Shown: positions 1 to 55,548 of the stretch, piece by piece
How positions within the stretch are numbered: the first letter of the stretch is position 1
Layout of the letters: each line of letters starts with the position of its first letter
Assembly (NCBI GenBank): GCA_946803715.1
Contig: CAMPET010000339.1
Location: 11,455-67,002 of the forward strand
Source of the DNA: Beroe ovata
Lineage: Eukaryota; Ctenophora; Nuda; Beroida; Beroidae
DNA: 55,548 nt
Reading direction: 5' to 3'
Position numbers and translations under genes: made by a program
Notes under the pieces: generated by a model
Databases searched by the model: none
Seen by the model: the letters and a program-made list of their open reading frames with translations, nothing else
What the model was told of the DNA's origin: nothing

Positions 1-668
1 CCCCCCCCCCCCCATTTAACAGTGTACTGCCTAGCACACCCCTACACTCTACACACCATACTGTACACATTAGAGTACATCAGAGTAACTATCACGCACC
101 CTACTGCAGTCTAAACACCATATCGTACACATCACCGTGATTATATTTGGCGAGATTCCGGTTATTTGTCATCTAAAGCTATTGCAGACGTAAGGCGTAT
201 AAAACTACCACAATATCGCTGGTATGTGTACTCATAGAAGACCTGTACATTTGCCTCGTTAAATACATGTGATGAAGTGTACTTGGTGTTGAGTTATGTT
301 TGGATATTTGCCAAGAATAGGGCATGTGTACAAGATTTACATTCTACCTAGATTGCAAATTCCACGTTGAGTGTACATTGTACTTAATAAGTTAATAATG
401 TGTATACATAACATTCCCACACACTTTATTCCAATAACAGCATGTCACGGTATTCACATAATTTCACTGAGCGGCTGGCGCAATGCAGCATATCCTAATC
501 TAGCAGAACGACATTGCAAAATGGATCCCAGAATTCATATTCTCCAATCTCCATATTTTTTCTATCACCAAAACTCGAATTTTTGAGTCGTATTGATTGA
601 CTTATTAGCTACTTATTGACTAATAAGCTACTAATTGATCTCGCTCGCTAATTGGTCAATTAACTCAG
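1..668. other. Left flank, no supported gene
   Basis: The window opens with a 13-nt C run. A frame open from about 105 to 236 has no acceptable acceptor and ends in a stop. This stretch is presumably intron of the gene whose last exons lie at 669-917, but I could not identify an upstream coding exon. Confidence 0.4.
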
Positions 669-917
669 GTAATCAAGAGGACGGTTACCTGATGGGACTG
701 GATAATTTAGTGGATTTGTTTGAAAACCTCAACACAATACCTCCGCCGGAAGGTAATTTCTAATTAGGATGCTAATTACTTATTAGTAATTAGGGTCGTT
801 ATTACTAATTAGGTCAAGGATATTCTGAGTTAAGACCATTTTCGGAGCTAATTCCTCACTCTTTCTTCTTCCCTTGTATCAGGCTTGGAGGATGATATAC
901 CTACAGCTCTACCCTGA
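669..917 (+). CDS. 3' end of an unidentified gene (last two coding exons)
   Basis: Two exons fit together: 669-752 (acceptor after AACTCAG, donor GTAATT) and 883-917 (acceptor after GTATCAG, stop TGA at 915-917). The first enters and leaves in phase 1, and the second enters in phase 1. The joined reading is an acidic C-terminus containing YLMGLDNLVDLFENL and then PPPEGLEDDIPTALP. The leucine/acidic stretch could form an amphipathic helix. I do not recognise the protein. The rest of the gene lies to the left, mostly outside the window. Clean splice sites, matching phase and a proper stop argue for a real gene end. Function is unknown. Confidence 0.55.
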
Positions 918-971
918 GACACTGCTGATATCTTCCTTGTAGATAGATTGAACACCGCGCGTTATCATTGA

Positions 972-996
972 TTGTGTGTGTGTGTGTGTGTGTGTC
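972..996 (+). repeat. (TG)n microsatellite
   Basis: An uninterrupted TG run of about 12 units is followed by a stretch rich in CACGTG and TGACTCA sites. Confidence 0.9.
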
Positions 997-1238
997 GCGT
1001 GACTCAATCACGTCACGTGAGGACTCACGTGCGTTGCTATGATACGCGTGACATGTGACATATATATATGCGCGCGCGTGTCACGTGTACAAAGCAGACA
1101 ATGACTCATTACACTCTTGGGATTTATGAATCTTATCTGTTTGGAGTCTTCACGATTGTTACGAGGTCCATAAACCGTATCATGTGCCTCATATGTTTAC
1201 CACGATGTGTTACCAGTAGCCATGGTTTCAACGAGATG

Positions 1239-1295
1239 TTACCATGGTTACCATCCTGTGTTACCATGGTTACCACGATTATTACCATGGTTACC
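1239..1295 (+). repeat. Three copies of TTACCATGGTTACC
   Basis: The same 14-mer begins at 1239, 1261 and 1282, giving spacings of 22 and 21 nt. The core TACCATGGTA is near-palindromic. Related TTACCATGG strings recur at about 36187, 37818 and 47755, so this may be a dispersed motif. Confidence 0.7.
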
Positions 1296-4087
1296 CGCAG
1301 TTGCGGTGTATAACTGCTTGACGGGTATTGTTATCCCTGGTTTTGCTCGACAGACAGTTATCAAAATATGATGTTTGACAATCCACAAAAAAGGCATACT
1401 TCTGATTCGGGTTCATATTTCCCCCATCGTTCCCTTAACCTGAAAACCGACATTTCTTCACTTTTAAGAAAGCTATGTGATATCACTTTATTTGTTTTAT
1501 TTTAGAGTAACAATTCTTATTGCTTGTATCATAATATATGTATTCGTTTAGAGAGTTTGATTATCAACTGCTCAAAAATAATAATTCCACATTTTAAATT
1601 TGATTCTTTTACGAGTTGTATGTATCAAGGAATAATGATATAGATTGAATAAATATAGAATTGCAATTTTCACTGCAACATGGCTAATTATATGATTATT
1701 TCAATTTTCCGATTTTTGTTATTTGATGAAGATTTCCACTTCGATATTTGTGAGCTTAAGATTATTTGAAAGTTTCAGCCTAAGAAAAACCATCTTGAGT
1801 TTCCAATGACCTTGAAGTAGCGACTTTTCTAGAATATTCCTTTTTCCAAGTCCTTTATTCAAATTTGGTTTCAGCTTTAATTCTGCCAAGATTTCCAGAA
1901 TGTTGCCAATCTTTTCAATTGTTATAGGTGAATGGGATGATTTGTGAAGTTATTATGAATTTTAATGGAAGTGGAACAACATAATTACAATTATACATTT
2001 CCTCCTTTTGTAATCTATATCAATTATACTGATGATAATGATGAAATATATACTGATGCCAATGTAATATATATACGATATTCCTGGGAATTTTATTCAC
2101 ACAATATAATCACGAAATTGATACGTAATTCTGAAATGAATTATTTAGTTGATGAAAATCAAAATCGGAAGTTGAAGTAATGAATTATGAGTAATTTTAC
2201 ATTAAAAGTTATAAATTATGATGAATGATCATGAATTGCTAATATGTAAGCTGCAGCTGCAATTTGAAACTCTCAGTTTCTGCCCAAAGAAAATCCAAAT
2301 TTAAGCTCCTAACTTCTTTGAAATTGGCCTGAGGTCAAGAATGGAGTGTAGCCATGTGATGCCCAACAACCTGGATGTGCATATATTAAGTAAGTTATAT
2401 CGTTCTGCACACACCACGTCCACTACCGCTACGTCGACCATTTCATATCCGCCCGGATCCATATGCCCTACTCATTATACGGCAACCACTGCAAAAACCG
2501 ACGCTCCACCTCAGCTGAATGCACCCATGCCTCATCCCCTTAAATGCAATCCCCCCTCATTCAATACTATTACTTCATAATCATAGTCAAATCGCATGAC
2601 TAGAAATTTTCACTTAATGTGGCGACCACTATATGTGGCGACCTGACCCATATCGTTCAACAACCAGCTGTGGCCTGCGTTCAAGCGGCAAGCATAAATT
2701 CATTATCATCGAGAGAAAATTATACATGCACTATCAATAAGTTTTTTCATGCTAGCTTTCCATTTCTTATCCCACCCACACTATGACACTATGTTTTCTG
2801 TTTCATGTTATTGTTATTGAAGTTGAACTGAAGCTAAATTATGATATTGAGTGGCGGATGTTCTGTCTCAGTCTAGTGTCTACCGCCTACCTACTTTTGG
2901 AATTGTTCATGTTCAATCACGATTGGGAATTGACATTATCACATATTACATCATGATTATCATTAATTTAATTCATAATTGTTCACACTCTCGCAGGTAT
3001 GTCAATAATATTATACTGTCATGTCTCTGGTTCTTTCTGTCGATAATCTGACAGCTGATGACAGTTGATATATGATTTTGGCATGACTGTCGTTATGGTC
3101 ACCGCCCCTGCCTTGGCTAAAAATTGTGAATCAGAGGTAGGTAATGATTTTTCGAGCTTCACTTCATATCGTACGCGTAGCACTTTGCCAAGTGCTACTA
3201 GTACACACAGTGCAGGCAACACTCTCGCCCTGATTCACACTCACAGTGCTGAGTGCTGAGTGCAGACTGAGCCCTGCGGGCGTATTTTTTCAAGCACTGC
3301 ACCACTCATTCCCAACTTATTCCACAGTCCACACCATGGCCATTCTACCACACCTTTACACTTTATGCTTTACCACTCCATGAATCACACCGTTACCATT
3401 TTACCACCCATGAATCACACTCTTTATACCACTCAGATCACACCACGATGGAATTGTTGTGGGCTATGATCAGCTGCAATCCCGCAGATTGTGATTCAGC
3501 TCTTCTGGGCAGCTGTACAAAGGTCAGTTCAGTGTTGCATGTGCATGTCTTTGTTAACGTTATGCCTATGGTGATGAACAGCCATTGACTGAGAAGTGAT
3601 TGATCCACTTCTGATGAATTCTTCTAGTTCTACGGTGTATCGACTTAACTAGTAATACTCGTATCCAGTATCGCTCTTTCAGATAAGATCAACTTCGAAA
3701 TTTATTGATTTAAAACTTACATTTCTTTAAAATTTAGTGACAAACTATAATTCCTTTGAAATTTTTCATTGCCATTTTTCATGGCATAAGTAATTGATTC
3801 ACTGATACGTCACAAATCACATATTATTGTCAAAAAATCACGGGTAACTGGTAGTGGTAAGTTCTTTGAAAAGCTTAAACATGACCCGCTCATAATTTAC
3901 ATAATTTCCAACAAATTCGAGTATTTAATTTTCAAACACACGCACTAATGGATGAGAATTTAAAGTGCGTGATCGCGTGACTCGATGATAAATTCCTCGT
4001 CCAAGAGAGGGATCCGATCTTCTCTCAATATATCACAAAGCTCATTGTTTTTCGTGTGCGAGCGCGCGTGAGAGATCACATGATTCG

Positions 4088-4185
4088 TCACGTGACCCTA
4101 AAGCGATCACGTGACACGATATATTGGCTGGATCGACCATTGCAACAGGCAAGAGAACTCGCTCAAGAGCGAGCTGACCACGTGA
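4088..4185. promoter_or_regulatory. Cluster of CACGTG E-box palindromes
   Basis: TCACGTGA occurs at 4088-4095 and 4107-4114, and CCACGTGA at 4178-4185. CACGTG is the known core for bHLH factors of the USF, MYC and MiT/TFE families. The cluster lies about 1.2 kb upstream of the ATG at 5386. A regulatory role is inference. Confidence 0.35.
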
Positions 4186-5167
4186 CTTATCGACAAGCAA
4201 AAATCATTATATATCTGGAAGCTTAGCAAGCTTTTCTCGGTGAAGGTCACATGACATGGCCGACTCACGAAAAATATAAAATATTCGTGAGCTGGTCTGT
4301 GCGCGAGTACACAGCGATTCCGTGACCAGAATGATTCGTCTGTATAAAGCTCGGTTTAGCACTAGTTTGTTGAGCTCATGTCTATAGTTTTCTTACAGAT
4401 TATTCCTGATAAGGAAGTTGGTCGCTCCATTTATGGGAGTAGCGATCCATGTTGATAAAGAACATGCTTACCAATGGCCTTTCATTTTCCAACTTTTGTT
4501 CATGAAGTTGAACATCGATCAATATATTTTGCTACAACTGCTTTTGATATCGTTATCAAATTTAACCCTATCACTATAACATCATTTTATTTCTTGACTG
4601 GATCCTTATCAAGTGTTCACAACTACGTCATGTTATTAACGAATCGAATATCCACAGTCAGGTATCTTGTCAGGTATCTAGTCTCCATAATATGCCCTGA
4701 GTATTGAATATTCAGCATTCAGTAACCATAGTATATCACGCCTCATCGCCTCAAACACATCCTTTTGAAACATTACCATTACCTGAAACAATATATTGTC
4801 CCGCGGTCTCTGCAGAGCTCCCTTATCATACACGAATATTATACGTGTGACGTAAAATAAGGTATTATTCAAGCTGAAAGCCGAACCTAGAATGATATGG
4901 AAGACTTCTCTCCGTCAAACTTCTCCTTATGAAACCCCTTGATTTTCTTGGCACCGTTTCAGCTCATCGAATATTTTTAGTCCCCCCAGCTGTCCAATAG
5001 ATTTTGTGACCTATATAAGCTCCGCGTGGCGTCTCGCACATTTATTATAGAGCTGCCCCCTTAAAACACAGCGAGCTCCTCTCTCTCTGTGACTGTGGAA
5101 GAGGCGTGAGGTTAGCGCCGTGTCATGAGCCACCTGTGACTGAGGCGCGGTGGAGCTCTCAATAAAC

Positions 5168-5181
5168 GTTGCCATGGCAAC
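5168..5181. promoter_or_regulatory. Perfect RFX X-box palindrome
   Basis: GTTGCCATGGCAAC is a perfect inverted repeat with a 2-nt spacer and matches the X-box consensus for RFX factors, which drive ciliary genes in animals. It lies 205 bp upstream of the ATG at 5386, a normal distance for a functional X-box. The match is seen directly; ciliary regulation of the downstream gene is inference. Confidence 0.6.
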
Positions 5182-5385
5182 AACCAGAGATTTCTAATAT
5201 ATATCAAGTAGAGCCTCACATATTATATATTGTACTGCTCATGATTGTGTATGTGTGCCGCACGTCGTATATATGTTTTTCACGTTTGCACGTGTTTTGT
5301 TTTCGCCACGATAGATTCATCGTCAACACGTTTTTTTTCGTAAAATAAAACCTTTGCTTTGTCAACAATCGAACTTTTTGTCAAG

Positions 5386-8300
5386 ATGCCAGCTCCGGAA
5401 ATGATCAGATTCCTCACCAAAAAGTTTTCAACTCACAACCTAAGGGAAGTGAAGCCCGGACCTTCAAGTGATCACTTGAAGTTACAGGTAAGGAAATATG
5501 ATGTAATCTTTTGATGATGCCTTGATTTATGGAATTTTCCCGTTTTTCATGCATCATTGTTTTCAAGTAAAATGGAAATAGATAATTTCCAGTAGCTAAA
5601 CAGTCCATTTTGAGTCGACGTAGCGACTCAAAATTTCCTTGAAAATTCATGCTCACTTATCTTGACGATATCCTCGGTACCAGTATCTGTTATATCGCAT
5701 GAAATGGGCGGGTTTTGTATTTCAACATGTAGCGGCATATAACATTTTAATTTGGTAATTACTCATCACTTGGCAACAAAAAAGATATTAATCAAATTTA
5801 ACCAACTCTGTTACTGTTACATCTGACAAACAGTACATATCACCTTGACGATTGATTAAATCCATCTGTGAAATATTGGATTGGATTTAGATCGGTCGAG
5901 ATGTGTTCAAGATCAACCAATCTACAGGTCTTGGTAACAAATTTCCTGGCTGAAATTTCCAGCCTGTTTTTATGGGCTATTTCCAGGCTGTAAGGCAATG
6001 TGACGTACCTTAAGGAATGAATGATGGAATTTAAACGGATTTAACAATATTGATTTTAACGAACCTGTTCATTTCAGGGTCATAGTTCAGGTGCAGATGA
6101 GATTAAGGACAGGTAATATGAATAGTCCATGATTTTGCCAATATTCATTCTAGAACTTGTTATTAAGTTCCTTCAGTTATTTTATATGAGGTGATTTGAG
6201 TTGACCTTCAAGACGTTATTAAGATTTCCTTCCCATGTAGTCACCGAAATTGTAACCAATCATTCCAGGAGTGATACTACAGCTCCTGAGAGATGGAGCT
6301 TGGAAAGTCCAGGGAGTCTTATTGAAGAGGATTTCGAGGATGAAGGTCAGTTGACTAGTACAATACCTACCAGGTATACCTAGTACCTACACCTGATTCA
6401 ATCATGATAAGCACTTTCTAGTTCAGGACCTTCTATAATAGTGCATCCTGTGTTAGTAGCCCACTGCATCCACCCCTTAAGATCCTATTGCTTATTATCG
6501 CCATGTTTTGTTTTTGAATTCATTCGACACAGATCAAATCCAATTTGCTGGATCATCGCCAAAAAAACTTTTCCTGTCCAGTGATCTGCCGGGTATGTAT
6601 CCCAATTAGTTGTGAGGCTAATGACATGTTACCATAAATAGAATTACTAAGGCCATCATGCTATTCCAGACGACCCTGGCTCGAAGAGTCAATGAAGCCA
6701 CCTCCAATGATCAACACTTCATCATAAGTACTGACATCAAACTTCCTCTTTCGATGTTATCATTCATTCTCCAGTTTTGCAATGTTTTCGCGATTCTAGC
6801 CAAAACAAAGCGGTTTTTAATAAGGAAGAGCATGCGAGAAACTTAACAAGTCAAGGAAACTTTGACCGTGAAGTTTTCTTGGAGATCAGCCACAATTTCA
6901 ATTAGCAGCATCATAATTGAGGATCATTAATTCAAAGAAAAGCGATTCCCCTGTTCATTTGAAAATGTGACTTTGATAGCAAATGTGAATTTGATAGCAA
7001 ATAAGACCACTCACTTCTAATAGTCCATTTCAGAACCAAAGATGATTGAAGCTGAGTTATTTTCCTACACTTGACCTTTTCGAAATCACCGCTGCGAAAA
7101 TCTCAGTTTCCCTTCCTCAAACCCGCCACATATACCTATAACGCCTCACTATGCAACCAATATGAATGTACAATATTTCACATGCTCAACGCAAGCAAGT
7201 ACTGTGTTATAATACTCGCCTGTGTCCAGAATATCCAATAGCGTATGATGATGATCTAGGCTGCTGCAGTGGTAATACACAATGAGAAGCTTGTATGTGA
7301 TGTGTTATGTGTGGGTGGAGTCAAAGAGTCAACTGTAGATCAGTTAGGTGAAGTCATTTGAGATGCTTTATCAAGGAGAACCTGAGGAGCATCATTTACT
7401 TTCTATGGGATCAAAATAATGTTGCAAAGACTCATATAGAATGTCATGATTGATTGTAAGGATCTCATTTCAACAACCCATCATGCTAACTTTTTCGGTC
7501 GTTATTCGTAATCATAGTTTCCAAAAGGACGTTCACGATATAATAATTCATTTCACAATCGATGTAAGGGGTGATTGCAATGGTCCAGAATTACTGAATC
7601 CCGAACAATACTGTTAGTATATATCACCAGGAGGTTCAGATGATCATCTTAACTAAAATCATGGGGGCTAGGGAGTGATCAGGCGCAGGAACCATCTATG
7701 TTCTCTAATTGTAGAGCTTATTTAGGACCTTGGTTCGGAGTTTCATCCCATACTTCATAACTCAATTTTCCATCTCCCATGAAGATCATCGATGTTTCAT
7801 CTACCCTTCGAATATCCCTTGATCCTCCATCTGAGAAAGCAGAATTCCTGCTGTGCTGGGCCAAATTCCAAGTCATCCATAATCCCCCTCCCACCCTCCA
7901 TTGATATTCTTGTTGTGCATGTGACACAAGCATTGCTCACTCATCATAAATACAAAGTATAATATTGCCCTGTTACAATAATTATTCAACTCCACTATAA
8001 AACATTAATATCTCACGTATCATGATCTCCATATCTCATCAGCTGGAACGCCGCCAGTCACAAAAGAGAGATTTTTTGTGATGCAATTCAAGATTTTTGA
8101 AGAGTTTTAATCTCTCTGAGTCAGTGTTATCATGTTAAACACTACCTCACACACATACACGCGTTCACTTTGACTTTTTGCGCTCTGGCCACAAAACAGG
8201 TCGGTATATGTGATGGCTGATATTTTCTAGAAGGAGGCCTCAATCACGGCACATGCATGCACTCTCAAATGAGCTTTTTTCTGCTTATCAAAAGCAGCTC

Positions 8301-11300
8301 ATAACAGTATAGCGCTCTAGCTTGTCGATGACTCAACATAGAAGTACTATTATACGTGCGATTGTAAACAATATGCACTTTTTCAGAGATTTCTACCATT
8401 AATCTGAGCCAAGGAAGTGAGGTCAAGCCCCCGCCTCCGCCTTTGTTGAAGTACTCTCCGAAAAGCATGGTAAGAATTCGATGAATGTTCCACTTCATAA
8501 ACGAAATCATAAATAACTTGGAATAGGTCATATCTATGCGAGCAGTGTCTTTGACTTTTCCTGCGTCAAGCTGAATTGTTGTGGCACGTGTTCTGGCTTC
8601 AATGTCTGGAGACGTGCAAGTGACCACATTAGGTGATTCGATCATGGTGTTTCTTAGAAAATTAACATTCATCATTGGTCAAGGGTCAGCTACGCACTGA
8701 CTATAAATGGCAAAATGACACCGACATTTCCCTATTCAGGAACAAGAAGCTGGGCCGAGTACCAGCACCCGTTTCCAGCACTCAGAACAACAGAGAGTCA
8801 AACAGCACTCTCTCCGTCACGTCACACCTCCACTCAAACAATTTGAAATGAGACTCCCCGACATTGAGGTGGAAAGAAAGCATCCCGTCACTATCAAACC
8901 CAAAAAGTGTACCGTCAGGGGTCACAAACAGTTCCTTAAGTCCCTGGAAAGCCATAGTAATCGAAGACCAGCGTTTCCTGATTTTACTAAAGACTCCTCA
9001 CGTCCGTCAGCGTTTGTTAGGATCCCACATATTGAGGTTGCTAAGATTCACCCAAGGTCTGAAAAGTCAAGTCAGAGTAGGAGCTCTAGGGACATAGTTT
9101 CGGAAAAGAGCTCTGTGTCAAAAGTGAAACCAGTTCCATCAACAATGCGTGATATCCCAAGGAAAGACAAGCCAGTCAGTGTTTTGGAAGAGACTTCCCA
9201 CTCAGATTCTGAGATATCAGAGTGCACTGAGAGTAACCTGAAAACCTCGTCAATTGCCAGAACGGGATCTTTCACGGGCAAGAAATCACCCACACTCTCA
9301 TTCCATGAGAGAGTTCACTCTGAGATCCCTCCAGCCACGCTGCGAATTGGGACTCTCACCCGGCATTCGCCATTCGGGGAGCGTGTTTCACCGCCCCTCA
9401 CTAGGATATCTCCTCAACCACGTGATCAGCTTACCACGCGTGATATTGCCAATGAGCTGTCACGTGACATGCAGATACCACGTGACCCGTCCAGGGAGTT
9501 TCACCGAGATTTGCCGTTACCACGTGAGTCGTCACGTGAGTTACCGTTGCCAAGGGAAACATCACGTGAACTACCGTTACCAAGGGATACGTCACGTGAG
9601 CTACAAGTTCCTCGTGATACGTCACGTGACTTCTCACGTGATTTGCAGTTCCTGCGTGAGGGCCCACGCGAGTTTCTGCGCGATGTCAATCCCCGAGAGC
9701 CAATCAGAGAGCAGAACACACCTTCTCCCCGGTTTGAATACAAGTGTTTCAAGACCCTGTCATCATCTTATGACAATGAGAAATTGTCAGCAACTCTTGT
9801 GGATAATTTGGGAAAGAGATTCAAGCCAATCATATCATCGAAAGAGATCATAAGACGGGATGATAGTTCTAGGAAAAGCAATAATTCACTTGATAAATTC
9901 TTTATTGAGAGATATAAGGAGGGATCAAGATCACCCAATCACAAGTTGAACATTGAAAGGTAAGTGGGTAAATTTGGAATCCTTCTCGAAAATTACAAAA
10001 TATTGCACTGCTCTCAATTCAATGCCATTGGGTGGGTACATATGATGTGCTTTGTGGAATAACTCATCTTTGCTCATGTTTATCCTTATTCCAGGGTATC
10101 AATAAGGGATACTAACACAAGAGGATCTTGGGATAAGACAGATGTTGAGATGACTGAGTCGGGAGTTGATGAGGATAGACACTCCTGGCACAGGGACAGA
10201 CTCAATGTGAGTTGATTTATTTTGTGGTGCAATTATTTCAGAGAGTAATCGGTATTCATTTACTGGATTGGAGGCAAGTCCCGGCTTTTTACAGAATATC
10301 CTTCAATAGAAACAGGTCTCAATAAGTGTTTCAACTTATCCTCCTCTCAGAATGAACTGAAGAGAAAACACAGAATATCCTTCAATAGAAACAGGTCTCA
10401 ATAAGTGTTTCAACTTATCCTCCTCTCAGAATGAACTGAAGAGAAAACACAGTGTACTCCCTGTGGATGAAGAAGTTAGGAATATCTGTGGAGCTTCACC
10501 GTCATCCAACTTCAAAGCTTTCGTGCTCACATCTAATCCTTCTCAGTGTGAGTAATACCGCACATGCTATGGAGGTTTTCAGCTGACTTGCTCTGTACAT
10601 CATTTCAAGACTCAATAGTTTGACTGCACTTCATCCCATGACTCGTTGAAATGCCAAGACATTATGAGCAAGTGATCTCACCCTTTCTCTCTCTCGCAGC
10701 TGGTCCCAACCACCGGACCATTGACATCAGCGTGATGCAACCCAACAAGAGAGTGTGTTGTACTGACTCTCCTCCAAGCTTGAGGAGGCCAAGTATTAAC
10801 GTGGAAAAGATGGCACAGGTTAGGGGCGGGGTGCAAAATCATAGTTTTATTTCTATGAGATGAGCCAAAAGTCAGAGTTGTTAAGATTTAATAGCAGATT
10901 AGCAGGCCTGCTGTCATATTATCACTTAATTTTGATGGATTTTGCAATTTCCTTCATTTTTATCGTTCAGGCTGTCTTGGTGAGGCGTCCTGTTGTCAGA
11001 AAAGCAGGGAATCCTAGCATGGTTTGGGTGAGTGAGAAATGATATCTATCAGATATCATTTGTGGATTTTGGTTTAAATTCGTTTCATTCTTCCGGCCTG
11101 GCATTTCCCTCAACCACAACATGATTTATTTTTCATCTTATTTTATTGCTGTAATTAAATAATTTCTCAACTAATGATTAGAGGCACCTGTTCGGTCTCA
11201 AAGAATTCCACTCAAAACTAATTTCATTTACAGCCATATAATGCACTACACACGCATAGCTAGCAACACCATAACACACACACGGGCTTCTAACCTCCCA

Positions 11301-11932
11301 CAGAATTATAACTTGTGCAAATTTGGTGTTGCCTTAACAACAGCTATCCTCTGTAAGGGCCTCGTGACAGCTGGTAATTTTAAATGGATTAATGGTGAAT
11401 TTGATACATGGAGCCACCCCAGAAATTGTTGATTTATCAACCTAGAGATCCCCTATTCGTCGTCTATTTAGACGAAAGGTCTTGTTTAAAGAAAGGTCCC
11501 GTGGTGACATGGGTTTAGTCTAGCAATTTAATTGATTTTATCGCCGTGGGTGGCTTATAATCAGTCAGATGGCATCTAGAATGATAAACATTTGATGAGT
11601 TAATAACTCTTTATTTTCCCTGGCTTATGATCAATTTTTCCGGTCTGAGCTTTGTTCTTGATGAAAGGGGCAGTGCAATCAAAATTCGAAAAACAAAATA
11701 AGCATGATAACATGCAACAGAGAGCAGTTAGTGTGACTTGAGGATTTTCTTCATATTTCATCAGCACATCACACCCAACACAGAATCTCTCCCCTCCCCC
11801 AGAAGCACCTAAATGTACTGGTCATCCAATACCCAATCATTTCAGTCAACGAAGGAGGATTTGGTAAGACCAGTGCCCCAAAGGCCCCCAACATCGAGTC
11901 CTATCCTCCACAGTGCTTCCATGGGAGGATGA
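5386..11932 (+). CDS. Orphan disordered basic/Ser-rich protein, 11 exons, 689 aa
   Basis: Exons: 5386-5487, 6078-6112, 6269-6345, 6533-6592, 8387-8469, 8740-9959, 10095-10206, 10430-10547, 10700-10818, 10971-11027, 11846-11932. All junctions agree in phase and sum to 690 codons including the stop. The N-terminus MPAPEMIRFLTKKF is helical and basic, followed by acidic stretches and a proline run (PPPPPLLKYSP). The large exon 6 is mostly Ser/Arg-rich and looks disordered. At 9430-9700 it holds about ten degenerate 8-9-residue repeats of the type LPLPRETSRE and LQVPRDTSRD, in which the codons repeatedly spell TCACGTGA. The C-terminus is Pro-rich. No catalytic motif, membrane segment or known domain was recognised. 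A perfect X-box upstream hints at cilia; I would not assign a function. Exon 8 sits in a duplicated acceptor region (10291-10448). Confidence 0.75.
9430..9700 (+). repeat. In-frame degenerate repeats rich in CACGTGA
   Basis: Within the large exon, 24-27-nt units encode alternating R-D/E-x-S-R-D/E and LPLPR motifs. CACGTGA recurs many times in this stretch. The repeat is coding, and the DNA motif repetition probably follows from unit duplication. Confidence 0.7.
10291..10448 (+). repeat. 79-bp perfect tandem duplication spanning an exon's acceptor
   Basis: The 79-nt stretch beginning ACAGAATATCC at 10291 repeats at 10370. Each copy carries the same pyrimidine tract, CTCAG acceptor and the first codons NELKRK of exon 8. 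Only the second acceptor reads into the rest of the exon without a stop; splicing to the first copy soon reaches an in-frame TAA. Confidence 0.85.
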
Positions 11933-14900
11933 TTTGGACTCATGAAGATGGTCTCATGTGACATATGACCATGATATGTGTCATCAGTACAGACTCAACT
12001 TGACTTGCAGTCAAATCAGTAACATCATTGATGAGGCACCAGTAGAAGACTTCAGCTGAACCATATGACATCATCAATTAAGAACTGTCTTCGGTTTGAC
12101 TATGTTATTAGTCGAACTTGAACTTTAGAGCAAGTCAGAACTTCGTCAGTAGGTAGAGCAGAAGTTGTATCACGAACTAAAGAAAGTCCAGGAGAGTTTG
12201 CAGTAATGTCCTTGGACTGATCCAGACTGATCGACGACGAGTTACAAATTCTTGTCAAGGACAATGAATATTTTTATCAACCAAATTGGTCATTGTATAA
12301 ATTTGCATGAACATAAGAAGATACCATGAAATGATTTCATGCTTGCAAGGTTGGGATATCATTGCACTGGCTACTAATTAGTGAAAAAGACTGAGGAATA
12401 GAGACGAGTGTTTCAGTTATAAATTCCAGGACCTTATGACAGCAAATCAAACTCAAATTTGGTCACATCGAGACTGTGGCTGAAGGTTTGGCATTTTTCT
12501 TATCACTGATCTCCCAGCTACCTATAGCAAATTTCTTTGGTACATAGGTATTAGGTATTATAGGATGACCATTGGTAGATAGTTAGATTACTCAGTCATG
12601 AATTTGAATCCTTTTCAAGGCTTTTTAGCAAAGTTGAACTTAACTACTTATTTGGATGACTTCAGTACATTGGCGACTCAAGGGGTCTACTATTATGGTA
12701 CTAAGCTTACTAGCAAAGAATTGGATCTTTTTACAAACTTTAGGTTTTAATTTTTCTACTTTTATAGTTCAATTGCAATCCATTTTCTTTTAACAACGCA
12801 TTTAATGGGCAGGAATTTGTGTTTTTGTGATTCTATCATTCATATGGAGTTCTTATACAGCATTTTGTACCTAATTGTTCGTTCCTTGGATTTACCTCTG
12901 ATTTCAGGAGATGATGCAAATAGCTTTTTTTCGTTAAAAAGCCCATTCAAAACTTTTTACATGTCCCTTGATGAGAAGATAAGCATGAACTTGCATGTTA
13001 TCGTAAAATATGTGAATAGTGTGGAATATATGTATGGTTACATGAAATTTCATTTTGTAAAATATATTTGTAAATAGTTTCTTGATTATTTTAGAAGGTT
13101 ATCAGACCCAAATAATTTACAGTTGTTTTGATTAGTTCAGAGACCAGTTCATGGTTTGGTGATAGAGAAGTCTGACTCATTCAACACGCAATACAAGATT
13201 ACAAGGGGCATAACAGAATGACAAAAATTTCCATGGCAATTCTGATTTGATGTCGATGTCTATGAACCCCCCAAAACATTAACTCAGTGATCCGGTCTCC
13301 CTGCAGCAATTGAAGAATCAATACCTCCCACGCACCAAGACAGGAAAATATTACACCATTGTTTAGACCGCTTACAATGGCTATGCAGGACCAATATGGT
13401 TGCTCACGTTGTTGATGCAATGCCATAAAACAATTGTTGCAATGTGATTAAGGATATCCGCCAATAATTTGTGGATTATTGTGTCATGAAATAGGTAATG
13501 CATTTGGGATTAAATCCCCATTTTCCAGGCGCCACACTAGGAATTCTAGATACTGAGATCATGCCAGCTATCCCTGCCTAGTACCTATAAAAGCATAAAG
13601 ACAGTAGAATAATCTGGGAGCAGTACCATTAGCAGTACCCTCCCAGTATTTTGCTGTTTTGATTCAGCAAGATTTTGATAGGAGGCTGATTGCTCTTAGT
13701 ATCATATGGATACGTTTCATGCAAATTATTTCGAGTTCATGGTTATCTTGATACCTATTCAAAATTAAATTAAATGATTAGATTTTGATGAGTTGAAATG
13801 CCCGATTTGGTTTTGCACACATAAGCATTTGAAGTACAGGGACATCATACTTGCTTCGAAATTCTCCTTTTATTTCAGCAGTTTTTCACAGGCCAGTGAT
13901 AAATGACAATACCTGTCCCCATTATTATAGTCCCCTGGTTTATAACGAAATGGTCGATGTAGGGTTATGAAGTCCCATTGGGCAGCATTTTCGATATCAG
14001 CATTTAATTACTAGTCGCTCAGAGTGCACCCATTCACCATCAAATGATAAAAGCTTAATTATCGTTGGTCTACAGATTAATCAAAGTCATGATCGCTAAT
14101 GGCAAATTAAGAAGCATTGGATGCGTGCCTTCATCAGTAGGTGGTCGTATTGACAAAAGTTGGTTTTCATTGACCGAATTCGAATTAAGCTTCGATCTCG
14201 TGTTGCTGCATAGTCTGTGACAAATCAGTTAATCTGAAATGAGGGGTTTAGTCATGAATTCGCATTGTTTTTGGGAGTCGTTAATCGAGTCGATGCGTTG
14301 GGATGATATTGAAATTTCAGAGCAATAGACTCATTGTGTATAAATGGCGTCGACTTGCATTCTCTCTAAGCATTTTATCGAGGGTCAAATCTTGCGATAG
14401 TTCGCTTATCATGCAGTCATTGCACCTATATATTGTGTGATGACTATGTTCTGCCGAAGAACTAGCCTGTTGTAGTACTTATATCAGCTTCTGGCCTTAT
14501 CATTGTCAAAAATAATGCAAATAGTAGTCAAGAAATTTTGCATGTTTATCAGAGAATTTGTTGTAGTGCAATGACAATCAAGCTCATGAAAGACCCATGT
14601 AGCAGGTCTATTGAAGCATTAATTCGTGAACAATGATCTCAAAATTGTGTGCCTTGCCCAGCGAATTATTGTGGACAATGCCACTATTTTCATTGTGTTC
14701 ATCAATCATGTGGTGAAAGAATCGTGACAATTTTTGCTAATGGAACTTCCAGTCTTGGTTTTCGTGCCAGTCTCTTAGTGATTGCCATGTCTAGTTCACG
14801 AGGTAGAATAAAAACCCAAGTGAAAATGCATATCATTATTCGATGTGGGCCTTTCAATAATGGCCACAAGAATCTGTTGTTTCCATGAGTGTAGGTAAAT

Positions 14901-14990
14901 TTCCTTTAACACTAAAAAAGCTTTGTTCAAATGTCCTTTAGCAAACTCCATATCACACGTCCGATTTCATAGGAGTACCAACCATCAAAG
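11933..14990. other. 3'UTR and intergenic region
   Basis: No credible coding exon was seen between the orphan gene and the peptide precursor. The open frame at 12805-13077 is AT-rich and has no splice or homology support. A TATAAAT at 14339 could belong to the next gene. Confidence 0.5.
14339..14345 (+). promoter_or_regulatory. Possible TATA box of the peptide precursor gene
   Basis: TATAAAT is followed by a GC-richer stretch and a pyrimidine-rich candidate start site about 25-30 nt downstream. It lies about 650 bp upstream of the ATG at 14991, so it would need a long 5'UTR or a 5'UTR intron. Weak. Confidence 0.25.
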
Positions 14991-16178
14991 ATGGCTATGT
15001 CCCGGTTTGCGGCTCTCTTCATGGTAGCAGCTGTAATTTGTGTTCAAAGCAACGTACTAGCAAATGGTGAGTACCAAACACTACATCTATTTAAGAATAT
15101 ACTATTCGCTCACGTGCTTGGAGTGAGCTAGCTGGTAGGCTTTGTGCAATAATGACATTTCCAGCTAACTAGCTTTGTTAGATATACTTATTGACCTTGT
15201 TTTCATTTCAGGAGAGGAAGGCTTAAGTGAGTTTCTATAGTCTTCATTTTCACCACATTTTTCCTTAAATAATCGGTAGGTAATATCCGAAACCTCGTTC
15301 ATACACCTATTCCAATCTGATCGCCCACCATCATTTCAGGGGTGAATTTCGGAAGAAGATCATTAGACTTGGAGGAGCGAAGTAAGGATAGATCAAGTTC
15401 AATTCGATATTATTCGAAATTGATCAAATGCCAATTATATTGTTGAAACGATAATTTTTTGTTTTTTTCTGTGACAATTTTTGTTTTCCAGGGGCCAACT
15501 TCGGGAGAAGAGCTTCAGAGGAAGAGGAAGATGAGAGTGAGGAAAATGAATTGTGTTGATCATTGACTTTGAATCAATAGATAATAATTTCTTCTAGCTC
15601 TTAGATTGGTTGGTTTACCCAATGACTGTTTTCAGGGTCAAACTTTGGAAAACGAGCAGAAGAAGAAGAACGTGAGATTTGATTCCTTGATTCACCAAAT
15701 AATTTACTTGTACGAATTGCTTACTGCTCATTAAATCACAACCTCCATCAGGGGCTAATTTTGGGAGAAGATCTTTGGGGGAAGAAGAACGTAAGAAACT
15801 GATTTTTCCATATTCCTGGGACATTTTACTGCAAGGGTTCAACATAAACTGTGTTACATAGCTATTGAATGAATATATGTTTTCCAGGGTCAAATTTCGG
15901 TGAACGGTCAGCAGAGGAACTTGAAGAAGAACGTAAGAAGAATAATTTCAATCTGATTTATTTAATTATGCTAGGTCTTGAATGGTTTAAATAATTATGG
16001 GTCATTTCTCAGGATCTAACTTTGGTAAGCGTGCCCTTGGAGATGAGGAATTAGAAAGTGAGCTTATGATAATGATTATTTGAGTCTGATTAAAATCTAT
16101 TAACTCCACAAAAACTTAACAATTGAATTTACAGGGGTGAACTTCGGAAAAAGATCTGTCAAGAGATCCTTGTTGTAA
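14991..16178 (+). CDS. Neuropeptide-like precursor with seven xNFG amide units
   Basis: Nine coding exons: 14991-15066, 15212-15226, 15340-15381, 15492-15536, 15636-15671, 15752-15790, 15888-15932, 16013-16057, 16135-16178 (128 aa). Exon 1 encodes a signal peptide (MAMSRFAALFMVAAVICVQ) with a likely cut after VLA. Each later exon from 15340 on encodes one unit R-x-N-F-G followed by RR, KR or, once, ER. In order the cores are VNFGRR, ANFGRR, SNFGKR, ANFGRR, SNFGER, SNFGKR, VNFGKR. Glu-rich spacers such as SLDLEE and AEEEE separate them. Gly before a dibasic site is the classical signal for prohormone-convertase cleavage and C-terminal amidation, so the products would be RxNF-amides (or xNF-amides if cleaved after Arg). 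All internal introns are phase 1 and split the Arg codon. The ATG is chosen because it directly precedes the signal peptide. The gene converges on the Ly6/uPAR gene. I know no family with this core. Confidence 0.88.
15340..16178 (+). repeat. Tandem array of single-peptide microexons
   Basis: Seven exons of 36-45 nt alternate with introns of 77-110 nt, and each begins G-G/A then codons for x-N-F-G. The array evidently arose by repeated duplication of an exon-intron unit. Six of the exons are symmetric (phase 1 in, phase 1 out), so any subset can be skipped without frameshift; the seventh carries the stop. Confidence 0.88.
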
Positions 16179-16675
16179 GAATCACAAAACCGGGAAGGCT
16201 TTTGACCTCTGGTAAGAGAAACACGTTCATTTCAATCGTTTTATGTTCATTCTGATTTTTGAGTATCAACTCACACTCGAACTCTGTCATGTATCCCTCA
16301 ATCGTATTCTTGCAGGCGTTTGGACGAATCATACAGCGAATACCTGGCCAGAATAAGTTTCCAGAATTTGCCTGCTGAATAGGGATTAATCTGGTCCCGT
16401 AGGAGTCATGTCATGAACTGCAATCGTTTGCAATTTTCTGGCACAGCAAAAACCATTTTAAGGTCCCTTGATTGAGTGTTTTTGATTGATTTTCTTTTCT
16501 CGGCTTGAATTTGAGTGAAGTGTTACAATGTACTATCCTGCATATGATCTGTTATGCCAAACCCTTGTTTCCTGTTGTGAATGAAATTGTTCAATGACTC
16601 TTTGAATTTGAGGATAAAAATTCTCTAGTGTACGGTAATCTGCATCTTACAAGTTACAGTCATGTCTATCAGTGT
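16179..16675 (+). other. 3'UTR of the peptide gene, with a candidate 3'UTR intron
   Basis: A consensus donor (GTAAGA at 16212) and acceptor (TTGCAG ending at 16315) define a 104-bp intron. Its junction lies about 33 nt after the stop, closer than the roughly 50-nt distance usually linked to nonsense-mediated decay. The rest is noncoding and meets the 3' end of the minus-strand gene at 16676. Confidence 0.45.
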
Positions 16676-18006
16676 CTAATGCTTGCTGTAATCTCTAAAA
16701 CAAAGACAAAATATGGCAGTCATCAGAAGAAAGATAACAGCAAATGTTGCGAAGAACTTAGTTTTCAATTCTCCGTCAATGGAGTGATCATCATCTGACT
16801 CATTACAGTAGCATTCTGTAACATTTGATAAGTTGCAGCATGAATCGTGAGAAGCTGTACAGTTTTGAATGTCTCTCGTATTTTCCAAACAGCCGGTCTC
16901 AATCATTTTCCCTGCAAATGAACTCGAAGTAACAATTACGAAAGCCTTCTGGCAAATTTCAATCTCATAATTTATCAATGAAACAATGATCATTTAAATT
17001 AGTCAATCAGCAAAAACCTAAATTCCCTTCCCGTCTATCGAGGTAGCAGAGACCGCTACACTCTCTCATTGTGCAATTGTTGAGTTTTTCTTGCAATTTT
17101 GACTCTGGCTGTATTGGACAATCCTCACAGATTAGCTGTGGTTCCGTTTGACACTGAGGGCAAACTTGATGAAAAATCTACTATTAGAGCCGGCTCACTT
17201 ACTGTTATCATTACTCACTGACATGAAAGACAGTATAAGTTATTCTTATAATCAGTGTAACAATTCTAGTTTTGTTGAATTGTGAACCGAGAAACTACAA
17301 AATGAGAATTGAAAAAACATGTAACTGAAACCTTTGTTGCATTCCAACTGGAGAAAGCAGTCCTGCCATCGCAGCATCTGTCATGGTGCTTCGCACACAC
17401 CTCGTAATCAGATGTCCCTGCACACCCACTTTGATACCTGTGATGGTGCGCAATGGGTGATAAAATTTTCAGATGTTGATGCCAAGTATGAGCAAAAGGG
17501 TATGTAATACTACCATAACTTTGTCTTATTCTCAAATTGTGCCAACGTGTGAACTGAACTATATAACTGAGCTATTATAGGTATTAGGTATTGCACCTGT
17601 CTCCGTAGCAGAGACTCCCCTCGTCACACCCGACTGCCCGACACCCGGTTCTGTCACAAGAATGACACATCACTTCTGGAATACCATGAATGCATTCAGA
17701 GGTATTGAACCTCTTCCCATGGAGATCCTCTCTTGCAAAGCAGCAGTCACCACGATGCATATTCCTGTATGGCGTGTCACTGTCATGTAGTTTCATTTCC
17801 CACATCCAATTGACAGATTTTCAAGACTTATTCATCATACATGAGATTGTTTCAGAAGGGACTCACCGACATTCACTGATCTTGTGCATGTAAGGGTTGC
17901 TGCAGCCACTGGCAGTCTCTGTCTTGTAGCAAAAGTGTGACCTGTCACAGCGCACTTCTCTACAGTACCGTAGTCTTAGCAGGTCACACGAAAAACAGAA
18001 TATGCC
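16676..18006 (-). CDS. Triple Ly6/uPAR (three-finger) membrane protein, 5' end missing
   Basis: Five exons in minus-strand order: 18006-17867, 17764-17597, 17437-17332, 17153-17018, 16911-16676. Phases agree at every junction. The protein has three cysteine-rich modules of the Ly6/uPAR type. Each starts C-x-x-C (CFSC, CHSC, CEDC), continues with spaced Cys up to a C-Y (HFCYK, SLCYG, GLCYL), and the last two end with a GC...CC pattern (QSGC...DRCC; ETGC...DSCC then CYCNES). Several N-x-S/T glycosylation sites are present. The last exon ends in a hydrophobic helix (FFATFAVIFLLMTAIFCLCF) and a short basic tail, suggesting a type I membrane protein, or a GPI signal less likely. Such proteins act as extracellular receptors or modulators; the ligand is unknown. 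The signal-peptide exon was not found; a hydrophobic candidate near 18150 has the wrong phase. Confidence 0.75.
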
Positions 18007-19967
18007 CTGTGAGGCGTTTTGTTGCAGTTGTTTTGGTTAATGATGTGGCTGGAGACTGCATTTTTGGTTAAGCTGATCGATTGAAAGATTAAGGTTACAA
18101 CAAGATGTGCAATAGCTTGGATAACAGCAATGCTGACAGCGCTCCATGATGAATATTATTATTCATCAATGTATTCCTCATATTATTGCCTCTCTAGTCA
18201 TGTAATGTCTGATTATCCTCACAATTTCTCCTCTATATAATAGTTCAATTATATTGCAGCTTTCAAGTCATGTGAGTTGTCCTACGGATTTCTCGAGACA
18301 CTTCTTGACAGGTCATTAATGAACCCATGATGGTCCTGATTAAGTCCAGTAATAGCGATAATTGACTGATGATTAATCTACTGGTGGTCTGATAGCACTG
18401 TCTATTAATTGATCTGTTTGGTATGGTTGTCACAACAGCTACTTGCTGGAAGTTGATGTGCCTCCAGATTCGATCACTTATTATTGTTATTCGCATAGCT
18501 GCAGTGAACTCTATTAATGTCAGAGCAGTTGTTACTTTCCTGACATAATTGGTAGATTTGCTCATTTCGCATAATGTAATATGTGTCACACAAATTATCC
18601 AGGCAAACAAATGGTCGTATGTAAATTACTGAGTTAGTGTCATTACAAGTAGAGAATTACATGACGTGTAGGCACCTTTCTAAGAAAGAGTTTGACATAA
18701 CATCTCTAACACCACCTGTTATTTTCTTTTCACAACATTTGCATCAGACATAATAATCTTCGGACTATCTTTATGGGATTTGCTGAATAGAAAAAGGCTC
18801 GAAGTACCTATTGGAGTAGATTCGAATTTTTTTGGGAAATGCATTTCATCATCATATGATCTTTGACAAACGTCAAAAATTTCCAAGGTTCACCATTCAT
18901 CTATGTAACAATATGCATTGGTTGTTGTGCTAACTCTATTCACTCTACTCCATTGTACTTTCTCGTAAACATATGGCTGTGAGAGTCCGTAATGGAAATC
19001 ACTCAGCTGGTTTTATCATTCATCTCATATGTGGTAAAACTTTTTTCCATTTCCACCACATAGAAAGTTTTGTATTTATAATTTTAGGTAACTCAATAGC
19101 TGTTCCGTCTGTTTTCTCTCGATAAAACTATTTCATACTGTTCTGCTTCGTTTGTGCGAGTTTCTTATCTATACTCGCCTCTATCAGCTGATGCAATAAG
19201 CTTGCCTCAAATTGACTCATACCTACGTTTATCATGCCAATGATCTAAGGCAATAGGTGTGGATATTCTTCACTAGCATGCTTGTACAAAAGTGATAATT
19301 TGCGGGGAATTATATTCAAATCAACTTGTAGGTGGTGATAAACAGCTGCGTGAATTGTAACCCTAATCTATTCAATTATTATTGGCCGTTGGCTCTAACA
19401 GATGCTGACATAGCTGCTGCGTTAAGGTATTCGTCTACTGATGGATGAACTTTCGCACAATAGGTATATGATGCAGAAAGTTATTCTCTGAAAATAAGTT
19501 AGTCACATGTCTTCAATAGAAACCCGTGTGAGGCTGCCACTAGATAGGTAGGTAATTGGCATAAGTGAAAGTGCTAGGGTTAGCCGTTCTAAAGAAGCGT
19601 CAGGATTTTTGGATAAACCATCCTTTAAAACGCTTTTCGTTTTGCTCTATCTTTGTTCGTTCTGGTCTGGCATTTATACAGTAGGTATATACACATAGTG
19701 GGTTAGAGGTAGGTACTGATATGGAACAATTCAATAGGTACCTTTTCTATTCGACCAGGAACTGATCTGAGCAGTAGTAACTCCACAAGTATGAACAATG
19801 AAATCATGATGATGAATGCACGTCTTCCAAGGAGTTGGAGGGGCCACTCACTTTACAACTTTGTATCCCATAAAACTGAATTGTTTTCGATTGGCAATGT
19901 CCTGCATGGCCAAATACCAAAGCCATCGATTGGATTTGAAATACGAGTGCTCAGGGGGTTCTTTTTT

Positions 19968-20111
19968 GTGAAAATAAAATCTTTAACGACGATTGGTGAA
20001 ACCAAAAGCAGCAAAATTTTGCGGCAAAAAGGAACTTTTGTGAAAATACAATCTTTTATGACGATTGGTGAAACCAAAAGCAGCAAAATTTTGCGGCAAA
20101 AAGGAACACAC
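19968..20111 (+). repeat. 72-bp imperfect tandem duplication
   Basis: The stretch beginning GTGAAAATA at 19968 recurs at 20040 with a few substitutions. Both copies contain GATTGGTGAAACC and GCAAAATTTTGCGGC. The period of 72 keeps a short frame open (19791-20123), but nothing else supports coding. Confidence 0.75.
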
Positions 20112-23100
20112 AAAGGAAAGTAAGAGTAAGTAACCTTTTCACACCAAATCAGTTGATGATAAGTTTCAAACGAGCAAGAAACATAAGGTTTCTAATCACG
20201 TTTTACGACAGTAATCATTGTATTGTTCAAACAACACTATTTAAGAATAAACGGGATTTGAGGACCTCTGCAATCTGCATGCTGCATATTTTCAAGAACA
20301 TAGGCCCAGATGCGAGAAAACCTATAACAGTACAGCTTCAAGACAAGTCCCAACCTTATACAGTCTAGGTAGTGTGGGTAGTATGTGATGAAATATTGAC
20401 AGATGGAGGCTACATTAATACACTGATTCATATGAATATTCTATGCTAGAAGTGAGAACATGTTATTAATTACGAAATGTTCTGGTGTAACGTAGGTACA
20501 CTTGAAGTTTAGAATTGAAAGATTCGAAGGTTACTACAGTTTTGTAAGCTAAACGTTTAACACCCAATATTATCGACAAAAACCTCATACAGTACATTCT
20601 TAGGAATGTTTTTTGGCAGAATTTCAAGTCTGTAGTCATGCCTTGCACTCAACACTTGTTTTTTTTTCGTTATACAAAGTTAGACTTAATATTTTGAGCT
20701 GCATCTATACTATATCATTGATAGGTCCTATCAGAACTTACCAGGTTGAGGTAAAAAGAAACCAAAGATAGAAAACAATGAACAATAGTATCAATGCATA
20801 ATATGCAGTAATACCACTTTTATAATGATATGTGCTATGAACTGAGGCTATGTTCAGCATATTATCACAATGTGTTTTGGGATGAATATGTTCTAATGTT
20901 TTAAACTTTTATGATATGTGCATTGTCCCTATGCAGTGTAGGCATGAGAATTAAGCATACATAATGTCGGCTGGAAAATGTTTGGGTGGTAGGCGACGTT
21001 TTGTCTTGAAATTATCATCACAAGCTCTGCAGACCTTACACTTTCCCAGTTCCTACCAGCTTACAAGATAGTGCAGTAGGGCACATATAGGATGTGATAT
21101 ATATCGCGTGGGCACTGGGCAATGGCGTGGAAGTTCAACCATAGTTCAATTAGTGCCCCATTATGCGTTTAATCTCATCGGTCCATGTGTACTTACCATA
21201 CATTCCTGTGCCCCAGTTACTTCATATTTGAATCTCATGTTCATTGTCCGTGCCGATATTGATACAAATGAAGGTACTCTATCTTGTGATATTTGTAGTG
21301 TCTTACTCGTGTTCTTAAATGTAACGGACCACACGCTGAGGCCTCTAATGACCACGCCCACGTATGTACGCTGAAAGGTTGCTGTTTTCCCATAGTGAAA
21401 CCTGGAAGTATCAATGAAGCTAGCTGGTGTACCTACTGTTATTCAAAGATATTATGTGTTGTTCCTTGCGCATATTTAAACACAGATACACACGAACAAG
21501 TTATAAACAAATTTCTATAATAATACAGTTCCACTTTCTCATGTATCTGCCATGAATCTGCAAGTGACATATTGTGAAGCCTCATAAGTATGTAACTAAC
21601 ACAGAAGTTAGTTGAACATACCACTGGTCACACTTTTCCCTGGGTAAAATACCTACTCAGAACTCGATGTTTCATGTGACTTGGAACTGCGCATGAATCG
21701 TTAAATAACTGCATCAACAGCCTTTTCGGTTCTTCAGCTTGAGTGCCTGGTGTAAAATATATACTAAGATCAAAGGTAAACATCAGCTGGAGCTTTTTGA
21801 AGCATCAACCTTGATTTGTGGCAGTAATGAGCTATCAAGGTTACCATGTTGCAGCTGGTATCATAGCTTAGCTGGCGACATAGGACCTGCTTTTATAAGC
21901 GTTGTAACATTGGTTGATATATAGGTGAAGCCTTGGGAGTATTGAAGTAACTTTTTGATCCTTATAGTGGAAATGCTACAATGTAGATGCTTCATTCTGC
22001 AGTATCCTCAAATCAGAGCTCTTTCCTTATCTGCATTATTGTGGAGCTGGATTTTCTCCTCAAGGTTCAGCGTGAGCATGCATACTTTTGTGGTAAATAG
22101 AAAGTAATTGAAGTTGAATGAGCATTTCTAAATAACCTGTCATTGTGATAAATCATGCAGGATGCCTGTTCGATAATATGAAATCAATCATTGATTGAGA
22201 CTTCAATGACTGGATTTTATGCTAAGTCTCGTACCTTATTATATTTAAGTTAAACAATGACATATTTTAGTGTCCAGTTACATCCTCTTTATTAACTAAT
22301 TATTGCGTGTCTTATTATCTTGACATTATTTATGTTAGGTACTTGTTCTATGATTTCTTATTTAGTGTTTCAAGTCCCAAATAAAATTAAATGTTAGAAA
22401 TTCTCTCCTTGTCCATTTAGGCAAGGACTTATCCGATTACTTTGCCTATGCCCTGTCTGTGTTAATCAAGAAAAACTTTTTTGATTGTTCACTAACAGTT
22501 GGCTCTTGAGTAGAACTGAACTGACGTGGAAGTGTTATAGTCACATTTGTTTCACATTCCGGCATTGATTCATATGCTTCCTTGTTGATATCAATTGTCC
22601 AATATCAGAACAAATGCTTTCTATTCACCACGAATTTTACTCTGACATGTGTCAAGTTTTGAGTCTGATAGGTTTGCCGTATCAATTGATAAAGATCTAT
22701 ACATATTTCATCAGACTGGGTTGATGATACTGTCGCCTCGCTGTTTTTGCACTTTGATGCATGTCGCAACTGATATGGCACCAACTATATTGTACACATC
22801 AATACACATAAAACCTTTGACACATCTCCTATAGTAGATATCTACTAGATAGTCATCTATCACATTTCTCTACAGTCTCCATGGTGAGAGCAGCACACGC
22901 TTGCTCGCAACACATACTCCCAAGCTCTCTCCATATTCCATCTAGCTGACAGGTTATTATATAGCATGAGCTGGTGACAGCTGATCTGTGTGTGTCTGTT
23001 ACCACGTGCAAGTTTCCAGTTTTGTAGTGAAGTTATGGTTTAACTGGGTTTATATATTGCGTTGAGTTCCATCTGAGATCTGCACATGATTTGCTGCTAT

Positions 23101-26100
23101 TTTGAATCATCCCCTTACACCTATACAAATATATTTGAAGATTTGAACATTCGAAAACATTGTTCTCCCATCTATGACATGATAACATAGCCTACATATC
23201 TTGTAATGGGTGTGTCTGATGTGAGTAATTACCGGATGTTGCAATCTTTGCTAGGATCTCTGATACGTATAGCGTCTCCCTGAGTTGCTGCTTTGTTTAC
23301 ATAATTGCTAAATCGCACTGTATACTGATTAGGCATGTATCTCGGGATGCAAATTTGTCAACTTCCATTCAAATAGAATTATATGGTTGCATGTCGGTAC
23401 TATACTGCTTTGGCTTCACCCATTCTACATCATATGGATAAATCCCACTCCATATTCGATAATATAGCTCAATCTTCAATTTGGATTTTGGTGGTATCAA
23501 ACAGAATTATTTTTCCTCATTGGTTCATTTACTGTTGCATCTTACCATTGCTTTCTTCAGGCATCTTACAATTGCTTTCATACAATTGCTTTCTTCCTGC
23601 AGCTCAATGATATTCAAATTATCCTCTTACATAATCACACAATATTGCATGATTTTGAATATATAAATGATCATAGCATGGATTTACACAGATTAGCATG
23701 ACCCCTGCCATTGTTTAGGAATGTATCCAATATCCATGCAGATTCGGATATTATAGTTCCTGTCACAAATGTATGTTACCACAAACCACATATAGGTAGC
23801 ACTTATATAGGCCCAGGGACGCCTGGATGAGATTTAAAATATACAAAGCCTCACAGTTTCCTTTGTACTAAAATGAGGAGAGTCACAAAATGAGTCTCTG
23901 TTATAGTGAGTGTGTAATTTCTTAATTTGTGGTCCTTAATAACCTCCTTCTCTTGCAATAAGCTACTCAGATGTGTAATGACGGCGTAATTGGTCTACAG
24001 AGTTTTTCCCTTTTCAATATTAGCTTCAGTAAATTACGTCCAGTGACGAAATCGTGCTCGTATGTGCCTATAATACAGCTTTGTTATGCAATGTATTATC
24101 ATATGAACTCACGCCTCGCTATATGTGAGCATTTCACGACCCTTTCGGACGAAGTAGTTTTCATGCCACAAATTTATAGCTTTTTGTTAAAGTTAAATCT
24201 GATGTAATCACCTTATGCGCTATAGTACCTTCTATGCTTTCCAGGGCTTCCAGAACAAAGTATGATAACGTAATCGCCGAATATGAGCATATGTTATGCA
24301 GACTATGCAATGCTCATGTTAAGCATTGGTGCGAGTAGCTGAGAAATTCTGTTCCAATTTCTAATAGATACCTAACGAACCAATCAGGATATTGTCTAGA
24401 CAGCTGCTGGGAGTGTACTTTCGAATCCATGGAACTACAACTGATGGGCGTTTTGTCATCACTTACAATTTGTCTATAAAAGGAGAATTCCACAACTTTT
24501 AAGCTGGTCAAGGTGTGGAAACTACCGAGAGATACTATATGTTGTCAGGATACACATTTTTGAGCTTTTCGCCTGAGTTTTTCAGCCGGGATCGGTCTTT
24601 ATCCGTTGTGACCGCTTCATGCTTCCTGATGTCAAAGCACAGAGGATTTGGTTTCTTAGTACATATCTTTATGCTCTGACATATTTTTATGCTTCTTCTG
24701 AAGTGTTATACTCAACACAAAATTTAAACTTGCGGTATCCCATTTCTGTCAGCTGTTTACTGTGAGTGATATCTTATTGAGAATTCAGGGGAGTTTCTCA
24801 AATTTGTGAGATGAAGGATGTGAAAGTGGAATGAACCAATCACATACCTAATGTTTGTATTGCTACCTATAACAGTAGAAGATATTTGTGGAAGACCGTT
24901 AACTTACTTTTTTCATCCATGATAGTCGTTAGTAAATTTGACATCGTCTCGACTTACTGCTTTCCTTGGCATGGATTTATAATGTGGAATATGTTTGTAA
25001 TCACAGTTAGATAACACACGAAATCCTTTACTTGCACACATGCGGCCATGAAATCGCAAGATAATCACAATGATCTCTGTCATTATGTTGGGAATAATAT
25101 TCAAACCGGGACAACTATGGTATAAGTTGATGGTCATGTGAGGGCCATAATCAGTGATCAGCGTGCTTGGATATTTGCCCTATTCGTCGATCTTTCCTCT
25201 CCTCTTTGGTATTGAATCTATAGTGGGCTATCGGTTTGTCAAATCAAGTAATTTGTTGTTTTGACAGCACTGCCTCTTATAATTTGTTGGTAGACTAAGT
25301 TATAACGCGAAATTAGGCGAATAATAAAGACCAGCTTGATGAAAATGACTCATCAATCCAGAGTCCAGCCGTGGGTCATTGCTTCATTATAATTATTCTG
25401 ACAATGACTACGGCCATAATTAACTAACTATTCACCAGAGCATGATAAAGCAACCCACATAATATGTTAATTAATGAACCTTTGATTACTCCATCCTTTG
25501 ATAGACATTTTGCTTGAGATCTGTATATCAAGAACAATTCATTTCTCATGTCCTTCACAATTACGCCAGGTCCTTGGTCTTTGTGAAGTGTTATGGATCG
25601 CGGTTTAGAAGCTAATCAACTAGACCTCTTCTGGCTAGCCTAGCCTCCAATGTATGTTTCACTACCGCATAGTGCAGTACACGACTGTACCAGTTTGACT
25701 GCGAAAAGTGGGTCGTATGAAAGTACATTGCATCATACTATAGCTCAAAATTATTCAGCTCAGACTAAGCTTGCCTGCTGCTGCTCATTATGTTTCGTTC
25801 AGCTTGTTCCCCACTTACACAGAACGTTTTCATTGTGCACAGAAGTGGTATAACAATGCTGAGACTGTCCATATTACTGTGTTGCTTTAATTTCCATCTT
25901 CCATCTGCTTGGTACGTGAAGGTGACCTGGGTCTATTCTCTATAGAAGTATAAAACATTCTCCTTCATGCATAGTTAGGTTACCGTCCTTTATAGTATTT
26001 TGAGCCGAATTTCTTGCCATGGCACGCCACGGCAATGCCATATTGCCATCAGCCATCACAATTTTACTCCGTTATATGCTTTAATGGGACAGAAAGATCA

Positions 26101-26860
26101 ATGGATGCATTATACCAATCTGCTTTGAATGGAATTGCATTGGTCCTGCCATATGAAGAGACAGTGTGTTCGCATGCCTCAGTACTCTCACTACTCATAT
26201 GATTTTACATTGTCCATTGATTTACTGATTACAGGATCAAAATCTATAGATACCACAACATGATGTGAATCTATTGGAGATCATCTTGATTTTGAGCACT
26301 TTGCTCATACACCAGTATTTGTGTCAGCCCAGTTCACAGTAACTTCGTAATTGGTTAATATTGGTTAATAATCTTCTTCTCAGAATTGCTGCCAGTGAGT
26401 CACACTGACGCTGTACTAGTCACAAATTGCTCGATGATGATAACCATCGATAAAATATTTGCTTGTGTCTCGGTACTCAGCACGGAAATGTCCCAGATTA
26501 TGCTTCACCTGACACCATAGATCAATTTGTCAGGAACAATATAACATTACCCTGCTGAAAATAGATTACCTTCACATTATGGCGAATAATAATAGCCCAT
26601 TTACCCAAAAATCATGGGTAATTTCCCCTGCACAAACGAGACGAATGTATAATGACAGGTATTATTCTGTCAATGGAAGTCAATGGATATTGTTTATGAG
26701 GTGGAATCTGGGTAATATGTTGACAGACTCACATTCCACCAACTGCTTTTCAACAGTTGTGCCGGCACTGGTCACATACACGCTAAAACACACACATGCT
26801 ATCCGATAAATTTCAATATAGTAGGTAGTGCTTGCCTAGAAATGTTTTGCCAATATGTAG

Positions 26861-26868
26861 TATAAAAG
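26861..26868 (+). promoter_or_regulatory. TATA box of the adhesion GPCR gene
   Basis: TATAAAAG followed by GT is a near-ideal TATA box 186 bp upstream of the ATG at 27047. A start near 26893 is expected. The leader then contains short upstream ATGs at about 27011, 27033 and 27038, which could dampen translation. Confidence 0.6.
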
Positions 26869-27046
26869 GTTTGTGTGGTCTAATTGTCCGAGCTTTCTGT
26901 TTGTCTATGAGTTGTTTTCCTCGCAACAATTCCTCGGTTTTTCTCATTTGTTCTAGTTCAAAATTGATCAGCTTTGAGTTCTTAACTCATTGAACTGTTT
27001 CAGCAAGTTAATGGAAAGAGAGACTACAGGAAAATGAAATGACCCG

Positions 27047-30000
27047 ATGGGGAACACTCACTTATTTCTCACCCTGTTCTTTGTGACTTTGTATCGACCA
27101 TCTGCTTCAAATCTGCCCAACTTATTTCAAGCATTGGACTCTTCTTCACTCCCAGAAAATCTCAAAATCCATTTGAACAGTTGAGTGCTCTAGCTGTCAT
27201 GGTTGGAAAGATCATTTCAATCATTAATTTAGAATTGCATATCATGGGGGAATAGTCGCAATATTGGCCAATGGAACTTTGTTTCAGGTGATCAGATCGA
27301 AAAGAATGACCCAGAATTCCGAAAAGGTAGGTTAGCATGAATCATCACTCACCTATTTATACATTATTCTAACAATCTCTTCTTGGCGTAAGCAAGATAT
27401 GAATTATTCGACAAATTATAATTTCTGCCAGGTTCTCATTTCTTCCTTTCCAGGTGTATCACTTTCCTTCTACTTGGTAGATGCTGCAGTGACAGAACAC
27501 CCACAACAACTATTCAGCTTGTACGGTAACAACATCACCCTGCACAGAACTGAGCGTGAAGTAGCAGATAAAGAGGATATCTGTTACAATGTTACTGTTG
27601 TTACTCCCTACAGCACCAACATCACCTGTGGGTTTTAGTTTCACATGTATGATAGGGTTAATTGTCCAATGCTAGGTGCATGAGCCATATTCTTCTGTGA
27701 TCGTTCTTCTAAGTCATTAAAAAGTAATTTCAGATATATCTAAGAAAATATCAATCTAGACATCTAAAAGAACCATGGTTACTGATTATTGTCCATGATT
27801 TAGACATTATACCTGAACTGAGAGACATTCTTGTCTCCTGCCTATTTCATCACGCTTTTTCAGACATGCTAAAGGGTTGTCACAGTCGGTACCTTTATCT
27901 GGATCTGTATGATATGGAGGATGACAAGCTCTCATTTTTGTACGATGATCTTGTTCCTGCGCAATCAGGTTTCGATCTACAGCCGGTTTCAAATTCGAAG
28001 CAGCGAAATGTTTTGTAACCTGCAATATTGGAGACACTTTTACTTATCTTACCACTAACCAAATCTTCGCAATTTGAATTCAAAACATCTCTTCAAATCC
28101 AATACTCTTCATTCTGTCCTAGACTCAATGGAAGAATGGTCAAGATATGAAGACCTAGAGCTAGACGGAGATGAGATTCTGCTTCTAAATTATTCCTCTG
28201 ACACCCTAGTTATGGCAAAGGAGTTTTGCTCTTATATGAAACCAACTCCTGAAAACCGTAAGTTCCATTGTTGTCAAAATTAGGGAATTGGAGGCCACGC
28301 AACAAAGATTTATACAGAAAGCATTTGAGGAAGCTTTTTTATGTTTTTGAAAGTTGTGTTATAATCCATATCAACCCGGAGTTACCGTCCTCAGCAAGCC
28401 AGCAGCAATGCTGTGGTGTCACAGAATTGTCTGATGGGAGTTTCAGTTTAAGATCAGGGAGAAATCTTGTTGAAAGTTCGGAATCTGGTAATGTGTCTAC
28501 CTCTGGAGTAATATCGTGGAAGCATCGACAATGTAACGGTATGTGATTCTATCACATTTTCTCTGATTTTATAACTAGCATTTGTGTTAGTATGATCTTT
28601 GTTCTTGACTACGGAATTGTTTCAGTCGTAGTAATACCAATTCCATGGTCCCATGGATCAACCAGATAAATCATAAACCATTCTGATATGTTTTCAACTT
28701 CAGAGTATTCCCATGAGCAGTTCAACATTACCAGAGACATTGTCATCTTTGCCACAGAGGAGAGTGTTAAATTATCTCATATCAATATTGACCCTTTGGT
28801 ATCAATTGATGATAAGAAAGAAGCCAGCCGTCGATTCAGAAGGTAATCAGATCTAATATTGGCTTGAGTTCAGCCATCTTCCTATCATATATTTCTGTTT
28901 TCTTGATCTTTTTGAGCTATTAGAATAGTTATGGACCTTGAGAGGTTGGTTGCAGCATTTCAAACGCTTTTCATAAGTCATATCAATACTTTTTATTCAG
29001 GTTTGAATTGGGAAATCTTGTTGTTGGCAAGTACTTGGGTTTCGACAAGGTCCCATACAATGCTAAAGAGAGGTCTTCTACTGATCGACTGTTGAGGCTA
29101 ATTGGTAATAAATCAGGTAAACTTGAAGATCTTGATAAATGATGGGCCCTTGCTACCGTAATGGTTATTCTTTGTTTATTTGCGGCAACCAATAAGTTCC
29201 TGTTAGGAATACTTGAATTTTTTGTCCAATTTCGGTAATATTTGTCGAATTTTGGACTATGAATGCTGTTTTATAGTGAGCAGGGTCCGCTTTTTGACTG
29301 TCGGTGAAGGAATGTTGCTGGAGAATAGGCGGGTAGGCGGAATGAATCTTATCGCAAATGGGGTGGTGTTCCAAGCTTCCTTTTTTTGGGTGGCTGGTGG
29401 AGTTTTTCATTGTGAGTATCTGTGAGGTATTGGTTTCAATGTTAGAAACTTAAATAAGATTCCACTTGAAGACAGATATAATGAAATTCTGAAAAAAAAT
29501 CGCTTCAGACTATCTCGAAGGCACTGAGATTGGAAGCATCGACCTAGATGATAGGGCTGAGTCAGTAGAAGTCGAAACTACTGATGCCTCAAACATGTTT
29601 TTGTCTCTCAAACTTTTTTGTAAGTACCTCTTCTAACCAAATTCATAATAGATTACTGATAACTGAGATTGTCTCACATGTAAATCTCGCAGATACACTC
29701 AGACCGACAAGCAACAATCGTCACTATTCCAAGTTAGTAGAAAAATAATTACTAACTTGTGGTGATAGGGAGTATCAATCTAACATTCTTCAATGAATCC
29801 TCATGAATTACAAGAAATTTAATGGAAGCCTGATGAGATGTTCTGGGGACGATATAATGATCATGTAGTTGATAAGAGATGAATTCTGATTACCATAAAT
29901 TCCAGGGAATGCACTCTGGAAATCCCAGATACTGTTTCACCAGAATCTGAGTTATTGATACAATTCAAAACATCTGAAAACGGATATCGAGTAAAACTTG

Positions 30001-33000
30001 GCGATGAATTCAATCAGGTAAGTCAGACACGATGAAAACTACTTTTTTATAGATATCTATCTCATATGTCAAACAAAATTTCATCATTATCATGTCCTTT
30101 GTAATTTCCAACACCCTAGCTGAAAGCCATGCATCGTTGATGATATGGATTTTAAGAGAGGGTCACTAATGTGTGCTAGAGTGTATGGAATCTAGATCTT
30201 AGCAAAGTCCTAATTGGACCCATAATTGTTCCTAATAGAAAATCGGTACCCTATTTAGCGGTTATGTGTACTTCATCATGATGCTCCAACAATTCAGAAT
30301 TACACTCTGAAGTTTGGAAACTATAATAACAGTTGGTTGTTTTCTGAGTTGAACCAGGTAGATTTGTTTGACCGTAGACTTGAGTGAACTAATGCTTATA
30401 CTTGTATCTTGCCGATACTGCAAATGACTGATACCATGGAAACATTCTTATTCTTGATTTTGTTGCTCTTTTCGTTTGTGCCTTTGCTTTTATTGAATAA
30501 TTCTCTATTAGAAGATTTTAGATTAATTCATAGTGAATCTATGATCTCTCATGAGCGTGTGACTATGTTCTGACTGAGTGAAGTTTGTTCCTACTAACTA
30601 CCCAGATTGCCCTTATAGATTACCAAGATTACTCTGAGGACACACCATGTTAGTTTTAAGGGGGAAGCTACTGCTAATACGTCCGAATAACATCAGATTT
30701 GTCTCACCGCAGTTTGTGGCAGTTAACAAGAGCTCGGAACAGAGTATCCTACATAGAATGACACTGCAGGGGAACGTTGGAGGGGAGTTGAGTGTCACGG
30801 GGAAAGATTGTCGTTTCTGGACTTACACCACTGGTGAGGAGCACTATATTATTCAGACTTGGGAATCGGATCAGAAAATCGATTCTCACGATTGATCAAA
30901 CCTCGAAAGAAACGTTCAACTTGATTTAAAAACTTGAAGTGGGAATTAACACTTATTAACGTCTCTAACTCCCTGAAACGTCATCCAGGCGTTTTTTAAA
31001 ATGTCATCTCAGGCATCCATATTTCGAATTAATCCCAGGTATATGCAATGCGACATACAGTAGCGATGAGGGTGGGCACTATCTATTAGGATCTTCTTCA
31101 CTGGGGGAGAATGTTACTGTTCCCTGCTCTGCGGAAAGGAACTTATCAAGCTCATGGTAAGATTGTGGATAGGAAGTTCATTTTCATCTTTCGTTTTCGA
31201 TGTAGCGGAAGATTGAAAATAGGTTTCCTAGGAAATTGACTTTAGATTGACTGGGATTTAGAAAAGATGAGTGATAACTGATGAGGGGAAACTATAGGAA
31301 TCAAGCAAAATTCTGAAAGTCTTGTAACTGCTTCTTTTGGCTATGATGACACCATTTTTACTCGTCTAGGACCTGTGACCAGAGCAGTGGGGAGTACAGC
31401 CGTTCCGACAATGAATCGTGCCCGTTTTATCAATGTGATAGTCAGCACAAGAAAACCTATGTCATAGGAGAACCAAACATCCGTCTACTGTGAGTAATCT
31501 TGACACCTGTTATGAACACCAGTGTTACCAAACTTGACACCATAATTAATATGTTTCAATTTCATGGTGGCATATTCAGATCTTTGGCTTTGGTTGCCCT
31601 TCGCTCATTCCCCTATTTCAGCGCAAGACCGTATCGATTAACGATGTCCCCATAGTAATTTAGAAATACCCAATCTATATTCTTTACTCACCACCCATCA
31701 TTTTGACACCACTCAATGACACCTCGCAGAGCGGATAGAGACATATCAGGCGAATGCTGTGGTGGAAGATGGGGATTCTCCTGTGTCAAGAACGAATCGG
31801 AGCGATTCAATTACACCTCCTGTAAGAAGCTTCGGAGTTGTTTCAACAATGATACGATAGAGTTTGGTATCACTCATCCGGGAGATAATAGGGTGGTTAA
31901 TATGAGTGTGGTTGTGGATGTAAATTTGGCAGCAGGTCATGAGGTAAGCCAAAATATGATAATTCGTCCTTATAGTTAGTTAGTTAGTTTGTCCTTATAG
32001 TTAGTTGTCACACATGACTTGTCTGAGTGAGTGGCAATGAACTTCCCTGTCACCACGTAGACAGGGGGGCCAGGGGGCGCCTCCCNTAGAAAGCTAATCA
32101 AGACGTGCTCCTATTCTTATCAGTTGACTTTGAGTGACTATATTAAACGCTCGTAACGCTATGACATCACGCAGCAACGTGTACAGTGTCCTGATGACTC
32201 TGGAATAGTGAGAGTGAAGTGTGATGGTTGTTCACAGACCAAGGTGTTTGTTTCTCACACCTGTGAACCAAAGGTGAGAACACGTGTCCAATCATGCCAT
32301 ATATGGACATATGTTGAAACTGGTAATTGAGATTTGAGGCGAAATCCTTCCTTTCATGTGAACCTCCGTATACTTCAGTACTGCCTTCTGTCCAGCGAAA
32401 TCGAGACCTTCGACTTTTCCTGGAACAATTCAACGAAATACGGGAACGGGTCCGATTTCATCTACACATTATCCGGTCCATTTTCCTCCGACAACGAGAC
32501 ACAGACAGTCCCCTGCCCTTACAATGGAACCATCTCCATATCATGTCGAGATACCAAATTCAACTTGGATTGGTCTTCATGCAGCCCGGCTCCTAAATGT
32601 CCTGCCACAACCGAGGAACCACACCCTTTGAAGGGAAATTTCGAATTTGAAAGCACTTTTGCTGCGGAGATGGTATATTCGATATGTCCAGCAAATTCAG
32701 AATCTAGAGTGTCGAGATTCTGCTCAGCGGAGGGAAAATGGGAAGATTTCGATCACGTGACCTGTGGACTGTTGCCTTGTGAATCGGAGAGATTTGAGAG
32801 GGATGGAGTGGTGTTTGATACGGGGGTGACGGAGGCAAACACCACATCTCACACGACGTGTGACCGGGGTGTGATGTGTGAGAGTGGGAGGTGTGGCACG
32901 AGAGTGTGCTTGCCTGATTCTGGGAGGTTAGTGTGAACAGCGGGTGGTATGGGGGTCACCCTTCAAACCTTGTACCAATTGCAATTATTAACCCTTCCCA

Positions 33001-36000
33001 ATAAGAATTAAGAACTTGGTCCCTGAATACTACGGGTTTTTTCAGTTGCGACATACAACCTTTTGTTGGTCTCATCCGAACATAAAACCCCTCTCGTCAT
33101 GAATTCACTACTCCCCTATTAAGCTCACCACGCCATTTACCCACCCCATTCACCTCTTTACTCCCCCACCCTCCAATTTCACTCACCACCCCCTTAACTC
33201 ACCCCTCTTCCCCCTTCCCACTCACCCCTCACCACTCCCCCCCAAGGTACTCAGCTCCCGACTTCACGTGGTGTCAATTCAACTGTTCACACGACAACAG
33301 CACTGTTATCCACGGCTCTTATAGCCCATTCTCCTGTCCGAGACATGGAGGGGAGGAGGGAGTCCGATATGTGGAATGTGAGAATAGTGTCACGACATCT
33401 GGACAGTGTGTACTTACCACTTGCCCGGTAAGTGGTGGTTGTTACCTTATTGTTGCGTTATTGTTGCCTTACTGTTGCCTTATTGTTGCGTTATTGTTGT
33501 CTGCGTTATTGTGAAAATAGTTTTACCACATCTGGTCACTGGACAGTGCGTACTTACCACTTGCACGGTAAGTACTGTTCGTCATACACTGACCATGGTC
33601 GATGTTATATATTGGCAATGGGGGNGATTTGTATTATTCATATCGTTGTGGTCTTGGTTACTTTTCCAATTTGGGCCAACATATCTAATAATAGCTGACA
33701 TATGACGAAATCCCCCTGTTTCTTTCCTAGAAATGTCTCTCAGACTCTGACTATTCCACCCTCTGTTTATTTTAGTACGGTGGGGGAGCTGGCTGTGTGG
33801 AGACAAACCCTGAGAAACTTGAGAGCCTGGCTGCTGAGGAGCTGATTGAGGATTTCAACACCTATCTTGATGACATCGATCTGTCGTCTGATCAGGCCAA
33901 GGCAGATACCGAGAATGTGGTGAATGCCGTCATGACGAAAAGTCTGGGTGACACGGAAACAGTCGGGTAAGATGGAAATTGGTAATTAATCTACCTTACA
34001 CTCAATTGATAGAACAGGGTAACTTGCTGACAGATCTTCCAGTTAGAACCGTGGATACTTTTATCGAAATCGATGTATGATCGTCACAGGTTATATACAT
34101 TCGTGAGGTTTGACGAGTCATGAATCCAAAATTTCAGTCAAGAGCACAAGGAAAAAGTAACCCAACTGGTGGACAAAGTCTCGATCAGTCTAGCTAAATC
34201 TGGGGGTAAGATCATCACGGAAACAGTAGCAATGTACGGGATACCAGCCCCAAGTCAGAATGAGGATGAGGGAGGGAGGAGGAAGAGGAGAGATGATGTT
34301 CCTGAGGATTATCTCGGCTCTAACGGGGTAATTATTGTGTAATTAGCGTAGTAATTATTGTAATTATAGTGCAATAGTGGTGTTCACGTCTTGATTTGAA
34401 ACTCTTATAGCCCCTCTACTAGCTACCTTTCCCATTACCTGGCCTCTCCCCTATGAATCTTTTCATGTCCTCCTCTGCAATGTCAGCGTTCATTTCGAAC
34501 GATTGACCAACGTATAGATATATTTCCTATCACCCCTTTCCTCGATTCGCTTTATTTCCCCGCCCCATATCCCCCTCTCTCTCCTCCCTTTCCTTCTTTT
34601 CTTATCCAATCCCCTCATCTCTCAGATAGCAGGAAGTGGTTTTAACGGGAGTATCGGACTTGCCATATACTCCGACAAGACTCTCTTCTCCCCTAAAAAC
34701 ACCTCCGAGGAGCTGCTCGTCAGTGAGGAGATAAAGAGCGTTACCACGGAGTTTGAGAGTCGGGATATCAGTGTCAATATCTCGTTCCGCATGACGGGAC
34801 GGTATAATAGGAGGTGAGTCAGATTTTGTGTGGGTTACGTCTGTGTGTCTGTGTGTGTCTGTGTGTGTGTGTCTGTGTGTGTAAGTCTGTGTGTACGTGT
34901 GTGTGTGTGCTTGTGTATGTGTGTGTCTGTGTGTGGATCGGNNNNNNNNNNNNNNNNNNNNNNNNNNNNNNNNNNNNNNNNNGTTTGTGTGTGTCTGTGT
35001 GTGTCTGTGTAAGTGTGTGTGTCTGTGTGTGTGTGTGTGTGTGTGGGTTGTCGAGGTGGCTCTTCTGAAACGGTGATATATAAGATAATTTATGAGTAGG
35101 TTTAAAGCAGTAGCGTCTATATATCAGTTCAACCTAACCCCTATCCAGACATTACTCCTATCTAGATATGTAACTCGCAGGAGATTAGGTTTCTACCCTA
35201 ACCCCCTCTTTCACTTCTCAGTGCACTGAAGTGTGTATTCTACAACACAAGCACTGGAGACTGGTTGACGGACGGGTGCTTCCCATTCTTTGACGACAAT
35301 AACTTCATCTGTCAGTGCTCCCACCTGACCAGCTTTGCTGTCCTGGTCAGTTATATAACTGGGAATGAATATGTCATAGATACTGTTCTACCACGGCTCT
35401 TGTAGGATTACTCTTTACCCTAGCTGGCGGGATTTTACCCCTGGCGGAATTACTATTGCGCGGCACCGACGGTATGGAAAACCCTACCAACAGCGGCTCA
35501 TTGGAGAAATCTGGACCTTAAAATATTGAAACCCGTTTTCAGCCCCTTATTAACATAACAGCGCCTTATCACTACCCCAACCCCTATTTAATACCCCCTC
35601 TTTCTCTACATAACCCCGAGCCCCTACACTCCAAATCTCAGGTCAGTATGGATGACATTCAGAGTGAATCACAGAGTCTGCTCACCAAGATTACTCTCTA
35701 TACTTCCTGTACTGCTCTGATTATGACCATCTGCTGCATCCTTCCCTACAGGTGTGTGTGTGTCTGTGTGTCTGTGTGTGTCTGTGTATGTGTGTGTGTG
35801 TGTGTATGTGTCTGTGTCTGTGTCTGTGTAGTACAGTGTCTGTGTCTGTGTCTGTGTAGTACAGTGTCTGTGTCTGTCTGTCTGTCTGTATGCTTGTGAG
35901 TCTATATTAATATTATATGTGTGAGTCTATATGTATGTGTGGGTTTGTTCTCGCCTAGTAACTATATCTGCCTATGACCAGAATTTCTATGACAGATTAC

Positions 36001-39000
36001 AATCTTGTCGTGTTTCAGGAAGCTCAGAAATCGTGACATAATCAAGATTCATCTGTTACTGGTGACTAGTATGCTGGTGGGGGACATCGCATTCCTATCA
36101 CTCGATGTCGCGGCTGCATCGGAAACTGCGTGTCTCGTAGCAACCGCCATCACGCATTTTGCCTGGCTGGTACGTTACGGTGGTCAATACCATGGTAACT
36201 TGGTTACGTTCGATTGTTACCATGAGAACTCAAAATAGAGGCTATATTTGGCAAGATTAAGGATGAAACCTCGTCAATCATTTTGATCAAAGACTACCTA
36301 TTGACTAATTCATAATTATCTGCCAATTACTAAATAATTATCTCCCAATTATCTCAGTCTGTATTTGGTTGGATGGTGGCGGAGGGGGTTACCATGTACA
36401 ATCAAACTGTGCTCGCTCTCAAATCCTACGGGAAGAGGGCCAACAACTACACCTGCCTTCTGGCGACTTTCGTTCATGGTAAGCGAGGTCGTGATGATAG
36501 CTTACATGATACTTCCATAGTGGCCTCTAGTTTTCAATTAGCGATTGCTATTTCATTGGTTCAATTCTCAATATGTCAAGGATGGAATTGATTTGACAGC
36601 AATTTAACAGCAATTTAACAGCATTTAACACCAATTTTCCCCGTGTCAGGTGGCGCTCTAATCCTACCCTGTCTCTGCCTGATCTTACACTTCACATGGG
36701 CAGACTTCAGCTACATCCGACCTCTGGAGCCGGGGGGAGTTTGTTTCATCAACATTCCCTGGGTTATACTCGTCACTTTCCTCGTTCCACTCTACGTTGT
36801 GTTGGTGTGTTCTGTCTTTATATTTGTTAGGTAAGAGACAGGGGATGAGGTGAATTATTTATCTATCAATTAATTAATTGATTAATTGATTAATTAATCA
36901 ATTGTTTCTCATCATTTAATTAGTTGTTAGCAGTTTGGATCAGTTTCAACTACAGTACCTCAGTTACTGTCTATGTTTTGCGTCTTGATAATTTGGTCGC
37001 TAAGAATGAAACTTGGCACAGTGCCATCAAATTCCTCTCTCTCTCACCCAGGGTGTCAATGGTTGTGATACGATCGAAAAGTCAAGGAAAACGAAAGAAG
37101 AACACAAACTATTGGAAGAAGCAGCTGCGCGCAGTGATTTCCATAGCAACCGTAACCGGCATTTCCTGGGTGATCGCTCCCTTTGTGATTCTTGGTCATG
37201 GTAGTCCTGGTAGTGGTTATTCCGTTACCATGCAGTGGATTTTCAGTGTTCTCATGGGCCTACAGGTGCGGGAAAATGTTGTTTTGAATCATTCTCAGAT
37301 CAATTCACCCTGATTTCGACTCATTCCTATTTTACTTCATTCTCATTTCGAATTACGCCTATTTTAACCAGGGCTCGACCGGGATCCCGGCCCCGGCCCC
37401 GGGAACGNGTGTGTGTGTGTGTGTCTGTGCGTGTGTGTGTGTCTGTGTGTGTGTGTGTATGTGTGTTTGTGTGTGTATGTGTGTGTCTGTGTAGTACAGT
37501 GTCTGTCTGTCTATCTGTCTGTATGCTTGTGAGTCTATACTATATGTGTGAGTCTATATGTATGTGCGCCTGCGGGTTTGTTCTAGTAAGTATATCTGTC
37601 TATGACCACAATTTCCATGACAGGTTACAATATTGTCATGTTTCAGGAAGCTCAGGAATCGTGACATTATCAAGATTCATCTGTTACTGGTGACTAGTAT
37701 GCTGGTGGGGGATATCGCATTCCTATCACTCGATGTCGCGGCCACATCGGAAACTGCGTGTCTCTTAGCAACCGCCATCACGCATTTCGCCTGGCTGGTA
37801 CGTTACGGTGGTCGATACCATGGTAACTTGGTTATGTTCCATTGTAACCATGAGAACTCAAAAAAGGGGATATACTTGGCAAGATTAAGGATGAAACCTC
37901 GTAAATGATTTTGATCAATGACTATGAACTAACTATCTCCCAATCATCTCCCAGTTACTAATTGATCTCCCAATGTCTCCCAATGATTATCTCCCAATTA
38001 CTAACTTGTTATCTCCCAATTATCTCAGTCTGTATTTGGTTGGATGGTGGCGGAGGGGTTTACCATGTACAATCAAACTGTGCTCGCTCTCAAATCTTAC
38101 GGGAAGAGGGCTAACAACTACACCTGCCTTCTGGCGACTTTCGTTCATGGTAAGCGAGATCGTGACAGCTGATGATAGCTTACATGATACTTCTATAGTG
38201 GCCTCTAGTTTTCAATTAGTGATTACTAATTCATTGGTTCATTACTTATTTAGGATGGAACAGAGAAATTTTTAATTTTTGGCGTTAAATCAATCATCGA
38301 TAACTATCGATGATTGATTTATCGCCAATTTTCCCCTTGACAGGCGGTGCTCTAATCCTACCAACTCTCTGCCTCATCTTACACTTCACCTGGGCAGACT
38401 TCAGCTACATCCGACCTCTGGAGCCGGGGGGAGTTTGCTTCATCAACATTCCCTGGGTTATACTCGTCACTTTCCTCGTTCCACTCTACGTTGTGTTGGC
38501 GTGTTCTGTCTTTCTATTTGTTAGGTGAGAGACAGGGGATGAGGTGAATTATTGATCTATCAATTAAATAATTGATTGATTAGTTAATTAATCAATTGTT
38601 ACTCATCATTTAATTGTTTTTACTAGTTTGGATCAGTTTCAACTACAGTACCTCAGTTACTGTCTATGTTTTGCGTCTTGATAATTTGGTCGCTAGGAAT
38701 GAAACTTGGCACAGTGCCATCATAAATTCCTTCTCTCACCCAGGGTGTCAATGGTCGTGATACGTTCCAAAAGTCAAGGAAAACGAAAGAAGAACACAAA
38801 CTATTGGAAGAAGCAGCTGCGCGCAGTGATTTCCATAGCAACCGTAACCGGCATCTCCTGGGTTATAGCTCCCTTCGTGATTCTTGGTCATGGCAGTCCT
38901 GGGAGTGGTTATTCCGTTACCATGCAGTGGATTTTCAGTGTTCTCATGGGCCTACAGGTACGGGAAAATGTCGTTTTGAATCATTCTCATATCAACTCGC

Positions 39001-40516
39001 TCTAATTTCGACTCATTCCTATTTTACTTCATTCTCATTTCGAATCACGCCCATTTTAACCCATTCTCATTTTAACTCATTCCCAAATCATTTTCACGAT
39101 GATATGTGGCCACTGATACCCACTCAAACAGGGCGTGGTCATATTCGTTGTTCTGGTAATTCTATCGGAGGACGTGTGCAACACGTGGGTCGACATGCTG
39201 AAGAGTTCCTCCTTCGCAAAGTTAGGATACGCCCTTGCATCTGACAACGATAAATCACGATTCGATGAGGTGAGATATTGGAGTTATAATAGCGTTAATT
39301 GGCTAATTAATTGGCTCATTAGCGCGATAAGTGGCTAATCTGTTTCGGTGTTAGATTCTGACATGCATGTTTCCGTGCATGAATCTATGAATAAAGCATA
39401 TATTGTACTTGTAGGCAACGGGTATATTGTTTTTTCATATTAGGGTTCTTATTTTAATTTCATCAAAATTATCTCAACACTCATATAACTTTGAGTCTCA
39501 AAATTGGGAGCTGAACTACCCGATTGATTTACAAGCCGGGAAAATTGATCAGGGCTATTAATCAAGCGCGAGCGTCAAAAAGGCTGATAATTTAGATAGT
39601 CCCAAGCTATATACGCCTCGTCGTTGATTCCCATGAGCAATTAGCAATGAGCAAATTAGCAATGAGCAGAGCGATGAACAATGAGCAAAAGCGCGGAGTT
39701 TTAATTTGATTTGCGTCAGGACCAAAATCAAGAAACTGCTGGATTCAGGTAAGTCGCCGAGAGAAAAAATTGCTGGGAAAAGAAAAATAGTTTCTTCATG
39801 TTATCATCGCAATCAATTTCGTCCTCCATGAATCAACAATTCCTTTTCAAATCATGAAACTTGTATAATTCCTGCAATTTTATCGCCGAAAAAGTGCTGT
39901 TATGTGCTTTTATCTCATGGCTTGTCTGCCCCTCTTTTTTGCTGAGACGTGAGTTCTTGCTTATCGCTGCTGTAAGCTCCTCTTTCATTGATTGGAACTC
40001 CTTGACACACTTCCAATAATTATGATATCCACTCTGTCTATCTGTTTTGTAACTTTGAGATGGTGTGGTAGTTATCAGTAATACTAGAATTAAATTTATG
40101 TGAAGTTAAATATGAATCTTTCATTTCAATGCATACATTTCACCCCCCTCAATCGCTATCGTTATCACACATCGATGCTGATCCACTATTCTATTATTCT
40201 TCAGGGAAACTCAAAAGTTGCGAGTTATGGTGATGAACGAAGCGCCACAAAGTCTTCCCTACTAGGCTCAATGCGCGGCTCAAACACCGATTCCCAAAGA
40301 CAAGCACCTCACGGCACGAAAACCATCAGAAGTTTGTACGAGACAAAGGAGAGTGAACTAATTGTGATCGGGAAAACTGGGTCGCAAAATAGTTTGGATC
40401 GTAATTGTGAGGAGAAACCGAGAGCGGAGAAGGATTCCTGGGTTAAGTTTGTTGAGAGTACGACGCAGGCAGCAGCAGTTGGCCCTCTTCTTGCGTGTAA
40501 TGGAACAAAGTTTTGA
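27047..40516 (+). CDS. Adhesion G-protein-coupled receptor with large Cys-rich ectodomain
   Basis: About 36 exons chain in phase: 27047-27179, 27288-27326, 27454-27627, 27864-27968, 28123-28257, 28395-28538, 28704-28842, 29001-29116, 29277-29411, 29509-29619, 29693-29732, 29906-30017, 30259-30357, 30619-30648, 30713-30833, 31039-31156, 31370-31489, 31730-31943, 32175-32273, 32379-32926, 33247-33427, 33776-33966, 34138-34327, 34626-34813, 35222-35345, 35642-35751, one helix cassette, 39132-39269, 40205-40516. With one cassette they sum to 1,611 codons. Order: signal peptide; about 500 residues of unknown fold; Cys-rich modules (CNATYSS...SSSWTC, and a sushi-like [12 protein letters not shown]); RRKRR furin-like site near residue 1082; GPS motif W...GC...[12 protein letters not shown] with predicted cleavage HL/T near 1196, leaving tethered agonist TSFAVLVS; helix 1 on 35642-35751; tail ending TKF, a possible PDZ ligand. 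Family known, ligand unknown. Exon 30619-30648 and its 64-bp intron are the weakest part. Confidence 0.82.
33430..33580 (+). repeat. TTGTTGCGTTA minisatellite plus partial exon-end duplicate
   Basis: After exon 33247-33427 come several 11-nt units of TTGTTGC(G/C)TTA type, then at about 33525-33574 a diverged copy of the end of that exon with its donor (CTTACCACTTGC then GGTAAGT). The duplicate has no acceptor of its own and is probably unused. An N follows at 33625. Confidence 0.65.
34830..35045 (+). repeat. TG/TCTG microsatellite with a 41-N gap
   Basis: A long TG-rich run is broken by 41 Ns (34942-34982) in the intron between exons 34626-34813 and 35222-35345. The frames it opens are artefacts of the repeat. 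Confidence 0.9.
35222..35345 (+). other. GPS autoproteolysis-motif exon
   Basis: This exon holds the two pairs of Cys, the Trp and the HLTSFAVL end of the GPCR proteolysis site. In known adhesion GPCRs cleavage occurs before the Thr, and the new N-terminus acts as tethered agonist. All key residues are present. Confidence 0.85.
35400..35490 (+). mobile_element. Degenerate MITE, sibling of the element at 50567
   Basis: The 91-bp stretch begins TTGTAGGATTACT and ends ACCCTACCAA. In reverse orientation it matches the clean MITE at 50567-50663, sharing GCTGGCGGGATTTTA, CCCTGGC and GCACCGACGGTA. The 9-bp flanks agree at 7 of 9 positions. It sits in the intron between the GPS exon and the helix-1 exon. 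Confidence 0.65.
35752..37370 (+). repeat. Tandem segmental duplication, copy A (helices 2-7)
   Basis: This 1.6-kb block contains exons 36019-36169, 36358-36478, 36650-36830 and 37052-37265, encoding most of the seven-helix bundle, and is repeated at 37409-39062. Both copies have the same exon lengths (151, 121, 181, 214 nt). Introns align well but with substitutions and some length differences. Copy A reads [24 protein letters not shown] and LVCSVFIF at variable sites. Confidence 0.85.
37409..37500 (+). repeat. TG/TCTG microsatellite at the copy B start
   Basis: A TG-rich run follows directly after the N at 37408 and corresponds to the run at 35752-35880 that begins copy A. Confidence 0.85.
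38281..38326. repeat. Near-perfect palindrome in copy B only
   Basis: Arms TAAATCAATCATCGAT and ATCGATGATTGATTTA flank a 4-nt loop. With one mismatch the pairing extends to GGCG/CGCC. The corresponding copy A intron has no such palindrome. Confidence 0.8.
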
Positions 40517-41078
40517 GATTCCGATGACTATGAGTGATCCACTTCCAGTGATGAGCAAATATGATTCAGTGATGTGGAATGATGATCGATTTGCCATGTT
40601 ATGGTTATTGTATCAGTCCTGGAGCAAAGAATTGAAGAATGTGATATTGTGAAAAAACGGAGCATGGGACTCTTATAGTTATCTTGCAGTTCAATAGCGT
40701 TACTCCCCTCCCTGGTGGAATTTTGCGCGACGAAAGGGGAAATCCTTCAAATTGCAAATGGGTGAAGTTATGCAATATGAATATGCATATGCTCTAGCTA
40801 TATACTTACAGTCTGACATTTCAACTGTTATTCGACCGAATGTGAACTACGATTCGGCCGAGTTTGCTGTTTCTATTCGGCTTGTTACATTGAGAGGGAT
40901 TGGTCGGTCAGCAATGCGTATTAAATTTCATAAATTATTCATCCCGTTCACTGTGTTGTGTTAAGAAATTAATATGTATATCAAAGCTAAAGCATTGCAA
41001 TAATCATATTGAGCATTCAATTTCATGATTCATCGATCAACTTGTTTACGTTGGCTTCATGAGTCTGCATTGTATAAG

Positions 41079-42085
41079 TAGAGCGCTAAAGCGCTAGGCC
41101 AACCTTTGTCGGGCGATGCCAGACCGCTGATGCAAGCCGCAACGAAATTCTCGCGCAACGAAATTCACGCGCAACGAAATTCTCGACAGAGCAGAGTCTA
41201 TCATCGATCGACAAGGCCAATTCAACCTGAGTCAGGAGTCTGACTAACTGACTCGCCGGATGTTATGTTATCTGTCCACTGTTTCTTGCGCGCGCCTTCA
41301 TCGAAGGCTTGCCTGGCGATGCTAGGGCGCTAGGCGCGGCCCAGCTGACGCGCGCGCGCAATGAAATTCTCGACAGGGGCTATATCATCGACAGCCAATC
41401 GAAGGCCGAAACATGAAGGCGCGCGCGCAAGAAACAGTGGACAGATAACTATAACATCCGGCAAGGTCTGACGCGAACGCCGCCCCAGCTTTGAGAACAA
41501 TATGCGCGCAATGAAATTATTGGCAGTTAAGTTGCCTGGCTACACGCCGCTATAATATATTATATAAATATATACGCGCTAAGCCCGGCCCTGCAGTCGC
41601 GAGCGATAGCAAGGCATTGGCTTTGTTTCGTGTAAGCGGCAAAACCAGGGTCTATCGTAGACAACTGACAAGCAAAGCTAAAGCGATGCCTAGCATTGCC
41701 TGTTCCGGTTCCCGCGTTGCGTGACCCAAATACTCTAGCTCCGCGCGCGCTGCGCGTCTTCGTGGTCTCTGCGACTTTTCAGTTCACTGAGTAGAACAGG
41801 GGCGCGAAACCTGTGCACAGCTTTGCCGGATGTTATCTGTCCCCTGTTTCATGCGCGCGCGCAAGAAGCTGTGAAGCAGGAAGCGGCGCGCGCGCAATGA
41901 AATTCTTTTCAGGGACATCCCGACATCATCGACAGTCAACATGAACATCAAAAAAGCCCTACAACTATACATTATGTTGTCGGTCGATGCCATACTGCAC
42001 TGCTGATGCTTGCCGCGAAGTTAAGCGCGGCTTTTTTCAGCGCGCGCGAAGCGAAATCCTCGACAGGGTCTATCATTGATTGACT
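41079..42085. repeat. CpG-rich dispersed repeat cluster
   Basis: Related units recur near 41150-41215, 41350-41400, 41880-41940 and 41975-42080. Each has GCGCGCGCAATGAAATTCT or a variant, followed by CGACAGGG and CTATCATCGA-type sequence. Other parts (41710-41815) are reverse-complement matches to 50168-50400. No coding sequence or transposase was seen, so these look like nonautonomous elements. Confidence 0.65.
41255..41462. mobile_element. Foldback element with about 48-bp inverted repeats
   Basis: The left arm 41255-41301 (starting GCCGGATGTTAT, then CTGTCCACTGTTTCTTGCGC) is the reverse complement of 41413-41462 with only a few differences. A lone arm of the same type lies at about 41825-41870, and a related one at 50208. 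The interior carries one CGACAGGG-type unit. Confidence 0.75.
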
Positions 42086-42481
42086 AACTATCTGCATTGA
42101 TCGATAATCGCAATACCTTGCATGCGACGTTGACATGTTGTGTTATCATGGACAGCAGTAGGCGACGATCAAAAATATTTCCTTTTGACACATGGCCATG
42201 GTGCTGGTATAGGTATGCAGTATTCACTATGCAGCAATAGTAATGAAAATAGACAAGTACAGAGAAAAAAGTTGCAGCATTTTAAAGTTTGTGATATTTT
42301 GTCAATGATAACGTGAACTCATGTAATGCTGACAAATCATATGTCATCTTGTGATGCTGGCCATCCCTGGTTCTTTACACTGATCAACTTTAATTCTCAG
42401 TTTAGTCTAAAGAAAGGATATGGAGCATTAAAATGTTATGAATAAGAGAGCTGAAAGGGATTGTGGAACAATTGAGCTGAA

Positions 42482-45400
42482 ATGGATGATAGTCACAGGA
42501 AGATGGAGACTTTTATAACCAATGTTCTAGAAATTCCCTATGACAATGATACCCTACAAAGTCTTTCGACAGAACAGGAGCTACTACGTTATGCTGAGAA
42601 TGAACTTTTTTGTGCTCTTCTCAAGATTAAATCTCAGCAAATGAACATCATGCAAGCATCAACAAATACTCAAAACATGGAGTTGAGAAGGAAAATAGTT
42701 GCCAAGAAGAATGAGAGACAAGTGTTGGTGTATTTGATAGATGTTTGGGAGCGTATCCATGGTAATGCATATCTTGGGAATGGTCCAAGCTGGAATTTAT
42801 TTTGTTCTAGTTTCACTGACCTTCTCATGAGGCAAGTTTTTGGCTTCTTATTACATATTGATGTATATTCAACTTATCTCTTAATGAACTTGTAATTTAT
42901 CATGATACTTCCCAGGTACATTGGCTTAGTCTTGACTGGAGTTCTCACTGACAATGTTGAGATGGGTCCTGTTCAGAGCTCACCACTGTCTTGTCTCTTC
43001 ATCCGTAATCATCAATCCTTTCCACTACCTATTCCTGAAAGGGCACAGTTCATTGAAAAACTCCTAACTGCTACTCAGAAAACAGAAACTTATCATCAAA
43101 TATTCAGTGCTCTTGTTTTCGATCATATGGGCAGAGCCAAGAACAATAACATCATGGATGCTAATGTTTATGATGTTTATCACTCCTTGGATGTTCTCAC
43201 AGGGGTCAAATCAAATAACACAAGACCCCTGGTTTCACTTATTATCAATTTGGATATCTGGTGTCCTTCCTTGATCAAAAACGGTAAACAAATTGAGAAT
43301 TATTCATTTCTTGGCCCTTTTCTCGGTTTGTCAGGATACCTGGAAGATAATAACAAGATGGTCACAAATAAAAATTTAGATCTGGAACAGTTGAAGCATG
43401 ATTTGCCACCAATTATCAGGCAATCTAGAGATATCATGTTCAGAATAATGTACAATTTGCTCCTTCCCAAGGACACAAGGAACTCCATCCTGTCATACTT
43501 TGCAAATATCCTGAATCTGAATGCTAAGAAAAGTGGAATTCAAGCTCAGGAAGAATATTTAGCAAGTGATGGCTTCATGCTCAACTTCCTTTCTGTTATT
43601 TTGGATCTTTCTGTTAAAGTAGCAGTTGAGAAAGTTGATAAGGACTATTTTCAGAGTGAGTGTTGTAAACTTGACTTTTCTGAAATAACTCGTGTCAATG
43701 CTAATACAGAAGAAGTTGAAGAGTTAAGTGGGTCACTTAGTGGAAACAAGCAGCCAAATTTCAGTACTGAGTGCTTCCTGATGGCAATATATTCAGTGCA
43801 TCTCTCATTACTTCCAGCACTCAGGAAGCAGATTGGTAGAGTTCAGAAAATCAAAGATTTGTCTAACATGATCAGAGATTTAACTAAAAATGGACAGCCT
43901 CCTTCTGGATCAAGGGCAGATATTCAAACGAAAATAGCCCAAGCAAAGTTAGAAGAATGGAAAAGGGGTGAGAAAATTGCACAGATTACAACTTTCGAAA
44001 CCGAACTTCTCCAGAAATTCTCTGATTTCTACGGGAAAGTCTGTTTATGGATACTGTCAGTCATGGATCCAGACAAGCAATGGACGAACGGTGGACTCAA
44101 CAAGCTCCACCGTAACAAGCTCTTCGATACCATGCCAGAATTCATCATTGATGACATAGCAGACGTTCTGATTCAATCATCTCGGTTTCAGATTAACCTC
44201 CTTGGCAACCTGAATATTGGACCAGTTTGCCAACTTATCCAAACCTGTGTTTGTCATCCCTCTCACTTCCGAAACCCCTATCTTGTCAGCAAACTGATTG
44301 AAGTGATCTACATGTATAGTCCTGATGTACAGGGAAACATCACCCCTCTCTTCGAGAAAATCATAACCCCATCAAGCTCAGAGCAACATCTCATCCCGGC
44401 ATTACTCAACTTTTACACGGATGTGGAGAGTACTGGTGCATCCAGTGAGTTTTACGACAAGTTCTCGATACGATACCATATTTCTATCATTACTAAAACT
44501 CTCTGGTATGCCAAGAACACCTCTCATCGACTCACAATCATCCAATGTTTGAGGGATTCTCAGTTTATTAGGTTCATCAACATGTTGATCAATGATACCA
44601 CCTTCTTGCTTGACGAAAGTATAGATTCACTGCGTTCTATTCGAGATACACAGAAACTGATGGCTGATCAAAGCAAGTGGGACCAGTTATCGGAAGACAA
44701 TAAAACACAAAAACTAAACCAATTGAAACAAGATGAGCGTCAGTGTAAGAGCTATTTGACCCTTGCAAATGAAACAGTCCTCATGCTATTCTATCTAACG
44801 GAAAGTGTGCAAAGTCCCTTCCTAAGGGCTGAACTTGTTGATAGGGTAGCTGCTATGCTGAACTACAACTTGCTACAACTCTGTGGACCCAAATGTGCTG
44901 ATCTGAAAGTTCTCGATCCTCTAAAGTACGGTTTTCAACCCAAGGAACTTGTCAAGCAAATCACGGATATCTACATCAATCTGGACAGCCCAGCTTTCCT
45001 AGATGCCGTTGCTGGTGATGAACGATCGTACAAACCAGAACTCTTCGCCCTAGCTATCACAAGACTGACAAATGCAGCTATCAAGACACCACACGAAATC
45101 GAAACTTTCAAAAACTTCACTGAGAAAGTGAAGAAGAAGTTTGATAAGAAGCAGGAAATGGATTTGGAATTTGACGACGCACCTGACGAGTTTAGAGACC
45201 CCCTGATGAGCACTATGATGCGACAACCGGTCAGATTGCCCAGTGGTATGATCATGGATAAACCAATCATAGACCGGCATCTGCTGAACAGCTCTACTGA
45301 TCCATTCAACAGACAGCATCTGACTTCAGATATGCTGATACCTGAGACTGAGCTTCAGGAGAGGATAGAGGCATGGATTAAAGAAAAGCTTGGAAATTAG
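42482..45400 (+). CDS. UBE4B: Ubiquitin conjugation factor E4 (Ufd2/UBE4B family)
   Basis: Two exons: 42482-42831 and 42916-45400, giving 944 aa. The protein is an E4/E3 enzyme that extends ubiquitin chains on substrates handed on by p97/CDC48. The long alpha-helical Ufd2 core fills most of the length. The C-terminus is a U-box ([21 protein letters not shown], then [15 protein letters not shown] and [10 protein letters not shown]) of clear UBE4B type. The intron is GC-AG: donor AG/GCAAGT, acceptor CCCAG, with phase 2 preserved across it. An in-frame TGA at 42473 just upstream supports the ATG. The length is close to yeast Ufd2 and shorter than vertebrate UBE4B, so the animal N-terminal extension is absent or lies on an unseen exon. 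The 2.5-kb second exon is unusual among these intron-rich neighbours. Confidence 0.93.
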
Positions 45401-45890
45401 GTGAAATTATGAGTTAGGGTGTGATGGTTAACCGGTATTGAGATTTACACGGAAGTATAATGTACTCGGAGCTTGAACTGAATGTTATTGTTGTTTAATT
45501 TGGTTTTCAAAGTGAAGTTGGTGTTGCATTTCCTTGTATCTTGACACGAAACAAGTTTTAAATCGCTTCAATTAAAGGTAGATAACGACGCCCTTAGTTG
45601 GTCCCGAAAAGTAATAGATCCTTAAAATAATCCACAACGTAGTGTTTGGTTATTTGTGTAATTGTAAAGGATTAAAACTTATTTATAGACACACTCAAAA
45701 TCATTTTCACTGAGTTCATTAATGGCTTTGCAGCAAGATTTAGAAACAAGTACAATATTGTGTATCAAAATGGATTCTCATAGAAAACGCTAGACTCTTG
45801 AAAACGTCCTTTGAAACTCATTAATCTGCCTATGGTATGATTTTCTCGTATCAGTGAGATGATTGATAATCACATATTCTCTATCGTAGG
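45401..45890. other. Short UBE4B-DNAJB12 intergenic region
   Basis: 490 bp without coding sequence. It contains a possible ATTAAA polyadenylation signal near 45568. The next ATG is preceded by CTATCGTAG, which could be an acceptor of a 5'UTR intron. Confidence 0.45.
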
Positions 45891-46988
45891 ATGAATAAGG
45901 ACGAAGCTGTGAGATGTATAAACATAGCAAAACGTCACATTAGCGAAGGGAACAGGGAGAAAGCAGAGAAATTCCTCAACAAGTCACTAGCTCTTCACAA
46001 TACTCAGGAAGCTAGAGGTTTGTTAATGGATACCACCTATATTTAGTTATTCTTTCAATTTTCTCAGAGATTCATTGAGAATTCCTATTATTCTCTCGCG
46101 TTCTCCAAACCCATTCCCTCACTTTCCTCACTCCCAATCCTCAACCCCCAATTCTCACACCTATCCTCAGATTTGTTATCGTCCTTGGCATCCACTCCAT
46201 CCTCATCCTCTTCCAGCAGTAGCAGGAGTAATAAGAAACCGCCTGACCCACACAGTAGTAATGGTAGTGTGCCCAATGGGGGTGGTGCAACCAGCACAGC
46301 TAAAGAAGTTACTCCGGATATGATAGCTGCTGTCAACAAGTGGGTTCTTGGATAAGTTATATCTAAAATGGATCTGAGCTATATATAGAATAGATATCTA
46401 GAATGAATCTGAGAGGTCATGTTATTGTTAACAAGAGAGGATTTAGTGGTGATAATTTGAATGGTGGGAACTGTAAGCCGTAAGGTGGAAAGGGTACCGC
46501 TAAAATTTCGTGTGATATGTGTATTGAGTAGAAGATAAGGTTGGATATCCGAGATCTTCATTGGAATTAGCGAAATTTCTTGATAAATTGGAGTGCAATT
46601 TGACCGCATTGGTGTTCTATGCTATGTATTCCAAGTGAACATAGACTATACCCTTCATAGTTCAAAGTGACAAATAAGCAATTTGAGTATTCCATTATTT
46701 TGATATTTCACTTCTAAGTTCCACTGATCAAGAAATTTGATAGAGTCATTAGATGTCAAATGAGACATTTCATAAAGCTATAAGGGTTGAATCTGAGTAG
46801 TGAGTACAATGTGCAATGTATACATAATGTACACAGTGTACACAGTGTACAATCTCATCACTTTGAACAGTTGTCATTAAAATATTTCGTAGATAATTAG
46901 CAATATCATACACTAGCATCACAAATATACATCTGCACAGTATGCTAATTGCTCTATGTGGGGTGTGACGTGTGTCAGTGTGTGTGTG

Positions 46989-47027
<39 letters not shown>

Positions 47028-49657
47028 TGTATACCTTCTGTTATACCTTCTGTGTACCTTCTGTTTATACAACTAGGTAAGCTTATCACTATGGCGTAAA
47101 TTGAGCATAGACCGAACCAATATTATCATACCATTGTTATGAAATCTAGTACCTAGAACCTAACCTACTTTAAAGATGCACAGTGCCATAAACGGGGGGA
47201 AACGGCGTAAGCTGCTATTTACCCTACATTCTTCGTGTGCTATAAGACAAGTTGTCGATTTTCTACCCACATTACTGAAAATATGTTGAATCGGTGGCAC
47301 GCTTAAACGATAATGCAGCCATAACCCGATAGAAACCCAAACTAAGAGGTGTAGTAACTGATTTCGGTTGCTTAAAGTAGTCTTGACGAATGTCTAAACA
47401 GCGTATGATTTCCCTCAGAGTCAAAGGAAAGAAAGACTACTACGCTATATTGGGGTGTGAAAAGGGCGCAACCGAGGCGCAGCTGAAGAAGGCGTACCGA
47501 AAACTGGCGCTCGCCCTACACCCGGACAAAAACTCAGCTGATGGCGCCAATGAGGCGTTCAAAGCAGTGGGAAACGCGTACGCTGTTCTGTCAAATGAGG
47601 AAAAGAGGGCGAGGTTAGTTTGGGCGGGGGTTACGAGGATGTTTCCTGTTGGGGTTCTGATGTTTAGGAATGAGACAAACCTGAGTTTTTCTGTGTGTGT
47701 GGTGACTGCTCTTTCCTTTTCGTTACCAGTACCGCGTTTACCATGTTTGTTTACTATCGTTACCATGGTCTCCTTCCACTTACCATTTTCACTGCTACCA
47801 AGGTAACCATTTTCACCGTTACCAAGGTACGACAAGTACGGATTCGACGATGACGATGGTCCGACAGTCCGTCACCGCCACGGTCACGGCGGTCACAGGC
47901 GGTACTATACCGATGACGGTAAGGGGAATAAACATTCATTCGTGTGGGGGAATGACTAATTTGACAAGCTGCAATACCTGTCATTTAGATTATTTTCTCT
48001 AGTGCATTCTACATCCCAAGTCTGTAACATTTTCTTTAAACTGATCTCAACTTTCCTTGGCTTCCTCCCTTACCACATATGATCCATGATATAATGAAAT
48101 GACTCTATTCACCTCCCTATGAACCAATCACCAACCACTTGTCCCCCAGACATCACGCCTGAAGATTTGTTCAACATGTTTTTCGGAGGTATGCAGCCGA
48201 CGCACAGGCGCCACGAACACAGACAGTTCTACTCCACCTACTCAACCCAGCAGCAAAACACTGCTCAGGTAGGAAGGGGGCTTTTACCATGGGATGCTTT
48301 TAAATTTTCAATGTCCTAAAACTGTTGTAGGACTGTACAAACATGATCATATGGGNTTTCAAGGTGTTTGAGAGTGACAGTGCCACCTTCTCCGATCCTG
48401 ACAAGTTCATCATCTAGACAAGATGAGGGAATCGTGAAGAAAATAGGCTTCGATTCAGCTGATATTTGGGATAGTTAATCTTATTGAAGTACCGAATCCG
48501 TGTCAATTTTAGCTTCAACTAAGAGTCATCATCTAGAATCCTTGCACATAGAGCTCACAGACTAAGCAATGGTGCCAGGAATTAATTGCTCTACAGCAAA
48601 CCCCTTCCCTTAGATGAAAATTAATCTAAATTACCAAACAAAAACAAAATACATCTTGGGAAAAGTTGAACTCGAGAATGCTATTTGTAATCTTATCATT
48701 ACCAACATTTGGTCCTATCGGAAGGAATGAACAATAGTTGGAATGTGTTTTTGGTTGCAAATCGAACAAAAATCCTTGCCGAAACCCGGGATCGAACCAG
48801 GGACTTTTAGATCTTCAGTCTAACGCTCTCCCAACTGAGCTATTTCGGCCATATGTAAAATGGTTTTCTGAAAACAGCACACAATTTTGTGGTGCGCGGT
48901 GGATTACAAAAGTAGGTTCCATCCCAAAGTAGCCACGTATATCGTTTGTCTTTCCCGTGGGAAATCGGTTATTTCCTATCTTTCCAGCCTCTGACATTGA
49001 CTTTGAACTGCCCCATTTCCCTATGGAGAAAGTTCCATGAATTTTTTCTTGCAAGTTGTAGTAGCTCAGAATTGCTCAACGTTCATTCAACCTATGCTAT
49101 TCAAAACCCAATCTTTTTGGTCTGACTGCATTTTCAGTACCCGAATATTGAATGTTCACGCCCGAAAATGAAATTAACGCATTTTTGTCGTCGACATGTA
49201 TTCGAAAAAGCCAAAAGCTGTTGTTTAATTTTGGAAAATTTGTCACTCATATTTACCGTACGTAGCGCGCGATGCTTTTACCGTTACGCCAAAACCTCAC
49301 AAAATCACATTTAGCGCACGCGCATTTTTGTGTAGGAATTACTGGATTTCACTTCAATACGTTAGTTATTGTTTAAGTGATGACGTAGAATCTTTGCATT
49401 GAGTAATTTTGGAAACGTTTAGCTAAAACTTCCCCAGATAGAAAAGGCCTAACCTTCGTTAAGTGCATATGAAAATCCATCAGATTTGGATGCTTTCATT
49501 CAATCATTTAATTATTTTTTCAGAGGAGCAGCTGATGTATCAGTACCGTGTATCTGGAAATCAGCGGTACAAAGACTACGCCGACTCCATGGACTTACAG
49601 CCGTGTACGGACTTTAACAATTTCAAACTCCCCCAATACATCAACTCGAAACCATAG
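45891..49657 (+). CDS. DNAJB12: DNAJB12/DNAJB14-like ER membrane J-protein, middle missing
   Basis: Exons: 45891-46017, 46171-46339, 47419-47613, 47827-47918, 48150-48268, then 49524-49657. The family is an ER-anchored Hsp40 whose cytosolic J domain recruits Hsc70 for ER-associated degradation. Visible parts: N-terminal helical segment [20 protein letters not shown], a Ser-rich linker, the J domain ([20 protein letters not shown], with HPDKN), a Gly/His-rich stretch, [13 protein letters not shown], and the C-terminal end of DUF1977 ([18 protein letters not shown]). The transmembrane helix and first part of DUF1977 are absent. Exon 48150-48268 ends in phase 0 while 49524 enters in phase 1, so at least one exon is missing. 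An N at 48356 lies in that gap. I take this as an assembly loss rather than a broken gene, but cannot prove it. Confidence 0.82.
46975..47030 (+). repeat. (TG)n microsatellite
   Basis: A TG run lies in the intron before the J-domain exon, flanked by degenerate TG. The minus-strand reading seen there is a repeat artefact. Confidence 0.9.
48777..48849 (-). tRNA. tRNA-Phe (anticodon GAA)
   Basis: The minus strand folds as a complete cloverleaf: acceptor GCCGAAA/TTTCGGC, D arm GCTC...GAGC, anticodon loop CTGAAGA (GAA) on a TTAGA/TCTAA stem, T arm CCTGG-TTCGATC-CCGGG, and discriminator A. It has no intron. It carries the B box GGTTCGATCC and a T5 terminator just downstream (48768-48772 on plus as AAAAA). 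It lies antisense in the gap between the last two DNAJB12 exons. Confidence 0.96.
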
Positions 49658-50207
49658 CGAAAGACGGGGTTTATTTTTGGTCGAGTGATTGTGGATTGAT
49701 AGTCATAGCAATCAGGTCGAAACATTTGTGAATACTTCCGGTTTCATTCCAAAGCCGAAATCAGTTAAATATTAAGCGATGATACATTGCCATAATTTGT
49801 ACATCTTGCTGCTTTAATCATGAGACGATCAGGGAGTTATTTTCTGTAATGATACCCTTTTCATGATGTTGTTGATTTATCATTTGAAAACTTGACTGTT
49901 TCTGTAATCTGAAATGTATAAAAAGTGCACTAGTTGTGTTTGTATTTATCCTTAGATGCAATTCTGCACCAATTTTCCTTTGAAACTGCATGCTCTGCTA
50001 ATGCAGTAATGCAAAGCTTCCATTGTCCTTTAAGTTTATCGATAGTGCAGTGTATAGATAGTTACATACTGTTACCAGGCCAGGCCATGTTGACACGGAC
50101 GCGGACGGTAGGACGCCGCGCAAAGCGTGGCCGTGGGAGTAGAGAGTATATAGGATAGCTTATGGACTGTGCACACGTTGCGCGCCCCTGTTCTAAGCTA
50201 CTCAGTG

Positions 50208-50321
50208 TTGTCAGATGTTACCTGACCTGTTTCTCGCGCGCGGCGCGCGCGCCTTCATCGAAGGCCGAAACAGGCCTTCGATGAAGGCGCGCGAGAAACA
50301 GGTCAGGTAACATCTGACAAA
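50208..50321. mobile_element. Foldback element, CpG-rich
   Basis: Left arm TTGTCAGATGTTACCTGACC, continuing TGTTTCTCGCGCGC and CCTTCATCGAAGGCC, pairs with the right arm ending GGTCAGGTAACATCTGACAA. The two arms differ mainly by about 11 extra GC-rich bases in the left one. The arms resemble those at 41255-41462. Flanks 50168-50205 and 50325-50395 are reverse-complement matches to 41710-41815, so the two loci carry members of one family in opposite orientation. Confidence 0.75.
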
Positions 50322-50566
50322 CTCAGTGAACTGAAAAGTCGTAGAGACGCGCAGCGCGCTCGGAGTATTTGGGTCACGCAGCGCGGGAACATTATGGACG
50401 CGTATATATATTTTGCGCATATGCGCAAAATATATTGCACCATAGCAAAATAGAGAATTTCATTTTGCGCGCGCGCAAAATTATGCAACACCAGGCAACA
50501 AAGCATGTACTAGAATAAGGTTGCTGATCCGCGCGCGCGAACAGGAATCGTCGACAGGGTTTATCA

Positions 50567-50663
50567 TTGTAGGATTTTACCCTACCGTCGGTGCGCGCGA
50601 TTTTCAATCCGCTTGCTGCCAGGGATAAAATCCCGCCAGCAAGGGTAGGGTGAAATCCTACAA
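50567..50663. mobile_element. 97-bp MITE with 20-bp TIRs and 9-bp target duplication
   Basis: Left end TTGTAGGATTTTACCCTACC and right end GGTAGGGTGAAATCCTACAA are inverted repeats matching at 19 of 20 positions. The insert is flanked by the perfect direct repeat GGTTTATCA (50558-50566 and 50664-50672). Removing it restores a CGACAGGG-TTTATCA-GCGATCGAC unit seen in the 41-42 kb repeats. A 9-bp duplication fits Mutator-like elements, but the superfamily is inference. Confidence 0.85.
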
Positions 50664-51121
50664 GGTTTATCAGCGATCGACAATGATCGTAGCAGCATGC
50701 AGATGGGTATTACTGTCCATCAAAAACATCTATAATTAATTTTCGTCGGAACTAAAATTAAAATATGGGGATGACCTCAGTCTAGTCATCCTAATTTAAC
50801 TTGTTATAATTATTTGCTAGTTTATAAACACATGCATATTTGCACAATAAGGTATTCCACCCCTGACCCCAAGACAATAAGACATTTTTCAAGACACGAT
50901 AACAGGACATTTTATGTCACCTTTGACGTTGTTTGTGAATTTTAAATTGTCTTCCACCTTCAATTGACTTCCACCTTCGAGGAAGTTCTCATCTCTTGAA
51001 GCTTGATACTTACATGAGGAAATATCAATGATTTGATAAGATATCTCACAAAATTAGGAGACATAATTGATTGACTTATTCATCCTAGAGTGGGATGACA
51101 ATGATTTTACACCACTGAGCA

Positions 51122-53100
51122 ATGGAAAATCAGGCTCTTTCTTCTGACCATGGCCATGAAGTGAAGAGCAAGATGCTGGTTGCAGGTTGGGGATACTTCT
51201 TTAGAATTTATCTGCAATCGAATAGCTTTATCTGGGGATCCTTAACTGGGATTGGATTAAATTTGTTAACCTTTTAATATATCACAACTTTGTCCTGTAT
51301 CAAAAAGTTTTGGAAATAATTCCCTAGATTTGGTGCTCAATTTTGACCATGATAAATATGTCCAGGCAAGTACAAGTTGATCAAAAAAATAGGGAGTGGG
51401 TCATTTGGTGAGATCTACACCGCACAGCATGTGCACTCTGGTGACCAGGTAATTCAGAGATACTTCTGAAGTACTTCCACTACATACTTCCAGCATATAA
51501 GAAAGTAAATGTTGAGAAATGATCACATGATGTACGAAATGACACTTGTAAAGACATGATACAAGTGTGAAGTGAAGATATTATACAAGTCATTATACAA
51601 AATATTAGGTATACAAGTCACAAGAGTTTCAGGATTGCTTTCCTCAATCCTTACACCAATACATTGGTATAAAAGGGGTGGAAAGATGGCGAAATGTGAA
51701 TTATATTACAGTGAAAACAATTTCTGACAGTTGTGTATGTTTTACATGTTATCTCAGGTTGCCATCAAAGTGGAGAGTGCTGGTGCTAAACATCTGCAAT
51801 TACACTATGAGTCCAAGATCTACAAGATACTACAAAATGGACCAGGTATAAGATATGAACAAAATAGATTCATGATAACTGTAATTCAATCTACACATTG
51901 CCCAGCACCAACACAATAGATTCAGCCAAAATCCTCAATCCAGATACCCTTATGTTATGATACAATATTCACTATTCATCCATCGGTTTTAGGTTAAGCC
52001 AAGGACCAGCTTCCTCAATCGCTGATCGCTTTTCTCAGTGTAAGAGGAGGGATAAATTTCACCTATGTGCAAACCAAATCTTATATGCAACAAAAAGCAT
52101 AACCTTGAATTCAACAAACGACTATAAGCTGCATAATTATGTATTCTTAACTTAATAACTTATCCTGAAACATTCATTCTGCACAGTGCACGCTTATAAT
52201 TTTCAGATCACAATTCTCCAGTCCACCTATAGCAATCAGACACCACACCCCATGACATCCCAAATGACACCACACATTCACGCACTCACACAATCTAACA
52301 TCTCAGGATTGCCCCACGCACACTATTTTGGTCAAGAGGGCGACTACAATTTCCTTGTGATGGATCTCTTGGGACCGAGTCTCGAAGACCTTTTCAACTT
52401 TTGTTCCCGTCGATTTTCCATCAAAACAGTCCTGATGCTTGCCGAACAAATGCTCACCCGAATAGAGTTCATTCATAGCCGTAACTTCATCCACAGAGAC
52501 ATCAAACCCGATAACTTTCTCATGGGGGTCGGGAGTTTATCTCAGAAATGCTACATAATCGACTTCGGTCTCGCCAAGAAATACCGGAGTTCGGTACGCC
52601 AGCATATACCGTACAAAGAGGGCAAGAATTTGACCGGAACCGCTCGATATGCGAGTATCAACGCTCATCAAGGAATTGAGCAAAGTCGTCGAGATGATTT
52701 GGAAAGTCTCGGCTATGTTCTGATGTACTTCAACATTTCCCAGCTACCATGGCAAGGGCTTCGAGCAGCGAATAAGAAACAGAAATACGAGCGAATTTGC
52801 GAGAAAAAGACGAGCACACCACCGGAAGTGTTGTGTAACGGTTACCCCGATGAATTCCGATCGTATATTTCGTATTGTCGGGGGTTGAAGTTCGACGATT
52901 CACCGGATTACAGCTATTTACGTCAACTTTTCAAGAAAGTTTTCACGCGATTTGATTACGTTAACGATGGAATGTTTGACTGGACCATGCTACAAAATCA
53001 GAAGGAGCAAAGTGGAGTAAAGGGTAAACCGGTGCCACCGCCAAGAGTGACTTCAGGATTTGAGAGGCAGCCAGAGATAACCTCTTACAATGCAGGTTAG
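51122..53100 (+). CDS. CSNK1A1: Casein kinase 1 alpha
   Basis: Exons: 51122-51185, 51366-51448, 51758-51845, 52307-53100; phases 1, 0 and 1 close, giving 342 aa, close to animal CK1-alpha. It is a cytosolic Ser/Thr kinase that acts, for example, in beta-catenin and Hedgehog signalling. Visible: glycine loop GSGSFG (31-36), ATP lysine VAIK (53), [20 protein letters not shown], catalytic HRDIKPDN (Asp 143), DFG (164-166) followed by [26 protein letters not shown], and the C-lobe ending DWTMLQNQ. The short N-terminus ends LVAGKYKL, where the family has VGGKYKL, which supports exon 1. The tail ends SYNAG at the TAG. The sequence there reads GCAG/GTTAG, so an alternative splice donor overlapping the stop is conceivable. 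Confidence 0.93.
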
Positions 53101-54000
53101 AACGCTTGATTCCCTTTCTTCATTTCCAGTAAGTTCTTGAGTTCATTTCGTTTCAAAACAAGAATGTTGTTTCGAATAGCTGCTAAATGGCGTCAGCAAG
53201 AACTGTTTTCCAATTTCTTCCTTATCTTAATTAAAAACTTCATTGCTATGTTATTCTCTGATCATCATTAGGGCAAAGATGTCTCGCCCAGTTTGCCATA
53301 CAAATTTATAGAAGCATAGAAATCGGTTAACCACTCCCTTTTCAGAAGCTTCTAACGGCGAAGTAGTGTAGCAAGACTTAGAACTTAGAGATGACTTCCA
53401 TTGATATTGCAAACTTTGATCAGATTCGTATAATTTGAAGAATTTTATGATGTTTTACAACTCATTTCATGGGAATTTTAATTTAAAACATGTACTATTT
53501 GTGATTTTAACTGCCAGCTTCAAAATTATAAGTTCAAATAATGCTGGAGCGTTTATCATTATTTTGAAGTTGAACTTACACAAAGTTGATTCAATGCCTT
53601 TCCCTTAATTCGAGCCACTATCCGTCTTTCATTACAATTTGCTCTTCCCCATTCGTGGAAAATTTGCCATTTTTGTGAGACGATCAAATATAAAGCTCCA
53701 CTCTAGTACGTATGCGTAAGGCGCGAGCAAAAATCTGTATATAGTTTTCCATCAAGCGCATTTACTGAGACAGAAATCGAACGGCGCGCAATGCGCGTAG
53801 CCTCGCATTCAGAAGACCCTTCGCGCGTCTGTTTGTGACATTTCAGACCAAATTTGTGACAAAATTTAAACGAGTTTATCATTTTCAAACATTCAAGACC
53901 CAGAATACCAACAAAAATCGCTAATTCTACAAACACACACTGTTATGCCATCAGAAGATCAAAGATGAAAGGCGAATCTAGAAATTTCATAATATTGGAG
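53101..54000. other. Convergent intergenic region
   Basis: The 3' flank of CK1 on plus and of the secreted-protein gene on minus. AT-rich, with a short CpG-rich piece near 53715-53830. No gene seen. Confidence 0.5.
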
Positions 54001-54947
54001 TCATTTCTCAGTTTCAGTCAAATTCCTGTCAATATCCAGCGTTTTCCCTGTTTCCTCGATTAATCGTTGTAAGAAGGCGTCTATCGTCCATCGTTCAGCT
54101 TTCCTTTCCAAATCCAGCCTGAAATGAACGGGCATCATCAATCCACCGATATTCTCTGAGTCTCTTCCGCCAATTCGAAATCACAAATTCGGATCATGTC
54201 AAGCACCACAAACAGTGCAAACAGAAACCCTGCAAATAGTGCAGTGTTTGCAGGGTTTCTCAGTTTTACTTACGTTGCTCTTCAAGTTCACGCTTTACCT
54301 TTTCTTCACTATTCAACTCCTGAAGGAAGAGATGCCATCAACCGAAATCTTCAGTCTTACATGTACAAGTACATCGTGACCCAATAGAGTAGAGCAACGT
54401 GTGCACAATTCTGTGCTCATGTGTCATGGGATCGGGACACAAAATGACAAATTGAGCCCAGTCCCAGATTCCAAACACTCACCATTTCCGCTAGTTCAAC
54501 AGCAGCTCGTTCTGCTCTAATCCTCACAGGACCTGCAAAATGGAGTGATTTTTAAACTTAAACAAGAAGATTGGACATTTTCATGAGGACATGATGACAG
54601 ATGTGTTTGGAATCACAAATTCACAAAATTGGAACGAAAAGCATACCCATTTCATTTTCAATCTCGTCTGAATCTTCACAACGGACCGCGAGGAACAAAA
54701 CAGCCGAAATCCTGCGGTAAAATGAATTATCGATTGTAAAGAAATCATTGTCAGGTAAGTGGCTTAGATTCACAGCCATGCCATTAGAATTACATAATTT
54801 CAAATCGTCTATATATAGATCTGTCAATTCTTTAGAATCGATAACTCTAAATCTAGATGATAATCTAAAAATAGATCTCCTTAAATTTGTAACTTTGGCA
54901 TTTCAAATTAAAACTTACACCAAACTGATAACCAGAAAAACCTTCAT
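54001..54947 (-). CDS. Small secreted orphan protein, one junction unresolved
   Basis: Minus-strand exons: 54947-54919, 54711-54647, 54532-54483, 54319-54274, then terminal exon 54118-54001. The first four chain in phase (2, 1, 0, 1 out) and give a signal peptide MKVFLVISLVISAVLFLAV, then CEDSDEIENEM, GPVRIRAERAAVELAEM and ELNSEEKVKRELEEQ. The last exon gives LDLERKAERWTIDAFLQRL followed by an acidic end with TETEK and a stop. It needs phase 2 input, but exon 4 leaves in phase 1, so a small exon between 54118 and 54274 is missing or one boundary is wrong. The mature part is highly charged and helical, likely coiled-coil or amphipathic, about 85-100 residues, with one Cys. No known family was recognised. 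Confidence 0.6.
54223..54260. repeat. Perfect 14-bp-arm hairpin
   Basis: AGAAACCCTGCAAA (54223-54236) and TTTGCAGGGTTTCT (54247-54260) pair perfectly around a 10-nt loop. It lies in the last intron of the minus-strand secreted gene, where a phase gap remains. It may be a short repeat relic. Confidence 0.8.
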
Positions 54948-55240
54948 GACTGCAGATGTATAAATGCGGACAAAAACTGTCACTCAAAAAAGTCGGTATA
55001 AATCTTCAGAATTGGACTCGTCGAACACTAGGAACGCCTTATATCAGTACCACATATAATTACACTATTGTCAATCTGAATAAACAGTTTCTATGAAGTA
55101 GCAATGGTATAATGAACTTGTTCATTAGTGATCATTATACACANGTTTCTACATTTATAGTATGCCTCTCGTTCTCACTGTTATACCGAACTAATAATTC
55201 CCCTGCTTCGTACGATAACCCATGTGAGCCTCATCAGGTC
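54948..55240. other. Promoter side of the secreted gene
   Basis: About 290 bp, AT-rich, with a single N at 55144. No exon seen. Confidence 0.4.
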
Positions 55241-55548
55241 ATGGGACACATAGGCAACACAGCCGTGAACCTTGTGCAAGATGTGATACAAGGAGCCATG
55301 GCAAAATGTACAGTGGACGATATCTTGTATCGGGTGACAGCAGCAAAACTGGTGGACGATACCTTGCTTCGAGCAACAGCAAAATACACAGTGGACAGTA
55401 TTCTCTACAAAGCAATCGCTGTCCGATTGGTAGAATGTGTTTTGTACAGAGCTACAGTATTTCAAAAAGTGGACGATGATTTGTGCAAAGCAACTGTATT
55501 TCAAAAAGTGGACGATGATTTGTGCAGAGCTACTGTATTTCAAAAAGT
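55241..55548 (+). CDS. Possible repeat protein running off the window (low confidence)
   Basis: From the ATG at 55241 the plus frame stays open to the window edge. It reads MGHIGNTAVNLVQDVIQGAM and then 13-residue units such as VDDTLLRATAKYT and VDDDLCKATVFQK. The unit is amphipathic, with conserved V-D-D-x-L and R/K-A-T positions. The minus strand is also open across the same array, with FLKYSSSAQIIVH-type units, so coding strand and reality are unproven. No family recognised. Confidence 0.3.
   Translation, partial: MGHIGNTAVNLVQDVIQGAMAKCTVDDILYRVTAAKLVDDTLLRATAKYTVDSILYKAIAVRLVECVLYRATVFQKVDDDLCKATVFQKVDDDLCRATVFQK
55274..55546 (+). repeat. Seven tandem 39-bp units
   Basis: Units start at 55274, 55313, 55352, 55391, 55430, 55469 and 55508, each exactly 39 nt. 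The last two are almost identical and the earlier ones increasingly diverged. The array continues beyond the window. The constant multiple-of-three length keeps a frame open on both strands. Confidence 0.85.

Follow-up and report, generated by a model that had tools for sequence, protein, structure and literature searches.

A predicted multi-copy RxNF-amide precursor gene split into microexons in a probable ctenophore genome

What is encoded by a row of microexons that repeat the same few residues and, if it is a peptide precursor, which peptides would be released from it and do they belong to any described family? This question is raised by positions 14991-16178 of a 55,548-nt stretch of genomic DNA (hereafter the window), where an initial annotation had placed a precursor of seven amidated peptides. 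The observation of a predicted peptide gene at this site was confirmed, and its deduced product is very probably a secreted multi-copy precursor of amidated peptides. As a whole, with mature RxNF-amides included, the best explanation is a single gene for a secreted precursor of a neuropeptide or endocrine peptide, which we consider moderately likely.

Gene structure and the repeated core

The gene lies on the forward strand, from an ATG at 14991 to a stop codon that ends at 16178, and these are exactly the bounds first proposed. An in-frame stop is found close upstream of the ATG. Nine exons of 76, 15, 42, 45, 36, 39, 45, 45 and 44 nt are joined into a 387-nt open frame for a protein of 128 aa, MAMSRFAALFMVAAVICVQSNVLANGEEGLRVNFGRRSLDLEERRANFGRRASEEEEDERSNFGKRAEEEERANFGRRSLGEEERSNFGERSAEELEEERSNFGKRALGDEELERVNFGKRSVKRSLL; this model, joined by eye and with anchor strings, is known from genomic sequence alone. 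The eight introns are all GT-AG, all in phase 1 and 77-145 nt long. The exons are as follows.

14991..15066, + strand: exon 1, start codon and signal-peptide-like region MAMSRFAALFMVAAVICVQSNVLAN, ending in phase 1 (from the joining and hydropathy)
15212..15226, + strand: exon 2, 15-nt microexon, GEEGL; gives the first base of the first junction Arg codon
15340..15381, + strand: exon 3, unit 1, R-VNFG-RR and spacer SLDLEER; preceded by Leu
15492..15536, + strand: exon 4, unit 2, R-ANFG-RR and spacer ASEEEEDE; preceded by Arg, no acidic residue
15636..15671, + strand: exon 5, unit 3, R-SNFG-KR and spacer AEEEE
15752..15790, + strand: exon 6, unit 4, R-ANFG-RR and spacer SLGEEE
15888..15932, + strand: exon 7, unit 5, R-SNFG-ER (degenerate processing site) and spacer SAEELEEE
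16013..16057, + strand: exon 8, unit 6, R-SNFG-KR and spacer ALGDEELE
16135..16178, + strand: exon 9, unit 7, R-VNFG-KR, tail SVKRSLL and stop codon

The R-x-N-F-G core is present in all seven units, one per microexon, with x being V, A, S, A, S, S and V in order. Seven units of the form R-x-N-F-G-(R/K)R had been annotated; the core and the choice of V, A or S at x hold throughout, and the Gly is followed by KR or RR in six of the seven units only, since unit 5 carries ER, by which the processing signal would be weakened or lost. The Glu-rich spacers described at the outset were borne out in the nine-exon translation: they are acidic, 5-8 residues long and variable in both sequence and length, and the repeats are free of cysteine. 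A precursor so repetitive and acidic would not be expected to adopt a fold. Glu stands directly before the unit Arg in five of the seven units, Leu in unit 1 and Arg in unit 2. At the other end of the protein, residues 8-18 form an 11-residue hydropathy maximum (mean 3.05), followed by V-L-A and then N-G. On this hydropathy profile, which is not the output of a trained predictor, the N-terminus appears signal-peptide-like.

The codons of the repeated core carry a clear signature. Among the 21 copy pairs, which make 63 codon comparisons and are not independent of one another, the N-F-G codons differ in 0 of 63 cases at position 1, in 0 of 63 at position 2 and in 40 of 63 at position 3. In these codons the seven copies differ by silent changes only, and the codon test played no part in finding the gene. 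Because the differences are confined to the third position, the N-F-G core is under purifying selection; its codons are fixed in meaning while the spacers differ. The introns between the copies, on the other hand, are essentially unrelated: two of the 28 pairs score higher than any of 30 shuffles, where chance would give about one. Therefore, the copies are of old origin, and their peptide core has been preserved.

The layout, with one exon for each peptide, is unusually tidy. The Arg of each unit is split over a splice junction, with exons 2-8 ending in A or C and exons 3-9 beginning with GG or GA, and any forward pairing among exons 2-9 (28/28) encodes Arg. Exon 1 ends in G, and its pairing with any of the eight later exons gives Gly; without exon 2, the junction of exon 1 would thus provide Gly instead of Arg. 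Exons 2-8 are all multiples of three in length, and each of the 128 possible subsets of them stays open to the normal stop. Since these lengths keep the frame and the Arg is always rebuilt, copy number can be changed by exon gain, exon loss or alternative splicing without a break of the frame. That the locus is an array of one-peptide-per-microexon cassettes, in which any pairing of exons 2-9 is productive, and that it encodes an undescribed RxNF-amide family of the ctenophore lineage, is a proposal on which we are evenly divided. If it is true, the same three routes could tune peptide dose while the peptides stay intact. The junction-encoded Arg and the frame-neutral exons make a splice-robust peptide array a testable idea.

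Processing and the predicted mature peptides

In the proposed pathway, the precursor would enter the secretory pathway and be cut after GKR or GRR by a convertase of the furin/PC type; a carboxypeptidase would trim the basic residues, and the Gly left at the C-terminus would be turned into an amide by PAM. A cut after the acidic residue before Arg would free the N-terminus. Peptidergic cells would then release mainly RSNF-amide, RANF-amide and RVNF-amide, which would act on a putative receptor; the calculated [M+H]+ is 522.2783 for RSNF-amide, 506.2834 for RANF-amide and 534.3147 for RVNF-amide. Acidic N-terminal cleavage fits five of the seven units, unit 1 following Leu and unit 2 following Arg.

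The acidic cut, on which peptide length depends, is less certain than the presence of convertases. Release of RxNF-amides needs it, because the dibasic sites alone would leave mostly longer acidic amides. If the convertases cut at dibasic sites only, the same gene would yield NGEEGLRVNF-amide, ASEEEEDERSNF-amide, AEEEERANF-amide, ALGDEELERVNF-amide, ANF-amide from unit 2 and one fusion of two copies across G-E-R. The products had initially been described as only three or four residues long; this size is left unsettled by the dibasic sites, which by themselves would give N-extended peptides such as ASEEEEDERSNF-amide, with a calculated [M+H]+ of 1440.5874. Such N-extended amides are an unlikely alternative. 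The spacers hold no basic residue save the Arg before x and an extra Arg before unit 2, and no dibasic site accompanies the Glu that precedes five of the seven units. Against this, the spacers vary in sequence and over 5-8 residues while N-F-G is fixed, and cleavage at acidic residues has been described as a main route of processing in the ctenophore Bolinopsis mikado and in Nematostella (main text of PMC9525235), as well as for cnidarian and placozoan precursors (relevant part of PMC9545775).

It is also conceivable, but distinctly improbable, that cleavage takes place at the junction Arg, and then the tripeptides VNF-, ANF- and SNF-amide would be made, with calculated [M+H]+ values of 378.2136, 350.1823 and 366.1772, respectively. 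Arg stands before x in all seven units and is kept at every junction, and in unit 2, where a true dibasic RR precedes x, the product would be ANF-amide. Monobasic cleavage is generally favoured by an adjoining second basic residue, however, and six of the seven units have none beside the Arg. The small size also speaks against these products, as tripeptides are at the lower end of the range known for amidated peptides.

The initial annotation suggested a look for PAM and prohormone-convertase genes in the same genome, and PAM-like exons as well as three convertase loci are found there. Exons on one contig (C9) match peptidylglycine alpha-hydroxylating monooxygenase, including the stretches FAYRTHTHKLG and VHHILIYGC, although the first of these PHM exons is under the Pfam cut-off. 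Downstream on the same strand lies an NHL-repeat exon that is PAL-like. Both the PHM-like and the PAL-like exons match PAM structures. For the PAL-like exon, the top PDB matches are designed NHL-repeat proteins, and PAM comes 24th and 25th of 41 matches; these two PAM matches are the only ones that have an individually significant stretch. P_proprotein domains occur at three loci (on C20, C332 and C21), and at two of the convertase loci the pro-domain, S8 domain and P-domain share one open frame. In a protein search with one convertase, relatives without names matched at 56-74%, and named relatives at no more than 58% among the 120 matches listed of 5565. Convertases are present, and amidation is likely to be possible in this animal, as judged from these predicted exons.

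The gene architecture of several of these and other loci differs from that of the peptide gene. Two convertases (L031, L032), the innexins (L036) and two glutamate receptors (L040, L041) have long unbroken open frames, in which they differ from the peptide gene with its nine exons. The remaining convertase (L033) is split.

A secreted multi-copy peptide made by the same enzymes could also have a role other than signalling, for instance antimicrobial, venomous or structural, which we regard as very improbable. A signal-like start, repeats and dibasic sites alone are no proof of signalling. Membrane-active or disulfide-rich peptides are typically unlike acidic-spaced, cysteine-free tetrapeptide amides, and the conserved tetrapeptides, the Gly amide donor, the acidic spacers and the absence of cysteine from the repeats fit signalling amides better. 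The PAM-like exons and convertases in the same genome point in the same direction.

It was also asked how far the motif cluster is particular to this locus. N-F-G followed by basic residues is by itself common in the genome (261 matches versus 196 for a reversed control). A splice-aware exon motif has 10 exact matches in 77.8 Mb (534 contigs), 7 of which are the exons of this gene, inside 0.82 kb, and the reversed control has 0; the pattern was written from the exons, and the count speaks for clustering and uniqueness rather than being an independent discovery statistic. Around each of the other three exact matches (on C18, C24 and C40), the 3-kb locus contains no further unit. A looser splice-aware pattern has 22 matches, 6 of them in these exons and 16 on 15 other contigs, and its reversed control has 10; two identical matches lie 2.5 kb apart on one contig (C38). 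No paralog of the peptide gene was found under the two splice-aware patterns in the 77.8 Mb.

A chance or non-coding repeat array that happens to read through is barely credible: the exons were indeed joined by eye and anchor strings from genomic DNA, but the N-F-G codons show no change at positions 1-2 against 40/63 at position 3, the introns are unrelated between copies and all phase-1 GT-AG, and the motif cluster is unique. Non-signalling roles and error are improbable even when taken together.

Relation to described peptides

If the locus is a precursor of RxNF-amides, as we prefer to read it, to which peptides are they related? No homolog of the 128-aa precursor was found at E<=10 among 373 candidates in a protein collection, for which predictors that do not model splicing would miss such genes. 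Placement in a known family by a profile search had been named in advance as evidence against the annotation, and no Pfam family was matched at E<=0.1. Coding sequence spread over nine exons of 15-76 nt can be missed by protein sets built without splicing. The C-terminal Arg-Phe-amide of RFamide/FMRFamide-like peptides is absent here, and all seven cores end in N-F-G.

Mass spectrometry has already revealed amidated peptides in ctenophores (PMC9525235). B. mikado yielded thirteen precursors, ten of which are named in the main text of that paper, and the precursors named for B. mikado and Mnemiopsis leidyi are those of NPWa, FGLa, RWFa, VWYa, WTGa, NVFa/NIFa1 and 2, TFQa, LNSa and PARa. None of the ten precursors named in the main text has an NF-amide ending, and a look through that text for NFa, SNF, ANF and VNF gave 0 occurrences. 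The precursors of these two species resemble the present one in probably belonging to the same phylum and in having short C-terminal amides, basic and acidic cleavage sites and a Gly donor. They differ in that NVFa/NIFa end in V/I-F and never in NF-amide, in a comparison of peptide ends (PMC9525235, main text). The ctenophore peptides have no detected similarity to cnidarian or bilaterian ones, as stated in the same text.

In layout, Antho-RFamide and the placozoan PRWamide are close parallels, with many near-identical amidated copies and acidic or other non-basic residues before each (relevant part of PMC9545775). Their C-termini are RF- or RW-amide, whereas an NF-amide is predicted here, and the likeness is one of layout, with no homology claimed. 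It had been stated at first that no family with an xNF-amide core was described; this has to be corrected, as NNFamide has been described from the hemichordate Saccoglossus kowalevskii (PMC10508912, in the part that names it). By name, this peptide shares the N-F-amide C-terminus, but x is V, A or S in the present units and never N, the animal is distant, and the comparison is by name only. Convergence on two residues would be easy. In a literature search for NFamide-type names, the hemichordate NNFamide was the sole neuropeptide case by title, and a search combining ctenophore peptide names with RNFa returned no RNFa. On these searches and the main text of PMC9525235, the RxNF-amides are probably undescribed, and it is probable that they are a new family of a kind already established in ctenophores.

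Two of the known ctenophore peptides were also looked for in the genome. Dibasic-flanked VWY-Gly has 7 matches versus 7 in the control and dibasic-flanked NPW-Gly 3 versus 5, without a precursor-like locus for either; two of the VWY matches, on one contig (C137), are copies of one repeat with stops adjoining. These counts argue neither way, for the flanking residues of the ctenophore peptides were assumed and the true ones may differ.

Genome of origin and other features of the window

Innexins, which also occur in cnidarians and bilaterians, have 14 matches in the genome, three of them without inner stops and with open frames of 471, 480 and 539 aa. Four of the 14 lie within 25.3 kb on one contig (C34, 252,170-277,507), one of the four being under the cut-off. 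In three ctenophores, INXB, INXC and INXD are found within 40 kb of each other, and the four clustered matches may be this INXB-D cluster. No innexin has been identified in a sponge or a placozoan, and the presence of innexins here excludes both groups (all as far as covered in the relevant part of PMC9949713). A sponge, a glass sponge (PMC10282587 and PMC10280926, in part) and a placozoan had been considered in view of the long unbroken open frames, and were rejected on the innexins.

Two of the six glutamate receptor matches were compared with solved structures. In one of them (L041), the glutamate-binding S2 segment scores 118 bits to ML032222a, 91 to 4zdm, which we take to be a Pleurobrachia receptor structure, and 41 to the next solved structure; the S1 segment scores 111, 83 and 55 bits, respectively, both segments being cut from the whole-protein alignment. 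At whole length, ML032222a leads kainate-2 only narrowly (219 versus 212 bits), because the chain of ML032222a covers no more than the binding domain. In the other receptor (L040), kainate-2 is ahead at whole length with 219 bits against 196 for ML032222a. Gene models of Mnemiopsis carry the prefix ML (main text of PMC9525235). The first receptor appears to be of ctenophore type and the genome is probably that of a ctenophore, a placement that comes mainly from this one receptor, since innexins by themselves would fit a cnidarian or a bilaterian as well.

Thus, the possibility of a sponge, raised in the initial annotation, is contradicted by the innexins and the ctenophore-type glutamate receptor, and the gene has no bearing on sponges. 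The multi-copy amidated-peptide precursor in an early-branching animal stands; besides the sponge, the xNF claim, the size of three or four residues and a K or R after every Gly, missing in one unit, were not supported as first given. Sponge ribosomal peptides were likewise dropped as relatives, the genome not being that of a sponge. If the animal is a ctenophore, the gene adds a probable peptide family to a possible sister group of the other animals.

Wnt has 9 matches on 4 contigs, convincing on three of them, and one match, in a stretch of 23% GC, is probably spurious. To our knowledge, glass sponges lack Wnt. COX1 had no match in the 77.8-Mb assembly. Three loci (L005, L008 and L015, on C2, C3 and C64) lie in stretches of 23-26% GC, compared with 37-48% in the other 25 loci, and the stretch on C64 sits in an open frame of 6,033 aa. 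These low-GC stretches may represent DNA of foreign origin, contamination from a symbiont or a highly repetitive gene.

Several other genes and open frames share the window with the peptide precursor. UBE4B (Ufd2 core and U-box) occupies 42896-45397 as one 834-aa open frame, stop to stop, compared with 1046-1187 aa in its named homologs. An additional exon may be represented by the open frame immediately upstream (42476-42892). The four closest relatives of UBE4B are ENA proteins at 77-90% identity, and an alignment scan of genome and viral contig collections had no confirmed match. At 8719-9963 there is a 414-aa open frame with tandem repeats of the type Ser-Arg-Glu-Leu-Pro-Leu-Pro-Arg and no Pfam match, and short tandem repeats that contain Cys make up another open frame, at 55097-55546, which runs into the window end. 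Two tandem adhesion-GPCR-like genes, or a partial duplication, are found at 32331-39241, with a GPS motif at 35202-35402 and near-identical membrane-segment exons, as compared by eye, at about 36.0-37.3 kb and 37.6-39.0 kb.
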